DNA of 60,170 nucleotides from Candidatus Poribacteria bacterium (GTDB taxonomy: Bacteria > Abyssobacteria > SURF-5): the NCBI GenBank assembly GCA_016215705.1, contig JACRIR010000148.1, positions 1-60,170 of the forward strand. The letters run 5' to 3'. Below, in pieces: positions 1-60,170 of this stretch (positions within the stretch are counted from its first letter, which is position 1; each line of letters starts with the position of its first letter). The notes under the pieces are model-generated. The model was not told where the DNA came from. It saw only the letters and a list, made by a program, of their open reading frames with translations, and searched no databases. Made by a program: the position numbers and the translations under genes.

Positions 1-1328
1 GTTTTCAGCCGATTCTCGGCATCGTAGTCGGCAGAAAACACATATCCTTCCGGAGTGTAGCCTTGCGTCATGTTTCCGTCATCGTCATAGGTGAAAGCTT
101 GCGATGGGTTAGTCGAACTCAGGAGTTGGTTGACGTTGTTGTAGTTGTATGTGATCAGTTCGTTCTGGAACGAAGTAATCGGATTACCATTGGTTATGGT
201 TTCGCTCGAACGCAGGTCTGGATGCGTTGCATCGCCGTAAGCATATTCGAACTTGTTGATGATATCCAAGGGATTGGTCGAGTATAGGTTGGATATCGCC
301 GTCAGGCGCTTCAAGGTGTCGTATTGATAAGTGGTGACGCTGCCATTGGGACGGCTCAGGCTTTGAACCAGCGGATTCGCGCCAAGATAGCCATACGAGT
401 AAACATTCGTGCCAACCTGAATGCCCGTTAGCCTATTGAAGTCGTCATAGTCATAGTCAATGGCCTGGCCGCCCTGCTGCTCCAGCATAACTCTTCTGCC
501 CAGATCGTCGTAATGATACGTCAAGGTATCGTCAGTCCATGGGCCGTCAACGGTTGCGAGCCTGGAATTGGCGTCATACGCATACTGCCAGGTTCCGATT
601 CCGTCGGTTCTTCGCGTCATGCGATTGTAGTCGTCATACTCGTACGTCACATCCGGAGTGAAATCGGAGTAATTTACGCTCAAGAGATTATGATTCTGGT
701 CATAGGTGTAGTCGATCGTGGCTCCCCTGGCATTGGTTCGTCTGGCGAGGAGTCCGGCGGCATCATAGGCAAGCGTTAGGAACTTATTGTCGGCGTAAAT
801 CTCCTTGATGAGGCGGCCAACGACGTCATATTCGAATCGGGTTCCATGACCATTGGGGTCGATAAGCTTGATGAGGTTGCCATCAGCGTCGTACACGTAC
901 CTGGCGGTAATCCCGCTTTCGGAGTCAATGGTTGCTATGAGGCGTTTGAGAGGATTGTGAATGTAGTGCGTAGTGCGTCCCGCCCGGTCAGTCACGCTGT
1001 CCAAAAGGTGAGGACAGCAGTCTGAATAAGTATAGCTTTCGAACCTGCCATCCGGATACGTAACCCTGGTGACCTTGTTAAGGTCATTGTACTCATATGT
1101 GAGAGCGATGCCGCTGGCATCGGTGCGGGTCGAAACCCGGCCTGCGGTGTCATAGGTGAAGCTCGCGAGCGTTTCGCTCTCTCTTGTCACCTGCTCGAGT
1201 TGATGGGTAGCACTGTTGTACTGGTACTCGGTCACTATGTTGCGCAAATCAATCGTATTCGTCTGAGTTTCCATCTGGCCATGAAGCCCCTGCCCATAAT
1301 ATGCATTTTGCACAAAGAAGTAAATCAT
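1..1328 (-). CDS. RHS/YD-repeat protein, 3' end beyond window, apparently 5'-truncated
   Basis: Translating the minus strand from position 1328 gives an uninterrupted frame running off the window edge. It is a chain of YD repeats of the RHS type: segments such as FTYDTAGRVSTRTDASG, YVYDADGNLIKLIDPNG, YEYDDYNRMTRRTDG and YHYDDLGRR recur every 20-22 residues. RHS proteins form a beta-cage shell around a variable C-terminal toxin or adhesin domain; that domain, if present, lies beyond position 1. There is no signal peptide. The frame begins abruptly (ATG at 1328, another at 1274) just after an in-frame TGA, and its first residues already look like the middle of a repeat array, so the 5' part seems lost. 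An AT-rich stretch precedes it but I see no correctly spaced promoter. The family is certain; whether the gene is functional is not. Confidence 0.8.
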   Translation of the reverse strand, partial: MIYFFVQNAYYGQGLHGQMETQTNTIDLRNIVTEYQYNSATHQLEQVTRESETLASFTYDTAGRVSTRTDASGIALTYEYNDLNKVTRVTYPDGRFESYTYSDCCPHLLDSVTDRAGRTTHYIHNPLKRLIATIDSESGITARYVYDADGNLIKLIDPNGHGTRFEYDVVGRLIKEIYADNKFLTLAYDAAGLLARRTNARGATIDYTYDQNHNLLSVNYSDFTPDVTYEYDDYNRMTRRTDGIGTWQYAYDANSRLATVDGPWTDDTLTYHYDDLGRRVMLEQQGGQAIDYDYDDFNRLTGIQVGTNVYSYGYLGANPLVQSLSRPNGSVTTYQYDTLKRLTAISNLYSTNPLDIINKFEYAYGDATHPDLRSSETITNGNPITSFQNELITYNYNNVNQLLSSTNPSQAFTYDDDGNMTQGYTPEGYVFSADYDAENRLK

Positions 1329-1845
1329 ATTATATTTAGTTTGTCAAGAGAAAACTTTGTCAGAATATTCTCGCGTATTTGCGCAAGAATAGTCTGCGAA
1401 CATTCGATATTGGTTGCTCCACCCTGACAAACGCGCGTATTCTATCACAGAGAAGGTTACAGAGAGGTTCCTTCGTTTGTATTTGTTATTAGTGTCCCGA
1501 ATCTCTTCCTGTTTTTGGGCCAAGGGTTAAGTCTATGCGGCGTGTTGCCCAAATGGTAATAGCCGTTTGTCATTCTGAGCGAAGGGCCGCAGGCGCGAGC
1601 GAAGAATCTCTGTCTATAAGTCGCAATTTTGCAGGAAAACGAGAGATTCTTCGCTTTGCTCAGAACGACTGTCTTCTCTCGATTTCTCATCATTTCGCAT
1701 TCATCACTCATCATTGCTCTCTTTCGTCTTCGCTGTGTCTTCGCTGTTGACAAGGCGTGACCCCTCTGTTAGGATTTTCCCGAATCGACCCTTTTGCAGT
1801 TTTCCCTTTTCTCTTTTCACCCTTGTTCTTCAGGAGGATGCCGAG
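1329..1845. other. Intergenic spacer with hairpin repeat and pyrimidine tract
   Basis: No credible gene. It holds an AT-rich segment next to the RHS fragment, an inverted-repeat element at 1569-1669, and a pyrimidine-rich tract of CTTT/CCTTTT units (about 1785-1830) leading to the ribosome binding site of the next gene. Similar pyrimidine tracts occur upstream of several other genes here. Confidence 0.6.
1569..1669. repeat. Inverted-repeat hairpin element, TCATTCTGAGCGAAG family
   Basis: The left arm begins GTCATTCTGAGCGAAG and continues to GCGAAGAATCTC. The right arm, after a roughly 35-bp centre, is its near reverse complement (AGATTCTTCGCTTTGCTCAGAACGAC). Related copies are at 14436-14519 (both arms) and 21555-21581 (one arm). 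This looks like a non-coding mobile hairpin element. Confidence 0.8.
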
Positions 1846-2631
1846 ATGGAATTCGAGGACATCACGTATGAGAAGAAGGACGGTATCGCGCGCGTAACAA
1901 TCAACAGGCCGAAGGTGCTGAACGCATTTCGCTCGAAGACACTCGACGAATTGGCGTTCGCGTTCGATGACGCCGGCAATGACGCTGGTGTCGGCGTCGT
2001 TGTGCTCTCGGGCGCGGGTGAGAAGGCGTTTTGCGCCGGCGGCGACATTTCGGAGATGGGTGAACTCAGCCCGTCGGCCGGTCGGAAGTTCCTCGGGAAA
2101 TGTGTCAAGGCTTCGACCGCCATTCGCAACTGCAGCAAACCCGTGATTGCAATGGTCCGGGGCTACTGTATGGGCGGCGGCCACGAGATTCACTTGATGT
2201 GCGACCTCACGATTGCGGGTGAGAGCGCGCAGTTCGGGCAGACAGGGCCCACGGTCGGGAGCGTTCCCATCTGGGGCGGCACTCAAATGCTGCCGCGCGT
2301 GGTCGGCGAGAAGAAGGCTCGCGAGATCATTTTCTTGTGCAAGCGGTATTCCGCGCGGCAGGCGGAGGAAATGGGCCTCGTCAACAAGGTCGTGCCTGAT
2401 GACAAGCTCGAGGAAGAGACTATGGCATGGTGCAAGCGTATCCTCGAAATGAGTCCGCAGGCGCTCAGTGTGGCTAAGGTGTCATTGAATTTCGAGAGCG
2501 ATCTGCTCTATGCGTCGTTCGTTCACGGGGCTGAGATGCTCCGGCTTGTTTATGGCACCGAAGAGATAAAGGAAGGGATGAGCGCCTTTCTACAGAAGCG
2601 CAAACCCGATTTCGGCAAGTTCAGGAAATAG
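1846..2631 (+). CDS. Enoyl-CoA hydratase/isomerase (crotonase), BadI/MenB-like
   Basis: This 261-residue protein is of normal crotonase length. The start was chosen because AGGAGG at 1832-1837 sits 8 nt upstream of ATG 1846. The oxyanion-hole segments are present: GAGEKAFCAGGDISEMG near residue 62 and GYCMGGGHEIHLMCDL near residue 105. The run FGQTGPTVGS followed by VVGEKKAREIIFLCKRYSA is typical of the MenB/BadI branch (dihydroxynaphthoyl-CoA synthase and 2-ketocyclohexanecarboxyl-CoA hydrolase), which act on cyclic acyl-CoA substrates. The Asp/Gly-rich GSFDGGYGS motif of true MenB is replaced by GSVPIWGGTQ, and no other menaquinone gene is nearby, so MenB activity is doubtful. A ring-cleaving or hydratase role on an alicyclic or aromatic-derived CoA ester is an inference that would suit the aryl-CoA genes at 38-51 kb. 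Confidence 0.88.
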   Translation: MEFEDITYEKKDGIARVTINRPKVLNAFRSKTLDELAFAFDDAGNDAGVGVVVLSGAGEKAFCAGGDISEMGELSPSAGRKFLGKCVKASTAIRNCSKPVIAMVRGYCMGGGHEIHLMCDLTIAGESAQFGQTGPTVGSVPIWGGTQMLPRVVGEKKAREIIFLCKRYSARQAEEMGLVNKVVPDDKLEEETMAWCKRILEMSPQALSVAKVSLNFESDLLYASFVHGAEMLRLVYGTEEIKEGMSAFLQKRKPDFGKFRK

Positions 2632-2729
2632 AGGGAAAAGGAGCACGGCGATGGGGAGCAAAAAGACAGAATGTCACTCACGCGCAGGCGCGCGTTTATG
2701 CAGGGACAGAGTTGAAGTACGGGCCTTCC

Positions 2730-3482
2730 CTACCGCCTTTCATGGAAGAAACGCTCCGAGCGGTCCACCAGGTCGTTGAGGCGTTTCTCGAGTTCCGATC
2801 GAAAGCTCTCGAGTGTTGTCCTATCGGCGTCGGAAGGGACATGGAGGGGCGGCCCGAGCACGAACAGCAAATGGTTGAAAGGAAGGGGAATCAGTGTCTT
2901 GTCCCAGGTGGGGGCGAACAGTTTCCAGCGCGCCCACGCTCGCATGGGATAGATCGGGCAGCCTGTCTCTTGTGCAATCAGCAGCAATCCGAATCGCGCT
3001 TTGCGGGCGGGGCCGCGCGAGCCGTCCACGGCGATTCCGCAGAGTACTCCCCTGTGCGTTCTTATATAGTTGATAATCTCGGCGAGGGCTTCTTTCCCGC
3101 CCCTGGCGCTTCCGCCACGCACGGGGATGAAATGGCATTTGCGGAATATTTCCGTGAGCACGTCGCCGAGGCTGCTGAAGCTGACCATAGTAAGGATATC
3201 GTGGCCCCGGTGACAGAACGGGCTGATGAAGCCATCCTGATGCCAAACCGCCCCGAGCGCATTTTCACCGCGCGCAGTCATTTCCCATAGTTTGGGGATG
3301 TCGATATATGTTTTCCTGCTTGTGTGATAGACGACCCACATGTAGGAGTTGTAGAGTGGAGGCACAAGCCACACGGCGAGCCATTTGCCAAGCTTGCTGA
3401 GCCGCTTGAATCTTTTTTCGCGTTCTGGCTTGATCATTTCGCGTATCGTAGCAAACCCCGAATTCCCTGTCAATCGCTTCAT
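2730..3482 (-). CDS. Lysophospholipid acyltransferase-like protein (DUF374 family)
   Basis: About 250 residues, convergent with the crotonase gene. DUF374 hallmarks are visible: WHQDGFISPF, PVRGGSARGGKEAL (the G-S-x-R-GG-x-x-AL motif), AVDGSRGPARKARFGLLLIAQETGCPI (the DGxRGP and TGxPI motifs) and a hydrophobic N-terminal segment around GKWLAVWLVPPLYNSY. DUF374 proteins belong to the PlsC/LPLAT superfamily, act at the inner membrane and are thought to acylate lipid A or related lipids. The start is uncertain: the frame is open up to 3623, but the upstream residues look non-coding. ATG 3482 has GCGGAAA about 12 nt upstream, and ATG 3437 is the alternative. A Gram-negative envelope role fits gmhA and the porin elsewhere in the window. 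Confidence 0.85.
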   Translation of the reverse strand: MKRLTGNSGFATIREMIKPEREKRFKRLSKLGKWLAVWLVPPLYNSYMWVVYHTSRKTYIDIPKLWEMTARGENALGAVWHQDGFISPFCHRGHDILTMVSFSSLGDVLTEIFRKCHFIPVRGGSARGGKEALAEIINYIRTHRGVLCGIAVDGSRGPARKARFGLLLIAQETGCPIYPMRAWARWKLFAPTWDKTLIPLPFNHLLFVLGPPLHVPSDADRTTLESFRSELEKRLNDLVDRSERFFHERR

Positions 3483-3573
3483 GTGATAGACTATTTCCGC
3501 TGCCGGCTTCTCGCCACAGGCGAAAGAGACACTCCGGCGAAGCGCGTCGACGGCATGTGATTGCCACAAAAGC

Positions 3574-3595
3574 GCGGGGACAGAATCTGTCCCGC
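3574..3595. repeat. Short GGGGACA palindrome
   Basis: GCGGGGACAGA is followed at once by its near reverse complement TCTGTCCCGC (one base bulged). It lies between the acyltransferase start and the large kinase, and its core resembles the larger GGGGACA palindrome family seen later in the window. Confidence 0.5.
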
Positions 3596-3683
3596 AATTA
3601 TGCGGACGCGAATAAATTTGCACCTACAACAGCCTGGCCCGAACGTGCAATTGCGGGGCAGTCTCTAGACGGAGGTGGATTCT

Positions 3684-6600
3684 ATGGCGTGGCAATATAC
3701 GCCCTACACGATCCCATTGGTTTTGGCAGGGGTTATCTCGGGCATCCTGGCGATTTACATATGGCAGCGACGGAGATCGAGCGGCGGCGGGGCAATAGCA
3801 TTGCTGATGCTGGCCCTAACCACATGGTCGCTGGCATATGCCGCACAATTAAGCTGCGCAACATTGTCGGCGCAGGTCTTTTGGGGGAAAGCCCAGTATT
3901 TCGGAATTGTCCTGACGCCGGTCACATGGTTTGTGTTCGCGGTCCGGTACACTGGCCGAGGGAATTGGCTGACAAGGCGATTTCTCGCTTTGCTCGCTGT
4001 TGAGCCGCTTACGACGCTGGCGTTGGCATTGACAAATGAGCGTCACGGTCTCATATGGAGCGATTGTCGGCTGGAGACGGTCAACCTTTTCTCGTGGGGC
4101 TTTTCGGGGCTGGAGATTGTCCGCTCTTTTGTGGTAAAAGTCTCGCCGCACGGAATGGGTTTCTGGGTCCATACCGCGTATTCCTACATCCTGCTGCTCG
4201 TGGGCACGCTCATGGTATTCGGGTCGCTCGCGCGTTCACGGCACATGTACCGTGGACAAGCGGTTGCATTGCTTATCTTTGCGCTCGCGCCATGGATGGG
4301 TAACGCGCTTTACCTCTCGGGCTTGAACCCGTTCCCTCAACTGGATTTGACCCCATTTGCGTTCGCGCTGGTTGGTCCCGTTCTCGCTTTCGGCCTGTTC
4401 CGTTTCCGGCTGGGCGATCTTGTGCCGGTGGCTCACACATCCATCATAGAAGGGATGGACGACAGCGTGATTATGCTCGACGACCGGAATCGCATTGTCG
4501 ACCTGAACCCTGCCGCGCTGCGCGCGATTGGCCATAACGCCGCCGAGACTGTCGGCCACCCCGTCGAGCAGGTTCTTTTGAATTGGCCCGGCCTTGCAGA
4601 CTCTCTCCTTCAAGACGGAGCGACCGAAAGAGAAATCTCAATGCATGACGGGGTTGCTCCGCGCACCTTTGATGTGCGGTTCTCTCCCCTGTACGATCGG
4701 AGGGGCCACCTCATCAGCAAGGTCATCATCGCGCGCGATATCTCCGAGCGAAAGCGGATGGAAGAAGCTTTGAGGATCAACGAGGCAAAATATCGCCATC
4801 TGGTCGAAAGCGCCAACAGCATCATTGCCCAACTCGACACAGAAGGAAACATCACCTATGCCAACCGGTTTGCGGAGGAGTTTTTTGGCTACAGTCGTGA
4901 CGAAGTGCTCGGGCGGAATGCAATCGGCGCCGTTGTGCCCGCCATAGACTCAGCCGGACGGGACCTTGCGGCAATGATCAAGGATCTTTTGCGGAATCCT
5001 GAACGGTACGGCAGCAACGAGAATGAAAACATGCGCCGCAACGGCGAACGCGTTTGGGTTGCCTGGACCAACAAGGCGATACTTAACGAAAAAGGGAATG
5101 TGCAGGAAATCCTCTGCATCGGAAACGATATTACCGACCGCAAACGGATGGAGGAGGAGCTAAAAAAGCACAGAGAACAGCTCGAGGAAATGGTGCGCGA
5201 GCGCACGGCCGAACTCACGAGCGCAAATGAACATCTTCAGAGAGAGATCGCCGAGCGAATCCGAATGGATGAAGAACTCCGGCTTTCGGAACTGAGGCAC
5301 TCCCGAATACTGGACGCCACTCATGACATGATCTGCGTCTATGACGAGAACGGCGGTATCCTCTACACTAACAGAGGATGGAAGGAAAACGCGGTCTACA
5401 CGGTTGATGAAACTCTTGAGATGGGTGTTTTCAACACGGTGCATCCGGATGACCGCGAGCGGCTGCTGGATTTGTTTGAAAGGGCGAAAGGGGGAGAAGC
5501 TTTTCAGAACGTCGAATACCGCGTTGTCGGGAAATCTGGCGAAATCAAATGGCGTTTGGGAAACGCCGCGCTCATCGATTGGCCGGGAGTGCGAAAAGCG
5601 ATCTTGAATACGACTCGTGAAATTACTGAGCGAAAACGGATTGAAGAGGAACTCAAGCTTTCGGAACTGCGGCACTCAAGAATCCTGGACGCGACGCATG
5701 ATATAGTCTTCGTTTACGACGGCGACGGCAATACTCTTTTCGCAAACCGGGCAGCAAATGAGAATCTGTTGTATACGCCCGAGGAAACCGAGGAGTTGGG
5801 CATTTTTAATATTGTCCATCCCGATGATCGCGAAAGAATCAGGGACCTGTTCAAAAGGGCGGTCGAGGGACAGCCTGCCAGCAATGTCGAATACCGCGTC
5901 GTCGGCAAGAACGGAGAGATGAGATGGCGACAATCCAACGGAAGCCCGATTGATTGGCCCGGCACGGAAAAAGCGCTTCTGGAAACTACGCGGGACATCA
6001 CCGAGCGGAAGCAGATGGAGGAGGAGATCAGGCTCTCGGAGCAGCGATATTCGCGCATAATGGATTCGTCACACGATATGGTGCTCGTGGCCGACGGCAA
6101 TGCGCGCCTCCTTTTCGCCAACAGGGCTCACCACGAACAGTCCGGATACACCGTTGACGAGGCGAATGAAACCGGTATCCTTAACCTTGTCCATCCTGAC
6201 GACCGTTCACGGATGCGAGATTTTTTTGAGCGCGTGATGGCGGGAGAGGTCATACGGAACATCGAATACCGTCGCGTGAACAAGAACGGCGACATAAGAT
6301 GGGTCGAAAGCAACGCCGATCCTATTCACTGGCCCGGCGCCGACAAGGCGGCTATGAACTTGCTCCGCGATATAACCGACCGGAAGCGCACCCAGGAAAT
6401 GCTCCGGGTTTCCAACCGGTTCCTCGAAATCGGTAACCGGTACACCGATATGCGATCGCTTCTCAGCGAATCTGTCGGCGAAGCGAAGAAAATTGCCGGC
6501 TGCGAGGCGGTGGGTATCCGCGTATTGGATGAAGAAGGGAATATTCCGTATGAGTCCTCGGTGGGCTTGAGTGAGAGTTTTTGTGAATCGGAGAGTTCTC

Positions 6601-8939
6601 TCTCCACAAAAACAGACCAATGCATGTGCGTCAACGTGATCAAAGGGATTGCCACTCCGAATCTCTCTTTTTTCACACCCGGCGGCTCCTTCCGGACGAA
6701 CAACTCGACGTTCCTGCTTGCGACGGTTCCTCGAGGGGAAAGAGGCAAGCCCTGCAGTGTTTGCAACCAGTATGGGTACGAATCGGTGGCTCTCATCCCC
6801 ATACGCGCCGGAGGCCGCATCATCGGCCTGATCCACGTCGCCGACACCCGAGAAAACATGCTCCCTCTCGAGACCGTAGAATTGCTGGAAACGGCGGCCA
6901 CGGAACTCGGAACGGCCATTCTGAGAGTTCAGATGGAGCAGGCCCTAATGCGGAGCGAAGAAAAGTACCGGAACATTTTCGAGGAAGCGCCGGACATCTT
7001 CTACATGCTGGACCTCGAAACGTGGAAAATTACGGAGGCAAATAAGTGCGCTCTCGAGGCCCTCGAATACGGACCCGAACGGATTGGCAACGTTAATGTT
7101 TCCGAGATCATTCATCCCGATGATTACGAGAAAGCGGCCGGCCGGCTCGTGGAGATGGTGATAAAAAAAGACAGGATGCCGAACTTCCCGCTCCGCGTCC
7201 TCACCCGTACGGGGGCCGTGCGGCACATCGAGCAGAGTGGAGTCATTTTTTGGGATGAGAATGGCCGCGCAAGGACCTTCCTCGGGTTGGCCCACGACGT
7301 GACTCTTCGAAAGATACAGGAGGAAATGATCCGAAAGCGCAACGATAAACTTGCGGCCCTCTATGAGATCGCCAGAATAGCAAACGAAAGCCTCGATTTG
7401 AAGACCGTCCTCGACCTTATCGTCGAACTCGTTCCGCGCATTACGAATTCGGACGGAGTCTGCATCTATTCATTCGATGAACCCGCGCAGACTCTTCATT
7501 ATCACGCGCATCGGGGATTCTCAGAGCGATTCATCCGTGGGACAGACGACGTGAAGACGGGAGAGGGTCTTCATGGACACGTGGCGCAGTCGGGCAAGGC
7601 GCTTGTTGTAAACAACCTGATCGAGCATCCGATGCGGGCGCGGCGGGAGCATACGTCGGAGTTTGACCACATAATTATCGTTCCGCTAATGGCCCGGGGC
7701 AGATTACTCGGGACACTGACGGTTGTCCGGAAAGCGGGTAATCCGTATGACGCCGAGGATCTTGAACTGATGACGGCTTTTGCCAACCAGATTGCCGTTG
7801 CGATTGAGAACGCGAAACTCTACTCGCAGGTTTTGCAGCGAGAGACGCACCTCAACTCGATCCTCGAGACCTCGCTCGACGGAATCGCCGTCACCTCCGA
7901 AGGCCGGCGCGTCGTCTATCGAAACAGCGGCCTCTCGTCGATGTTCGGATACGATGAGTCTGATGATCTGGATGGAACAGATACCATGTGTTTCTTCGCT
8001 CCCGAAAGCCTGCCCGTTCTGGAAATGCTTCGTGAAAAACTCGACAGACACGAACGCGTTGACAGGCTCGTCGAGTGGAAAGGAAAACGGAAGGACGGCT
8101 CGAAGTTCGACGTCGAGATGAGAGTGGGGTTCTTCTTTGAGAACGGTATGAGGTACGACGTGGCGGTTATACGGGACATAACCGAGCGAAAGAGGCTGCA
8201 AGCTCAGCTTCAACAATCCGGCAAGCTTGCCGCCATCGGCGAGCTTGCAACGGGGGTGGCGCACGAGATAAACAATCCCATCGCAACAATACATATACAG
8301 GCCGGCCTGATGAGAGACCTGCTCGAGGGTGAGTGCGAGAAGATGGGAATCTCCTTGGACGGCAAACTCGAGAAATCGCTCCGAATAATCGAAGACCAGG
8401 TGCACCGCTGCCAGCGGGTGACCAACAGCCTGCTATCGTTCAGTCGCAGGGCTGAAGGGAAACCGGAGTTCTTCGGGATCAATGAGTTGCTCAAGAAAGC
8501 GGTCGATTTCGTGGTTCATTTGACGGACAAGAAGCCTCAAGTCGCATTGCTTCTCGACGAGAAGGTTCCCCCCTTTCACGGCGATCCCAACCGACTTGAG
8601 CAGGTTTTTGTCAATCTGCTCAGCAATGCCGTAAAGGCAATCCCGGCGGGCGGTAAGATAACGATTGCGAGCGCGCTTGATGCAGGCGGAAACATCCGCA
8701 TTGAATTCAAGGACTCGGGTCCGGGCATTCCTGAAGAGATAAAGGATCGCATTTTTGACCCGTTTTTCACTACTCGGCCCGCAGGGGAAGGAACCGGGCT
8801 CGGCCTGTCCATAAGCCATTTCATCATAAAAGAAATGAACGGGAAGCTCGAGGCGTATAGCCAGCCCAGCCAGGGCGCCGTCTTCACGGTGATACTGCCA
8901 TTGGGAGGCGAATCGAAGGAGAATGTCGTTCATGTCTGA
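3684..8939 (+). CDS. Large multi-PAS/GAF membrane histidine kinase
   Basis: This 1751-residue sensor kinase starts at ATG 3684, 8 nt after GGAGG (3671-3675); an in-frame GTG at 3675 overlaps the Shine-Dalgarno and is unlikely. Approximate order: seven hydrophobic segments (8-235, 7TM kinase N-terminal type), PAS (258-360), PAS (368-485), coiled coil (490-530), three closely similar PAS modules (532-657, 658-782, 783-905), Cys-containing GAF (906-1080), PAS (1091-1209), GAF (1221-1378), PAS (1389-1500), HisKA (1508-1586) and HATPase (1633-1748). The phospho-acceptor is His1527 in GVAHEINNP. ATP-binding motifs NLLSNAVKA, DSGPGIPEE and GTGLGLSI are intact. It overlaps the downstream response regulator by 8 nt, so the pair almost certainly forms one phosphorelay. 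The signal is unknown; the many PAS/GAF modules suggest redox or small-molecule input integrated near the membrane. Confidence 0.93.
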   Translation: MAWQYTPYTIPLVLAGVISGILAIYIWQRRRSSGGGAIALLMLALTTWSLAYAAQLSCATLSAQVFWGKAQYFGIVLTPVTWFVFAVRYTGRGNWLTRRFLALLAVEPLTTLALALTNERHGLIWSDCRLETVNLFSWGFSGLEIVRSFVVKVSPHGMGFWVHTAYSYILLLVGTLMVFGSLARSRHMYRGQAVALLIFALAPWMGNALYLSGLNPFPQLDLTPFAFALVGPVLAFGLFRFRLGDLVPVAHTSIIEGMDDSVIMLDDRNRIVDLNPAALRAIGHNAAETVGHPVEQVLLNWPGLADSLLQDGATEREISMHDGVAPRTFDVRFSPLYDRRGHLISKVIIARDISERKRMEEALRINEAKYRHLVESANSIIAQLDTEGNITYANRFAEEFFGYSRDEVLGRNAIGAVVPAIDSAGRDLAAMIKDLLRNPERYGSNENENMRRNGERVWVAWTNKAILNEKGNVQEILCIGNDITDRKRMEEELKKHREQLEEMVRERTAELTSANEHLQREIAERIRMDEELRLSELRHSRILDATHDMICVYDENGGILYTNRGWKENAVYTVDETLEMGVFNTVHPDDRERLLDLFERAKGGEAFQNVEYRVVGKSGEIKWRLGNAALIDWPGVRKAILNTTREITERKRIEEELKLSELRHSRILDATHDIVFVYDGDGNTLFANRAANENLLYTPEETEELGIFNIVHPDDRERIRDLFKRAVEGQPASNVEYRVVGKNGEMRWRQSNGSPIDWPGTEKALLETTRDITERKQMEEEIRLSEQRYSRIMDSSHDMVLVADGNARLLFANRAHHEQSGYTVDEANETGILNLVHPDDRSRMRDFFERVMAGEVIRNIEYRRVNKNGDIRWVESNADPIHWPGADKAAMNLLRDITDRKRTQEMLRVSNRFLEIGNRYTDMRSLLSESVGEAKKIAGCEAVGIRVLDEEGNIPYESSVGLSESFCESESSLSTKTDQCMCVNVIKGIATPNLSFFTPGGSFRTNNSTFLLATVPRGERGKPCSVCNQYGYESVALIPIRAGGRIIGLIHVADTRENMLPLETVELLETAATELGTAILRVQMEQALMRSEEKYRNIFEEAPDIFYMLDLETWKITEANKCALEALEYGPERIGNVNVSEIIHPDDYEKAAGRLVEMVIKKDRMPNFPLRVLTRTGAVRHIEQSGVIFWDENGRARTFLGLAHDVTLRKIQEEMIRKRNDKLAALYEIARIANESLDLKTVLDLIVELVPRITNSDGVCIYSFDEPAQTLHYHAHRGFSERFIRGTDDVKTGEGLHGHVAQSGKALVVNNLIEHPMRARREHTSEFDHIIIVPLMARGRLLGTLTVVRKAGNPYDAEDLELMTAFANQIAVAIENAKLYSQVLQRETHLNSILETSLDGIAVTSEGRRVVYRNSGLSSMFGYDESDDLDGTDTMCFFAPESLPVLEMLREKLDRHERVDRLVEWKGKRKDGSKFDVEMRVGFFFENGMRYDVAVIRDITERKRLQAQLQQSGKLAAIGELATGVAHEINNPIATIHIQAGLMRDLLEGECEKMGISLDGKLEKSLRIIEDQVHRCQRVTNSLLSFSRRAEGKPEFFGINELLKKAVDFVVHLTDKKPQVALLLDEKVPPFHGDPNRLEQVFVNLLSNAVKAIPAGGKITIASALDAGGNIRIEFKDSGPGIPEEIKDRIFDPFFTTRPAGEGTGLGLSISHFIIKEMNGKLEAYSQPSQGAVFTVILPLGGESKENVVHV

Positions 8940-10299
8940 ACAAATCAAGTTGTTGATTGTCGACGATGAGGAGCCTTTTCGCGCGGGCCTGTGTGAGCGA
9001 CTCAGGCTTAAGGGGCACGATACGGTCGAGGCCGGTTCGGGAGAAGAGGCGCTCGCCCTCGCTCGCGAGTATCTGCTCGACGTCGCAGTTGTGGACATAA
9101 AGATACCGGGGATGGACGGCATTGAACTGCTCGCGAAACTCAAGGAGGCGCATCCTTCAATCGAGGTGATCGTTCTGACGGGTGTTGCAACAGTGGCGAC
9201 GGCAATCGACGCCATGAAGCTTGGCGCATATGATTATTTGAGCAAGCCGTTCGACTTCGATGAGCTCAGGATGCGTATCCGGAAAGCATACGAGAAGAAA
9301 AGGCTCGGACAGCAAAAAATGCTTTTGGAAATGGAACTCAAACGGCTCACTTGCACAGGCGAACTTATCGGCGCAAGCGCCAAGGCGATGGAAATACGGG
9401 AATTCATCGCCAAGGCCGCAGGGGCCGATTGTCCCGTCTTGCTCGAGGGCGAGAGCGGAGTCGGCAAGGAGGTGGTCGCAAGAGAAATCCACCGACGAGG
9501 GCCCCGCGCGAATGGGCCGTTTGTCATCCTCGACTGTGGCGCACACCCGGAAACGCTTCTCGCAGATGAATTGTTCGGGCATGAGAAGGGCGCATTTACG
9601 ACAGCGCTTCAGAGCCGACAAGGGGTTCTCGAGATATCGCACGGCGGCACACTCCTCATTGACGAGGTCGGCGAGATGGCGGCGGCAAATCAGGTCGCTC
9701 TCTTGCGACTTGTCGAGACTAACAGATTCCGACGCTTGGGCTCCTCGAAGGAGCTGTGTGTTAACGTTCATATTATCGCCTCGACGAATCGCAACCTCCG
9801 GAATGAGGTCAAAGAAGGCCGGTTTCGCGAGGACCTCTTTTACAGACTCGCAGTGTTGCATTTCGCAGTTCCTCCGCTTCGAGAACGAAAAGAGGATATA
9901 CCCCTTCTCGCCGAGCATTTTCTCGACTGCTTAAATCGTGCAAAAGGCGCAAAAAAACGCCTCAGGCCGGACCAGAGGGATTGGCTCAGGGACCTCGAGT
10001 GGAAAGGCAACGTTCGCGAACTCGCCAACCTGATTGAGCGAAGTTTTTTCTTATCTTCCGGCGATGAACTGGACATGGCTGACTTCGTCTTGCATGAGCG
10101 ACTCCGAGGAGAAAGACTGCAAGGGCACTCGCCGGCCGAAAGCGTCTTTCTTTCGGACATCGAGCGCGAACATATTGTGCGTGTTCTCGAGGCGAAGGAG
10201 GGGAATAAGAAAGAGGCGGCCAAAGCTTTGGGAATCAGCCGTTCCCGCCTGTATAATCTGCTGAAAAGATACAATATCGTGACGTCTCCGGAAAGCTAA
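8932..10299 (+). CDS. Sigma-54-dependent response regulator, NtrC family, with variant GAFTGA loop
   Basis: A 455-residue activator: receiver domain (1-120, DD at 11-12, phospho-acceptor Asp55 in VVDIKIPGMDG), AAA+ domain (about 138-370, Walker A GESGVGKE, Walker B GGTLLIDEVGE) and a C-terminal Fis-type helix-turn-helix (NKKEAAKALGISRSRLYNLLKRY). ATG 8932 was preferred because AAGGAGA lies 9 nt upstream; ATG 8923 is also possible. It overlaps the kinase stop. The sigma-54-contact loop reads GAFTTA (residues 220-225) instead of GAFTGA. The family drives open-complex formation at -24/-12 promoters from distant palindromic sites; exactly such a palindrome (10350-10368) and promoter (10556-10571) follow directly downstream, so the next genes are the likely target. 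Confidence 0.93.
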   Translation: MSEQIKLLIVDDEEPFRAGLCERLRLKGHDTVEAGSGEEALALAREYLLDVAVVDIKIPGMDGIELLAKLKEAHPSIEVIVLTGVATVATAIDAMKLGAYDYLSKPFDFDELRMRIRKAYEKKRLGQQKMLLEMELKRLTCTGELIGASAKAMEIREFIAKAAGADCPVLLEGESGVGKEVVAREIHRRGPRANGPFVILDCGAHPETLLADELFGHEKGAFTTALQSRQGVLEISHGGTLLIDEVGEMAAANQVALLRLVETNRFRRLGSSKELCVNVHIIASTNRNLRNEVKEGRFREDLFYRLAVLHFAVPPLRERKEDIPLLAEHFLDCLNRAKGAKKRLRPDQRDWLRDLEWKGNVRELANLIERSFFLSSGDELDMADFVLHERLRGERLQGHSPAESVFLSDIEREHIVRVLEAKEGNKKEAAKALGISRSRLYNLLKRYNIVTSPES

Positions 10300-10349
10300 G
10301 CCACACGGCGACAATGAGTCCGCCCCCAATTCTGTGCCCTATTCCGATT

Positions 10350-10368
10350 GTGTCCTGAATCAGGACAC
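10350..10368. promoter_or_regulatory. Palindromic activator site (putative upstream activating sequence)
   Basis: GTGTCCTGAATCAGGACAC is a perfect inverted repeat with 9-bp arms around one base. Its right half (CAGGACAC, 10361) is echoed by CAAGACAC at 10381, 20 bp away or two helical turns, and again at 10483. It lies about 200 bp upstream of the -24/-12 promoter, a usual distance for NtrC-family enhancer sites. Binding by the adjacent regulator is inferred from position. Confidence 0.6.
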
Positions 10369-10555
10369 GGCCTCAATCTCCAAGACACATCTCTAACCTA
10401 TTGTAGAAAATAAGGTTATGCCCATTCCTTGACAAGAGATTGAGGTATGTCTGTCCTCATTCGTATCTCTATGATCTGCAATCAAGACACCCTCATATGC
10501 TGGTAACTACTTGATATAAAAAGACTTAACCATTTTTCTCATCTCTGGCCTACTC

Positions 10556-10571
10556 CGGCATTACTATTGCT
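10556..10571 (+). promoter_or_regulatory. Sigma-54 (-24/-12) promoter
   Basis: CGGCATTACTATTGCT matches the consensus GGCA...TTGC with the required 10 nt between GG and GC. Transcription would start near 10582, about 68 nt before the ATG at 10650. It sits directly downstream of a gene for a sigma-54-dependent activator, which strengthens the call. Confidence 0.65.
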
Positions 10572-10649
10572 CTGTTGTTCCTGTGGTTTATTGTGTTTGT
10601 CTGTCGCAGTGTTGTTGTGTCAACAAGAATCCATATTGGGCAGACATCC

Positions 10650-11000
10650 ATGGCAAAAGCTCTTATTTACCGCGCTGTGTCTGATGTCTCACAGGAATTG
10701 AAAGCGGACTTGAAGGCTCAGGGATGGTCTATCGACTTCTGTGACGGAATGCTTGAGATGTTGCGGCTAATTGACAAAGAAAGCTATGAAGTTGTTGTCT
10801 TGAACACAAATCGTCTGGGCATGGAAATCTGCGTACTGGTGGGAACGATTGAAGCGCTCAAGAAAAGGCCGAAGATTCTCTTGAGTCTGCCCGAGACCGG
10901 GGAGTGCCAGTCTTCAACCTTTCCGGCATTCGGTTTTCCAGTGATAAAAGGAGACCTCACGCCGGCAAAGTTTATGGAGGCAGCAAGCGAAGCTATCTGA
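10650..11000 (+). CDS. Stand-alone pseudo-receiver-like protein
   Basis: A 116-residue protein with the alternating hydrophobic pattern of a CheY-like receiver: beta strand KALIYRA, helix VSQELKADLKAQG, strand WSIDFC, and strand YEVVVLNTN at the place of the usual phospho-acceptor strand, then KRPKILLSL and a late FPVIKGD. The position of the phosphorylated Asp is Asn52 and the acidic pair after strand 1 is missing, so it should not be phosphorylated normally. The ATG at 10650 fits a start after the predicted leader; an upstream in-frame extension to 10575 overlaps the promoter and is unlikely. No output domain is present. It could be an adaptor or phosphorelay decoy for the upstream kinase/regulator. 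The receiver assignment is pattern-based and needs a structure or profile comparison. Confidence 0.6.
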   Translation: MAKALIYRAVSDVSQELKADLKAQGWSIDFCDGMLEMLRLIDKESYEVVVLNTNRLGMEICVLVGTIEALKKRPKILLSLPETGECQSSTFPAFGFPVIKGDLTPAKFMEAASEAI

Positions 11001-11088
11001 GAGGGGCTGTTTTCTTGGGAGTCCAGGGACAAAATCCGGAGTTCGGGTGTCCCCTGAGTGGCATAGATACAAAGAAGGAATATGAGCA

Positions 11089-11499
11089 ATGGGTGTTGCA
11101 AGAAGGAAAGAGATACAGCGTTTTCCCGATGGTAGTTCGGAAGGCATGGCGTCGGCGACTCAATCGGAGTGCCTTGTTATCCGCAATGGCGCAGCCGCTG
11201 TTCTGGATTTCTCTGAAGGGTGCCTGAAGGTTGAAGACTTGACGCATGGCATGAACGCCAGAAATCTTGAGGCTATACTGGCCACCGCTGAGCCGGGAGC
11301 TTCCTCATGGGAAGCGACAGGAAGAGTCGGGGAGAGATGGTACTACATTCTCGAGGGAAAACTGGAAGTGTTAGTAAACGATATTGCCTATCTCCTCGGA
11401 GAAGGCGATAGCATTTACCTTGACTCCTCCGCCTCTCACGTGTGGCGCAACCCGACAAGAAGGCAAACGAAGGCGCTTGTGCTCACATCACCTCCATGA
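11089..11499 (+). CDS. Small cupin-domain protein
   Basis: A 136-residue protein starting at ATG 11089, with AAGAAGGAA about 9 nt upstream. The second half is a cupin_2 barrel: GASSWEATGRVGERWYYIL, EGKLEVLVNDIAYLLGEGDSIYL and SSASHVWRNPTRRQTKALVL give the G(x)5HxH-like first motif (with E/R/W replacing His) and the second G-D-S-I-Y...H motif. Such cupins often serve as ligand sensors or metal-dependent enzymes. Only one obvious metal-ligand His remains (in SHVWRN), so binding without catalysis is plausible. It lies 88 nt after the pseudo-receiver on the same strand and may share its sigma-54 promoter; the role in that module is unknown. Confidence 0.75.
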   Translation: MGVARRKEIQRFPDGSSEGMASATQSECLVIRNGAAAVLDFSEGCLKVEDLTHGMNARNLEAILATAEPGASSWEATGRVGERWYYILEGKLEVLVNDIAYLLGEGDSIYLDSSASHVWRNPTRRQTKALVLTSPP

Positions 11500-11654
11500 T
11501 CCTCTCCCAGCCCTGTATCGGATTTTCCCCCTCCGGTACAGAGCGGTCACCAAACCGAGAAGGGAGGGGGAAGGCATGCGAACGCATCTTTACCCTCCCT
11601 TCCGGCCGCCTGCCTTTTTGAGTTTTCTTCTATTTGTGCTATACTCACTTCGCC

Positions 11655-12650
11655 ATGCGCCCGCATCCCGAACTGCAATTTGGTAGTCGACTCCTCGAAT
11701 CATTCGATTTCAGGCCACAAAGAACATGCTTTGCGACTATGGAACAACCCTGGAAGCTTGCGCAACCACGATTGCGGTTCGCGCCTGCGCACGTCACATT
11801 TGTGGACAGCATGGAGAGAACGCGCCTCGACGAAGCCGAAGCCAAGTTGCCCGACTTCGACGTCATTGTCGGTATCGGCGGCGGTTCTTGTATGGATTTC
11901 GCAAAATATCTTGCATGGAAGCGTCGCTCTCGCCTTGTTTTGATACCTTCGATTGTCTCGGTTGACGCCTGTGTCACGCATCTGGTCGCCGTCAGAGACG
12001 GAGGTCGGGTGCGCAATATCGGACATGCCCGGGCGGACAGCCTTCTCATTGATTTTGACCTGATTTCCGCAGCGCCTTCCCGTCTGAATCGCGCCGGCGC
12101 AGCCGACATCTTGTCTATTCATACTGCTTCATTCGATTGGCTACTGGGTCACAAGAAGAATGGAGAGGCATACGACGCGCGCATAGCTGTCGAGTGCCAC
12201 GAAGTGGTGGCCGCATTAGAGAAAAGCGCCGTTGATATACGCGCCGTAAACGGCGAAGGCATTCGAAAACTTGTGGAGCTTTTCGAGGCGGAGAATGATC
12301 TTTGCGTCGAGTTGGGTAATTTCAGGCCCGAAGAGGGTTCGGAGCACTTCTTCGCGTATAATACCGAACACTTGACTGGCAAGCATTTCATTCACGGCGA
12401 ACTTGTGGCGCTCGGAATACTTCTCATGTCGCGTCTTCAGAACAACAAGCCCGACTGGGTCTCTGCGCTTCTCACGGAACTGAGCGTGCTCTACCGCCCG
12501 AATGAGATCGGGCTCGATGCAGGGGAACTTCAGGAGATTCTCTTGACTCTTTCCCGTTACTGCCGGAGCGAGCAGTTGCCGCACACGATCATTGATGAAG
12601 CTGATCTGTCTCCTTCGACAGTGAATGCTCTGATTTCGGACCTCCTATGA
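11655..12650 (+). CDS. sn-Glycerol-1-phosphate dehydrogenase-like, iron-containing alcohol dehydrogenase superfamily
   Basis: 331 residues from ATG 11655; no strong Shine-Dalgarno is seen, and a TTG at 11634 is possible. The nucleotide-binding motif GGGSCMDFAK is at 75-84, followed by the PSIVSVDACVTHLVAV block that in the G1PDH branch precedes the substrate region. Candidate metal ligands are Asp151 (AGAADILS), His in SEHFFAYNTEH and His in FIHGELVALG. G1PDH makes sn-glycerol-1-phosphate from dihydroxyacetone phosphate in archaea and a few bacteria; related dehydrogenases act on other small ketones. The gene overlaps the next by 4 nt (ATGA), so it is translationally coupled to a threonine synthase-like enzyme. 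That is odd for a lipid-backbone enzyme and hints at another substrate. Confidence 0.8.
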   Translation: MRPHPELQFGSRLLESFDFRPQRTCFATMEQPWKLAQPRLRFAPAHVTFVDSMERTRLDEAEAKLPDFDVIVGIGGGSCMDFAKYLAWKRRSRLVLIPSIVSVDACVTHLVAVRDGGRVRNIGHARADSLLIDFDLISAAPSRLNRAGAADILSIHTASFDWLLGHKKNGEAYDARIAVECHEVVAALEKSAVDIRAVNGEGIRKLVELFEAENDLCVELGNFRPEEGSEHFFAYNTEHLTGKHFIHGELVALGILLMSRLQNNKPDWVSALLTELSVLYRPNEIGLDAGELQEILLTLSRYCRSEQLPHTIIDEADLSPSTVNALISDLL

Positions 12651-13873
12651 TGCCTTACAAATACCTCTTGAAATGTCCGTCTTGTTCGACGGAGTATGAG
12701 CCACGCGATATCTTCACGTGCGATGAGTGTTCCGCCCCACTTGTCGTTTCGATGCAAATCGGGAAGACGACAAACTTCAGGTCCTCGAAGGAGTCGTCGA
12801 TGTGGCGATACTTCCACATGCTCCCGCTCGAGGACAAGGGGTGGGCCGTTAGTCAAGGCGAGGGCTGGACACCACTCGTGGACGCTCCGCGTCTCGCAAG
12901 GCAGCTTGGAGTCCGCAATGTACTCTTGAAAAACGAGACTGTAAACCCCACAGGGTCTTACAAAGACCGACAGATATCCTTCGGGATATCGAAGGCAAGA
13001 GAGGTAGGCGCCAGGACGGTTGCGGTGGTATCCTCCGGCAATGTCGCCGCCTCTGCCGCCTCGTATTCCGCGATTGCTGGGATGAAGTGCAACATATTTG
13101 CTCCCTCCAATGCGTCCGAAGAAAAGCTGATACAAGCAAGAATGTATGGGGCTTCATTTTTCAGGGTCGATACGTTGTCCTCGAGCAGAATATTCGATCT
13201 GGTCATCAAGGCGTGCAAAAAAAAAGGCTGGTATCTTCTCTCGACGGCGGGCCTTTATAACCCGTATCATGTTGAGGGCGCAAAAACAATCGCCTATGAG
13301 CTGTTTGAGAAGACAGATTCGCTTCCGGATTGGATAATCGCGCCGGTGGGAGGGGGCGGTCTCATTGGCGGGCTTTGGCGCGGGCTTACGGAGTTGGAGA
13401 CGCTCGGCAAATTCAGGACAATGCCGCGTATTATTGGAATCCAGTCGTCTGCCTGCACTCCACTCGTCAATGCAATCGAGAAAGACCTTTCGCCCGCAGA
13501 CGTGATTGCGAACCCGGTTGCAGTCGGCGACACTATTGCGGGCGCGATCGCAGACGATATTCTATATGACGCTTACACGGCGCTCCCCGCGATACGAGAA
13601 ACGGGCGGGCATGCTTTCAGTGTTGCGGATGACGAGATGCTCGAGGCGGAAAAAATGCTCGCACAGACAGCGGGGATTTTCGCCGAGCCTGCGAGCGCCT
13701 CAACGGTCGCGGGTGTGAGAAAGTTGCGTGATACCGGCCTCGTGAGAAGCGGCGACACGGTGTGTTGCATAATCACCGGGTCCGGCTTAAAAGACATGGC
13801 GTCGGCGCGGCGGCTCGTTGGCTCTCCGCAAACCATCGAGCCTTCAGAAGAAGCATTTCTGAGATTAGAGTAG
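12647..13873 (+). CDS. Threonine synthase-like PLP enzyme (fold type II)
   Basis: 408 residues. The N-terminus carries a rubredoxin-like zinc ribbon, CPSC (10-13) and CDEC (25-28), seen in class II threonine synthase-like proteins. The PLP lysine is Lys106 in PTGSYKDR, with the phosphate-binding loop SSGNVAASAASYS and the glycine loop PVGGGGLIGGLW; the C-terminal ITGSGLKD is also characteristic. Threonine synthase converts O-phosphohomoserine to threonine by a PLP-dependent beta,gamma replacement, but related enzymes (threonine dehydratase, 2,3-diaminopropionate lyase-like) share this fold. ATG 12647 overlaps the previous stop; ATG 12650 is equally possible. The neighbouring RidA, which hydrolyses reactive enamines, suggests that this enzyme may be a beta-eliminating or dehydratase type; that is inference. 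Confidence 0.85.
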   Translation: MMPYKYLLKCPSCSTEYEPRDIFTCDECSAPLVVSMQIGKTTNFRSSKESSMWRYFHMLPLEDKGWAVSQGEGWTPLVDAPRLARQLGVRNVLLKNETVNPTGSYKDRQISFGISKAREVGARTVAVVSSGNVAASAASYSAIAGMKCNIFAPSNASEEKLIQARMYGASFFRVDTLSSSRIFDLVIKACKKKGWYLLSTAGLYNPYHVEGAKTIAYELFEKTDSLPDWIIAPVGGGGLIGGLWRGLTELETLGKFRTMPRIIGIQSSACTPLVNAIEKDLSPADVIANPVAVGDTIAGAIADDILYDAYTALPAIRETGGHAFSVADDEMLEAEKMLAQTAGIFAEPASASTVAGVRKLRDTGLVRSGDTVCCIITGSGLKDMASARRLVGSPQTIEPSEEAFLRLE

Positions 13874-13894
13874 CGCCAGTTTGGGGACACCATT

Positions 13895-13937
13895 GGAGAA
13901 TCGGGGACACGATGCCGCATCGTGTCCCCGATTTTCC
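13895..13937. repeat. GGGGACA palindrome, family A
   Basis: A 43-bp hairpin with about 21-bp arms (one mismatch) around one central base. The core arm is TCGGGGACACGATGC. It lies between the threonine synthase-like gene and ridA, in the same orientation as other members of the family. Confidence 0.9.
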
Positions 13938-13982
13938 AAAAGAGCCATTCATGACAATAGAATAAGAAAGTGAGGTCATGCA

Positions 13983-14372
13983 ATGAAGGAAATCATTCCA
14001 ACTACCAAGGCGCCGGCGCCGGTCGGGCCATATTCTCCTGTCGTCGCTTTCGGCGACCTGATTTTTGTTTCGGGGCAGGGGCCTCTTGATCCAAAGACCA
14101 GCCTGCTCGTGAGCGGGACAGTCGAGGAGGAAACGCGCCAGACACTCGAAAACATCAAGAACATCCTTGAAGACGTCGGATCTTCTCTGGATAACGTCCT
14201 CAAGGTCAACGCCTATCTCGGCGATATGGAAGACTTCTTCCGGTTCAATGAGGTGTACAAGGAATATTTCCCGTCCAGTCCGCCGGCGCGAACTTGCATC
14301 CAGGCAGGCAGGCTGCCGTTCGACATCATGGTCGAGATTGAAGTTATTGCGTGCAGGAGAAAAGCGAGGTAA
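13983..14372 (+). CDS. ridA: RidA family reactive intermediate deaminase
   Basis: 129 residues, the standard RidA (YjgF/YER057c/UK114) length. The signature is complete: APAPVGPYSP at the N-terminus, FVSGQGPLDP, TRQTLENIKNILEDVGSSLDNVLKVNAYL and PARTCIQAGRLPFDIMVEIEVIA. The catalytic arginine corresponds to Arg103 and the C-terminal Glu is present (EIE). RidA hydrolyses 2-aminoacrylate and similar enamine/imine products of PLP enzymes to keto acids and ammonia, working as a cytoplasmic trimer. TGAGG about 9 nt before ATG 13983 supports the start. It follows the PLP enzyme after a palindromic repeat, consistent with quenching that enzyme's by-products. Confidence 0.92.
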   Translation: MKEIIPTTKAPAPVGPYSPVVAFGDLIFVSGQGPLDPKTSLLVSGTVEEETRQTLENIKNILEDVGSSLDNVLKVNAYLGDMEDFFRFNEVYKEYFPSSPPARTCIQAGRLPFDIMVEIEVIACRRKAR

Positions 14373-14435
14373 CGCAGTGGTTGCTCGCTCCGCCAACAAT
14401 GTTCCGGGTGCGGGACCATTGGCGCCACTGCGAGT

Positions 14436-14519
14436 GTCATTCTGAGCGAAGCGAAGAATCTCGAAAAAAGGCGGACCGTACGCATGTGGAGACAGATTCT
14501 TCGCTTCGCTCAGAATGAC
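14436..14519. repeat. Inverted-repeat hairpin element, TCATTCTGAGCGAAG family
   Basis: Arms GTCATTCTGAGCGAAGCGAA and TTCGCTTCGCTCAGAATGAC are exact reverse complements, extended by AAGAATCT/AGATTCTT, around a centre of about 28 bp. This is the best-preserved copy of the element also seen at 1569-1669. It lies between ridA and the PIG-L gene. Confidence 0.9.
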
Positions 14520-14595
14520 GAAGGCAGTTCGGCGCGTCGTCCCAAAAATCGTTTCATTACTCTTGGAGATCACACCAACTGGAGGAGAACCGCCC

Positions 14596-15378
14596 ATGCG
14601 TTACCTCGTTGTTGAACCGCATCCGGACGATTTGCCGTTTTTCTGCGGCGGCACTGTCGCCAAGCTGATTTCGGAAGGACATGAAGTGCATACCCTCGTC
14701 GTGACTGACGGGGAGCAGGGGACGTTGAATCTCTCCTATGATAAAGATGATAAACTGGCCGCGGTCATGCGGGCTGAAGAGCAGGCGGCGTGCAAGACAC
14801 TCGGCGTCAAGAACATCAAGTTCCTCGGATTGAAGAATCACTTTCTCGAGCCCACTCACGAACTGCGGGAGAAGATTGTGCGCCGCGTGCGCGAGATTCA
14901 GCCTGCAGCCGTTTTCACGATTGACCCGTGGAATTTTGATGAGAATCCTGACCATCGGGCCGTGGGTCAGGTGGTCCTGGAAGCATGCAGCTTTGCGCAT
15001 TTCCATCTGTTCCATCCCGAGCACCTCGAGGAGGGACTCTCGACGGCTATGGTGGCCAAAGTCATCCTGGGAAAAACGCCGAGCCCCAACTCGTATGTTG
15101 ATATTTCCGGATTCATAGACAAGAAGATCGAGGCCATCCTTTGTTATAAGAGCCAAATCGAATTAATGCAGATGGAAGGCGCAGCCCGGCTGAAAGTGCT
15201 CGGCAAGTCGAGCCCCATATTCGATAATCCGCTCGACCAGGCGATTCCGGCATCGGTCACGCAGATAGCGGAAGAGGAAGGCCAAAAGGCCGGTCTGCCG
15301 ATGGCGGAGGCATTCCACGTGCGCGGGCTGGGAATACTCGAGAACATAAAGGATTTGATCGGAGGGCTGTCCGTATAA
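14596..15378 (+). CDS. PIG-L/LmbE family deacetylase
   Basis: 260 residues from ATG 14596, preceded by GGAGGAGAA (14581-14589). Zinc-site motifs are clear: PHPDD (His9, Asp11, Asp12) and NPDHRAVG (His120). PIG-L/LmbE enzymes remove N-acetyl groups from sugar-linked substrates (GlcNAc-PI, mycothiol and bacillithiol precursors) or act as amidases, usually in the cytoplasm. No signal peptide is present. It is the fourth gene of the 11.6-16.7 kb cluster, followed by a ceramidase-like amidase, so the cluster holds two candidate amide-cleaving enzymes. Substrate is not deducible. Confidence 0.88.
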   Translation: MRYLVVEPHPDDLPFFCGGTVAKLISEGHEVHTLVVTDGEQGTLNLSYDKDDKLAAVMRAEEQAACKTLGVKNIKFLGLKNHFLEPTHELREKIVRRVREIQPAAVFTIDPWNFDENPDHRAVGQVVLEACSFAHFHLFHPEHLEEGLSTAMVAKVILGKTPSPNSYVDISGFIDKKIEAILCYKSQIELMQMEGAARLKVLGKSSPIFDNPLDQAIPASVTQIAEEEGQKAGLPMAEAFHVRGLGILENIKDLIGGLSV

Positions 15379-15395
15379 CCGGCTGCCGGCAGCTT

Positions 15396-15430
15396 ATTCG
15401 GGGACACCTTGCCGCAAGGTGTCCCCGAAT
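15396..15430. repeat. GGGGACA palindrome, family A
   Basis: A 35-bp perfect hairpin: arm ATTCGGGGACACCTTGC, one central base, then its reverse complement. It lies between the PIG-L deacetylase and ceramidase-like genes. Confidence 0.9.
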
Positions 15431-15457
15431 GAGCGCGTGTTTCCCGGGAGGTAAGCA

Positions 15458-16663
15458 ATGTCACAATTTTCATCTAAAGTCGGCGCAACCAATCGAAAAA
15501 TAACGCCCACGCCGGAAATGGGGCCTGTCTATCATGCCGGATACAAGATGGGCGAGGCCGGGCAATTCACGGGAGTGATTGACGATATCTTCCTCCGCTG
15601 TCTCACCATAGAGAAGGGGAAGACGCGCGTCGCTATTGTTTCATTCGATCTCATCGGATTGTTCAGCGATTTCACGAAAGAACTCGCCGGGAGGCTTAAG
15701 CCACATGGAATCAAGCGTGAGAATCTGCTTGTGGCCACTACCCACACGCATGCAGGCCCTGACTCGATGGGCCTCTGGGGCCCTTCGCTTGACCAATCGG
15801 GCTACAATGAGAAGTACGCCGAGTTCTTGTTGAAGGAATCGGCGGAGGCTGTGGAGGAGGCAATCAAATCTGCGCGACCGGCTGAAGCGTGGTTCTCATA
15901 CGAAGAGAAGAACCTCGGAGTGGCCAACTACCGCAGACCGGGAGAGCTAAACCTTGCTCTCTGGCTCTTGCTCTTCAAGGCTGGTGACCGTCACATCGGC
16001 TCGCTCATGAGCTACACGGCTCAGCCGGAACTCACTCCTCGCGACGACGACAAAATATCGAGCGATTATCCGGGCGAGGCATGCCGCCTTCTCGATGACA
16101 GGCTGGGGGGAATCACGCTATTCATGCTCGGTTCGTGCGGTGGGATGGAGCCGGAGGGCTGCGAGAAAGGCTATGACGTAGCGCATTCGTACGGCCGGAA
16201 ACTGGCCGACGCAATCACGAACCTGAGCCGTTCCGTTCAGCCGGTGGAGGGAGACAGGCTTGAGATTACAATGGCGCCGGTTGAACTCCCGATCGAGAAT
16301 CAGGGGTTTCAATTGATGATGGAGTCCGGCGTCATTCGGACTTCGCAAAGGCCGCCCATCGGGTACGCGACCGTCTCGATGCTTGAAATCGGCGACATTA
16401 CGATACTGACGCTTCCGGGAGAGTCGTTCCCCGGCGTGACGGCGGGCATCGGCAAAAAGGGGAGGACGCTATTTGTCAACCAAGTCAATGACTCGCTTGG
16501 CTACTTCATCCCGCCTGACCAGTTCAATCCTGAGCCAAAGGAATGGGCTGAAGGACACCATTTTACCGGCCACGAGCTCGAGTCGCTGGGGCGCGAGTCC
16601 GGCGGCGTGATCCGCCGCGCATTGCTCAATCTGACGAATAAGGCAAGTGAAGGGCACTCGTGA
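15458..16663 (+). CDS. Neutral/alkaline ceramidase-like hydrolase, cytoplasmic
   Basis: 401 residues, starting at ATG 15458 with GGGAGG 8 nt upstream. The N-terminal domain resembles neutral non-lysosomal ceramidase: VGATNRKITP at the start, the zinc motif TTHTHAGPD (His96, His98), a mid-protein SSDYPGEACRLL matching the SDFPG block, and MLGSCGGMEP in place of the usual GAxGD. A late TLPGESF also matches the family. True ceramidases are secreted and about 600-700 residues with a C-terminal Ig-like domain; this one has no signal peptide and lacks the C-terminal domain, like many bacterial proteins annotated only from the N-terminal domain. It may hydrolyse an intracellular amide. It is the last gene of the same-strand cluster starting at 11655. 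Confidence 0.85.
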   Translation: MSQFSSKVGATNRKITPTPEMGPVYHAGYKMGEAGQFTGVIDDIFLRCLTIEKGKTRVAIVSFDLIGLFSDFTKELAGRLKPHGIKRENLLVATTHTHAGPDSMGLWGPSLDQSGYNEKYAEFLLKESAEAVEEAIKSARPAEAWFSYEEKNLGVANYRRPGELNLALWLLLFKAGDRHIGSLMSYTAQPELTPRDDDKISSDYPGEACRLLDDRLGGITLFMLGSCGGMEPEGCEKGYDVAHSYGRKLADAITNLSRSVQPVEGDRLEITMAPVELPIENQGFQLMMESGVIRTSQRPPIGYATVSMLEIGDITILTLPGESFPGVTAGIGKKGRTLFVNQVNDSLGYFIPPDQFNPEPKEWAEGHHFTGHELESLGRESGGVIRRALLNLTNKASEGHS

Positions 16664-17289
16664 GAGAGGTTTGTTCCACATCATGTTTCGGACGGAGTTT
16701 GTTCTGATCGGCCAAACATCCGTCGGCCCCCTTCGGAACGAATGCTTGGTTTCCGCAATCATATGGCCGCCGTCATCGGTGTGTTAGACTTGGCGACCGA
16801 AGACGAAAATGATAATTCACGCTTTCAAATGAGCTTGTTTTAAGTAGCGTACCCCACATTCGTCACTCATCATTCCCTGTCGGTTCTTTCTCACACTTCA
16901 CGCTTCTCCTTTTCCCACCTGCATGATTCCCTTGTCGCCTTTGCCCCCCGCCCTTTCGCCTTCCTATTGGTTCTACGGGGCTCAAAACCCGTACTTCTTC
17001 CCATTGCGCATGAAACCATCTCTTTAAATAATTTGTATTGAACATCCCGGCCAGGAAAACCGAAACAAAGCCACGTGGAATCACCCTGAGCGTCTGTCCA
17101 ACGCGAGGCGTGGTTTAGTGAGGAGGAAAGATGTATCTGCGGAACAGGACGGTTCTTTTCCTTTTGGATTTTTCCTTTCATCTTGTTCTTTTCCTCTTTC
17201 CTTTAGTTGGGAGAGGAGGTGACACGCGGACAACGCCTTTGGTCGAATGTCAACAGAGAGCTATCATAGGTTGAAAAGGAGTACACACA
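16664..17289. other. Intergenic spacer, low-complexity
   Basis: No supported gene. The right half is rich in pyrimidine runs (16870-16960 and 17150-17215, units such as CCTTTC and TTTTCC) that resemble spacers elsewhere in the window. Minus-strand open frames here have biased Arg/Lys/Glu composition produced by those tracts. I find no convincing promoter or terminator. Confidence 0.5.
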
Positions 17290-19422
17290 ATGGAAAAGAC
17301 AATAAAAGATGTCGTCGTTGCCGTGACACTTGGTGTCTTCCTGGCGTCATTCGGATCGTCCGCCGCAATTGCCCAGGAATTGGACCCAGCGCAAGTAAGA
17401 GCGGCCGCTGTCGAGATCGGGCTGGATAGCCTGGCGAATGTACCGGCTCCGAAAGTCGAGAACCTTGGCGAATTTGTGAATCCCGGACTCGCGGCGCAGA
17501 TGGCAGGCATTGTGCTGGGAAAAGCTTTGTTTTGGGATATGCAAGTTGGAAGCGACGGTCAGGCATGCGCTTCCTGCCACTTTCACGCAGGCGCAGATAG
17601 CCGAGCCAAGAACCAACTCAGCCCCGGCCTGCGAAATACTCCGGAGCCTGACGACGAGTTCGGCAATCCGGTAGCAGGCGGCGTGGGTTTCCCGGAATTC
17701 GGCCCGAATTATGAGTTGGTCGAAGAAGACTTTCCGTTCCACCTGTTGGCGGACGCTGAAGAAAGCAATTTCAATCTGCGCGAGGTCCTTCGCGACACAA
17801 ATGACGTTTGCTCATCGCAGGGCGTCTTCAAGGCTCTGTTCGATGGCACAATACCAGGCGAACCGTTTGACCTAGGAACTGCTGTCGAGGAGGATATATT
17901 CGAGGTTGACGACGTCAACGTGCGCCGCGTCGAGCCACGCAACACTCCAACAATAATCAATGCCGTATTTAACTTCGACAATTTCTGGGACGGCAGGGCT
18001 AGAAACCAGTTCAACGGCGTAAGCCCTCTTGGATTCCTGGATGAGAATGCCACGATTCTGGTTAATGAACGCGGTAAACTGTTGGAAAAGGCCGTCATCA
18101 TTCCGAACTCGAGTCTGGCCTCGCAGGCCGTCGGTCCGCCATTGAGCATTGATGAGATGTCGTTTATAGACCGGACCTTCCCGGAACTCGGAAAGAAGAT
18201 GCTCGGTCTGAGACCGCTGGGATTGCAGCTTGTTCACAGGTACGACGGCGTCCTCAGCCCATTCTCCAGAGAGAGACAGGGCCTGCCGGGCTTGACCTTC
18301 CGTTCTTACGCCTCCCTGATCAGAGCCGCCTTCCAGTCCAAATACTGGAATTCAAAAATGATCATATCCTTCGATCAGGATGGCAAGCGGATCATTTCAC
18401 ACCCATTCTGGGGCGTGGACGGCTTCTCCCAGATGGAGGCAAACTTCAGTTTGTTCTTCGGACTCGCGATTCAGATGTACGAAGCGACTCTCGTATCCGA
18501 TCAGACTCGCTTCGATAAATTCATGGAGGGTGATGACGGCGCCCTCACCCAGGACGAGTTAAGGGGCCTACTGACTTTCATCAACAGAGGGAGGGACTTC
18601 CAGGTGGCGAATCCGCTTTTCAGCGGCGTCAGCCAGGGTAATTGCGTAAGCTGCCATGGAGGCGCCGAATTCACCGACGCTTCCTTCAGAAACGTCGAGG
18701 AAGAAGCGATCGAGGTCGAGGAAACGCCGGAATTGGATGCCGGTGAACTCATCGTCGCCGAGGAAACAGGGTTCATCGACAACGGTTTTTCCAATATCGG
18801 CGTGAGAACTACTCCGGAGGACCTCGGACGCGGCGCAGAGGAACTGGGCAAACCGCTGTCCTTCATCCGGCAAGCGCTCGAGGGGTTCCCGTTTGCGCCC
18901 GAACTTCCTGAGTGCGGTGTTCCCGGAGCGGAAGATTGTCCTCCCGGCTTTCCTGATGACCCAAAAGTCCAGGTGGACGGAGCCTTCAAGATTCCGGGAC
19001 TCCGCAACGTCGAACTCACGGGGCCGTACTTCCACAACGGTGGCGAGGCGCTCCTCGGTGATGTCGTTGAGTTCTATGATCGGCGCAGCAATTTCGGCGA
19101 CGTGAACATCGAAGAACTGGACCGAAACATGGCGCGCGTCGAGCTAGGCGAAGGCGACGAGGATCTCCTCGTTGAATTTCTCCTTACGCTCACCGATGAG
19201 AGGGTCCGGAACGAAATGGCGCCGTTCGACCATCCGCAGATATTCGTGCCCAACGGACATCCGGGCGATCAGGATATTATCGAATGCATCGAGAACGTCG
19301 ATGGTGTGAACCAGGCATGCGATGACCTGCTCGATGTAGAGGCTGTGGGCGCATTTGGAAGGCCCGCCGAAGGGCTGCCGCCTCTGGAAGCATTCCTCGG
19401 GCTCGACCACCTGGGGGAATAG
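17290..19422 (+). CDS. Large di-haem cytochrome c peroxidase/MauG-like protein
   Basis: 710 residues with a signal peptide (about 1-29, ending SSAAIAQ), so periplasmic. Two c-type haem sites are present: CASCH (93-97) and CVSCH (452-456). The family's diagnostic C-terminal block GAFKIPGLRNVELTGPYFHNGG is intact, including the segment that carries the distal haem environment. Typical bacterial peroxidases of the CcpA/MacA type are 320-350 residues; this one is about twice as long, with long inserts between and after the haem domains (e.g. 130-330 and an acidic EEEAIEVEETPELD loop near 480). The family reduces hydrogen peroxide or, in MauG, oxidises protein substrates. The gene stands alone, ends at a strong terminator, and faces a two-component system. 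It could detoxify peroxide or serve in extracellular electron transfer. Confidence 0.88.
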   Translation: MEKTIKDVVVAVTLGVFLASFGSSAAIAQELDPAQVRAAAVEIGLDSLANVPAPKVENLGEFVNPGLAAQMAGIVLGKALFWDMQVGSDGQACASCHFHAGADSRAKNQLSPGLRNTPEPDDEFGNPVAGGVGFPEFGPNYELVEEDFPFHLLADAEESNFNLREVLRDTNDVCSSQGVFKALFDGTIPGEPFDLGTAVEEDIFEVDDVNVRRVEPRNTPTIINAVFNFDNFWDGRARNQFNGVSPLGFLDENATILVNERGKLLEKAVIIPNSSLASQAVGPPLSIDEMSFIDRTFPELGKKMLGLRPLGLQLVHRYDGVLSPFSRERQGLPGLTFRSYASLIRAAFQSKYWNSKMIISFDQDGKRIISHPFWGVDGFSQMEANFSLFFGLAIQMYEATLVSDQTRFDKFMEGDDGALTQDELRGLLTFINRGRDFQVANPLFSGVSQGNCVSCHGGAEFTDASFRNVEEEAIEVEETPELDAGELIVAEETGFIDNGFSNIGVRTTPEDLGRGAEELGKPLSFIRQALEGFPFAPELPECGVPGAEDCPPGFPDDPKVQVDGAFKIPGLRNVELTGPYFHNGGEALLGDVVEFYDRRSNFGDVNIEELDRNMARVELGEGDEDLLVEFLLTLTDERVRNEMAPFDHPQIFVPNGHPGDQDIIECIENVDGVNQACDDLLDVEAVGAFGRPAEGLPPLEAFLGLDHLGE

Positions 19423-19467
19423 ACCGGATGCAACCTTGCGCTCCTTTCCCGCAAGGATGAAAAGAAT

Positions 19468-19501
19468 GGCCGGGCGCTTGAGTCAAATCAAGCGCCCGGC
19501 C
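19468..19501. terminator. Bidirectional Rho-independent terminator
   Basis: A 14-bp perfect GC-rich stem (GGCCGGGCGCTTGA and its complement) with a 6-nt loop, followed by TCCTTATTAT on the plus side and preceded by GAAAAGAAT, which gives a T-rich tail on the minus side. It sits between the convergent cytochrome and response regulator genes. Confidence 0.9.
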
Positions 19502-19510
19502 TCCTTATTA

Positions 19511-20161
19511 TCAGGCGAATTCAGCATTCATTGCATACTTGACCAGTTCAGCCGTATTCTTCAGCCCCAGCTTCTTCATGATGTTGGCTCGATGCCAGTC
19601 TACGGTTCGGTCACTGATAAAAAGAAGATCAGCTACTTCTCTGCTTGACCTTCCTTCTGCGACAAGCTTGAGGATCTCTTTTTCTCGTTGAGTTAGAAGC
19701 AAAGAACTGGACTCACCCGTTTTCCTTCCTCGCAGGGCTTCAAACAAACTTTCCTGTACTATTTTCGATAGGAGAGGGGAGACATATGTGTTCCCTTGTC
19801 GAATCGCCGCTATTGCGTTGAACAAGTCCTTGTCCGCTCCTTGTTTGAGGGAAAACCCATCGGCGCCTGCCGTAATGGCTTCATAGAGATATTCCTTCCG
19901 GTCATACATTGTCAACATCAGTATTTTCACGTCGGGGCGCATAGCCTTGATTCTGTGGATTGCTTCGATTCCGCCAAGATTCGGCATCGAGATATCCAGG
20001 ATCACCAAATCGGGAGACAGCTTGTTCAGGAGGGTGAGCAGTTCGAGGCCATCCTTGGCCTCTCCAATAACCTCCAAATCGGCGTCTTCTGCGAGTATTC
20101 TTCTCAGGCCATGCCGGAAGATAGCATGGTCATCCGCCAGCACAATATGGTATGAAGCCAC
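19511..20161 (-). CDS. NarL/FixJ-family response regulator
   Basis: 216 residues starting with GTG 20161, preceded by GGGAGAGG. Receiver domain: acidic pair Asp10-Asp11, phospho-acceptor Asp56 in VILDISMP, switch Thr in MLTMYD, Lys in FSLKQGA. The linker leads to a LuxR-type helix-turn-helix (LTQREKEILKLVAEGRSSREVADLLFISDRTVDWHRANIMKKLGL). It is transcribed 79 nt downstream of a NarX-like kinase gene, its obvious partner. In the recognition helix, the usual TVKTHR/TVEYHR is TVDWHR. Targets are not evident; the cytochrome gene across the terminator is one candidate, since the two face each other. Confidence 0.93.
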   Translation of the reverse strand: MASYHIVLADDHAIFRHGLRRILAEDADLEVIGEAKDGLELLTLLNKLSPDLVILDISMPNLGGIEAIHRIKAMRPDVKILMLTMYDRKEYLYEAITAGADGFSLKQGADKDLFNAIAAIRQGNTYVSPLLSKIVQESLFEALRGRKTGESSSLLLTQREKEILKLVAEGRSSREVADLLFISDRTVDWHRANIMKKLGLKNTAELVKYAMNAEFA

Positions 20162-20208
20162 TATCCTCTCCCGTTTTAAGATTCGTACATACCTTTTACC
20201 GGCCTTTT

Positions 20209-20241
20209 ACCGGCGACACCACGCCGCAGGATGTCCCCGGT
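20209..20241. repeat. GGGGACA palindrome, family A (decayed)
   Basis: ACCGGCGACA at one end pairs with TGTCCCCGGT at the other with one mismatch, around a degenerate centre (CGCCGCAGG). It occupies the gap between the kinase and regulator genes and overlaps the kinase stop by a base. Confidence 0.7.
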
Positions 20242-21284
20242 TAGGAAGCAGATGTCAATTCCCTGGGGGACGGGACGGTGAAGCTGATCCGCGTGCCCAT
20301 GCCTTCTTTGCTCGAAATACTGAGAACTCCCCCAAGCATTCGGACACGTTCTGAAATAGTTGTCAACCCCAGCCCCTTGTCTATGCGGCTTGAACGGAGA
20401 TGGCAGCCGGCGTCAAATCCCTTGCCATCGTCTTCTATTGTGAACGCGATAGAACCGGTTTGCTTTTCGATGGCCAACGCGAGGCTTGTTGCCCCGGCGT
20501 GCTTGAGAGTATTTGTAAGCGCCTCTTGAATGATCCTGTAGACGTTAATCTGAGCATCCTCCGAAAAGAGGCCGTCGATATCCGCGATTTCAGAATGGGT
20601 GAGGATGCCATAATTGTCCGCAAGATTATCAACCATCCATCTGAGGGCCTTTGAGATACCGAGGTCTTGAATGATCCTGGGGCTCAAGTCCCAGGAAAGG
20701 CGCCGAACCTCTTCCGCTATCCGATCGATGTCCTTTACCCCCTCGCTGCATTCAGCGATGGGTTTCTCCTGCGTTGGGAAAAGGTTATTCTTGATGAACC
20801 GGAACCGAAACTTCAGCGCGGTCAGAGCCTGGCCCAATTCGTCATGCAACTCAGAGGAGATACGCTTTCTCTCGTTTTCCTGGGCGGTCAATAACCGGGA
20901 AGAGAGAAGCCGCAGTTGCAGTTCCATTTTTTCCCGTTCCTGAAGCTCGGACAGCAAACGCGTGTTCGCCTCGCGTAGTTCGGCCGTCCGCTCCGAGACA
21001 CGATTTTCCAGTTCTTCATTCGCTTCCTTCAGTTTCATCTCGGTCTGAGCCTGCTTGACAAGCATTCGTGAGAAGATGACGCCGTAGATGATGAAAAACA
21101 AGAACATGAGGGTTCGGGTATAGATTTCGTGAACAGGAGGATGCCAAACCAAACCTGATAAAAAGGAACCCCGGTAGAAGAAAAGATAGTCATTCACCGC
21201 GTCAAAGAGCCAGACAGCGAATCCCATGACCATCGAAACCGCGAAAACCTTGAATCTTACCGTGTTCAATCTGCCATTGTTCAT
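20241..21284 (-). CDS. NarX/DegS-type sensor histidine kinase (HisKA_3)
   Basis: 347 residues if started at ATG 21284, which has GAGGAG 12 nt upstream; the frame also allows a GTG at 21413 (390 residues) with a badly spaced Shine-Dalgarno. In the longer numbering there are two transmembrane segments (54-73 and 100-116), a coiled coil (125-175), the HisKA_3 dimerisation box ERKRISSELHDELGQAL with His190, and a C-terminal HATPase with NTLKHAGA, DDGKGFD and GLGLTTISERVRMLGG. The ligand region between the membrane helices is very short (about 26 residues), so sensing is probably intramembrane or through the cytoplasmic coil. It pairs with the NarL-type regulator downstream. Confidence 0.9.
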   Translation of the reverse strand: MNNGRLNTVRFKVFAVSMVMGFAVWLFDAVNDYLFFYRGSFLSGLVWHPPVHEIYTRTLMFLFFIIYGVIFSRMLVKQAQTEMKLKEANEELENRVSERTAELREANTRLLSELQEREKMELQLRLLSSRLLTAQENERKRISSELHDELGQALTALKFRFRFIKNNLFPTQEKPIAECSEGVKDIDRIAEEVRRLSWDLSPRIIQDLGISKALRWMVDNLADNYGILTHSEIADIDGLFSEDAQINVYRIIQEALTNTLKHAGATSLALAIEKQTGSIAFTIEDDGKGFDAGCHLRSSRIDKGLGLTTISERVRMLGGVLSISSKEGMGTRISFTVPSPRELTSAS

Positions 21285-21832
21285 GGGCCGATTCTTCTCC
21301 TCAGCGCGCACGGTTTCATGGAATTCGACGTCCCTTACGGGCATCTCGTACACCGGAACCCCATCCAAAAGCATGCCACAGCATGCCACCAAAATCGGCA
21401 ACTCGCTATTCACACTCCTGCTTGCCTAACATCAAGGACGCAGGCAGCTTAGAGTCCGTTCATGGCAGTCACTCCGTAGTCTCACGGGCTGCAAAGATAG
21501 TGCTTTTCAGCATTGCGTGTGGCTCTTTTTGGGCCATGGGATTCCGAAGCCAATGAGATTCTTCGCTTCGCTCAGAATGACTGTCGCCTTCGCTCTTTTC
21601 GACCCTTTCAAAAGCTGAAAGCTTTCTTCATCTTTTCTTTGCGTTCTTTGCGCCACGGCTCTGCGACCCTTTGCGGTTTAGTTTGCCCGTTGCCCTTCGA
21701 TCCTTTCGATCCCATTCACCTTTTTGTGTGACCTTAGACCTTTGACTTTCGACCTGCGACTCCTCTTGGACGTTGCAGCGGCGTACGCTTCTGTGGTAAA
21801 ATTTCCTCGTGTAAACAAACTGGAGCGTTTAT
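21285..21832. other. Divergent intergenic region with decayed repeats
   Basis: This lies between the divergently transcribed kinase and small membrane protein genes (the first 129 bp may code the kinase N-terminus). It contains one arm of the TCATTCTGAGCGAAG element (21555-21581) and a reversed copy of the GCAAAGGGTCGCAGA repeat (21638-21678), plus short repetitive CCTTTCGA words. No gene is seen. Confidence 0.55.
21638..21678 (-). repeat. GCAAAGGGTCGCAGA dispersed repeat
   Basis: Read on the minus strand it begins ACCGCAAAGGGTCGCAGAGC and ends in GCGCAAAGAACGCAAA. Close copies lie at 34241-34280, where it forms the end of gmhA, and 57155-57194. Confidence 0.8.
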
Positions 21833-22300
21833 ATGGCCTATGATTACAAGCCTGGCGAGGAAGAGGACGTTCTCAAGCGATACCTTGTGGTGGCGACTGT
21901 CGTTGTGCTTGTCGCCTTCGGCATTGTGCTGACGATGTACCTTGGGCTCGGGATCGATAGTGCGATGCTCCGAATCCTCATGAAGCGATTCGTTCCGGAC
22001 GCGGGCAACGTCATCTTCGTGATCACTTTTGTCACAGCGGGTTTCGCGCTGTGGGGCTTGTTCCGCGAACCGGCAGCCGGTGAAGGAGTGAATCGTCGAC
22101 AGACTTATTTTGTGGCGCTTCTCGTCCTCGCCGGAATTATTGCGGCCGGAACAGTGTATTACAAGTATTTCGTCATGCCGACTCACGGCGAAGTTACCAA
22201 GACGGAGGTCTGCTCGTCGTGTGGCGGCACGGGCAGAGCCAGATATCGCCCGGAATATCCCTGCGGCGCTTGCGACGGCACAGGTTACATCACGCCATAG
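21833..22300 (+). CDS. Membrane protein with DnaJ-type zinc-finger tail
   Basis: 155 residues. Three predicted membrane helices (18-38, 58-77, 91-112) are followed by a cytosolic or periplasmic tail carrying two CxxCxGxG-type repeats: CSSCGGTGRA (127-136) and CGACDGTGYI (144-153), the pattern of the DnaJ cysteine-rich zinc-binding domain. No J domain exists. I know of no named family for this combination; it may bind zinc and assist folding or assembly at the membrane. ATG 21833 has only a weak ribosome site (CTGGAGCG). It is followed after 170 bp by an MBL-fold hydrolase on the same strand. Confidence 0.7.
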   Translation: MAYDYKPGEEEDVLKRYLVVATVVVLVAFGIVLTMYLGLGIDSAMLRILMKRFVPDAGNVIFVITFVTAGFALWGLFREPAAGEGVNRRQTYFVALLVLAGIIAAGTVYYKYFVMPTHGEVTKTEVCSSCGGTGRARYRPEYPCGACDGTGYITP

Positions 22301-22473
22301 GGAAGGAGGGACGAAAGGGGAAAGACTAAAGGGAGAACATTGACGGTATGGAAACGGGCCAGTTTTTCCCCTTTCGTCTTGCTCCTTTCGTCTTTCGTCT
22401 CTGATATTGGCGCGAACTTAGATGCACGATCTCTGACAATCAACGTGAACCGGAAAGAATCCCCCCTAATCCT

Positions 22474-23451
22474 GTGAAACTCGCTGACCAACTTCATCAG
22501 CTTACGACACCTACTCCTTTTCAGGTTGGTTCCGTTAACGCCTACCTGATTGAGGACAACCCGCTTACGTTGATCGATTCCGGCCTCAAGACTCCCGAGG
22601 CAGAAGCGAGCCTCCGGGCCCAGTTGGCTGATCTCGGCGTCCGTTTCGGCGACATCGAGCAGATCATCGTCACCCATTCGCACCTCGATCATTACGGTCT
22701 CATGGGCAAGATTGCCGCCGAGGGCCGCCCACGCGTGTTCGCTCATCCACTCGAGGTTCACGACCTTGAAAGCCTGCACGGCTATTCCGAAGAAGATGAT
22801 CTCTACAAGCGCGTCGAGAGTTTCCTGTTGAAATCAGGATTGCCCACGGAATCGCTCGACTCGATCCTTATGCGCCACCCCATCATCAATGATCTTCGTG
22901 ATCCGATCAAGGTGACGGAAATGGTGGATGATGGCGATGTCATCGGGCTGGCACACAAGGAGTTGCTTGTCGTTCACTGCCCGGGCCACTCGGCGGGAAT
23001 GATAAATCTGTATGACGCCGGGGCGAAGGTTCTGTTTTCGGGCGACAACCTGTTGAAGCATATCAGTCCCGTACCTCTCCTCAATTTTCCGAGAGACCCT
23101 TCCCGGCCGCGCTCGCACAGCCTGAGCGAATATATCGCCACGCTCCAGCGCCTGAAGACATTTGACATCGCAATCGTTCTCACCGGTCATGGCGAGGTCA
23201 TATACGATGCCGTCGAGGTAATAGACAGCATCATCCGTCACCACAAAGTTCGGAAAGACAAGGTTCTGAAATTTCTCGAGGGCTTCCCGAAGACCGCCTT
23301 CGATGTTTGCAAACATCTGTTCCCTGACATCACCCCATACCAGGTTTATCTCGGCATGTCCGAAGCCGTCGGCCACCTCGATGTTCTCGAAACCGAAGGA
23401 GCAATCGGGAGGATTGAGGAAAATGGGATGACCCGCTTCCGTCCTTTGTGA
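22474..23451 (+). CDS. MBL-fold metallohydrolase (LACTB2/glyoxalase II-like)
   Basis: 325 residues with a GTG start at 22474. The metallo-beta-lactamase motif THSHLDHYG (His68, His70, Asp72, His73) is intact, followed by HCPGHSAG, FSGDNLL and LTGHGE, which supply the remaining metal ligands. The C-terminal 70 residues look like the winged-helix extension of LACTB2-type enzymes, which hydrolyse thioesters or RNA. A glyoxalase II-like thioesterase is equally possible. No signal peptide, so cytoplasmic. Confidence 0.88.
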   Translation: MKLADQLHQLTTPTPFQVGSVNAYLIEDNPLTLIDSGLKTPEAEASLRAQLADLGVRFGDIEQIIVTHSHLDHYGLMGKIAAEGRPRVFAHPLEVHDLESLHGYSEEDDLYKRVESFLLKSGLPTESLDSILMRHPIINDLRDPIKVTEMVDDGDVIGLAHKELLVVHCPGHSAGMINLYDAGAKVLFSGDNLLKHISPVPLLNFPRDPSRPRSHSLSEYIATLQRLKTFDIAIVLTGHGEVIYDAVEVIDSIIRHHKVRKDKVLKFLEGFPKTAFDVCKHLFPDITPYQVYLGMSEAVGHLDVLETEGAIGRIEENGMTRFRPL

Positions 23452-23549
23452 AAAGTGTAGAACGGGCTTCTACCACAAAGACGCAAAGGAACAAGAAGCG
23501 AAAGGGAATGGCCCATAATTGGCGAACCAGTATGGGATTCTGTCGCACA

Positions 23550-23617
23550 GGCGCAATGAATTGCGCCCCTACACACATAGATCAAGGAATCCTGTAGGGG
23601 CGCGATTCATCGCGCCC
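23550..23617. repeat. GGGGCGC inverted-repeat element, family C
   Basis: Two small palindromes, GGCGCAATGAATTGCGCC and GGGGCGCGATTCATCGCGCC, face each other as larger inverted arms joined by CCTACA/TGTAGG. Simpler relatives lie at 48185-48206 and, inside a gene, at 54902-54923. Confidence 0.8.
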
Positions 23618-23710
23618 GATGCGCGCTGTTTTGTTGCGGCTATGCCGTGCTGCGTTTCTTTGCGGCTTGCGGTTTGATCTGCCGTTGAATCGAGGAAGGA
23701 GGAAAAGCGA

Positions 23711-25219
23711 ATGCCCTTTTCGGAGGATTACTTCCGGCTGTTCGAGAACGTTCCGGCGTTTCACGATCGAGTGACTCAGAAGTATTTGCTTGCCTCCTCG
23801 GGAGCACAGATCAGTGAAAGGCTGATGCGCTGCATCTGGTACGACAGGCTCTACGACCGGCAGAGGCTCATCACGAAGGACGGTAGGAATATAGTCGTTC
23901 ATTCGCCGGGTACGTGGAACCTGGAGAGCGGGCCCGATTTCGTGAGGGCTGATCTCAGCATCGGAACGACTCGACTGAAGGGCGATGTCGAACTCCATCT
24001 CGAGGCCGCCGGCTGGCGACTTCATAAACATTCTCTCGACAAACGGTACGATAATGTCATCCTTCATGTAATTCTCAAGCCGGGCGCCAGACAGGAAACA
24101 CCTGTGACCAGCCACGGAGTCGAGATTCCCGAGGCCGGCCTCTGGGGATGTTTGACCGATAACCTGAAAGTTCTCTCGTGCGCGCTCCGTCCCGAAGAGT
24201 ATCCATATAACAGCTTGCGCAACTTCGGCAGATGCCACGGGCTGCTCGAGCAGACGCCACTGGACAGCGCACTGCGGCTTCTCTATATCGCCGGTGATGC
24301 CCGAATCATTGCGAAGCAACGCCGATTCTCCTACGAGGCGGAAAAACAGAATCTCGATCAGGTCGCGTACGCCGCGTTGCTCGAGGGAATGGGATACAAA
24401 TCGTACCGAAAGCAGTTCAGCCAACTCGCACAGAGACTGCCGTATGAGCAACTGCAGGAGAGCGTCGCCGCGTCCGGCGCTTGTGGAGCATCTGAACAGG
24501 CTCTCTTGACACAAGCATTGCTCATGGGAACGGCCGGAATGCTTGGCGACTCGCCCGGCGCCGGGTCTTCGGAGGCCCGTGAGTACTCCGGTCGTTTGCG
24601 GGAACTGTGGGGATCGAGCGGCTTAAGGAACATGGAGCGGAGCGACATCGCATGGAAGGGGTCGGCGGTCCGTCCGGCAAATCTTCCCCAAAGGCGCATT
24701 GCCGGCGTGAGCCACGTTCTCGCCCGGACATATGGAGAGGGTGTCTTCAAGTGGATTCTTGCGTGCATGTCGGAGAATGATGCCCGAAAAGCGCGGCTTA
24801 ACTGTATCGAGTCCATGTCCCGGGCAGAGGATAGTTTTTGGTCATACCATTACAGCGTACGCGGCGAGAAACTCAGGGAGCCTGTGGGCCTCCTGGGAGC
24901 AGACCGTGCCCTCACGATTCTTGTAAACTCGTTTGTCCCTCTGGCCCTATTGAACGCGCGCAATGAGGGCCAACCCGGCAAAGAAGACCTCCTGCATAAT
25001 CTTTACTGCTCGCTGCCGTCGCCACAACCGAATGCCGTCACCCGGCTGATGGAGTATCGCATGTTTGGCGACTCCTCGAAGCTCCGCAAAACACGCTCGG
25101 CCCGCATACAGCAGGGGCTCATGCAGGTTTTCGCCGATTGGTGTAGCGAAGACCCTGCGTGCGAAAATTGCGGCGTCTTCGCCTGCCTGCAGAGCGGTCG
25201 GATTGGCGAACGACAATGA
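23711..25219 (+). CDS. DUF2851 family protein
   Basis: 502 residues starting at ATG 23711 after GGAAGGAGGAAAAG. The segment SGPDFVRADLSIG, then KGDVELHLEAAGWRLHKHSLDKRYDNVILHVIL, is the conserved core of DUF2851, widespread in Bacteroidetes and deep-branching bacteria and of unknown function. The C-terminus has a cysteine cluster, CSEDPACENCGVFAC, that may bind metal. Overlaps the next gene by 4 nt (ATGA), so it is coupled to a small zincin. No signal peptide. Because the core resembles nuclease-like folds (conserved D/E-x-K spacing), a nucleic-acid role is conceivable but unproven. Confidence 0.85.
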   Translation: MPFSEDYFRLFENVPAFHDRVTQKYLLASSGAQISERLMRCIWYDRLYDRQRLITKDGRNIVVHSPGTWNLESGPDFVRADLSIGTTRLKGDVELHLEAAGWRLHKHSLDKRYDNVILHVILKPGARQETPVTSHGVEIPEAGLWGCLTDNLKVLSCALRPEEYPYNSLRNFGRCHGLLEQTPLDSALRLLYIAGDARIIAKQRRFSYEAEKQNLDQVAYAALLEGMGYKSYRKQFSQLAQRLPYEQLQESVAASGACGASEQALLTQALLMGTAGMLGDSPGAGSSEAREYSGRLRELWGSSGLRNMERSDIAWKGSAVRPANLPQRRIAGVSHVLARTYGEGVFKWILACMSENDARKARLNCIESMSRAEDSFWSYHYSVRGEKLREPVGLLGADRALTILVNSFVPLALLNARNEGQPGKEDLLHNLYCSLPSPQPNAVTRLMEYRMFGDSSKLRKTRSARIQQGLMQVFADWCSEDPACENCGVFACLQSGRIGERQ

Positions 25220-25584
25220 AGCTCGCGCGAAAACAATTCGAGGAGATTGTGGCCGAGGCGCTTGATGAACTGCCGGACGAAATCGCCGAGGCGATGACGA
25301 ATGTGTTCGTGGTCGTCGAGGAATGGCCCTCCCGCGAAATCCTCGAAGACATGGAGATCAGCAACCGTTACGAATTGCTGGCTCTCTATCAAGGAATCCC
25401 GCTGACCGACAGAAACACGAGCTACACCGCTCTGCCGGACAAGATAACTATCTTCCAAGGGCCGCTCGAGGCCCTGGGCGGTTCTCAGCGGGAATTGAAG
25501 AAACACATAAAGAAGTCGGTCGTCCACGAGATCGCGCACCATTTCGGCGTCGATGATGAGAGGATAAGAGAGCTCGGGTATTGA
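25216..25584 (+). CDS. Small zinc metallopeptidase (metallopeptidase family/DUF1025-like)
   Basis: 122 residues. The zincin motif VVHEIAHHFGVDDERI (HExxHxxGxxD) ends the protein, and the upstream block EISNRYELLALYQGIPLTDRNTSYTALPDKITIFQGPL is diagnostic of this short minimal-gluzincin-like family. ATG 25216 overlaps the DUF2851 stop, which fixes the start. The family is cytoplasmic and of unknown substrate. Coupling to DUF2851 suggests joint function. Confidence 0.9.
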   Translation: MKLARKQFEEIVAEALDELPDEIAEAMTNVFVVVEEWPSREILEDMEISNRYELLALYQGIPLTDRNTSYTALPDKITIFQGPLEALGGSQRELKKHIKKSVVHEIAHHFGVDDERIRELGY

Positions 25585-25910
25585 CAGCGTGAACTACTAA
25601 ACCTCATAGGGCAAAGAACGCAAAGCAGACCAGGATGAGAGAAGCGACCGTCTCCCTTGCGTTCTTTGCGCCTATAAGGCTGACTTTCCAGCCTTCTTGC
25701 GTTGAATAATCCGCCCGGAACGACTATACTACTTGTTACTTAGAAGAATTGCCCTCGCATGATTGAAGAAACGTATTGCCTGCCTGCGGCAGATTGTTTG
25801 GGAAAGAAATGAAAATCGAGCGGAAACGAATTCATTTTCTTTTTCCGCGTGTCTTTTCGGCCCTTTCTCCTTTCTCCTTTCGTCTTTCCCCTTTTTGGTA
25901 GGAGGTAGTC
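25585..25910. other. Intergenic spacer with inverted repeat and pyrimidine tract
   Basis: No gene. An inverted repeat spans 25606-25675 (arms GCAAAGAACGCAA and TTGCGTTCTTTGC); it may act as a weak terminator for the upstream pair. A pyrimidine tract (25855-25900, CCTTTCTCC-like units) ends at the strong Shine-Dalgarno AGGAGG before the molybdoenzyme gene. Confidence 0.55.
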
Positions 25911-27299
25911 ATGTCAGATTTCAGATTCACCCGCCGCCAATTCCTTGAGGTCACGGGCGCGACAACACTGGCGCTGTCGCTTGATTCCCTGGGTTTTCTA
26001 GGGGGCATGGCTCATGCCACTGAGAAAATCTTTCAGAAGTGGGAGTACAAGAACTGGGAGAGCCTGCATAGGGACGAATGGAAGTGGGACCGGATCACCT
26101 ACGGGACGCATCTGGTCGACTGCTATCCGGGCAATTGCTTGTGGCGCGTGTATGCAAAGGATGGAGTCGTCTGGCGTGAGGAGCAGGCGGGCAAGTATCC
26201 GATCGTTGACCCGAGCAGCACCGACTGGAATCCGCGCGGCTGCCAGAAGGGATGCTCGTTCAGCAATATGATGTACAATCCTGACCGCGTGAAGTATCCG
26301 ATGAAGCGCGTGGGCGAGCGGGGCGAGGGCAAGTGGAAGCGTATCACGTGGGACGAAGCGGCGGACGAGGTTTGCAACCACCTGATAGACGCCATCCAGA
26401 CCGCAGGTCCCGAGTCGATCATTTTCGAGCCCGGCCCGGGCAACGGTGGATGGATTCATCTCATGTCTTCGATGAATTTCCTCGGCAGTCTGGGCGCGAC
26501 CGAGCTTGACATCAACGCGACCATCGGCGATTTCAACAAGGGCGTATACGAGACGTTCGGGAAATTCCAGTTCTGCGATTCGGTCGATGGCTGGTTCTTC
26601 GGAAAGCTTCTGCTGATATGGCATATGAACCCCGTGTACACGCGCATCCCGTGCTATCATTTCATAGCCGACGCGCGTTACAACGGCGCTGAAGTCGTGA
26701 CGATCGCGCCCGACTATTCTCCTTCGGCCATACACGCGGACGAATGGATTCCGATAGAGATGGGAGCGGACGCCGCGCTCGGGCTCGCCGCAGGGCAGGT
26801 ATTGATCTCGGAGGGAACTTATGATAAAGCGTTCCTCAAAGAGCAGACCGATTTCCCGCTGCTCATCCGAAGCGACAACCACAAGTTTCTGCGCGAGACC
26901 GACGTGGAGAAGACGGGCCGCGAAGACCAGTTTTATTTCTGGGACTCTGCGGCAAACTCGCCGGTGAAGGCGCCGCGCGAGACGCTCTCGCTCCCGTGTG
27001 ATCCCGCACTCGAGGGGAAATACAAAGCAACGCTCAAGGACGGCAGCCAGGTTGAGGTCCGGCCGGGATTCGACATTTTCAAAGAGATGCTCGACAGGGA
27101 CTATACTCCCGAGAAAGCGTCACAGATGTGCGGCGCAAATCCCGAAACGATCCGGCGACTGGCGAGGAAAGCATGGAAGGCGCGCGGCCACGTTCAGATA
27201 CTCGTCGGCTGGAACTCATCGAAATACTATCACGGTGACCTCATGGAGCGCGCGATGTGTTTGCTGCTTGCGCTTACCGGCAGCGTCGGCAACAAGTGA
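25911..27299 (+). CDS. Type II molybdopterin oxidoreductase catalytic subunit, N-terminal part (before in-frame UGA)
   Basis: 462 residues up to a TGA at 27297. It begins with a twin-arginine signal (TRRQFLEV then a hydrophobic stretch to about residue 36), so the folded cofactor-loaded enzyme would be exported by Tat. Residues 50-120 (WESLHRDEWKWDRITYGTH, DGVVWREEQAGKYP, NPRGCQKGC) match the NarG/dimethylsulfide dehydrogenase/ethylbenzene dehydrogenase branch of the DMSO reductase family. His67, Cys71, Cys76 and Cys111 are candidate ligands of the FS0 cluster, with one more residue between the two first cysteines than NarG. LDINATIGDFN lies where the Mo-ligand Asp is found in this branch. 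AGGAGG precedes ATG 25911. The protein continues in the same frame after the TGA (next entry). Confidence 0.85.
   Translation: MSDFRFTRRQFLEVTGATTLALSLDSLGFLGGMAHATEKIFQKWEYKNWESLHRDEWKWDRITYGTHLVDCYPGNCLWRVYAKDGVVWREEQAGKYPIVDPSSTDWNPRGCQKGCSFSNMMYNPDRVKYPMKRVGERGEGKWKRITWDEAADEVCNHLIDAIQTAGPESIIFEPGPGNGGWIHLMSSMNFLGSLGATELDINATIGDFNKGVYETFGKFQFCDSVDGWFFGKLLLIWHMNPVYTRIPCYHFIADARYNGAEVVTIAPDYSPSAIHADEWIPIEMGADAALGLAAGQVLISEGTYDKAFLKEQTDFPLLIRSDNHKFLRETDVEKTGREDQFYFWDSAANSPVKAPRETLSLPCDPALEGKYKATLKDGSQVEVRPGFDIFKEMLDRDYTPEKASQMCGANPETIRRLARKAWKARGHVQILVGWNSSKYYHGDLMERAMCLLLALTGSVGNK
27297..27299 (+). other. In-frame UGA splitting the molybdoenzyme gene
   Basis: The codons read AAC AAG TGA TGC GGC ATC CGC GGC TGG, and homology continues without shift on both sides. 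In NarG the aligned segment is GQSGGGW, so the affected position is normally glycine and GGA to TGA is a single-base change. Downstream 30-40 nt can fold weakly (GCTG...CAGC with a TCG/CGA tip) but lack the GU-containing loop of a bacterial selenocysteine insertion element. Confidence 0.85.
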
Positions 27300-27344
27300 T
27301 GCGGCATCCGCGGCTGGAACCAATCGCTTTTCGACGGCAGCTAC

Positions 27345-28811
27345 ATGGTGGAAATGCGCATCGAGAGCGCGCTCAGCCTGCTTTTCCAGTTCGGCGAGGC
27401 GACGCTCGACAAGATGGTTCTCAAAAGAAAAGACCCTTCTCTCACAGAGGAGATGCTCCAACGGGAGATGGAGCGGGAGTGGGACAAAGGCGACACCGCG
27501 CCGCCGGTGTTTCTCTATTACTTTCATTCCAATTATCGCGACGCATGGAACAAGAAGGAATGGCATTGCCCGACGATGAAGCGCAGCTTCGACGAATATA
27601 TCAACGAGGCGATAGACAAAGGGTGGTGGGACGGCTTCGTTCAGCCTGCTCGTGACCAGAAGCCGCAAGTGTATTGTTATTACGGCACAAGTCCTGCGCG
27701 CAAGAACCGAGGCTGGTGGAACAACGTTTATCCCGAGCTGTGGAAACAATACAAATTCATTTTCACGGTCGAGATGCGCTGGAGCACGACCGCGCTTATG
27801 TCCGACATGGTTTTGCCCGGCGCGGGATTCTACGAAAAGACGGACACCCGTTTCCCGACCCCTCACGTTCCCTGGCTCACCCTCACGGAGGCCGCTGTAC
27901 CGCCTCCCGGCGAAGCCAGAGAAGAATGGGATATCTGGAAATTCCTGGCCGAACGAATGGTGAAAGTCGCGAAAGCGCGGAACTGCATGAAATACAAGAC
28001 CCGCAGAGGGAACGAGATCGATCTCACAAATATGGTGCGGGAACAGACACTTGATTGCAGGAACGCCGACCACGTGCTCGACGAGGCTCTGAAAGAAAGC
28101 GTCAAGCTCGGCCAACTGCCTGACGGCTACGATCTCAAGAAGTTTCGGGAGGACGGCATCGTGCGGTTCAGCAAAATCTCGAAAGTGGACGTGATTGCCA
28201 TGCACCTCGCGACCGATATCAAGCCGGACGAGCCGATTGTGCCCCTAACGTATCACACCGCGAAGAAGATTCCGTATCCGACTTATAACCGGCGAATGAC
28301 TTTCTACATCGACCACGACTGGTTCCTCGAAGCGGGAGAAGGCTTCCCTGTTCACAAAGACAATCCTAAGATGGGCGGGAACTATCCGCTGCGGATGACG
28401 AGCGGCCACCAGCGGTGGAGCGTGCACTCGATCTGGATCACCGATGACGTGCTCGCGAGAACACATCAGGGCCGCCCGTTCATGTTCATGAACCCGGAAG
28501 ACGCTGAAAAACGCGGCGTCAAAGATGGCGACCTTGTGCGCGTGTATAACGATTTCGACGATTTCAAAGTGCACGTAAAGTTGACCTCGGCGGCGCGCTC
28601 GCAGGGAGATGTTCGGCCCGGCCAGGTTATAATCTATCATGCATGGGAGCCGTACCAATTCGAGAAATGGAAGAGTTATGATACGGCAATCCCCGGCATG
28701 ATAAAGTGGCTCGACCTGGCTGGAGGCTACGGACATCTGAGCTTCTACCGATGGAACTGGTGCACTCAGCCGGTCGACCGCGCGGTTTCGGTGGAAATCG
28801 AAAAGGCGTGA
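27345..28811 (+). CDS. Type II molybdopterin oxidoreductase catalytic subunit, C-terminal part
   Basis: 488 residues from the first ATG (27345), in the same frame as the upstream part; homology already covers the codons from 27300. VYCYYGTSPARKNRGWWNN, FTVEMRWSTTALMSDMVLPGAGFYEKTD and the C-terminal molydop-binding domain (RMTSGHQRWSVHSIW, YHAWEPYQFEKWKSYD, GMIKWLDLAGGYGHLSFYRWNWCTQPVDRAVSVE) are typical of the type II branch, which oxidises or reduces nitrate, chlorate, selenate, DMS or hydrocarbons. Joined, both parts give about 966 residues, the normal length. Neither the usual iron-sulfur beta subunit nor a haem gamma subunit is nearby. There is no good ribosome site before 27345, so independent expression is doubtful. 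Either a recent nonsense mutation, an assembly error or stop readthrough explains the split. Confidence 0.85.
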   Translation: MVEMRIESALSLLFQFGEATLDKMVLKRKDPSLTEEMLQREMEREWDKGDTAPPVFLYYFHSNYRDAWNKKEWHCPTMKRSFDEYINEAIDKGWWDGFVQPARDQKPQVYCYYGTSPARKNRGWWNNVYPELWKQYKFIFTVEMRWSTTALMSDMVLPGAGFYEKTDTRFPTPHVPWLTLTEAAVPPPGEAREEWDIWKFLAERMVKVAKARNCMKYKTRRGNEIDLTNMVREQTLDCRNADHVLDEALKESVKLGQLPDGYDLKKFREDGIVRFSKISKVDVIAMHLATDIKPDEPIVPLTYHTAKKIPYPTYNRRMTFYIDHDWFLEAGEGFPVHKDNPKMGGNYPLRMTSGHQRWSVHSIWITDDVLARTHQGRPFMFMNPEDAEKRGVKDGDLVRVYNDFDDFKVHVKLTSAARSQGDVRPGQVIIYHAWEPYQFEKWKSYDTAIPGMIKWLDLAGGYGHLSFYRWNWCTQPVDRAVSVEIEKA

Positions 28812-28824
28812 AGGAGGGACTTCT

Positions 28825-29850
28825 GTGAAAACGTTGCGACTGGGCAAGACGGGGTTGATGGTTTCGGAGCTGGGGTTCGGCGGAATCCCGATAATCCGGC
28901 TCGGGTTCGAGGACGCCGTCGAGGTAGTGCGTCACTGCTTCGAGAGCGGCATAAGATTCTTCGATACGGCTAACGTGTACGGCGACAGCGAAAGAAAGAT
29001 CGGCCAGGCGCTCGAGTCCGTGCGCGATAAAGTGGTCCTTGCGACAAAGACGCTTGCGCGCGACGTTGAGGGCGCCACCGAGCACGTCGGCTACAGCCTC
29101 GAAAACCTGAAGACGCGCTGCATCGACCTGTATCAATTGCACAACCTGATAAATGACGACGCCCTCAATCAAGTGCTTGCTCCGGGCGGGGCCTACGAAG
29201 CTCTTGCCAGGGCAAAAGCCGACGGAAAGATACGGTTCATCGGGTTCAGTTCGCACAATATCGCCACGGCGATTAGAGCCTGTCGCACCGGCCTGTTCTC
29301 GACCGTCCAATTCCCATTCAATTTCATCGAGCACGATCCGGCGGATGACCTCTTCAAGGTGGCCGCCGAGATGGATATGGGCATAATCGCGATGAAGCCG
29401 CTTGGGGGCGGCCTGCTCGAGCGGGCCGACTTGTGCTTCCGATTTCTGCAAAAGTTCCCGAACGTGGCGCCGATCCCCGGCATTCAGGCGAAGGAGGAAG
29501 TGGACCAAATAGTCGAGCTTTACCGCTCGCCGAGGCCGCTTTCAGAGGCTGACCTCGCGGAGATGGAGACAATTCGCTCCCAGCTCGGAACGAAGTTCTG
29601 CCACCGCTGTGAATACTGCATGCCGTGTGACAAGGGAGTGCTGATACCGCAGGCGATGGCGTTTCGGTCATTCTCAAGGCGCATGGTCCCACAAGCCGCA
29701 ATCATGATGGCCGACGCCGCAATGGAAAGCATCGCGAACTGCGAAGATTGCAGGGAATGCATCGAGAAATGCCCGTACGGCTTGGAGATTCCGGAGGTCC
29801 TCAAAGAGACCCTCGCGCTCTACAATGATTTCGTGAAACAACACGGGTGA
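28825..29850 (+). CDS. Aldo/keto reductase with C-terminal [4Fe-4S] ferredoxin-like domain
   Basis: 341 residues; GTG start at 28825 with GGAGGGAC upstream, 13 nt after the molybdoenzyme stop. AKR barrel residues 1-265: LGFGGIPI, FFDTANVYGDSE (catalytic Asp and Tyr), ATKT (Lys) and YQLHNL (His) form the usual tetrad. The tail has CHRCEYCMPC and CEDCRECIEKCPYGLEIP, giving cysteines for one or two iron-sulfur clusters. Such Fe-S AKRs are found in anaerobes and couple substrate reduction to ferredoxin-like electron transfer. Tight spacing suggests an operon with the molybdoenzyme, whose product could be its substrate. Confidence 0.9.
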   Translation: MKTLRLGKTGLMVSELGFGGIPIIRLGFEDAVEVVRHCFESGIRFFDTANVYGDSERKIGQALESVRDKVVLATKTLARDVEGATEHVGYSLENLKTRCIDLYQLHNLINDDALNQVLAPGGAYEALARAKADGKIRFIGFSSHNIATAIRACRTGLFSTVQFPFNFIEHDPADDLFKVAAEMDMGIIAMKPLGGGLLERADLCFRFLQKFPNVAPIPGIQAKEEVDQIVELYRSPRPLSEADLAEMETIRSQLGTKFCHRCEYCMPCDKGVLIPQAMAFRSFSRRMVPQAAIMMADAAMESIANCEDCRECIEKCPYGLEIPEVLKETLALYNDFVKQHG

Positions 29851-30018
29851 GTTTTCATTAGAGATTGACACACACAGCATTTCCGGACAGCCTGACACGC
29901 GCAGCATTTCCTTTGGGAATGGCGCGCCGGCATTTCCGCAGGGGCGACCCGGTTGGTCGCCCTTATCAGGCTCATCAGATCATGTGCAATCACCGGACAA
30001 AGTCAAGAGGGTAAACAG

Positions 30019-31587
30019 ATGAGAGTCGTGGTCATCGGGTCGGGAATCTCAGGGTTGACGGCTGCCGCACACTTGGCGTGCGTTGGACATGAAGTCACAG
30101 TATTCGAGCAGTTCGAGAAGGCCGGCGGCGTAACGGCGTCATTCGAGCGCCACGGATACAAATGGGACCTGGGGCAGATGATCATTCAAGGGTTCGGGCC
30201 GGGCGAGCCTTGCGGAGAGGTTTTGGACGAATTGGGCCTGGCCGACAAGGTCGAAATGGTCAAGGACGACCGCAGATACGTGTTCCCTGATTTCGACCTC
30301 ATAAAGCCGGACAAGTACGCGGGGCCACTATGGAGAATCAATCGGCTGAAGGAGTTATTTCCGGAAGAGAAAGCAGGCCTCGACAAATACTGGAAATGCC
30401 ACCTTCGCGTGACAAGTTTGATGACGATTGCGCGCAAACTCGAAAAGGCCGCCGGCCTTGGCGCGCTCTATTGGAAACTCGCGCTCTTTTTGAAATTCCT
30501 TCCGCTTATGCCGAAGAAGAACTGGAGCGCGCAGCGTCTGCTGGATTCGTTCTTCGAGTCTGAAAAGCTGCAAGCCGTCTTTACCTCTCTTCTGGCAGAT
30601 ACGTTCACGCCTCCCGACCGGTTTCTGGGGCTCGGTATTTTTGCGGTCAATCCCGAAACCTCTTTCGACAAACGAATTCCTGCAAAGCTGGCGAGAAACA
30701 CGGAGGAGGTCTATCATTACAGCGTTCTCGGCGGAGTGAGCAAGCTTATCGATGCGCTTGTCGGAAAAATTCAAGAGAACAAGGGCAAGATACGCACAAG
30801 CAGCCCGGTGTCGAGGATCGTAATTGAAGACGGCCGCGCCAAGGGTATAATAGGAAACGACGGACAGTACACGCCTGCCGACGTGGTGATCGCCAGCGGC
30901 GCCGCCAAAGAAATCTTCACGAAACTGGTCGGCGAAGAAAACCTGCCGCCGGAATTCACCCGAAAAATTTTCGAGTTGCCGCTGATGGACTCCATTTTCA
31001 TGGTTCATGTGGGAGTGGATTTCGATCCTTCGCCGTATCTTCACGCAGTGTGCGTTTACTACTATGGGTCTTACGATCTTTATGGGCCAATAGCGAACGC
31101 GAAGGCAGGGATTTATCATGAGGGCAAAGACGGATTTGTCGTACATGCGCCCTCGCTGCATTCGCCGGAAATGGCGCCGCCCGGGCATCACGCGATGACC
31201 ATCTACACGATATGCCCCGACAAACTTAAAGAGGGTACGTGGAGCGAGCGAAAAGAGGAGTATGCGGACAAGCTGCTCGCATACGCGGAGAAGCGCATCC
31301 CCGGCCTGCGCGATCATGTCAAGACCCGCGAGATTCTCACGCCGGATGACTTCAGGCGCAGAACTCACATGGAGCATCACTCGTTCGGGGGACTCGCAGT
31401 CGTTATGGGCAAGCCGGGCGCTCCGCACAGAACACCGGTCAAGGGACTTTGGTTCGTGGGCTCGCAAAGCGAAGGCGGCGACGGCGTTAGCAACACGATG
31501 GCGGCTGCTTATAAGGTGGCGAAACTGATTGCGAAGGAAGAAGTTTCGGGAATTGCAGATGAACCTAGTGTGGTGTCTCCGAAATAA
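30019..31587 (+). CDS. CrtI-like FAD-dependent oxidoreductase (phytoene desaturase/FAD amine oxidase superfamily)
   Basis: 522 residues. ATG 30019 is preceded by AAGAGGG with 7 nt spacing, while the open upstream extension to 29953 looks non-coding. The dinucleotide-binding motif VVVIGSGISGLTAAAHLACVGHEVTVFEQ opens the protein, followed by the GGVTASFERHGYKWDLG block of CrtI-type desaturases and the C-terminal GLWFVGSQSEGGDGVSNTMAAAYKVAKLI flavin-binding motif. These enzymes desaturate, isomerise or saturate polyenes; no carotenoid synthase is nearby, so a carotenoid role is only one option (all-trans-retinol saturase-like members also exist). It follows the aldo/keto reductase by 168 bp on the same strand. 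Confidence 0.87.
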   Translation: MRVVVIGSGISGLTAAAHLACVGHEVTVFEQFEKAGGVTASFERHGYKWDLGQMIIQGFGPGEPCGEVLDELGLADKVEMVKDDRRYVFPDFDLIKPDKYAGPLWRINRLKELFPEEKAGLDKYWKCHLRVTSLMTIARKLEKAAGLGALYWKLALFLKFLPLMPKKNWSAQRLLDSFFESEKLQAVFTSLLADTFTPPDRFLGLGIFAVNPETSFDKRIPAKLARNTEEVYHYSVLGGVSKLIDALVGKIQENKGKIRTSSPVSRIVIEDGRAKGIIGNDGQYTPADVVIASGAAKEIFTKLVGEENLPPEFTRKIFELPLMDSIFMVHVGVDFDPSPYLHAVCVYYYGSYDLYGPIANAKAGIYHEGKDGFVVHAPSLHSPEMAPPGHHAMTIYTICPDKLKEGTWSERKEEYADKLLAYAEKRIPGLRDHVKTREILTPDDFRRRTHMEHHSFGGLAVVMGKPGAPHRTPVKGLWFVGSQSEGGDGVSNTMAAAYKVAKLIAKEEVSGIADEPSVVSPK

Positions 31588-31603
31588 CTTAAAGTGCTGC
31601 GAA

Positions 31604-31657
31604 GGAGACAGTCCCAGATTTACGGGCGCTTTGCGCCGTAGAATCGGGACTGTCCCC
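31604..31657. repeat. GGGGACA palindrome, family A (long variant)
   Basis: Arms GGAGACAGTCCC and GGGACTGTCCCC are inverted, with an inner second palindrome ACGGGCGC/GCGCCGT, giving a hairpin of roughly 25 bp with a few mismatches. It is 17 nt after the FAD oxidoreductase stop and could act as its terminator, although no T-run follows. Confidence 0.8.
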
Positions 31658-31735
31658 GAAGCTCAAATGTAAAGAAGCGTTAGAGACACTACACTAGATG
31701 ACCCTGGTCGTTGCTTTCCTCCATACTACTCAGTT

Positions 31736-32015
31736 TCAAAATCACGAATTCTTGTCGTGATTTTCGTGAACATATCCGGATAACTCGTTGTCCCAAAATG
31801 GATTCCTGCCTTCGCGGGAATAATAAGAAAGAAGGCTGTTCATTCGCGCAATTCGTATAATTCGCGTCATTCGCGATCCAACTCTTCTTCTTCATTTGTG
31901 TAATTCGTCTCGCGCCTTGCGTCCCGCGTTTCGCGGGATGACATTCGTGTTCCCAAAGTTTCTTCTTTTTTTGGCTGCGGCTGCGTTGCACCATACTCTC
32001 GGTGACCTCTGTGGC
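31736..32015 (-). repeat. Composite dispersed element, copy 1
   Basis: The spacer before the serine hydrolase has recurring words (TCGTGATTTTCGTGAACAT, GCGGGAATAA, AATTCGTCTCGCGCC, CATTCGTG, CCAAAGTTTCTTC, GGCTGCGGCTGCG) in the same order as the reverse complement of 59830-60115. The two copies therefore form a diverged pair about 280 bp long, about 28 kb apart and in opposite orientation. No coding capacity is evident. The rest of the 31588-32033 gap holds only the palindrome above. Confidence 0.65.
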
Positions 32016-32033
32016 CAATAGGGGGCAATAGAC

Positions 32034-33485
32034 ATGAGAAGGCTGCTGAAAAGAATCGCGATGGGACTAGGATTTGTGATTCTCTTTCTCGCGGTAGCCG
32101 TCGCGCACTATCTGATCTTTGAGATCGCTCCTATTGGCGCGGGATACAAGGCCAAGATGTTGTGCTCTTATCTTTTTGTGTCAAAACGGCCGATTGAAGA
32201 CATCCTCAAGAACGACCTCGAGCCGTTTAATCCACTGTTCAGATACGTTGATGTTGACGTCGATTATGAGAACAAATCCGTCGAGGCGACGGCGTTCGGC
32301 CTGGTCAAGAGGCGCGCATTCTATCACGATTGTCTCGGGTGCACAATCCTTCCTTCATCGTGGAAGCCGGAGCAATTGCAGTTTCCGCCGGCATGTGTCG
32401 AACCGCAGCCGGTCAATCCGGAAGCCGTGGCGTGGCCAACCGGCGACCTGAATGCCGAAGGCGCATTCCCAACTGAGATCGACGACGCGAAACTAATGAC
32501 GGCATTGGACAGCGAGTTCTCCGAGCCGCCGCCGAATCCGTGGAAACCGCGCCGGACGCGCGCCGTGGTCGTAGTATATAAGGGACGAATTGTGGCTGAG
32601 CGTTATGCTCCCGGATTCGACAGGAACACGCCGATGCATGGATGGTCGATGACCAAGAGCATCACGAGCGCGCTCGTGGGCATCCTGGTGGGACAGGGAA
32701 AGTTCAAGGTCAGCGATCTCGCGCCCATACCGGCATGGAGAAACGCCGATGATGCGCACAGCAAGATCACCGTCGATCATCTGCTTCACATGAGCGGCGG
32801 ATTCAACTTCCATCACGACGTGAACCCAACGGGAAAAAGGCAGCAGGCGTTGTTCGGCGCAATCGATACGACGAAGTTTGCGATTGAATGCCCGCTGGAT
32901 GCGGAACCGGGCGGCAGATGGGAATATGCGAATGCGAATCCGCACTCGCTTTGGAGAATCATCCGCAATACGGTCGGCGCTAATGACGAGGATTATCTGA
33001 AGTTTCCGCGCCGGGCGCTGTTCAACAGGATCGGCATGCGTAGCGCGATTATAGAGCCCGATCCTTACGGCAACCCGATTGGCACTTCGTTCGGCTGGGC
33101 GACCGCAAGGGATTGGGCCCGGTTCGGACTCTTGTATCTCAACGACGGCGTCTGGGAGGGCGAGCGCATACTCCCTGAAGGGTGGGTTGACTACACCAGA
33201 ACTCCGGCGCCGGCAGCCGGGCACAAGCATTATGGCGCATTGTTCTGGCTGAACGCCGGCGCAAAGGAATTCGCAAACGTGTCATGGGACCAGAAAGGCG
33301 ACCGCAACATACCGCCGTTCCCACGACTGCCTGAAGACGCCTATTTTGCAATGGGAAACGACGGGCAGGTCGTTGCCATTATTCCATCGCGCCAACTGGT
33401 TGTCGTTCGGCTTGGCCTCAGCCGCTCAGATCAGACATGGGATTATGAGGATTTCATGAGCGATGTTCTGGCGGCGATGAAGTGA
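32034..33485 (+). CDS. Membrane-anchored serine hydrolase, class C beta-lactamase family
   Basis: 483 residues with an uncleaved N-terminal hydrophobic segment (8-32), so probably periplasmic and anchored. The serine beta-lactamase fold starts near residue 150: nucleophile motif SMTK (Ser205, Lys208), YAN (WEYANANP) for the second catalytic element, and a late GNDGQ in place of KTG/HxG. These features match 6-aminohexanoate-dimer hydrolase (NylB-like)/esterase EstB relatives rather than antibiotic beta-lactamases. The 32-150 region has several cysteines (HDCLGCTILP, PPACVE) and no recognised domain. It stands alone between repeat-rich spacers. Confidence 0.87.
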   Translation: MRRLLKRIAMGLGFVILFLAVAVAHYLIFEIAPIGAGYKAKMLCSYLFVSKRPIEDILKNDLEPFNPLFRYVDVDVDYENKSVEATAFGLVKRRAFYHDCLGCTILPSSWKPEQLQFPPACVEPQPVNPEAVAWPTGDLNAEGAFPTEIDDAKLMTALDSEFSEPPPNPWKPRRTRAVVVVYKGRIVAERYAPGFDRNTPMHGWSMTKSITSALVGILVGQGKFKVSDLAPIPAWRNADDAHSKITVDHLLHMSGGFNFHHDVNPTGKRQQALFGAIDTTKFAIECPLDAEPGGRWEYANANPHSLWRIIRNTVGANDEDYLKFPRRALFNRIGMRSAIIEPDPYGNPIGTSFGWATARDWARFGLLYLNDGVWEGERILPEGWVDYTRTPAPAAGHKHYGALFWLNAGAKEFANVSWDQKGDRNIPPFPRLPEDAYFAMGNDGQVVAIIPSRQLVVVRLGLSRSDQTWDYEDFMSDVLAAMK

Positions 33486-33659
33486 GATATTCATGCAAAT
33501 GAAAGTCAAGCGACACTTCACCTTCTTTTCATGGAGCGCGATCTTGCCTCAAAATGAAGATTTCTGATACAATCGCGTCGAAGATGGGTTCGTCATTCTG
33601 AGTGGGAAAATGTTATCCTCAAATTTCGATGAATCCGTCCCTGCGGATAGGGTTTTCTT

Positions 33660-34286
33660 ATGACAGAAACATTTGACGTGGTTCGCAAAAGAATCGAAGA
33701 GAGCATCGCCGTAAAGCGGAGCTTTCCGGAAGAACTCATACAAAATATCGCGCTTGCAGCGGAAGCAATCGTCGACTCGTACGACAAAGGCGGCAAACTG
33801 ATCCTCTTCGGCAACGGTGGCAGCGCAGCAGACGCGCAGCACATCGCGTGCGAACTCGTGGGCAGATTCCTTAGGGAACGCCGCGCCCTCGAAGCGATAT
33901 CCCTCAGCGCTAATGCCTCCGTGCTCACATGTCTTGGCAACGATTACGGCTATGAACGCGTATTTGAGCGACAGATCGAAGCTGCTGCAAAAGCGGGCGA
34001 CGTGGTTGTTGGCCTCAGCACCAGCGGAAACTCACAGAACGTTTTGCGAGCGCTCAAGCGGGCAAGAAAAATCGGCTGCACGACCGTCTGCATGACCGGC
34101 CACAGCGGCGGGAAAATGAAGCGGTTCGCCGATGTCCTTCTGAATGTCCCGTCGAATGTCACACCCCGCATTCAGGAATCGCACGTCCTTATCGGCCATA
34201 TCATCTGCGAGCTCGTGGAGTCGCAAGCCCGCGTTCTTTCACCGCAAAGGGTCGCAGACCCGGGGCGTAAAGAGCGCAAGAGATAA
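33660..34286 (+). CDS. gmhA: Phosphoheptose isomerase with repeat-derived C-terminus
   Basis: 208 residues. GmhA isomerises sedoheptulose-7-phosphate to D-glycero-D-manno-heptose-7-phosphate, the first step to the lipopolysaccharide inner core. The SIS domain is complete: LFGNGGSAADAQHIACEL with His61 and Glu65, GLSTSGNSQNV, and TPRIQESHVLIGHIICELVE with Gln172 and His180, at the same numbers as the E. coli enzyme. The normal protein ends near residue 192. Here the frame runs on into a dispersed repeat (34241-34280), which encodes the last 14-15 residues (SPQRVADPGRKERKR), a basic tail. No other heptose gene is adjacent. The start at ATG 33660 follows GGGTTTTC, a weak ribosome site. Confidence 0.93.
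   Translation: MTETFDVVRKRIEESIAVKRSFPEELIQNIALAAEAIVDSYDKGGKLILFGNGGSAADAQHIACELVGRFLRERRALEAISLSANASVLTCLGNDYGYERVFERQIEAAAKAGDVVVGLSTSGNSQNVLRALKRARKIGCTTVCMTGHSGGKMKRFADVLLNVPSNVTPRIQESHVLIGHIICELVESQARVLSPQRVADPGRKERKR
34241..34280 (+). repeat. GCAAAGGGTCGCAGA dispersed repeat overlapping the gmhA 3' end
   Basis: It begins ACCGCAAAGGGTCGCAGACC and ends in AAAGAGCGCAAG. It matches 57155-57194 and the minus strand of 21638-21678, and its reading frame supplies the gmhA C-terminus. Confidence 0.85.
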
Positions 34287-34325
34287 CAAAGGGCGCAATG
34301 CGTCTCGCTCTTGCGGACATTGATG

Positions 34326-34368
34326 GGAAAATAGGGGACACGATGCGACATCGTGTCCCCTATTTTCC
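34326..34368. repeat. GGGGACA palindrome, family A
   Basis: Perfect 20-bp arms (GGAAAATAGGGGACACGATG and its complement) around CGA. The A-rich start and T-rich end could also make it a bidirectional terminator after gmhA. Confidence 0.9.
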
Positions 34369-34415
34369 GAGGCATCCTCTATGAAAACGATTAATCGCGC
34401 CCGGTATGGGCTGTC

Positions 34416-34462
34416 CGGCTTATTCGGGGACACCATGCAGCATGTTGTCCCCGAATAAGCCG
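34416..34462. repeat. GGGGACA palindrome, family A
   Basis: 23-bp arms with one mismatch around a single base. The arm reads CGGCTTATTCGGGGACACCA and continues TGC. It is the second family member in 150 bp, between the convergent gmhA and acyl-CoA synthetase genes. Confidence 0.9.
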
Positions 34463-34470
34463 CGTTGCGC

Positions 34471-35871
34471 TCAATCTCCGGATTCCATCCTTTTCCGCCA
34501 CTCGTAATATTGTGCCACCTTTGCGTATGCTCCGATAGCGCGCTCGGGACTCGAAAAGAGGGGGTACCCGGCGCTCTGCAGTTTCTTGCAGAATTCGATA
34601 TCACCCGTGAAGCCGGCCAGGCTGATGAGCATGCAAGGCTTCTTTAGGGACGGTTTCAACTCGAGCATCGATTCAAGATATTCCTGCTGGGTCGACGGCG
34701 TGAGTCCGCCTCCGATAAGCACGGCTGCATCGACGCTTTCATCGGCGTCCACAACCCTGAGTGTGTCGGAATAGATGGAAATCATGGCCCATGGAGCGAC
34801 GCCGAGGTCCACCGGATTCCGCAGGCTCGCGCCCGAAGGGGGAACAATCCGGCGAAGCCTTGCGATGGTTTTCTCACTCAGCGGCGCCATGACCAGTCCG
34901 TTGTGCTCAATTGCGTCGGCAGCGGCAACAGCCGGGCCACCCGGCCCGGAGATGATTGCCAGACGCCTGCCCGTGGTCTTGGGGATGTAGTAGAACGCCG
35001 TTGCGATATCGATCATTTCCTCGAGTGTTTGCGCGCGAATCGCGCCGCTTTGCCTGAAGACGGAGTCCCACACGTCGTCGGAACCCGCAAGCGAGCCCGT
35101 GTGCGAGGCGACTGCGCATGCGCCGGTTGACGTTCTTCCGGTTTTCCAAATAACGACGGGTTTCTTCAGGCTCGCTCGTCTTAGCGCCCGCAGAAGCTCT
35201 TTCCCGTCGCGAGTGCCTTCAAGGTATGCCGCGATGATAGTAGTCTTTTCGTCGGCGCCGAGATATTCGATGAAATCGTTGCTTGAGAGATCGCACTCGT
35301 TCCCGATGCTGACAACCTTGCTGAAGCTCATGCCTCTGAGCGAACCCATGAGCGCCACGAAAGCGCTGAGCGATCCGCTCTGCGATACAAAACCGACCGG
35401 ACCCTCGATTGCAGGCATCGAAGGAAAGAATGCCAGGCCCGATTCCGGACAATAGATACCCATACAGTTCGGACCGACCAGTCTCACGTTTCCGGCGCGC
35501 GCCACCGCAAGCATTTTACGCTCGCGCTCCGGCCCGGCGGAGTTGCCGGTCTCCCCGAAGCCGGAAGTGAAAACGATCACCGCTTTGACGCCCTTTCGGG
35601 CGCAATCTTCAATGACATCGAATATTTGATCCACGCTTACGAGCGCAATTGCGAGGTCCACCGGCATGGGGATCGCGCCCACGCTCGGGTATGCCTTGAG
35701 GCCGAGTATCTGGTCGGCGCTCGGGTTAATCGGGAAGACGTCGCCTTTGAATCCCGGGTCCAGCAAAGCCTGCAAGAAGACCAGGCCTGGCTTGAAAGTG
35801 CGGGGCGCGCCGACAACCGCCACGCTCCGGGGAGTGAATATTGCCTTCATCTGTTCGAGTGTGTAGCTCAT
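34471..35871 (-). CDS. ADP-forming acyl-CoA synthetase alpha-type subunit (CoA-binding/succinyl-CoA ligase-like)
   Basis: 466 residues from ATG 35871 (an in-frame extension to 35949 exists). Order: CoA-binding Rossmann domain (FTPRSVAVVGAP, then KGDVFPINPSADQILGLKAYPSVGAIP), a first ligase domain with SGFGETG and GPNCMGIYCPESGLAFFPS, and a second with SQSGSLSAFV and the phospho-histidine motif ASHTGSLAGSDDVWDS. This corresponds to the alpha part of acetyl/acyl-CoA synthetase (ADP-forming), which makes ATP from acyl-CoA plus ADP in fermenting prokaryotes. No ATP-grasp beta domain is fused or adjacent in this window, so it needs a partner encoded elsewhere. Conversion of aryl- or branched acyl-CoA from IorAB to acid plus ATP would be a sensible role. 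Confidence 0.88.
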   Translation of the reverse strand: MSYTLEQMKAIFTPRSVAVVGAPRTFKPGLVFLQALLDPGFKGDVFPINPSADQILGLKAYPSVGAIPMPVDLAIALVSVDQIFDVIEDCARKGVKAVIVFTSGFGETGNSAGPERERKMLAVARAGNVRLVGPNCMGIYCPESGLAFFPSMPAIEGPVGFVSQSGSLSAFVALMGSLRGMSFSKVVSIGNECDLSSNDFIEYLGADEKTTIIAAYLEGTRDGKELLRALRRASLKKPVVIWKTGRTSTGACAVASHTGSLAGSDDVWDSVFRQSGAIRAQTLEEMIDIATAFYYIPKTTGRRLAIISGPGGPAVAAADAIEHNGLVMAPLSEKTIARLRRIVPPSGASLRNPVDLGVAPWAMISIYSDTLRVVDADESVDAAVLIGGGLTPSTQQEYLESMLELKPSLKKPCMLISLAGFTGDIEFCKKLQSAGYPLFSSPERAIGAYAKVAQYYEWRKRMESGD

Positions 35872-36096
35872 CTGTTCTCTTACCTGAACGGGTCTTTGCG
35901 CGGACGGAGAGTGGACGATGGGGGCGTGCTCCAATCCGCCTTGACGCACGGCATGGTATCATATCCCCCAAAACGATTGCAACGTTCACAAGAGTCACAA
36001 ATCATAAGTTGAAAGTCGATGCCTTGCGGGGGGCACACCGCGTGTGCTAGACTGAGATGGTGTCCCGGATCAAAGGGTTTGTCTGGAGTTTTATTC

Positions 36097-37020
36097 ATGA
36101 GTGACAACGGCCATTACGAGCCGGAAATGGAAATGCAAACACCGGAAGCTTTTGTCCGTGAGCCCGCACTCCCGGCGCAGCGGGGCGCGCGGCCACGCCG
36201 AAGGCTCCGAACCAATATCATCCTCTTCTTCGCCACACTTCTGACGACTCTGTTTGCAGGCGCGCTGCTCGCGGAAGTGGATCCGTTCTCACAGCCGCAT
36301 CTCATATACAGGGGTCTGCCCTTCTCTATCACACTCATGAGCATATTGCTATCGCATGAACTGGGCCATTACCTGATGTCGAGATATCACAAGGTCGATG
36401 CGACGCTTCCTTATTTCATCCCCGCGCCCACTTTCATAGGAACTTTCGGCGCCGTCATCAAAATAAACTCGAACGTGCCTGATCGGCGCGCTCTTCTCGA
36501 CATAGGCGCGACCGGTCCGATCGTCGGTTTCATTGTTTCCATACCCGCGCTCATCATAGGGCTCAAGCTTTCATATCCGGTCGTGGGCGCATCGAACGGC
36601 ATCAGCTTCGGGTCGTCGTTGCTTCTGGATATCATTGCCGGACGCCTCTTCCCGTCGATCCCGCATGGATACGACATCAACCTGCATCCAGTCGCGCTCG
36701 CGGGATGGATCGGATTGCTGGTCACTATGATGAACCTGTTGCCGGTGGGCATGATGGACGGCGGCCACATAGCTTACGCGCTTTTCGGGAAACGGCACTA
36801 TTACATCTCTCGCGCAGTGGTCGCCATTCTACTTGTGATGGGCATATTCGGCTGGTTCGGCTGGTCGATATGGGGCATGCTGAACATTGTTTTCGGGCTG
36901 AGGCACCCTGCGCCGACGCACCCCGATATCATTCTCGACGGAAAACGAAAATTCATCGGCGCGTTTGCCGCGATCATTTTCATTCTCACCTTCGTGCCGA
37001 TTCCTTTCTCAGTAAGGTAG
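36097..37020 (+). CDS. Site-2-protease-like M50 membrane metallopeptidase
   Basis: 307 residues from ATG 36097, preceded by CTGGAG. An N-terminal cytosolic tail of about 38 residues (Arg-rich RPRRRLRTN just before the first helix) is followed by several membrane helices. The zinc motif HELGHY is at 87-92 and the third ligand is in NLLPVGMMDGGH near 215, with a conserved FGAVIKINSNVPDRRALLDIGATGP between them, as in the bacterial/plant EGY-like S2P group. Such proteases cleave substrates inside the membrane. No PDZ domain is evident. Divergent from the acyl-CoA synthetase gene. Confidence 0.9.
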   Translation: MSDNGHYEPEMEMQTPEAFVREPALPAQRGARPRRRLRTNIILFFATLLTTLFAGALLAEVDPFSQPHLIYRGLPFSITLMSILLSHELGHYLMSRYHKVDATLPYFIPAPTFIGTFGAVIKINSNVPDRRALLDIGATGPIVGFIVSIPALIIGLKLSYPVVGASNGISFGSSLLLDIIAGRLFPSIPHGYDINLHPVALAGWIGLLVTMMNLLPVGMMDGGHIAYALFGKRHYYISRAVVAILLVMGIFGWFGWSIWGMLNIVFGLRHPAPTHPDIILDGKRKFIGAFAAIIFILTFVPIPFSVR

Positions 37021-37294
37021 GCCGCGATGCAAATTCCCTCGCGAACATCGAAGAAGGCATGCGCCGCCTCGAGAATTACCTGAAGCAAAAGCGCTGGTAG
37101 CGTCTGTCCGGCCGCGCCAAAGACTGCCCGGCAAGTTGTTTTTCGCTGAATTGGGAAGATATAATCCCTTTTGTCCCCCACCCATGTCGGTCAACGCGGT
37201 CAAAAGGGAAGATCAGGGGCATCTTTATCTCTGATTCGTCCGTTTGTGTTGCGCCCTTTGCGTCTTTGCGGTTAAATCATTGAGGATTCCTACC

Positions 37295-38617
37295 TTGGCC
37301 CAAGCGGAAATAGTAGCCGGGGAAAAGAGGCCGGCATCATATCGTTGGCTGATATTCTGGATATTGGCGCTCGGATATGTGCTGGTGTATTTTCACCGGC
37401 TGTCGCCGGGCGTGATGGCGCTCGAACTGATGAAGTCGTTCAATGCGGGCGGCGCCATCGTCGGCCTTCTCGCTTCCGCGTATTTCTATCCTTACGCCCT
37501 TATGCAGTTGCCCGCCGGCTTACTCTCCGACTCACTCGGCCCCCGAAAGAGTGTCACGATGTTCTTGCTGGTCGCCGCGGCGGGAGCGATCCTCTTCGGC
37601 GCTGCGCCCAGCCTCGGGGTCGCCATTTTCGCGCGCGTGCTCGTCGGGCTCGGCGTGTGCATGGTCTTTGTGCCCGCGCTCAAGATTCTCTCGCAGTGGT
37701 TCACCCGTGGCGAGTTCTCGATGATGACAGCCATCTTGAATGCGATGGGCGGAGTGGGCGTGTTGGTCGCCGCGTCGCCGCTTGCGTTCCTCACAGACAT
37801 ATTGGGCTGGCGGAAGACGTTCTTTGCGATTGGCCTCGCGACGATTCTCCTCGCGGGCGCCGTGTGGAGATGGGTGAGGAACAGGCCCGAGGATGTCGGC
37901 TTGCCTCCGATAGCCCCGCCCGGCCCCGGCTCACAAGGCGCTTCCGCCGCACAGCCGATTCCTCTTCTTGATGGCATGAAGAGAGTGCTTAAGGACCGCT
38001 ATTTCTGGGCAATCGCCATCTGGTTCTTCTTCAATTGCGGAATCTTCTTCGGCATCGGCGGACTCTGGGGCGGACCGTACTTGATGCACGTCTACGGCTT
38101 GAGCAAGACCGGCGCGGGATGGGTTCTGAACTCGGTTGCGCTCGGACTGATCATCGGGAGCCCGTTCCTGAGCATGCTCTCCGACAAGATTCTTGTCAGT
38201 CGCAAGAAAGCGCTGATTCTCAGTTCAGTCGCTGTCGCCGCGACTATGCTCCTGCTCGCGATTTTCACTGACCGGCTCCCTCATGCGGCTTTATACGTCG
38301 TCTTCTTTTCCATCGGCTTCTTCTCGGCGGCAATCGTCGTTATTGCGTTCACGGCCACTAAGGAGCTCTTTCCTCTGGAGATAGCCGGCACGTCAGTCGG
38401 AACGGTCAACCTGTTTCCCTTCGCTGGCGGGGCGACGTTTCAGCCGCTGCTCGGGGTTATCCTTCAAAAGGTGAGCGGAACAACGGGCGTATATACCGTC
38501 GCGGCATACAGAGCCGCGTTCATTTGCTGCTTCATCGCCGCCCTCATCGCGCTCATTTCAATATCCTTTATGAAGGAGACGCTGTGCGAAGTGCCTAAAG
38601 TGCCTAAAGTGAAGTGA
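37295..38617 (+). CDS. Major facilitator superfamily transporter
   Basis: 440 residues with a TTG start at 37295, chosen because GAGGA lies 8 nt upstream; the frame has no ATG before the first transmembrane helix. Twelve hydrophobic segments are visible with the MFS loop motif GLLSDSLGPRKSV between helices 2 and 3 and a long central loop (NRPEDVGLPPIAPPGPGSQGAS). The sequence YFHRLSPGVMALELMKSF resembles the anion:cation symporter/nitrate-sugar-phosphate type branch. Substrate cannot be deduced. The upstream spacer carries CGCAAAG-type repeat words. Confidence 0.87.
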   Translation: MAQAEIVAGEKRPASYRWLIFWILALGYVLVYFHRLSPGVMALELMKSFNAGGAIVGLLASAYFYPYALMQLPAGLLSDSLGPRKSVTMFLLVAAAGAILFGAAPSLGVAIFARVLVGLGVCMVFVPALKILSQWFTRGEFSMMTAILNAMGGVGVLVAASPLAFLTDILGWRKTFFAIGLATILLAGAVWRWVRNRPEDVGLPPIAPPGPGSQGASAAQPIPLLDGMKRVLKDRYFWAIAIWFFFNCGIFFGIGGLWGGPYLMHVYGLSKTGAGWVLNSVALGLIIGSPFLSMLSDKILVSRKKALILSSVAVAATMLLLAIFTDRLPHAALYVVFFSIGFFSAAIVVIAFTATKELFPLEIAGTSVGTVNLFPFAGGATFQPLLGVILQKVSGTTGVYTVAAYRAAFICCFIAALIALISISFMKETLCEVPKVPKVK

Positions 38618-38706
38618 AAAGTCATCCCATGTTTTTCTTTGTGCTATTTGCGCCCCTCCGGTTTGACTCCTTCCTTTAGCCTTGCTCCTTTCGTCTTTAC
38701 CCTTTA

Positions 38707-39285
38707 TTACTGTGCGGCGGCCATGCCTTCCCGGAAAACCTTCAGGATTGCTTCAAGCGTTGCGGGCTTTCTACTGAACGCTTCGGCTATCATTTTCTCC
38801 CATATCTCACCGCTGATATCGGGGGTATGCGCAGCGAGCGCTCCCAACAAAAGGAAATTGACGGAGCGTCGCAGCTTTGGGTCAGCGGCCAGTTTCTCTC
38901 CGTCCACCACGTGAACCTTCTGAGGCAGTGCGCCGAGCCGCTCGAATACGTCCTCGGGATATGCAACCTGCCCAGACGAAACGGTAATCGGGTCGAGCTT
39001 TTGATTGTTCACGATGAAGAGGCCGTCAGGCTTTGCATAATGCGCGAACCTGAGCGACTCGACGCGCTCGAACGCCATAATCACGTCCGCCTCGCCCACC
39101 ATGATGAGCGGCGAGTCAACTCGTTTTGAATAGCGGACGTGCGAATACACACTCCCGCCGCGCTGCGCCATTCCGTGCACTTCGCTGACCTTGACGTCAA
39201 ATCCGCACTCCATCGCCGAGCGCGCGAGAATGTCGGCGCAGGTGAGCACTCCCTGTCCGCCGACGCCTACCATGAGCACGTTCAT
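38707..39285 (-). CDS. iorB: Indolepyruvate:ferredoxin oxidoreductase, beta subunit
   Basis: 192 residues, the usual IorB length, starting within the iorA stop (4-nt overlap). Motifs: VGVGGQGVLTCADILA at the N-terminus, VSEVHGMAQRGGSVYSHVRY, and ALGALAAHTPDISGE-like C-terminal block (LLLGALAAHTPDIS), which define the pyruvate ferredoxin oxidoreductase gamma-domain family. With IorA it oxidatively decarboxylates aryl-pyruvates (indolepyruvate, phenylpyruvate, 4-hydroxyphenylpyruvate) to aryl-acetyl-CoA, reducing ferredoxin. An anaerobic trait. Confidence 0.93.
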   Translation of the reverse strand: MNVLMVGVGGQGVLTCADILARSAMECGFDVKVSEVHGMAQRGGSVYSHVRYSKRVDSPLIMVGEADVIMAFERVESLRFAHYAKPDGLFIVNNQKLDPITVSSGQVAYPEDVFERLGALPQKVHVVDGEKLAADPKLRRSVNFLLLGALAAHTPDISGEIWEKMIAEAFSRKPATLEAILKVFREGMAAAQ

Positions 39286-41051
39286 TGCTTCACTCCTATC
39301 GCATCAAACTTGCAGACCCTCTGGCAAAGCCCGCAACCCTGACAATAGAACTCGTCGATAAAGAACTCTTTCTTCTTATCTTTGCCCAACTGCATGATCG
39401 CAGGGCACCCGAGGCGGATGCAGGCAGCGCACTGGTTGCACAGTTCCTGGTCAATCTTGTAAGCAGGCAGTTCCTCCTGGCCGGGAATCAGGACGCACGG
39501 GCGCTTGGCCACGATTACCGACGGCTCGTCGCTCTCGAGGCATGACTTGATTGTCTGCTCGAGTCGGTCAAACTCCAATGGGTTGATTGTATGCGCGTCG
39601 CGGATGCCGATACCGCGCGCGAGCTTCTCAAGATCGAGCGCGATCGTGGGCTCTCCTTGGAGCGTTTTCCCTGTTGCGGGGTGATCCTGGCGTCCCGTCA
39701 TGGCAGTCGTACAGTTGTCCAGGATCATTACCAGCGTTGCGCCCTTATTATAGACGATATCAATCAGGCCGGTTATCCCGCCATGAATAAACGTGGAGTC
39801 TCCCAGGGCCGCGACGGTCTTGCCCTTGCCCGTCACCTTTTCGATGCCGAACGCCATCCCCACGCTTGCGCCCATGCAGACGCACGAGTCCATGGCGTTC
39901 AGCGGCGACTGCGCCGCTAGCGTATAGCAGCCAATGTCTCCCATGACGTTCACCTTGAATTTCTTCAAAATGCTGAGAACGATTCGGTGCGAGCACCCCG
40001 GGCACAGAACGGGCGGCCGCGGTGGGAGGTCCTTATATCTGCCCGGCTGAATAGTCACTTCCTGCCTCGGCCTCGCCATGTTCGGGAATCTCAAATTCAA
40101 AATGTTCCAGACGGCCTCCGGCGAAAGCTCGCCGCACAACGGGAAGCCGAGGTCCTTGCCGAAAACCCGCAGACCCATCGCGCGCACTTGCTCTTCGATG
40201 ATCGGGTCGAGCTCCTCGATGATGACGAGGTTCTCTACGTAAGCTGCGAACTGGCTGATCATGTCCTTTGGAATCGGATTCACGATGCCAAGTTTGAGGA
40301 ATGACGCCCTGGGAGCGGCCTCGAGCGCGTACTGGAATGCTGCCCCGCTCGAAATAATGCCGAGAAACCGGTCGCCCGGAATGACCCGGTTCAACTCTGA
40401 CCTGTCGCACAACTCGCTGAGCTTCTTCATTCGCTCCTCGACGACCACATGGCGTCCACGGGCGTAACCGGGAAGCATCACATATTTGGGAATATCGCGC
40501 TTGAAACCCTCGACCTCTTTCTCGGTCCGCTCGCCCGGTTCCACCAGTCCCTTCGAGTGAGATATTCTTGTGGTCATACGGACTATGACGGGCGTGTCAT
40601 ACTCCTCGCTCAGATCGAAGGCGAGCCGGACGAATTCCTTCGTCTCGGCGCTGTCCGCAGGCTCAAGCATCAAAAGTTTCGCAGCCCGGGCGTAGTGGCG
40701 GTTATCCTGCTCATTCTGCGAACTGTGCATACCCGGGTCGTCCGCGTTGATGATGACGAGACCTCCCTTCACTCCGATGTACGATGCGGTGAAGAGAGGG
40801 TCGGCGGCCACATTCATGCCGACGTGTTTCATCGAGGCCAAAGCCCGCGCTCCCGCGACGGCAGCCCCAATCGTTTCCTCGAGAGCCACTTTCTCGTTTA
40901 CAGTCCACTGGGCGCGCACGCCGTCATATGTAGCGACGTTCTCGAGTACCTCGGTCGCCGGCGTGCCCGGATAGCTTGCTGCAAATCTCACGCCCGCTTC
41001 GTACGCCCCCCGGGCGGCAGCTTCATTGCCTGACATTAAGACTTTGCTCAT
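39282..41051 (-). CDS. iorA: Indolepyruvate:ferredoxin oxidoreductase, alpha subunit
   Basis: 589 residues. The N-terminal pyrimidine-binding domain has LMSGNEAAARGAYEAGVRFAASYPGTPATE and the VGMNVAADPLF segment; the TPP-binding domain shows CPGCSHR, GDIGCYTL and ALGDSTFIHGGI; the C-terminus carries two [4Fe-4S] sites, CNQCAACIRLGCP and CQGCGLCQRVCK, as usual for IorA. Translationally coupled to iorB. It is at the downstream end of the minus-strand block that includes porin, two PaaK-like genes and the Liv transporter, supporting degradation of aromatic amino acids via aryl-acetyl-CoA. Confidence 0.95.
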   Translation of the reverse strand: MSKVLMSGNEAAARGAYEAGVRFAASYPGTPATEVLENVATYDGVRAQWTVNEKVALEETIGAAVAGARALASMKHVGMNVAADPLFTASYIGVKGGLVIINADDPGMHSSQNEQDNRHYARAAKLLMLEPADSAETKEFVRLAFDLSEEYDTPVIVRMTTRISHSKGLVEPGERTEKEVEGFKRDIPKYVMLPGYARGRHVVVEERMKKLSELCDRSELNRVIPGDRFLGIISSGAAFQYALEAAPRASFLKLGIVNPIPKDMISQFAAYVENLVIIEELDPIIEEQVRAMGLRVFGKDLGFPLCGELSPEAVWNILNLRFPNMARPRQEVTIQPGRYKDLPPRPPVLCPGCSHRIVLSILKKFKVNVMGDIGCYTLAAQSPLNAMDSCVCMGASVGMAFGIEKVTGKGKTVAALGDSTFIHGGITGLIDIVYNKGATLVMILDNCTTAMTGRQDHPATGKTLQGEPTIALDLEKLARGIGIRDAHTINPLEFDRLEQTIKSCLESDEPSVIVAKRPCVLIPGQEELPAYKIDQELCNQCAACIRLGCPAIMQLGKDKKKEFFIDEFYCQGCGLCQRVCKFDAIGVKQ

Positions 41052-41148
41052 ACTTCTATACTCCCTTGTTGCATAATGTCATGGATATATTGGAATTTGG
41101 CGTCTATGAATACGCCCAACACCTACGCATGCGACACCACAACCATTG

Positions 41149-41294
41149 CAAATCCCCCCTGCCCCCCTTTGCAAAAGAGGGGTTAGGAGGACCACTTGCG
41201 AGCGAAGCTTGTTCCCCCATCTTGAGTAAGGATTGTTCCCTTTCTTGAGTAGGAATTGTTCCCCCCTTTCGTAAAGGGGGGCAGGGGGGATTTG
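41149..41294. mobile_element. 146-bp MITE-like element with 22-bp perfect terminal inverted repeats
   Basis: The left end begins CAAATCCCCCCTGCCCCCCT and the right end is its exact reverse complement over 22 bp. Inside are tandem copies of a unit reading CTTGAGTA-(A/G)G(G/A)ATTGTTCCC. It has no coding capacity, so movement would need a transposase elsewhere. A smaller relative is at 52638-52678. Confidence 0.75.
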
Positions 41295-41408
41295 TAGGAC
41301 AGATTCTCTGTTCCCGGTTTCCCATCCCAGAATTATTGATTGTATTATAGCATGAAGCGTATCACAAAATCATAAGAAATCGGGGGACGCGATGCCTCAT
41401 AATTGTAG

Positions 41409-41449
41409 GAAAATCGGGGACACGATGCGGCATCGTGTCCCCGATTTTC
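41409..41449. repeat. GGGGACA palindrome, family A
   Basis: Perfect 20-bp arms (GAAAATCGGGGACACGATGC and its complement) around one G. It is nearly identical to the copy at 13895-13937 and lies about 60 bp after the porin stop. Confidence 0.92.
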
Positions 41450-41507
41450 ATAGGCAGGCGTCGAGGGAAGACGATAATGCCGCCTTCCCTCGCTACCAAC
41501 GGTTCGC

Positions 41508-42947
41508 CTAGAATTTGTAAATAAACGCAGTCTGAACCCTGAAATCGTCGCCATTCGCCTGGGCGACCCACTTGGTCTCGTGCCACGCGAACTCGAGTCC
41601 GATGTCAAAGTTCGGGACAACTGTCCATATCCCGTTCGCGAAGATGGTCGAGTTGAAGCTGCGATCACCCAACTCGAGGTCCTCACTGTCAACATTGTCC
41701 AGACCGTAGCCGAGGTTGAACATCAGGTCCTTTCGGGGCGTCAACATGGCGTGGATAAACCCGCCCGAAGCCTCGACCGGTTCCCAGTTGTCTCTTTCCT
41801 TCTCCACACCCTGGAGAATGCCTCCCCAGAACACGTCTACGTCTTGCCCGGTCCAGATTTCACCCTGAACAGTGAGCAAGTTGGGAATGACCGTGACTGA
41901 GCCGTCCAAGGCAACCAACCATATCTCCACGTCCTGTTTGTCGCCCGGGCGGGCGGGGAAGTCGAGTTGCTCTCTTCCGACCGCGCCTGAAAGCCCGATA
42001 CCGAGTTTGCGCTCGCCGATAATCACGGTATCCAAGCCGATTCTCGCCTGGCCCACCGGGAAGCCGGAATCCGTGCCGTCGAGGATGCCGTCATTATCCA
42101 GGTCATCCGCAGACGCAGCGCCCGCAGTAGGCGCCTTTCGATCTGCAGCGTTCGCGCTCACCTGGGCGGTGATCTTCTTTCCGTCCAGGTCCCACCACTT
42201 AGTGAGACGAAGTTGCGGCCGCCGATATCCGACGTTACCCGAGGCCCACAGAACGATGCAGTCAATCTCGTTCGGAATTCTCGGGGCGACCACGTCCCAC
42301 GTCTGGCCGGCGAGCACGCTCCACGTAGGATACGCAAGCTCTCCATATGCATGGCGCAAACGAATGCGATGCGCTGTTATGTCGCCGCCACCATCATTGG
42401 CGCCCGATTCGTCAAAGTCGAATTCCAGCTTGCCTTTGAGTGTCCCACCGGAGAATTCCGGCCCTTCGAAATTGAACCCGAGCCGGGTCGCGGTAGCCGT
42501 GGTGGAGAAGATATCGTCCTCTTCACGGAATACCGGCGATCTTCCTTGTTCGGGCCAAGCCCAGGCGTTGATGTTGCCTGCGCCCAAAAGGACCGCAGAG
42601 TCATCATAGGCCATGTCGAGTCTCAGAAACCCATAAGGCGTAATCTTGATTTTACCGCCTCCAACTGTAATTCCGTCCGCAGGCTTCGGTAAGTCAGCCT
42701 TGACTTTTTCCACGATCCCCTCTACGTCCGCATAAGGCACGGGCTCCTTCGCAGCTCCCTCCAACTCCTTGATCTTCTGCCCCTGCTCTTGAATCTGCTG
42801 CTGCTGGCTCTGCATCATCTTATTGAGTTCCATGAGCTGGTTCTTCAAAGCTTGAAGCTCATCGGGCTCCGAGCCATCCGCCCAAGCTGGCGACACGAGC
42901 AAACAGACCATCGCGGCTACGGAGAGGAATAAGACACACTTCTTCAT
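41508..42947 (-). CDS. Outer-membrane porin with N-terminal coiled coil
   Basis: 479 residues from ATG 42947, preceded by GGGAGG. Signal peptide 1-23 (ending SPAWA), then a Gln-rich coiled coil (about 30-63, MMQSQQQQIQEQGQKIKELE), then a beta-barrel with alternating amphipathic strands, acidic turn loops (DDLDNDGILDGTDSG) and a C-terminal phenylalanine (AFIYKF), the classic outer-membrane sorting signal. The architecture matches trimeric phosphate-selective or Delta-proteobacterial/OprO-like porins. Its presence is direct evidence for a Gram-negative envelope. Location between the aryl-CoA ligase-like gene and iorAB suggests that it admits the substrates of this island. Confidence 0.87.
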   Translation of the reverse strand: MKKCVLFLSVAAMVCLLVSPAWADGSEPDELQALKNQLMELNKMMQSQQQQIQEQGQKIKELEGAAKEPVPYADVEGIVEKVKADLPKPADGITVGGGKIKITPYGFLRLDMAYDDSAVLLGAGNINAWAWPEQGRSPVFREEDDIFSTTATATRLGFNFEGPEFSGGTLKGKLEFDFDESGANDGGGDITAHRIRLRHAYGELAYPTWSVLAGQTWDVVAPRIPNEIDCIVLWASGNVGYRRPQLRLTKWWDLDGKKITAQVSANAADRKAPTAGAASADDLDNDGILDGTDSGFPVGQARIGLDTVIIGERKLGIGLSGAVGREQLDFPARPGDKQDVEIWLVALDGSVTVIPNLLTVQGEIWTGQDVDVFWGGILQGVEKERDNWEPVEASGGFIHAMLTPRKDLMFNLGYGLDNVDSEDLELGDRSFNSTIFANGIWTVVPNFDIGLEFAWHETKWVAQANGDDFRVQTAFIYKF

Positions 42948-43138
42948 GCTTCCTCCCTCACTCCTCATCGGATTGTCTCTCATTTTTCTGATTCCACTGT
43001 TACATTGTCTGTTTTCTGCGATGATTCACTGATAAAACCTTGAAGCTCCGCTGCATGCTGCTTTCGACCCAACCGGGCCGTATACTCTTGTGTGCCGTGA
43101 ACCACCCCCTTCTCCGGGCAAACAAGCGCGAGTGAGAA

Positions 43139-44458
43139 TCAGCCCCCGTTGACCTCTCTTCTGTCAACCACGCGGCCTCTTCCCGCCGGCTCCATCCTCA
43201 AATTGCCGGGCTCGACAAGTCGCACTTTTGCTGCGACTCCCAGCATGTCGAAGAGTTCGCCCCTTATCTTCTCTTCTATTTCTCTGAGAACCCTAAGCTT
43301 GTCGGAAAATATGGCCTCGCTGACCTCGATGGCCACCTCGACCGACTCGCTCGCCTCATTTCCCTCGACAATGAGCTGGAAAATAGGCGCCGGCGCTCTG
43401 GCGCCGATCACGTCGCAGATAATCCTCTCGACCTGTGAAGGGAAAATGTTGACCCCCCCGATGAAAACCATATCATCGGTCCTTTTGGACACACGGTCCA
43501 TTCGCGCAAAACAGCATCCGCATTCGCAGGTCTGGTAGTCCAGCCGCGTGATGTCGCCCGTCCTGTACCGGATCAACGGAAAGGCTTCTTTTGTGAGTGT
43601 CGTAATCACTAATTCGCCTTTCTGCCCCGGCGCGAGTGTGTCACCCGTCGTCAGATCAACAATTTCGGCGAAGAAATGGTCTTCATTGATGTGCAGGCCG
43701 TTTCTCTTCTTGCATTCAGCGGCTATGCCTGACGCGACGACTTCGCTGTGTCCGTAACAATCATACACGGGGCAGTCCATACTCTCTTCAATCTTGCTGC
43801 GGACCGATTCGGACCAGTACTGCCCGACGAGAAGACATGCGCGCAGCATCAGCGCCTTGGCGTGAATATGATGTGAGCGGATGTAATTTGCCAGTCGTAC
43901 CGCCCGCTGAGGAGTGGTGACCAGAACCGTCGTATGATAATTCCTCATCATCTCGAACTCGGCGTCGGGCGCCATATTCGAGCCGGGAATAACCGACGCC
44001 CCGATCTTCTCTGCTCCATAGTGAAGCCCCAATGCTCCCGGAAACAGGCCGTAGTCGATGCAAATATGAACGAGGTCGTCACGGCTCACGCCGGCGGAAA
44101 GGAGCGACCGAGCAGCCAGTTCCGTCCAATGGTCAATATCATTGCGGGTGAATCCGACAACGATGGCTTCGCTCGCCACCGGAGAAGTCGACTGGAGCCG
44201 GATCACTTCCCTCAGCGGCACGGCGAACATTCCGTAAGGATGGTTTGCAACCAGTGTCGCGCGACCCGTCGTTGGCAGTCGCCGGATCATATCAAGGCTG
44301 ACCACATCATCAGGGAAAACGGCCCGACCACGGAACGACTCGCGATAGTACTCGACGTTCCTGTAAACCCGGTGCAGCACCGCCTGCAGCCGCTCAAGCT
44401 GTATCTGCTCAACCTCTTCTCGATTGGCCGCGCAATAGCCGCTGTCGATTCCCGTCAT
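43139..44458 (-). CDS. Phenylacetate-CoA ligase-like protein with degenerate active site
   Basis: 439 residues clearly homologous to the intact PaaK at 50071-51372 along the whole length ([65 protein letters not shown]). The ATP-binding P-loop, SSGTTGKP in the paralogue, is STSPVASE here (90-97), so all conserved Gly/Thr/Lys residues are lost. The adenylation-domain lysine near the C-terminus is also changed (GRGRVVDRRE versus [11 protein letters not shown]), and YGLTEV is YGHSEV. The zinc-like CECG motif near the middle remains (CECGCCF). The frame is otherwise intact, suggesting selection for a non-catalytic role such as CoA-ester binding or sensing. It would be the next gene after livF in the block. 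Confidence 0.88.
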   Translation of the reverse strand: MTGIDSGYCAANREEVEQIQLERLQAVLHRVYRNVEYYRESFRGRAVFPDDVVSLDMIRRLPTTGRATLVANHPYGMFAVPLREVIRLQSTSPVASEAIVVGFTRNDIDHWTELAARSLLSAGVSRDDLVHICIDYGLFPGALGLHYGAEKIGASVIPGSNMAPDAEFEMMRNYHTTVLVTTPQRAVRLANYIRSHHIHAKALMLRACLLVGQYWSESVRSKIEESMDCPVYDCYGHSEVVASGIAAECKKRNGLHINEDHFFAEIVDLTTGDTLAPGQKGELVITTLTKEAFPLIRYRTGDITRLDYQTCECGCCFARMDRVSKRTDDMVFIGGVNIFPSQVERIICDVIGARAPAPIFQLIVEGNEASESVEVAIEVSEAIFSDKLRVLREIEEKIRGELFDMLGVAAKVRLVEPGNLRMEPAGRGRVVDRREVNGG

Positions 44459-44581
44459 AAGGGAACTTCCTTAATTGTCATCCTGGTTTCTTTAACCGGG
44501 GACTCTAACCGTTTCCCGGAATTCAACCGTAAGACCCACGACACGCAATACGTAGCAAGCAACGCGTTCTTAAGCCCTTAG

Positions 44582-44613
44582 TTCAGAGACACGATGCCGC
44601 ATCGTGTCCCCGA
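44582..44613. repeat. GGGGACA palindrome, family A (two mismatches)
   Basis: TTCAGAGACACGATGC, one base, then GCATCGTGTCCCCGAA. The left arm has lost two G residues of the core, while the right arm is intact. Located between livF and the PaaK-like gene. Confidence 0.8.
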
Positions 44614-44626
44614 ATCAGGGGAAACC

Positions 44627-45361
44627 TTACTCCCAAACCTTCTCATACCCTTTCCCAAGATATGCCCGCTCAACGTCATGGTTCCGCAAGAGGTCCGCGC
44701 TCGGACCCTGCACCACCACTTGGCCCGTCTCGATCACGTATCCTTGCTCGGCGACTTCGAGCGCCATGCGGGCATTCTGCTCCACCAGCAGTATTGTCAC
44801 GCCCTGCTGCTTCAAACGAACAATTGTCCTGAAAATTTCGTCCGCCATCTTGGGAGCCAGTCCCATGGACGGCTCGTCCAGCAACAGCAAGCAGGGCCGA
44901 GACATCAGGGCTCTGCCGATTGCCAGCATCTGCTGTTCGCCGCCCGAAAGCGTTCCGGCAAGCTGCTTGCGCCTCTCCTTGAGAACCGGAAACAGCCCGA
45001 ACACCATTTCGGCGTCCTGCTCGAGCTCGGCTTTGCTTCCATTCCTGTGACGGAGATACGCGCCTAGCGCCAGGTTGTCGGCCACCGTCATGGGCGCGAA
45101 CAACTGTCTGCCCTCCGGCACGAGCGCGACGCCCCGTTTCACTATCTTCTCGGCCGGGAGTCCGCGAATGTCTTTCCCATCGAGCAGAATCTTACCCTCG
45201 CTTTGGCTGACCAGGCCGGCCACCGTGTTGAGAATCGTGGACTTGCCGGCGCCATTGGCGCCGATGAGGGTTACAATCTCCCCCTTCCCAACATGCAGGC
45301 TGATCCCTCTCAGCGCTTGCAACCGCCCATAGTAACTCTTAAGGTTTTGGATTCTTAGCAT
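44627..45361 (-). CDS. livF: Branched-chain amino acid ABC transporter ATPase LivF
   Basis: 244 residues. Walker A GANGAGKST, signature LSGGEQQML, Walker B LLLLDEPSMGLAP and the switch histidine region are present. The opening LKSYYGRLQALRGISLHVGKGE and the VPEGRQLFAPMTV block identify the LivF type. It overlaps the end of livG by 23 nt. With LivG it powers uptake of branched or aromatic amino acids from the periplasmic LivK-like binder. Confidence 0.95.
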   Translation of the reverse strand: MLRIQNLKSYYGRLQALRGISLHVGKGEIVTLIGANGAGKSTILNTVAGLVSQSEGKILLDGKDIRGLPAEKIVKRGVALVPEGRQLFAPMTVADNLALGAYLRHRNGSKAELEQDAEMVFGLFPVLKERRKQLAGTLSGGEQQMLAIGRALMSRPCLLLLDEPSMGLAPKMADEIFRTIVRLKQQGVTILLVEQNARMALEVAEQGYVIETGQVVVQGPSADLLRNHDVERAYLGKGYEKVWE

Positions 45362-46118
45362 ACTCGTTCGACCGCCCGAGATATCTGGCGATCACTTCCC
45401 GGTTCTTCTGCACTTCGCGCGGTTTGCCCTCGGCGATCTTAGTCCCATAATCCATCACCAGAACGTCATCCGAAATCTCCATAACGACCGACATATCGTG
45501 CTCGACGAGCATTACGGTGACACCTGAGTCCCTTATCTTGCGGATCAGTTGTGCGACCTGCTCGGTCTCGCGCATGTTCAAACCCGAAGCAGGCTCGTCC
45601 AACAGGAGAAGCCGGGGCGAGGTCGCCAATGCCCGTGCGAACTCCACCAACCGTCTCTTGCCGAACGGAAGCGCCGCCGGAGACGAGTGCGGGTCGGCGT
45701 CCAGTCCCACAGCCTCGATCTGACGCAGTGCTTCCTCCCGGATCAACGCTTCTTCTTTGACTGCTTTGCGACGCCGGAGCGCGATGCTCACCGCGCCACA
45801 ACTGGTCCGGCAATGGCGGCCGAGCATGACGTTCTCGAGTATGCTCATGTTGTCGAATATTTCGACGTTCTGGAACGACCGCGAGACGCCCATCCGCGCG
45901 ATAACGTGCGGTCTGAGCCCGCATATGTTTGTGTCCAGAAACGAGATTCTTCCACGGCTCGGTGGCAACAGGCCGGTCAGAAGATTGAACAGTGTGGTCT
46001 TCCCTGCGCCATTTGGCCCGATTATGGATTTTATCTGCTTCTCTCTGACCTCGAAGCTCAAGTCGTTCACGGCCACAACGCCGCCGAATTCCTTGGTCAA
46101 CCCCTCCACGTTCAGCAT
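45339..46118 (-). CDS. livG: Branched-chain amino acid ABC transporter ATPase LivG
   Basis: 259 residues. Walker A GPNGAGKTT, the LivG-specific GVSRSFQNVEIFDNMSILENVMLG block, PFGKRRLVEFARAL in place of a standard LSGGQ signature (usual for LivG), Walker B LLLLDEPASGLN and LVEHDMSVV. It is the third of the liv cluster's last four genes; the 135-bp gap before it holds a palindrome. Confidence 0.95.
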   Translation of the reverse strand: MLNVEGLTKEFGGVVAVNDLSFEVREKQIKSIIGPNGAGKTTLFNLLTGLLPPSRGRISFLDTNICGLRPHVIARMGVSRSFQNVEIFDNMSILENVMLGRHCRTSCGAVSIALRRRKAVKEEALIREEALRQIEAVGLDADPHSSPAALPFGKRRLVEFARALATSPRLLLLDEPASGLNMRETEQVAQLIRKIRDSGVTVMLVEHDMSVVMEISDDVLVMDYGTKIAEGKPREVQKNREVIARYLGRSNEYAKNPKP

Positions 46119-46200
46119 TCTTTTTCAACCATACATGTCATCTGAAGCTCTTGCACGTGCCGCAGAGCGATCATCTCTCATCATTCCCGCGAAAGCGAAC

Positions 46201-46252
46201 GTTTATTCGGCGACATCCCGCCTTGGGCGGGACATGGTGTCCCCGAATAAAC
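46201..46252. repeat. GGGGACA palindrome, family A (compound)
   Basis: Outer arms GTTTATTCGG and CCGAATAAAC enclose a second hairpin, TCCCGCC/GGGCGGGA. The right side has the intact TGTCCCCGAA core; the left reads CGGCGACA. Positioned between livM and livG. Confidence 0.85.
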
Positions 46253-46253
46253 G

Positions 46254-47216
46254 TCAGGCTGCGGGCTCGCGGCTCAAATTCCCCACAAACTTTTGTTTTA
46301 CAAGACCCGCGAGGCTGACCAATCCCCCCGGCGCAAACATCATGATCACCATCATTATTGCGCCATAGACGAGAATATCATAGTCCCCGAATCTGCGGAG
46401 ATACTCCGGCAAAGTCCCCAGCAGAGCCGCGCCAAGCACTGCTCCCCAAACGTTGGACATGCCGCCTACAATCACCATTGTAACGAGAAGAATCGAAGTG
46501 TTGGCATCAAACGTCGTCGGGCTGATGAAAGTCACAAAATGCGCATAGTAACCGCCCGCGACCGCCGAAATTACAGCGCTGAAAACAAATATCTGTATCT
46601 TATATGACGCGGTGTTGACCCCCATCGCATTGGCTGCCGTCTCGCTTCCATGAATTGACCGCAAGGCTCTGCCGATCCTCGAGTTGATTATGTTCAGCAC
46701 GAGCGCAAGAAGAACGGCCACGGTGAACCATACCAGGTAATAGAACCGGATGTCATCCTTGAAAACAAGGCCACCGATGGCAAGCCTCGGTATCTGTCCG
46801 AAACCCGATGGCCCGGCAGTCAGATCAACGGCCGAGTTGAAAAAAATGTAGACTATCTCGCCGAGTCCAAGGGTCGCCATCGCCAGATAATGGCCGCGCA
46901 GCTTGAGCACGGGTTTCCCTATCGCATACGCCAGAATGCCGGTTATCACCATCGAACATGCGAGCGCAAACCAAGGTGACACGTGCCACCTGGTCGTGAG
47001 CAGCCCCGACGTGTATGCGCCTATCCCATAGAATGCGGCGTGCCCAAGCGATATCTGGCCGGCATACCCGAGCACCAGGCTCAAAGAAATCGTAATCAGC
47101 GAGTATATGCCTACAAAAACCAGTGCGCCAATATAGTACGGATTCTTAAGCAAAACCGGCAGCCCCATCACGATAACGACAAACAGGGCAAGCGGAACAT
47201 GTTTCTTCATCCACAC
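46254..47216 (-). CDS. livM: Branched-chain amino acid ABC permease LivM
   Basis: 320 residues and about eight to ten hydrophobic helices. The LivM motifs GYAGQISLGHAAFYGIGAYTSGLL and RALRSIHGSETAANAMGVNTASYKIQIFVFSAVISAVAGGYYAH, together with GGMSNVWGAVLGAALL, are standard. It starts 23 nt after livH and ends against the compound palindrome. LivM forms the membrane channel with LivH. Confidence 0.95.
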   Translation of the reverse strand: MWMKKHVPLALFVVIVMGLPVLLKNPYYIGALVFVGIYSLITISLSLVLGYAGQISLGHAAFYGIGAYTSGLLTTRWHVSPWFALACSMVITGILAYAIGKPVLKLRGHYLAMATLGLGEIVYIFFNSAVDLTAGPSGFGQIPRLAIGGLVFKDDIRFYYLVWFTVAVLLALVLNIINSRIGRALRSIHGSETAANAMGVNTASYKIQIFVFSAVISAVAGGYYAHFVTFISPTTFDANTSILLVTMVIVGGMSNVWGAVLGAALLGTLPEYLRRFGDYDILVYGAIMMVIMMFAPGGLVSLAGLVKQKFVGNLSREPAA

Positions 47217-47239
47217 GATTCAATCACAATGCCTCATAC

Positions 47240-48133
47240 TCAGAATTTCTTCAGCCGCTGTATCTCTGCGCTCCCGAGAAGCCCCGCCGGCCGGATGAAC
47301 AGCACACCAAGCAGGACAACAAGCGCTATTGCATCTTTATAATGAGAGGAAATGTAGCCTGCGCCGAGCGATTCGAGAACTCCTATCAGAAGGCCGGCCA
47401 CCACTGCCCCCGGACCGCTGCCCAGCCCACCGAGAATTGCAGCCCCAAAACCCTTAAGCGCCAACATCGCCCCGCGCTGGTAATCCATCAATATGATGGG
47501 GGTTATGACGATTCCAGCCACGGCTCCGATAGCTGCAGAGAGGGCAAACGAAAGCGTGACCATTTGCTTCACGTTTATGCCTACCAGCCGGGCCGCATCC
47601 CGATTATGGGCACACGCGCGCATAGCTTTCCCCACAAGGGTCCGGTTAAAAAACCATGCGAGTACGATGACTACCGCCGCCAGACAACCGAGAATCCACA
47701 GGTTCTGCGGCAGAATAGTCGCACCCAGGAAATTAATGGGAGTCTCACTCGAGAAATGGGGCAAATAGCAGGGTTCTTTCCCCCAGGCGAACATCGCGAC
47801 ACCCTTGATCAAAATCGAGCCTGCAATCGTTATCATGATCAAAACCAGGACCGACGGGCTCTTCAGCGGATGAATCGCTATTCGCTCGAACCCGACTCCC
47901 ACAAGCACCACCAGCGCCACAGCTATGGGAAAAGCTACGAGCGAAGGCAGCTTCCACGTGGTCGTCAAGGTGATCATGAACATGCCGCCGAGCATCACGA
48001 ATTCACCCTGTGCGAAGTTGATGATACCCGTGCAGTTGTAAATGATATTGAAACCGAGAGCGACCATCGCGTAGATGCTGCCGACGGCTATGCCGGTGAA
48101 GATATATTGAAGCGTTATCGAAAAAGAATGCAT
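47240..48133 (-). CDS. livH: Branched-chain amino acid ABC permease LivH
   Basis: 297 residues from ATG 48133, with GCGGAGA just upstream; a longer frame to 48172 lacks support. Typical features: GIAVGSIYAMVALGFNIIYNCTGIINFAQGEFVMLGG at the N-terminus, GKAMRACAHNRDAARLVGINV, and LKGFGAAILGGLGSGPGAVVAGLLIGVLE. The gap to the upstream binding-protein gene (194 bp) contains a 22-bp GC-rich palindrome that may attenuate transcription after the binder, a common way to make excess binding protein. Confidence 0.95.
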   Translation of the reverse strand: MHSFSITLQYIFTGIAVGSIYAMVALGFNIIYNCTGIINFAQGEFVMLGGMFMITLTTTWKLPSLVAFPIAVALVVLVGVGFERIAIHPLKSPSVLVLIMITIAGSILIKGVAMFAWGKEPCYLPHFSSETPINFLGATILPQNLWILGCLAAVVIVLAWFFNRTLVGKAMRACAHNRDAARLVGINVKQMVTLSFALSAAIGAVAGIVITPIILMDYQRGAMLALKGFGAAILGGLGSGPGAVVAGLLIGVLESLGAGYISSHYKDAIALVVLLGVLFIRPAGLLGSAEIQRLKKF

Positions 48134-48184
48134 TTTTCTCCGCAGATTAGCGCGGATACTCCACCAAATCACATGATTGCTGCA

Positions 48185-48206
48185 GGGGCGGCTCCCGAGC
48201 CGCCCC
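48185..48206. repeat. GGGGCGGC palindrome, family C
   Basis: GGGGCGGCTCC/CGAGCCGCCCC forms a near-perfect stem followed by CTACA. The same GGGGC...GCCCCTAC layout is seen at 54902-54923 and, expanded, at 23550-23617. Lies between the livK-like and livH genes. Confidence 0.8.
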
Positions 48207-48327
48207 TACATAATCGTTTCTTGTTCTTGGAACAACCCTCGCCTCGGGACTCGCAACCAGGGACCTAAGTTCTCCCTTTAGCTTTGCCCCTTTCGTCTTT
48301 CGCCTTCTGTACTTGCCGGCATTCCGC

Positions 48328-49506
48328 CTACTTCTTCGCCTTTACCTCTTCTTTCACCGACGAAAGAGCGACGAATTTGCCGCCTTTCACGGTCTGCATC
48401 TCGAATGCGCTCTTGTCAAGACCGCAATGGTCCTCCGCCGAGAAATTGAAGATGCCGCCGGTTCCAACAAAGCCCTTGGTGTTCTCGATGTAATCCCTGA
48501 TCTTTGCCTTGTCGGGGCCGACAGCCTTGATGGCGTTCAGCACAAGCCACAGGGCGTCGTACGCATGGCCGCCAAAGGTGCTCACCTGATCGTTCGGGTA
48601 TTTCGCCTGATAGTCGGCCTTGTATTTTGCAAGCACCGCCTTTTGTTTGCTGTCTGCGCCGAGCTCATCCACGATCAAGAGCCTGCCGGCAGGGAAAATG
48701 ATCCCCTCGCCCGCTTCGCCGCACGCCTGTATGTTCTTGGGATTGCCGAAGCCGTGGCTCTGGTATAGCGGGATGGTCATCCCGAGTTGCCGCATGTTTT
48801 TCGCCACGATGACCTGGCCCGGAACGACTGACCAGTTGATGACCGCCTGCGCCTCGCTTGCCTTGATCTTCGTCAATTGAGCCGTCATATCGGTGTCGGC
48901 CGGAGCATACGTTTCGTCCGCGACGATCTCGATCCCAAGGGCGGGCGAATGTTTCTTAAGCTGCTCTCTGCCGGTCGACCCGAAGCCGTCGCTGCTCGTG
49001 ATGATCGCGATCTTCGAGATGCCTTTGGATTTCATGTTCTCGAAGATACGGATCGCAGCGTCGCTGTCTTTTTGCGGAGTCTTGAAAACCCATTTCGCCA
49101 CCGGATTGACAATCTTCTCAGCCGCGGCGCAGGAGACGAGAGGCACGCTGTTCTCCTCGGCAATCGGTTTTACGGCCAATGACGCGCCGCTTGTTGTCGG
49201 GCCGACAATCGCAATAACCTTGTCGTTCGTGATGAGCTTCTTGACCGCATTGACCGTGTTCGCCTCGACGCCACCGTCGTCCTCTACGATTATCTCGATC
49301 GGTCTGCCTTTGATACCGCCGGCGGCATTGACTTCCGCTTCAATCATCTTGACCGTGTTGCGCTCCGGCTCGCCCAACTTCGACGCGGGTCCCGTGACGG
49401 CGAAAACCGCCCCGATCTTGATGGGCTCAGGAGCTACAGCCTGGGCAAATGCGATGCCACTCACCAAAAGGCACATGATTGCTGCTGCTGCAAGAATCCT
49501 CTTCAT
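48328..49506 (-). CDS. livK: Periplasmic branched-chain/aromatic amino acid-binding protein (LivK type)
   Basis: 392 residues from ATG 49506, with GGAGGAGG upstream (the frame continues to 49632 but that part is the palindrome and spacer). Signal peptide 1-23 (ending GIAFAQA). Peripla_BP_6 features: PIKIGAVFAVTGPASKLGEPERN, EVNAAGGIKGRPIEIIVEDDGG, VKKLITNDKVIAIVGPTTSGASLAV and THGGHAYDAL-like FGGHAYDALWLVLNAIK. Ligand-specific residues cannot be read reliably; proximity to paaK and iorAB favours an aromatic or branched-chain acid. Confidence 0.92.
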   Translation of the reverse strand: MKRILAAAAIMCLLVSGIAFAQAVAPEPIKIGAVFAVTGPASKLGEPERNTVKMIEAEVNAAGGIKGRPIEIIVEDDGGVEANTVNAVKKLITNDKVIAIVGPTTSGASLAVKPIAEENSVPLVSCAAAEKIVNPVAKWVFKTPQKDSDAAIRIFENMKSKGISKIAIITSSDGFGSTGREQLKKHSPALGIEIVADETYAPADTDMTAQLTKIKASEAQAVINWSVVPGQVIVAKNMRQLGMTIPLYQSHGFGNPKNIQACGEAGEGIIFPAGRLLIVDELGADSKQKAVLAKYKADYQAKYPNDQVSTFGGHAYDALWLVLNAIKAVGPDKAKIRDYIENTKGFVGTGGIFNFSAEDHCGLDKSAFEMQTVKGGKFVALSSVKEEVKAKK

Positions 49507-49589
49507 GCTCACTTTCCTCCTCCGTCGACGCTGCCCTCGCCACTGGATGATTCCTTCGCGGCCTGCCGACCGGGCCGGCCGAAACTCCT

Positions 49590-49630
49590 GCAAATCGGGG
49601 AAACCATGCGGCATGGTGTCCCCGATTTGC
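49590..49630. repeat. GGGGACA palindrome, family A
   Basis: Arm GCAAATCGGGGAAACCATGC, one base, then a complement with one mismatch (GGAAAC against GTGTCC). It starts two bases after the ACT-gene stop and precedes livK, so it lies within the same transcription unit. Confidence 0.9.
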
Positions 49631-49632
49631 AT

Positions 49633-50067
49633 CTACAGCGCTCCATAAACCTCGTTGCTCGAAAGCAATCTCACGTTCTGTTTCTTCAGTTTCTCTATGA
49701 CTTCGTCTATGCTCTCGACCCGAAGAATTATCACGGCCTTGTCACTTCTTCTCTCGAGGACGGAATACATGTACTCGATGTTGACTCCGCATTTCTCGAA
49801 TGTCCCGAGGACATCGGAGAGTCCGCCGGGCTGGTCGGGCACCTCGACAGCGATTACCTCGGTCTCCTGAACCGCGTGCTTGGCCGCCTTCAACACGGAA
49901 TACGCCTTGTCCGGATTCTCGACAACCATCCGGAGAATGCCAAAGTCCTCGCTGTCCGCCAGCGAAATCGCGCGGAGGTTCAGGTTCGCCTTCTTCAGCT
50001 CCTCGGCCACCATCCGCACGTGGCCCGGCTTGTTTTCCAGAAAGACGGAGACCTGCTTTATCTTCAC
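49633..50067 (-). CDS. Tandem ACT-domain protein
   Basis: 144 residues made of two ACT domains: KQVSVFLENKPGHVRMVAEELKKANLNLRAIS (1-65) and EVIAVEVPDQPGGLSDVLGTFEKCGVNIEYMYS (70-140). Stand-alone double ACT proteins bind amino acids and regulate linked enzymes; this type is commonly placed next to paaK and iorAB in anaerobes. It begins 3 nt after the paaK stop, so it is almost certainly co-translated and may sense an aromatic amino acid. Confidence 0.9.
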   Translation of the reverse strand: MKIKQVSVFLENKPGHVRMVAEELKKANLNLRAISLADSEDFGILRMVVENPDKAYSVLKAAKHAVQETEVIAVEVPDQPGGLSDVLGTFEKCGVNIEYMYSVLERRSDKAVIILRVESIDEVIEKLKKQNVRLLSSNEVYGAL

Positions 50068-50070
50068 CGT

Positions 50071-51372
50071 TCATCCCTCCTTGCGAAGGTCTATGACCCG
50101 CTTGGCCTTGCCCATACTCCGCTCAATCGTCTTCGGCTCGACTAGTGTTATCTTCGCGTGGATTCCCAACATGCTGGCGATCTCATGAGCAATCTTCCGT
50201 TCCACTTGCTCGAGCCTCTTGATTTCGTCCGAGAACAATTGCTGATCGACTTCGACTTGCACCTCGAGAGTGTCCATCGGACCGTCTTTCCGCACAATCA
50301 ACTGGTAATGCGGCTCGGCCTCCTCGATTCCCACGAGTACGGCTTCTATCTGCGACGGGAACACGTTGACCCCTCGAATTATAAGCATGTCGTCGGTTCG
50401 TCCGGTCACCCTGTTCATGCGCGCAAACGTGCGCCCGCATTCGCATTTGCCATATTCGAGTTTGGCTATGTCACGAGTGCGGAACCGGATGACGGGGAAC
50501 GCCTGCTTCGTGGTGCACGTCAATACAAGCTCGCCCGTCTGTCCATCCGGCTTCACCTTGCCGGTGTCTGGATCTATGATCTCCGGAATAAAGTGATCCT
50601 CGTAAATGTGGAGCCCGCACCGATGCTCGCATTCGGCGGCGACGCCAGGCCCGATAACCTCCGTGAGCCCATAGAGGTCCATTGCGCGCACGTGCAGCCT
50701 CTCCTCGATCTCCTTGCGCATTTCATCCGACCACGGCTCGGCCCCGAAAAAACCGACCCGAAGCTTCAGTTTCCGCATATCCAGGCCCTTCTCTTCGGCC
50801 ACCTCGGCGATCTGGAGAGAGTACGAGGGCGTGCACGTAAGCACCGTCACGCCGAAGTCCTCCATGATCAGGAGTTGCCTGGCCGTGTTCCCGCCCGAAA
50901 TGGGCACGACCGTCGCCCCGATCTTCTCCGCGCCGTAATGAATTCCGAGCCCGCCGGTAAACAGGCCGTACCCGTAAGCGTTCTGGACGATGTCCTCGGC
51001 CGTAGTGCCGCCCGCTGTCAAAGTGCGCGCCATCAGTTCGGCCCAAAGGTTCAGGTCTGCCCGCGTGTATCCGGCGACTACCGGCTTGCCTGTGGTTCCG
51101 GACGAAGAGTGGATTCTCACCACTTCCTTCATAGGCGTCGCGAACAGGCCGAACGGATACGTCTCTCTTAATTCATGCTTTGTAATGAACGGGAGTTTCT
51201 GCAGGTCTTCGAGTGATTGGATGTCGGCGGGCTTAAGCCCGAGGGCATCCACCTTCTTGCGGAAATAGGGCACATTCTTATAAACGCGCCGAACCACACT
51301 CTTCAGCCGCTTGAGCTGAAGCTCTTTCAACTGCTCTCTCGGCATACACTCATGCTTCTCATCCCAAATCAT
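50071..51372 (-). CDS. paaK: Phenylacetate-CoA ligase
   Basis: 433 residues from ATG 51372, with AAGGAAG 8 nt upstream (a GTG at 51381 is possible). The AMP-binding P-loop SSSGTTGKP (89-97), [56 protein letters not shown] and the C-terminal [12 protein letters not shown] lysine motif are all intact. PaaK makes phenylacetyl-CoA from phenylacetate, CoA and ATP; homologues take other aryl-acetates. It heads the minus-strand block with an ACT protein, the Liv transporter and iorAB downstream. Confidence 0.95.
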
Positions 51373-51960
51373 ATTCGTCACTTCCTTCGCAATTCACTGC
51401 GCGGCATAGCCACAACCGGCCACCGCAGTCACTGTGCTTTTCATTCACGTCCTCCGCCGGCCGGAAGCGGAGAAAAGACGTCCGCAAAAAAAGGATTCCA
51501 TTAGAGACGGATGCGTTTACCCGGCGACAACTCACCTCCGCGTAACCCGCTGAACCGACGCAAAACGAAACATTTCTGGCAGAACCCGATTGGGGTAAGG
51601 GCCTGCTTCTGGGGTAGTCAGGAGGGATAACACCCCCCCTGTTTTTGCGGCGCAAGTATATCACGCCTTGAAAATACTTGTCAAATAGGGTTCTAATATA
51701 ATCGTTGCACAACAGCACTGAATCTATTGACTATTCTCCGGGGCAGGGTTATTATTGGCAGGATTATTATTGAGCGTGACCGCCCTTATGTCACCTATCA
51801 AGATGATCGACAATGAGCAAGGACGGGCGCGTCCACAGAGGCGGATTCTTGGTGATGGAGCGGATACGCGCAGGAATGCCACAAGGGTTTGTTCTGCTTG
51901 AGGTTCAACCATGAACCGGAAACCATGGACTATGAACCAACTTCTTAAGGAGAGGAAGAA
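51373..51960. other. Divergent spacer upstream of paaK with GC-rich foldable leader
   Basis: No gene. On the paaK strand, about 51720 to 51480 carries several potential stems (GGGGGGTGTTATCCCTCC; CTTACCCCAATCGGGTT; a GC-rich stretch with GGAGG) ending near a T7 run (51485-51491, minus strand). This could be a structured 5' leader or attenuator, but matches no riboswitch that I recognise. At 51905-51940 are words (TTCAACCATGAACC, ACTATGAACC) complementary to the tandem repeat at 52394-52454. Confidence 0.45.
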
Positions 51961-52395
51961 ATGAGCGAAGCCGTCTTCGAGGCTATCCGGCAAAAGGTCA
52001 AGACAGAACCCTTCGCGCAAAAAATGGGGCTTGAATTGGAGGAAATCGGCGAGGGCTATTCACTTGTCAAGATGAAGTTCACGCCGGATATGGAAAACAT
52101 TCACGGCATGGCGCACGGCGGCGCGATCTTCGCGGTCATAGACGAGGCATTCGAGACCGCCTCAAACTCGCATGGCACAATCGCGGTCGCCCTGAACATG
52201 AACGTATCATATGTTGCGACGCCCTCCCCCGGCGATATGCTCTTGGCGGAGGCCAAGGAAGTCAACCGTACAAACCGCACCGCCAACTACTACATAACCG
52301 TAAAGAATCAGGCAGATAAACTCCTTGCTGTCTGCCAGGCGCTCGTATACCGAAAGAAGGAGAGTTTGCCTTTCCTTCCCGCCCGGGAGATTTAG
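51961..52395 (+). CDS. PaaI-type hotdog thioesterase
   Basis: 144 residues from ATG 51961 with AAGGAGAGG upstream. The hotdog motif NIHGMAHGGAIFAVIDEAFETASN supplies the catalytic Asp/Glu region, followed by NMNVSYVATPSPGDMLLAEAKEVNRTNRTANYYITV. PaaI-like enzymes hydrolyse aryl-CoA and hydroxyphenylacetyl-CoA, protecting CoA pools. Divergent from paaK, so a housekeeping thioesterase for the same aryl-CoA pathway is likely. It is flanked on both sides by related repeat words in opposite orientation. Confidence 0.9.
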   Translation: MSEAVFEAIRQKVKTEPFAQKMGLELEEIGEGYSLVKMKFTPDMENIHGMAHGGAIFAVIDEAFETASNSHGTIAVALNMNVSYVATPSPGDMLLAEAKEVNRTNRTANYYITVKNQADKLLAVCQALVYRKKESLPFLPAREI

Positions 52396-52454
52396 TTCAT
52401 AGTTCATGGTTCATGGTTCATGGTTTAGGGTTTAGGGTTTAGGGTTCATGGTTG
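52394..52454 (+). repeat. Tandem 7-mer repeat block
   Basis: Begins at the thioesterase stop: repeated TTCATGG units turn into three TTTAGGG units and back to TTCATGG. Only the last bases of the stop overlap it. The rest of the gap to 52762 holds the hairpin at 52638-52678 and otherwise featureless sequence. Confidence 0.85.
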
Positions 52455-52637
52455 AATTCCAAAGAAGCTGAACACTCGATGTCATTCACGCGAAAAAGCC
52501 TGCCCTCGCTCCCCGATCGTAGTTGGGGACAGGTCTCATTCCTCTCACAATAAACTACGCTGCGGGAGCGGTCAGCGGGGAGGGGTCAGGCGCTCCCAAG
52601 AAATCCGATCCAAGGGCCCCGATCCTTTTATGAAAAG

Positions 52638-52678
52638 AAATCCCCTTCCCCCCATCAGTGAAGGGGGGAAGGGGATTT
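52638..52678. terminator. Hairpin between convergent genes (family D relative), probable terminator
   Basis: 16-bp arms AAATCCCCTTCCCCCC and its complement around a 9-nt loop, followed by TTTTG. It relates to the 146-bp element at 41149-41294 by its AAATCCCC ends. Between the thioesterase and the exported protein gene on the other strand, it would stop both transcripts. Confidence 0.65.
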
Positions 52679-52762
52679 TGTCGGACACGCCTGCTCACGC
52701 ATGTATCTCTAAATCGTCATCTGCTGGCACAAACGGCATCCGCACAGGAACAAAGGACGAAA

Positions 52763-53329
52763 TCAATCCTTGATTTCGCAGCCCGATATGCGCGCAAGCC
52801 TTGTACGTGCCGGCGGCGCTACTACCTCAGGCAAATCGCTCCCGTAGTACGCGCGACCCATATAGAATCGCGGACTGCCGGGATAAATGTCGTCGCCGTA
52901 ATAATCTTCCACGAACGGTCCCTCATCGGTGTTGATCACAGTATCGCCGTGCCGGACCGACGTGAGCATGAGCGCCGTGCCCGCCTTGGTTTCCTCGAGC
53001 TTGCCGGTGACAGTCACTTTGTCGCCGTTGAGACGGGCTTTCTCAACGAGCCGATACGCTTTCTCTATTGTCTCCGGATTGAAACCGCTTTCCTGAACCG
53101 ACAGCGCACCCTTGCCGCACGAATCCAACACGAAACTCCATGTGCGGTATTCGCCGCCCTTTGGGACAGTATTCTCGGCTATCGGAGCGCTCATTCTGAT
53201 TTCCTGGTTCATGAACTGGTGGGGATTCTGCATGACCGCCGACAAGTCGATTTCCTTGGCCGTCGCCGGCGACGCCATTCCGACCACGGCAGCCACCGCC
53301 ACCAAGACCAACAGGTATTTTGCATACAT
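52763..53329 (-). CDS. Exported hypothetical protein, possible OB-fold
   Basis: 188 residues from ATG 53329, with GGAGG 9 nt upstream. Signal peptide 1-24 (ending ASPATA), so periplasmic. The body, DLSAVMQNPHQFMNQEIRMSAPIAENT, then WSFVLDSCGKGALSVQESG and DKVTVTGKLEETKAGTALML, looks like the bacterial OB-fold (cytochrome/nucleic acid-type) beta barrel used by exported DUF4920-like or tRNA_anti-like proteins. No enzyme motif. The C-terminal part (FVEDYYGDDIYPGSPRFYMGRAYYGSDLPE) is Tyr-rich. It is divergent from the GbsR-type regulator with about 215 bp between. Confidence 0.65.
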   Translation of the reverse strand: MYAKYLLVLVAVAAVVGMASPATAKEIDLSAVMQNPHQFMNQEIRMSAPIAENTVPKGGEYRTWSFVLDSCGKGALSVQESGFNPETIEKAYRLVEKARLNGDKVTVTGKLEETKAGTALMLTSVRHGDTVINTDEGPFVEDYYGDDIYPGSPRFYMGRAYYGSDLPEVVAPPARTRLARISGCEIKD

Positions 53330-53464
53330 TGAACTACACCTCCAATCCGGCATCGAGATGTTTCCCGACGCCCAAATCCTTTACTTAAAGTCTGCAATCG
53401 AAACCGCACACCCGCAAGCCAAAATTGATTTACCCGTCTGTAAAATCAACCCCTTCCCATCGGA

Positions 53465-53493
53465 TTGACATTCCCCTCGACTCATGCTACAAT
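53465..53493 (+). promoter_or_regulatory. Sigma-70-type promoter of the GbsR-type regulator gene
   Basis: Consensus -35 TTGACA (53465-53470), 17-bp spacer, -10 TACAAT (53488-53493). Transcription would begin near 53500, 46 nt before the ATG. This is the strongest housekeeping promoter in the window. Confidence 0.8.
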
Positions 53494-53504
53494 CATATTG
53501 AAAA

Positions 53505-53512
53505 TTCAGAAC
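53505..53512. promoter_or_regulatory. Possible operator shared by regulator and epimerase genes
   Basis: TTCAGAAC lies just after the predicted transcription start of the regulator gene. Its reverse complement GTTCTGAA occurs at 54072-54079, upstream of the epimerase and within a larger GTTCTGAAC. The shared word suggests autoregulation and control of the epimerase; the match is short and could be chance. Confidence 0.4.
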
Positions 53513-53545
53513 ATATTATATATATCTAACAAAGAGTGAATCCGT

Positions 53546-54037
53546 ATGGTCACAGACCTGAACAGAATACGGGACAAATTCATCGAAAGCATGGGCCGCA
53601 TAAGCAAGTTCTGGGGATTCAGCCGTCTCATGGGCCAACTCTACGGAACGCTATATCTTAGCAGCGAGCCCATGTCGCTCGACCAGATGACCAACTCGCT
53701 GATGGTAAGCAAGGGCAGCGTCAGCACAAATATCCGGGCGCTCGAGCGATGGGGAATGGTCCACAAAGTGTGGGTTAAGGCCGACAGGAAAGACTACTAT
53801 CGCGCCGAGACGAAATTCATGGACATCATGACCAGAATCCTGCAGGAGCGCGAGAAAAAGGAATTCGACAGCGCGCTCAAGACCGTCTCCGAATGTCTTA
53901 CGGAAACACAGTCTCTCCTCGGCTCGGAGGAGACCGAATTCCTCAAACAGCGCCTTGAGAACATGCAGAATTTCTTTAGCTTCATCGATCAGAGTGTTTT
54001 CTCGACCCTGTATTTGTTAAAAAGTCATCTCGAATAA
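53546..54037 (+). CDS. GbsR/MarR-type transcriptional regulator
   Basis: 163 residues. Winged-helix region 15-100: GRISKFWGFSRLMGQLYGTLYLSSEPMSLDQMTNSLMVSKGSVSTNIRALERWGMVHKVWVKADRKDYYRAE matches GbsR-family repressors (glycine betaine synthesis regulators), a MarR-related group. A C-terminal helical part (100-163) would dimerise or bind ligand. A strong promoter lies upstream and a possible operator overlaps its start. The epimerase gene follows 131 bp later on the same strand and is the likely target. Confidence 0.87.
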   Translation: MVTDLNRIRDKFIESMGRISKFWGFSRLMGQLYGTLYLSSEPMSLDQMTNSLMVSKGSVSTNIRALERWGMVHKVWVKADRKDYYRAETKFMDIMTRILQEREKKEFDSALKTVSECLTETQSLLGSEETEFLKQRLENMQNFFSFIDQSVFSTLYLLKSHLE

Positions 54038-54168
54038 TTTTTTTGGACGTAGCGTTCAATAAATTCTAAACGTTCTGAACATCATTGCGCTTAACCACAA
54101 AAGCGCAAATCACGCAAAGGAAAGATGAATCGCGACTCGCGAGTCGCCCTTGCAAGGAGCGAGAAAAT

Positions 54169-55185
54169 ATGAAATCACAAAATAATCCCACAAGCATTGT
54201 CACTGGCGCATTCGGCTACACGGGCAAATACATAGCCCGCCGGCTTCTCTCAATAGGAGAACAAGTTAAGACCCTCACTTGGCATGATCGCGATAACCCG
54301 TTCGGCAATAAGGTGGAGGTCTTCCCGTTTAACTTCGACAAGCCGGACAAACTCATGGAAAGCTTGCGAGGGGCCTCCACATTCTACAATACGTACTGGA
54401 TTCGGTTCCCTCGGGGCGAGTCAACCTATGAAAGGGCAGTCGAGAATACGAAAACCCTTATCGAAGCCGCAAAGCAAGCCGGCGTCCGAAGATTCGTTCA
54501 TATCAGCATAACGAATTGCTCTGCCAACTCGCCGCTTCCGTACTTCAAGGGCAAAGCTCTTGTCGAGAAAGCCATCATCGAATCCGGGCTATCGTATGCC
54601 ATCATCCGGCCGACCGTCATTTTCGGCTGCGAGGACATCCTCATAAACAACATCGCCTGGCTGCTGCGCAAGTTTCCGGTTTTCGCTATCATGGGTTCCG
54701 GAAAATACCAACTGCGTCCGGTCTTCGTCGAAGACGTAGCCAGAATAGCTGTCGACGCTGCGAGAGACACCCGCAATATCATCATCGACGCCGTTGGCCC
54801 CGAAATCTACACTTTTGACGAACTCCTCCGCCTCATTGCGCACACAGTTGGCCGCCAAGAAACTGATGGACGCAGCCGATCCCCGCGCAATTTAGTCGGC
54901 GGGGGCACGGCGCGCCGTGCCCCTACGATACTTGTCGGCCGCATTCGTAGACCTCTGATCATTCTTCACGTTCCGCCCTCAATCGGGTACTTCCTCTCGC
55001 AATTTATCGGATGGCTCGTCGGAGACGTCTTGCTCACACGCGATGAGGTCAAAGGCCTGATGTCAAACCTCCTTGTTACCGCCGGCCCATCAACCGGCGT
55101 CACCCGCATGAGCAAGTGGCTCGAACAAAATGCCGCCACGGTGGGCGTCAAGTACGCTTCCGAATTGAAACGGCATTACAGGTGA
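54169..55185 (+). CDS. NAD(P)-dependent epimerase/dehydratase (NmrA/SDR-e-like) with in-frame palindromic insertion
   Basis: 338 residues from ATG 54169, with AAGGAGCG upstream. The Rossmann motif VTGAFGYTGKYIARRLL opens the protein; SITNCSANSPLPYFKGKALVEKAI and SYAIIRPTVIFG continue the extended SDR/NmrA pattern (Tyr and Lys of the active-site region, then the RPxxxFG block). Near residues 228-258 the sequence ETDGRSRSPRNLVGGGTARR and following residues do not fit the fold; it coincides with the palindrome at 54902-54923. Removing about 28 residues would join AHTVGRQ to RPLIILHVPPSIGY, the continuous form expected of the family. The insertion is in frame and the C-terminus remains intact. 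Confidence 0.88.
   Translation: MKSQNNPTSIVTGAFGYTGKYIARRLLSIGEQVKTLTWHDRDNPFGNKVEVFPFNFDKPDKLMESLRGASTFYNTYWIRFPRGESTYERAVENTKTLIEAAKQAGVRRFVHISITNCSANSPLPYFKGKALVEKAIIESGLSYAIIRPTVIFGCEDILINNIAWLLRKFPVFAIMGSGKYQLRPVFVEDVARIAVDAARDTRNIIIDAVGPEIYTFDELLRLIAHTVGRQETDGRSRSPRNLVGGGTARRAPTILVGRIRRPLIILHVPPSIGYFLSQFIGWLVGDVLLTRDEVKGLMSNLLVTAGPSTGVTRMSKWLEQNAATVGVKYASELKRHYR
54902..54923. repeat. 22-bp perfect palindrome, family C, inserted inside the epimerase gene
   Basis: GGGGCACGGCG joined directly to its reverse complement, followed by CTACG as in the other family C members (48185-48206, 23550-23617). It lies at codons about 245-252 of the epimerase without breaking the frame. Confidence 0.9.
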
Positions 55186-55414
55186 TCCGCAGATTACGCA
55201 GATTCTCTCGGATTCTATTCGTGTGATTCGCTCTTTGGTTCGTGACGTTCTCGATCCCTTTCTTTGGCTTTTCTTCGCGAACTTTGTGTCTTTGCGGTAA
55301 ATGTCGCTTCTTTTCTTCCTCTTCTACTTTTCAACCGTAAACCATGAACTCTGAACCCCGCGCGCTTGGCGCGGCGGTTCCTTTCCTCGACTTTGGACCT
55401 TGGGCCTTCGACTT

Positions 55415-56626
55415 CTATTGTTGCGCTTGGCGCGACGGCCATGTATCTCCCCACGGAACCGGCGGCAGATTCTCGATGCGCCGTATTTCGTTTATGGTCA
55501 TGATCCCGGAGCGCACCAGCCGTTCCTGCACTTGCGATTTGCCGTCCTCGTTGCCCTTGAGCGCGTCAATCGCCGACGTATCGAAACTAACGAACCATCT
55601 CTCATCCACTTTGCCCGGCATCCTGGCGAACATCGGCAGGAACGAGTTGTTCAGTGTCTGTTCGAGCTTTCGCAGTTTCGGGATAATCGTCTTTTGCCAG
55701 AAAGCCTTGTTCTGGTGCTCGGCGTTGGCATAGTTGGCGTACTCATAGACGCCCACGAGCGCAGGCGGAACTTTGAACGCCGCACAGATTTCCTCGCGGC
55801 AGAATTTTCGCTGTTTCAGGAATTCCATGTCGCGCGGACTCAGGCCGACGGGCTTATATGTCAAGCCCTCCTCGAGCAGCGCGATTCGATGCGCGCGCGT
55901 CGCCCCTTTGTGTCCTTCCTCCCACTGCTTGCGGATTCGACTGAACGCCTGGTCGCTCAAGGAAGATTGCGTCTCGAGCACGCCGCCCGGATGCGCGCCG
56001 TTCTTGAACAATGACTTGTTGCACGCGAGCGAATACTGGTCTACGATGATCGTGTTGCGAATGGCCGCAATCGGCCCGAGGCCGTAGTATTCGCTTGCGG
56101 GATTGAAGTATTTGAAATGGATGACCTCGTCGGCCCGGAGCGACACGCTGCGCCCATTCACTTCGTAGATGTAGCCCTTCACGAAATTGAATTTGTCGGG
56201 CACGATCTTCACGTAGTCAGGCCGCATCGGATAAATCGCTATGGGGATGCCTTCTCCGTCCCTCTCGATCTCCCAATAACAATTGCCCGAGAGTTCGAGG
56301 AACGAAGCAGTCGCCTCCCACAGGTCATATGCCGAGATGTGCGGGTTCACATCGGAGAGCAGCCGGGCAAGTCGGCTATCGGAATCTTCCTCGACAGATT
56401 TAGCCATTCGCCTATAGGTCTTGAGCGGCGTACCCGCGATGGCCGTCGCTATCGTGCTTACGCAGGCGTATACCCAGACCACCTGGCTGTAGGCTATCGA
56501 GTAGTCTTCATAATTTTCCGGCCTGTCCTTGCCCAGCCTCTCCTCGAAGTCATCCACCAATATCTCCCTCACCCGCCGCGCCTTTTCATAACCTAACACT
56601 CGCGCCACCTTTTCAATCAGCTTCAT
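55415..56626 (-). CDS. Phage portal protein (HK97 type)
   Basis: 403 residues. Portal motifs: YSQVVWVYACVSTIATAIAGTPLKTYRR at the N-terminus, DLWEATASFLELSGNCYWEIERDGEG, ADEVIHFKYFNPASEYYGLGPIAA, KNGAHPGGVLETQ, and CREEICAAFKVPPALVGVYEYANYANAEHQNKAFWQKTIIPKLRKLEQTLN. The length (about 400) is normal. Portals form the dodecameric DNA entry ring of tailed phages. No major capsid, protease or large terminase is next to it; downstream is the epimerase on the other strand. It is the last readable gene of a remnant prophage or satellite. Confidence 0.92.
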   Translation of the reverse strand: MKLIEKVARVLGYEKARRVREILVDDFEERLGKDRPENYEDYSIAYSQVVWVYACVSTIATAIAGTPLKTYRRMAKSVEEDSDSRLARLLSDVNPHISAYDLWEATASFLELSGNCYWEIERDGEGIPIAIYPMRPDYVKIVPDKFNFVKGYIYEVNGRSVSLRADEVIHFKYFNPASEYYGLGPIAAIRNTIIVDQYSLACNKSLFKNGAHPGGVLETQSSLSDQAFSRIRKQWEEGHKGATRAHRIALLEEGLTYKPVGLSPRDMEFLKQRKFCREEICAAFKVPPALVGVYEYANYANAEHQNKAFWQKTIIPKLRKLEQTLNNSFLPMFARMPGKVDERWFVSFDTSAIDALKGNEDGKSQVQERLVRSGIMTINEIRRIENLPPVPWGDTWPSRQAQQ

Positions 56627-56644
56627 TTTTGAATCTCCTTTTCT

Positions 56645-57124
56645 TTAGGATTTCTTGAATACTCTGTTGTAACACTCATCGATTATTTTCTTGGTGTCTT
56701 CCTCTGACGACTCTGACGAGCCGTTTTCTTCAGTTGGGAGCGCGCCTTCATTGGCCATTCGCTCTTTTATTTTCTGCTTGAGTTCGAGGAGAGAGATGAT
56801 CGTCTTCCCGCGAGCCTTTTTCAGCGAGACATTCAATCGTTCGAGGTCTGCGATATCGTCCATCAGGCGATGCATGCGGTTTGTCACATGCTCGGGCATC
56901 AGGGTCTGCCGATACTTCTCGCTGATGGTCATTGCGAAGTATTCGTTGAAGAGTTCTCGGATATCCGATATGTCGATATTCTCGGCGGGTGCGGCCGGCA
57001 GTGGATCGGGTTGATTGTCGGCGGAATGTTCGTCCGGCGGATTGAGTATTTCCGCGACTTCGTCGGGAGTGTTGCCGGCTGCAAACAATCTGAATATGTC
57101 TTGCTTTTCCAATTCGCTTATCAT
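56645..57124 (-). CDS. Small phage-linked hypothetical protein
   Basis: 159 residues, 18 nt upstream of portal on the same strand with GGAGAC before ATG 57124. The N-terminus (ISELEKQDIFRLFAAGNTPDEVAEILN) resembles a short helix-turn-helix such as in small terminase subunits; the middle is Pro/Ala-rich, followed by a charged helical stretch (LMDDIADLERLNVSLKKARGKTI) and an acidic tail. A small-terminase-like role would fit its place before portal, but similarity is too weak to name it. Confidence 0.6.
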   Translation of the reverse strand: MISELEKQDIFRLFAAGNTPDEVAEILNPPDEHSADNQPDPLPAAPAENIDISDIRELFNEYFAMTISEKYRQTLMPEHVTNRMHRLMDDIADLERLNVSLKKARGKTIISLLELKQKIKERMANEGALPTEENGSSESSEEDTKKIIDECYNRVFKKS

Positions 57125-57154
57125 AAGAGTCTCCTTTCATCAAAGATCGTTTTC

Positions 57155-57194
57155 ACCGCAAAGGGTCGCAGACCCGTGGCGCAAAGAGCGCAAA
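57155..57194 (+). repeat. GCAAAGGGTCGCAGA dispersed repeat
   Basis: ACCGCAAAGGGTCGCAGACC followed by CGTGGCGCAAAGAGCGCAAA. Nearly identical to the copy forming the gmhA end. Confidence 0.85.
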
Positions 57195-57548
57195 AAAAAG
57201 CATGAAACAGGGGGAGCACGGGGAGTCACGGGGGAACAAAACAGAGATGATGAACGATGAATGAAGAAAAGGATGAACGAAAAAGAGAAGAAACGTTGGA
57301 ACGCGAATCGCCAAGCGCGGGACGAATGAGCGATTTCGGATTTCGGATTGAAACAGAAAGCGAGGAAATCCCGCTAGGGGCGGGACTTCCCCCGCCGAGG
57401 CGGGGTCAGCCATGCCGATGGACGCCGATGGACGCCGATGAAAAAACTGAAACACGAATGCCGAGAGTGGGCAACGCAGGGTGCGAATGGCGCGAATCCA
57501 TTGGCGTTTTCCCCGTTTTTTCTTTGTAAGTCTTTGGAGGGGAGGGAT

Positions 57549-57731
57549 ATGACACAAATGACACAAGCATGACGCAAGACCCCGATGAAGATCGGGGAGG
57601 CAAAAGGCGAAAGGAGCAAGACGAAAGGGGAAACATAAGTAGGCCGAAGCCAAAGAGTTGTGAAATAGCTGGATAAGTGCGTTTGCGCGGTTTCTTGAAG
57701 AGATATGACACAAATGACGCAAATGACACAA
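57549..57731 (+). repeat. Iteron-like direct repeats ATGACRCAA
   Basis: Two groups of three 9-mers: at 57549, 57558 and 57569, and at 57705, 57714 and 57723, each reading ATGACACAA or ATGACGCAA. The groups are about 150 bp apart, directly downstream of the helicase gene. Iterons of this kind mark replication origins of plasmids and satellite phages. Spacing within groups is 9-11 bp, about one helical turn. Confidence 0.5.
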
Positions 57732-57973
57732 GAAATCGTATTTCGTTTGGAAATTTTCGGGCTTGACGTATCCAATTGCTTTTGGAACCGCCGATGAACG
57801 CCGATGAACGCGGATTTGGAAAAAGAAAAAGAAAAGGATTTTGAAACCACGGGGAACACGGGGAAGATAAGAAAAAGGAAGAAGAAATGAAAATCGTGTC
57901 AGGAATTTACGATTCTGAACGTGAGTAGTACAGCTTTGGGAGAACAAATCAGTCGAACTTGTTGTCATAGCTT

Positions 57974-59389
57974 TCACAGGTTTATCTCCTTTCGGGTTAG
58001 TCCTTGCCAGATTCTGTGGAACATGGTGCGTTCGGGTTTGAAGCCGCGCTCTCTGAGTCGCATTCCGAATAAGCGGGGGCACAAGGGGCGTTCGTCGTTG
58101 CATTCGCACCAATCGGTATAGGAACTGTAGAGGTCGGCTGAGTTCTCGCGAGCTTCGGGTGCGATGTCGCAGCGGTCGGCGAGGAAAGCGCCGAGGGGGT
58201 CCATGTCGCCACGGTAGGCGTTGATGGCATCGGTTACTTCGGCGGGAGAGTCGAGTCCTGTCTTTTGCCATTCGAGGCAGCCGGCGACGAGCCAGTTGAG
58301 GATTCCGCGGGCTTCGGCGCGGAGTTTTTGGGGCAGGTCTTTATCCTGTCGTTCTTCGGGTATCGTGACATTAAAGGGTATCATGGTGATGCGCCGCCAG
58401 ATTGCGTGGTCAGTGGTCTGAATGATGGGGATGTGGTCGGCGCAGATGAAGAGCTTGTGGGACGAATCGAACTCGAGGCGGTCGCGCCGAGTGGGCCGGA
58501 CGGCAAGCGGGTTGGCGGCAGTGAGTTTCTTTACGGCTGGTTCGGAGAGGGACTTGTTGAATTCGACTTCGGTTACTGCCGCGAGCCTGCATTCTTTGAG
58601 GTCGGCGAATTCGGGCGGATGCGTGCGGCGACGGGAAGAGAACAGGAGTTCGGAGGAGAGTGGCAGAGAGTAATCACCCATGACGAACATTAGTGTCTCG
58701 AGGAAGGTGGTTTTGCCGTTGGCTCCTGCCCCATGGAGGAGGAAGAGTTTCTGTTCGGCGACGGAGCCGGTAAGCGCGTATCCGCAGACGCGCTTGATGA
58801 AATTGACCAGGTTTTGATTGCCGCCGAATATCTCTTTGAGGAAGTTTGTCCAGAGACCGGGCTGAGGACAGGCGGGGTTGAAGTCGATGGGCGCGAGCTT
58901 CGTGATCATGTCTTCGGGGCGATGTTCGCGCAGTTTGCCGGTTCGCAGGTCGATGGCGCCGTTGTTCACGTTGAAGAGCCAGGGGTCGCGATCGAAGTGG
59001 TCGGGTGTGACCATGATCTCGGGCTGATTCTGGAGTTGCTTGAGAGTTTGTTGGACGCTGGCGCCTGATTGGGCGCGAGTGATCCATTTGTTGAGGCGCA
59101 CGCGTTCATTGTTGGCGGCTTTGGAGAAATCGGCGTTGTATGCATGCGCGGCGGTCTGGATGGTCCATCTCCAGAGCTGTCCTTCTTCGTCGGGTGTCCA
59201 GTGCCGGCCGTTCCAGATGAAGAATCCTCCGAGCTTGGGGCAGTGGCGAATGTGCTGCCCGTGGAACTCGACGAGTTTGCGGGCGTGATAGAGGTCATTG
59301 AGGCTGTAAGCGCCCGTGGTCGTCGGGGTCTTTTTGACGACGACTGTGTTGATTTGTTCTGGTTGAGTGGGCTGATTGACTGTTTGCAT
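57974..59389 (-). CDS. D5/P4-type phage helicase (primase-helicase C-terminal part)
   Basis: 471 residues from ATG 59389, with AGGAGG 7 nt upstream; the longer frame to 59638 is not supported. D5_N region about 60-190 (WNGRHWTPDEEG, LFNVNNGAIDLRTG, DMITKLAPIDFNP), then the superfamily 3 helicase: Walker A GAGANGKTT (220-228), AAVTEVEF, and the sensor-like RDRLEFDSSHKLFICADHIPII, with a C-terminal winged-helix (LYSSYTDWCECNDE). P4 alpha-type proteins are 770 residues with an N-terminal primase; here the primase half is absent, so this is helicase only. It suggests autonomous replication of a small element. Upstream of the portal gene on the same strand. Confidence 0.9.
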   Translation of the reverse strand: MQTVNQPTQPEQINTVVVKKTPTTTGAYSLNDLYHARKLVEFHGQHIRHCPKLGGFFIWNGRHWTPDEEGQLWRWTIQTAAHAYNADFSKAANNERVRLNKWITRAQSGASVQQTLKQLQNQPEIMVTPDHFDRDPWLFNVNNGAIDLRTGKLREHRPEDMITKLAPIDFNPACPQPGLWTNFLKEIFGGNQNLVNFIKRVCGYALTGSVAEQKLFLLHGAGANGKTTFLETLMFVMGDYSLPLSSELLFSSRRRTHPPEFADLKECRLAAVTEVEFNKSLSEPAVKKLTAANPLAVRPTRRDRLEFDSSHKLFICADHIPIIQTTDHAIWRRITMIPFNVTIPEERQDKDLPQKLRAEARGILNWLVAGCLEWQKTGLDSPAEVTDAINAYRGDMDPLGAFLADRCDIAPEARENSADLYSSYTDWCECNDERPLCPRLFGMRLRERGFKPERTMFHRIWQGLTRKEINL

Positions 59390-60170
59390 GGGAAACCTCC
59401 TGAGAAAAAGGCGAAAGGCGAAAGGGAAAACCAACAAAGGAGAAAACAATCGTCTTTGGTTCCCGATCTTCACCTTTCTTCCATGATTAACCCACGACGG
59501 GTGGGTCATGTGCTCCCGTTTGTGGTTGAGAACTACGACATTTGGAGCACTGCTCCGATATCTGATGTTTATGGTACGTGGTGGGGGAAAATTGGTCAAC
59601 GAACTTTTTGTTAACAAAAAGGGCGAAAGTTGGAACACGAATCATGCGAATGGGATACGAATGAAAGAATAAAGAGACAACACTATTGGAACCGCCGATG
59701 AACGCCGATAGACGCCGATGGAAGAAGACGAAAGGAAGAGTCTTACCACCAAGATCACCAAGACCCGAAGAGGGATTTTACCACGGAGGGCACGGAGAAC
59801 ACGGATCAAAGAAGAAGAGAAAAGGAAGAGGCTGTCTCAACCACGGACTGACACGGATTTTCACGGCGCAGCGTAGCCGCAACCAATCAAAAGAAAGAAA
59901 AAACTTTGGATCACGAATGTCACGAATCGCGCAAGGCGCGAGACGAATTATGCGAATCAAATCCAAGAAGAAGAGGAAGACTTTCTTTGGAACACGAATT
60001 ACACAAATTACACGAACACAGACTCCTCAGTGTCATTCCCGCTAAAGCTCGAATCCGTTTAATAACAATGAGTTATGTCCTCATGTTCATGAAAATCACG
60101 ACAGAAATTAAAGAAAATGCAATGGAGTAGTACGGATTAAGAAGAAAAAAGGAAGCACTTGGAACGCGAA
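59390..60170. other. Terminal spacer, repeat-rich, no gene
   Basis: Between the helicase start and the window end I find no supported coding region. It has GGCGAAAGG-type purine tracts (59405-59440), GATGAACGCCGAT units (59694-59722) and the composite element described below. The helicase promoter is not recognisable. Confidence 0.5.
59830..60115 (+). repeat. Composite dispersed element, copy 2 (inverted relative to copy 1)
   Basis: Read on the minus strand it shows the same order of words as 31736-32015: TCGTGATTTTCATGAACAT, GCGGGAAT, AATTCGTGTTCC, AATTCGTCTCGCGCC, CATTCGTGATCCAAAG and GGTTGCGGCTACG. The copies are diverged but collinear over roughly 280 bp. Confidence 0.65.

Follow-up and report, generated by a model that had tools for sequence, protein, structure and literature searches.

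By combining profile searches, codon models and hairpin scans, we find that a molybdenum oxidoreductase alpha-subunit gene of genome G000 is interrupted by a single in-frame UGA at codon 463, and we consider it probable that a recent nonsense substitution turned a conserved glycine codon into TGA in this one of four paralogous alpha-subunit genes. The window, a stretch of 60,170 nucleotides, is the entire contig C77 of this genome (5.47 Mb, 270 contigs, 92% complete). A single-base change from the conserved glycine codon to TGA would end translation at residue 462 and leave a truncated, presumably inactive subunit, a loss that would be bearable with three intact paralogues remaining, including the one that belongs to the sole complete alpha-gamma-beta-chaperone operon. 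Three points of this account are inferences: the presence of the base in the organism itself, termination of translation by the UGA at position 463, and tolerance of the loss.

Results

The frame at 25911-28811 on the plus strand, 966 codons in length, translates as 462 residues, a TGA at 27297-27299 (codon 463), a further 503 residues and the natural stop, itself also a TGA (28809-28811). The original prediction had described a type II molybdenum oxidoreductase with a lone in-frame UGA and an otherwise undecayed reading frame, and the translation bears this out, with one TGA at codon 463 and, beyond it, no further stop or frameshift in 25911-28811. The features of the locus are listed here.

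23711..25219, plus strand: upstream neighbour, a DUF2851 protein, not an enzyme subunit (profile search)
25911..28811, plus strand: the interrupted gene in full, for an alpha subunit of the EBDH/AhyA type of molybdenum oxidoreductase; TGA is codon 463 of 966 (profile and structure-sequence alignment)
25911..27299, plus strand: upstream open frame, 462 aa, with a twin-arginine-type leader (RRQFL), the Fe-S cluster region and the Mo-ligand region
26529..26531, plus strand: Asp207 codon, intact, aligned with EBDH Asp223 and 256 residues upstream of the stop (alignment)
27297..27299, plus strand: in-frame TGA, codon 463; Gly in 15 of 15 aligned relatives (alignment)
27300..27302, plus strand: Cys464 codon (TGC); most relatives have Ser here, whereas L023 and the published ahyA primer site have Cys (alignment)
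27300..27350, plus strand: stretch in which any bacterial SECIS for this UGA must fall; scans show no SECIS-like hairpin
27345..28811, plus strand: open frame from the first ATG past the stop, 488 aa, comprising the second half of the enzyme with the molybdopterin-dinucleotide-binding domain (PF01568)
28825..29850, plus strand: downstream neighbour, an aldo/keto reductase that carries a 4Fe-4S motif at its C-terminus and is neither a beta nor a gamma subunit (profile search)

Read through the stop, the protein matches TIGR03479 (DMSO_red_II_alp) along its full length at 910.5 bits (residues 8-964), short of the curated cut-off of 984.75; two relatives from Desulfosudis/Desulfococcus (L021 and L023) likewise score under that cut-off, which marks the interrupted gene as a side branch of the family. 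The EbdA (ethylbenzene dehydrogenase alpha) model gives 791 bits over residues 6-966, the Pfam domains found are Molybdopterin and Molydop_binding, and the alignment to PDB 2ivf_A covers residues 8-966 (E 1e-224) unbroken across the stop, in agreement with the collinear homology that had been predicted for its two sides. Among the aligned relatives, the His/Cys ligands H67, C76 and C111 of the N-terminal cluster are invariant and C71 nearly so. The class first proposed can be narrowed accordingly: judged from its sequence, the gene belongs to the EBDH/AhyA branch of type II DMSO reductase alpha subunits, with a putative role as a hydroxylase.

Seven intact copies in G000 and its sister genome G001 match the interrupted gene over its full length with E = 0, which excludes chance similarity, and none of them has an in-frame stop. 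Three are the intact paralogues of G000, at 81, 78 and 76% identity (contigs C176, C267 and C174), and four lie in the sister genome on C41 (a tandem pair), C4 and C113, all of them with a sense codon for glycine at the position in question. The sister genome is the only other one in the taxonomic family with the gene, the remaining matches among 41 genomes falling under threshold. The lineage is sparsely sampled, in that only two other genomes in the collection share the family of G000 and the next relatives share the domain only.

Each of the two genomes thus holds four diverged AhyA-like alpha copies; in G000, a beta subunit that passes the family cut-off is found next to a single one of them, the 78% paralogue on C267. 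The operon of this paralogue comprises alpha, gamma, beta, chaperone, cytochrome b and cytochrome c genes and shows synteny with the sister genome. Beside the interrupted copy there is no beta or gamma subunit and no chaperone operon, its neighbours being the DUF2851 protein and the aldo/keto reductase. With unrelated neighbours, and with the full operon only at C267, the interrupted copy is orphan and redundant, so that a nonsense mutation in it could be tolerated.

The prediction that the TGA falls on a conserved glycine is well supported. Relatives encode this residue as GGC (nine), GGA (five: L022, L023, L024, L026 and L036) or GGG (one), and both EBDH (GKPGTG) and perchlorate reductase (GTNGGG) carry glycine at the aligned site. 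The primer ahyA1377for, whose design was based on Desulfococcus oleovorans Hxd3, has the sequence AGC YTS GGC AAG AAR GGM TGC and encodes S-[L/F]-G-K-K-G-C (PMC7803848); it aligns exactly to the stop segment (nt 1372 of the interrupted CDS). Because the primer site encodes Gly-Cys, this pair is a natural state in the family and Cys464 a natural variant, and a Gly-Cys ancestor reading GGA-TGC would need one G-to-T change to become TGA-TGC. What stands firmly of the proposed GGA-to-TGA change is therefore the conversion of a glycine codon to TGA; the immediate ancestral codon would have been GGA on the evidence of the five relatives, whereas the three same-genome paralogues read GGC-AGC where the interrupted copy reads TGA-TGC.

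That a single transversion is enough from GGA, at a position where every relative has glycine, favours a nonsense mutation, as does the disabling of a conserved position in the presence of three intact paralogues. The same economy serves an alternative that we hold to be possible but rather unlikely, namely that the TGA is a sequencing or metagenome-consensus error, or represents a single allele where strains are mixed, and that the gene is intact in the organism: one wrong base suffices if the true codon is GGA, the genome is a fragmented draft, and G-to-T changes are a common type of artefact. Consensus substitution errors are nevertheless rare. When 784 kb of G000 was compared with itself and with 1.53 Mb of sister-genome sequence, about 249 kb of homologous frames were covered, and three in-frame stops were left after inspection: codon 463 and two selenocysteine codons, one in a formate dehydrogenase (FDH) gene and one in a gene for an HdrA homologue. 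No other unexplained stop therefore occurs in this homology-covered sequence, a point that counts against an error and, together with the lack of a SECIS at the site, favours the nonsense mutation. Inspection dismissed several other apparent in-frame stops as shadow frames lying opposite real genes. Of the 20 plus-strand window genes checked, 11 end in TGA, the interrupted gene among them, so UGA serves as a normal stop in G000.

Selection was estimated with a purpose-written codon model on ten sequences, with a tree from the whole alignment. On the branch of the window copy, omega is 0.031 before the stop against a background of 0.050, and 0.082 after it against 0.049; the ratio between the two parts is 2.7 (2dlnL 6.7, uncorrected for eight branches), and the second largest value among the branches, 4.8, points the other way. 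The downstream half is compatible with omega values of about 0.05 to 0.14, and the model rejects neutrality for it (2dlnL 33.7). If this half had been neutral since the stop arose, the stop would date to the last 3.5% or so of the branch as a point estimate, and to at most about the last 10%. The downstream half has thus evolved under strong purifying selection throughout nearly its whole history, which implies that the stop is recent, or else a consensus error.

Where the other seven copies are invariant, the columns with a private substitution are likewise unevenly spread, at 1 of 276 before the stop and 12 of 280 after it (Fisher p = 0.003, uncorrected); the other copies are balanced around the same site. 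Recent gene conversion with the 81% paralogue was considered as a source of this asymmetry and rejected, there being no low-divergence tract. We take the asymmetry as a weak hint that the TGA is genuine and does end translation, and to that extent it counts against an error; a true loss should, however, ease constraint on both sides of the stop, and upstream the constraint is if anything tighter. This undiminished upstream constraint and the absence of any second lesion are what an error would leave behind, and the latter counts against a nonsense mutation, for which the low upstream omega allows only a very young lesion. The evidence in hand does not separate the nonsense mutation that we favour from an error in the sequence or its consensus.

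The strong purification of the downstream half would also suit low-efficiency readthrough of the UGA by a near-cognate tRNA, with some full-length protein made. We regard this as improbable: the downstream selection is mostly older than the recent stop, Trp or Arg at the invariant glycine would probably be harmful, UGA is routinely used as a stop in this genome, and UGA followed by U is a comparatively efficient terminator.

Selenocysteine had been raised as a further cause of the interruption, and a search for its machinery found all three components in G000, with selB (371.5 bits) and selA (580 bits) side by side on C228 and a tRNA-Sec with anticodon TCA on C59 (68 bits). A second tRNA-Sec candidate, on C42, is a tRNA-Leu. 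Since the machinery is present, it alone cannot decide codon 463, and the comparison with two true selenocysteine genes of the same genome becomes decisive. As read from their sequences, G000 has at least two genuine selenoprotein genes, those for the formate dehydrogenase and HdrA. The NAD(P)-type formate dehydrogenase on C259 has UGA at the canonical selenocysteine position (HCARL-U-HSPSVAGL), and 18 nt past it lies a hairpin with an 8-bp stem and the loop GGUCU; against Rfam SECIS_3 this site scores 44.5 bits (E 2e-9), under the gathering score of 63. The gene (L041:4939; C259 base 10938), besides its SECIS_3-like hairpin, has a fused N-terminal GltD-like flavoprotein and ferredoxin part. 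The HdrA homologue (L057:17351, minus strand, on C5) carries an in-frame UGA where its paralogue has Cys (FPTMDCSI-U), with a hairpin of a 6-bp stem and the loop GGUC 27 nt past it.

Codon 463 presents a different picture, and the search for a SECIS past the stop, which had been suggested as a check, revealed no SECIS-like structure over 27300-27350. A descriptor that fits the FDH and HdrA hairpins has no match at this site, no Rfam SECIS family is found there even at E 10, with the FDH site as positive control, and RNA folding past the codon is no better than that of shuffled sequence. Of all TGA triplets in the window, 0.4% attain the hairpin energy of the FDH site and 3.4% that of the HdrA site. 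In 784 kb of G000 there are 64 TGA triplets flanked on both sides by at least 140 open codons, and among these only the FDH and HdrA sites join such a hairpin to a GG-initiated loop. A window TGA at 36010 with a hairpin of -8.2 kcal was rejected, as its loop is CGC and it separates unrelated frames. A whole-genome scan with Rfam SECIS_1 gave no match, but its controls were likewise empty, so it was set aside as evidence and the targeted scan with the FDH site as control took its place.

The nature of the position is equally telling. According to published surveys, bacterial selenocysteine arises mostly at Cys positions, with a SECIS immediately downstream that carries G in a small apical loop (PMC1794560, PMC1088965). 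The true sites of G000 align with Cys or with the canonical selenocysteine position and both have such a hairpin at the required distance, whereas codon 463 aligns with glycine in every relative, and UGA occurs in no sister copy. Nor is it the metal-ligand position, which lies far upstream as originally predicted, at Asp207; its counterpart EBDH Asp223 we take to be the Mo ligand from established knowledge of 2IVF. The missing hairpin, the glycine of the relatives and the distance from Asp207 together make selenocysteine at codon 463 very unlikely, even in a genome that carries selA, selB and tRNA-Sec and uses the residue in its formate dehydrogenase and HdrA. A literature search returned no paper on selenocysteine at an in-frame UGA in a molybdopterin oxidoreductase, a weak argument given its partial coverage of the literature.

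We give hardly more credence to recoding in a wider sense, whether by selenocysteine without a recognisable SECIS or by programmed readthrough, at what would be a structural glycine, with a neighbouring Sec-Cys pair unlike known molybdenum enzymes. That the two parts of the gene now work as polypeptides translated independently of each other seems to us scarcely credible, for although an in-frame ATG lies 45 bases past the TGA codon (27345), it has no Shine-Dalgarno-like sequence ahead of it, the second half would be without a Tat leader in an enzyme class that folds with its cofactor before export, and no relative is split.

Discussion

As a finding, one redundant alpha copy of the anaerobic hydrocarbon-hydroxylase type with a nonsense codon or a consensus error matters little. 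Its value lies in the method: where a genome decodes UGA as selenocysteine, an oxidoreductase gene with an in-frame UGA is easily mistaken for a selenoprotein gene, and the true selenocysteine genes of that genome provide the comparison that tells the two apart. Were recoding nonetheless to be shown, a selenocysteine in place of a glycine that does not ligate the metal would be a novelty among molybdenum enzymes.

With the bacterial selenoproteins FdhA and HdrA (PMC1794560, PMC1088965), the interrupted gene shares an in-frame UGA, an oxidoreductase product and a host that decodes selenocysteine; in contrast to them, codon 463 is without a SECIS, its homologues have Gly rather than Cys, and it is not an active-site position. 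The likeness to EbdA (PDB 2ivf_A) extends collinearly over residues 8-966, with the Asp ligand and the [4Fe-4S] region conserved, but the gene scores far under the EbdA equivalog cut-off (791 vs 2000 bits). Set against AhyA, the putative alkane C2-methylene hydroxylase alpha subunit of Desulfococcus/Desulfosudis oleovorans Hxd3 (PMC7803848), the interrupted copy differs in its TGA at codon 463 and in standing without adjacent ahyBCD-type genes, yet the two have the S-x-G-x-K-G-C segment and the TIGR03479 family in common, and the AhyA-type relatives from Desulfosudis/Desulfococcus MAGs (L021, L023) are full length and 62-65% identical to it.
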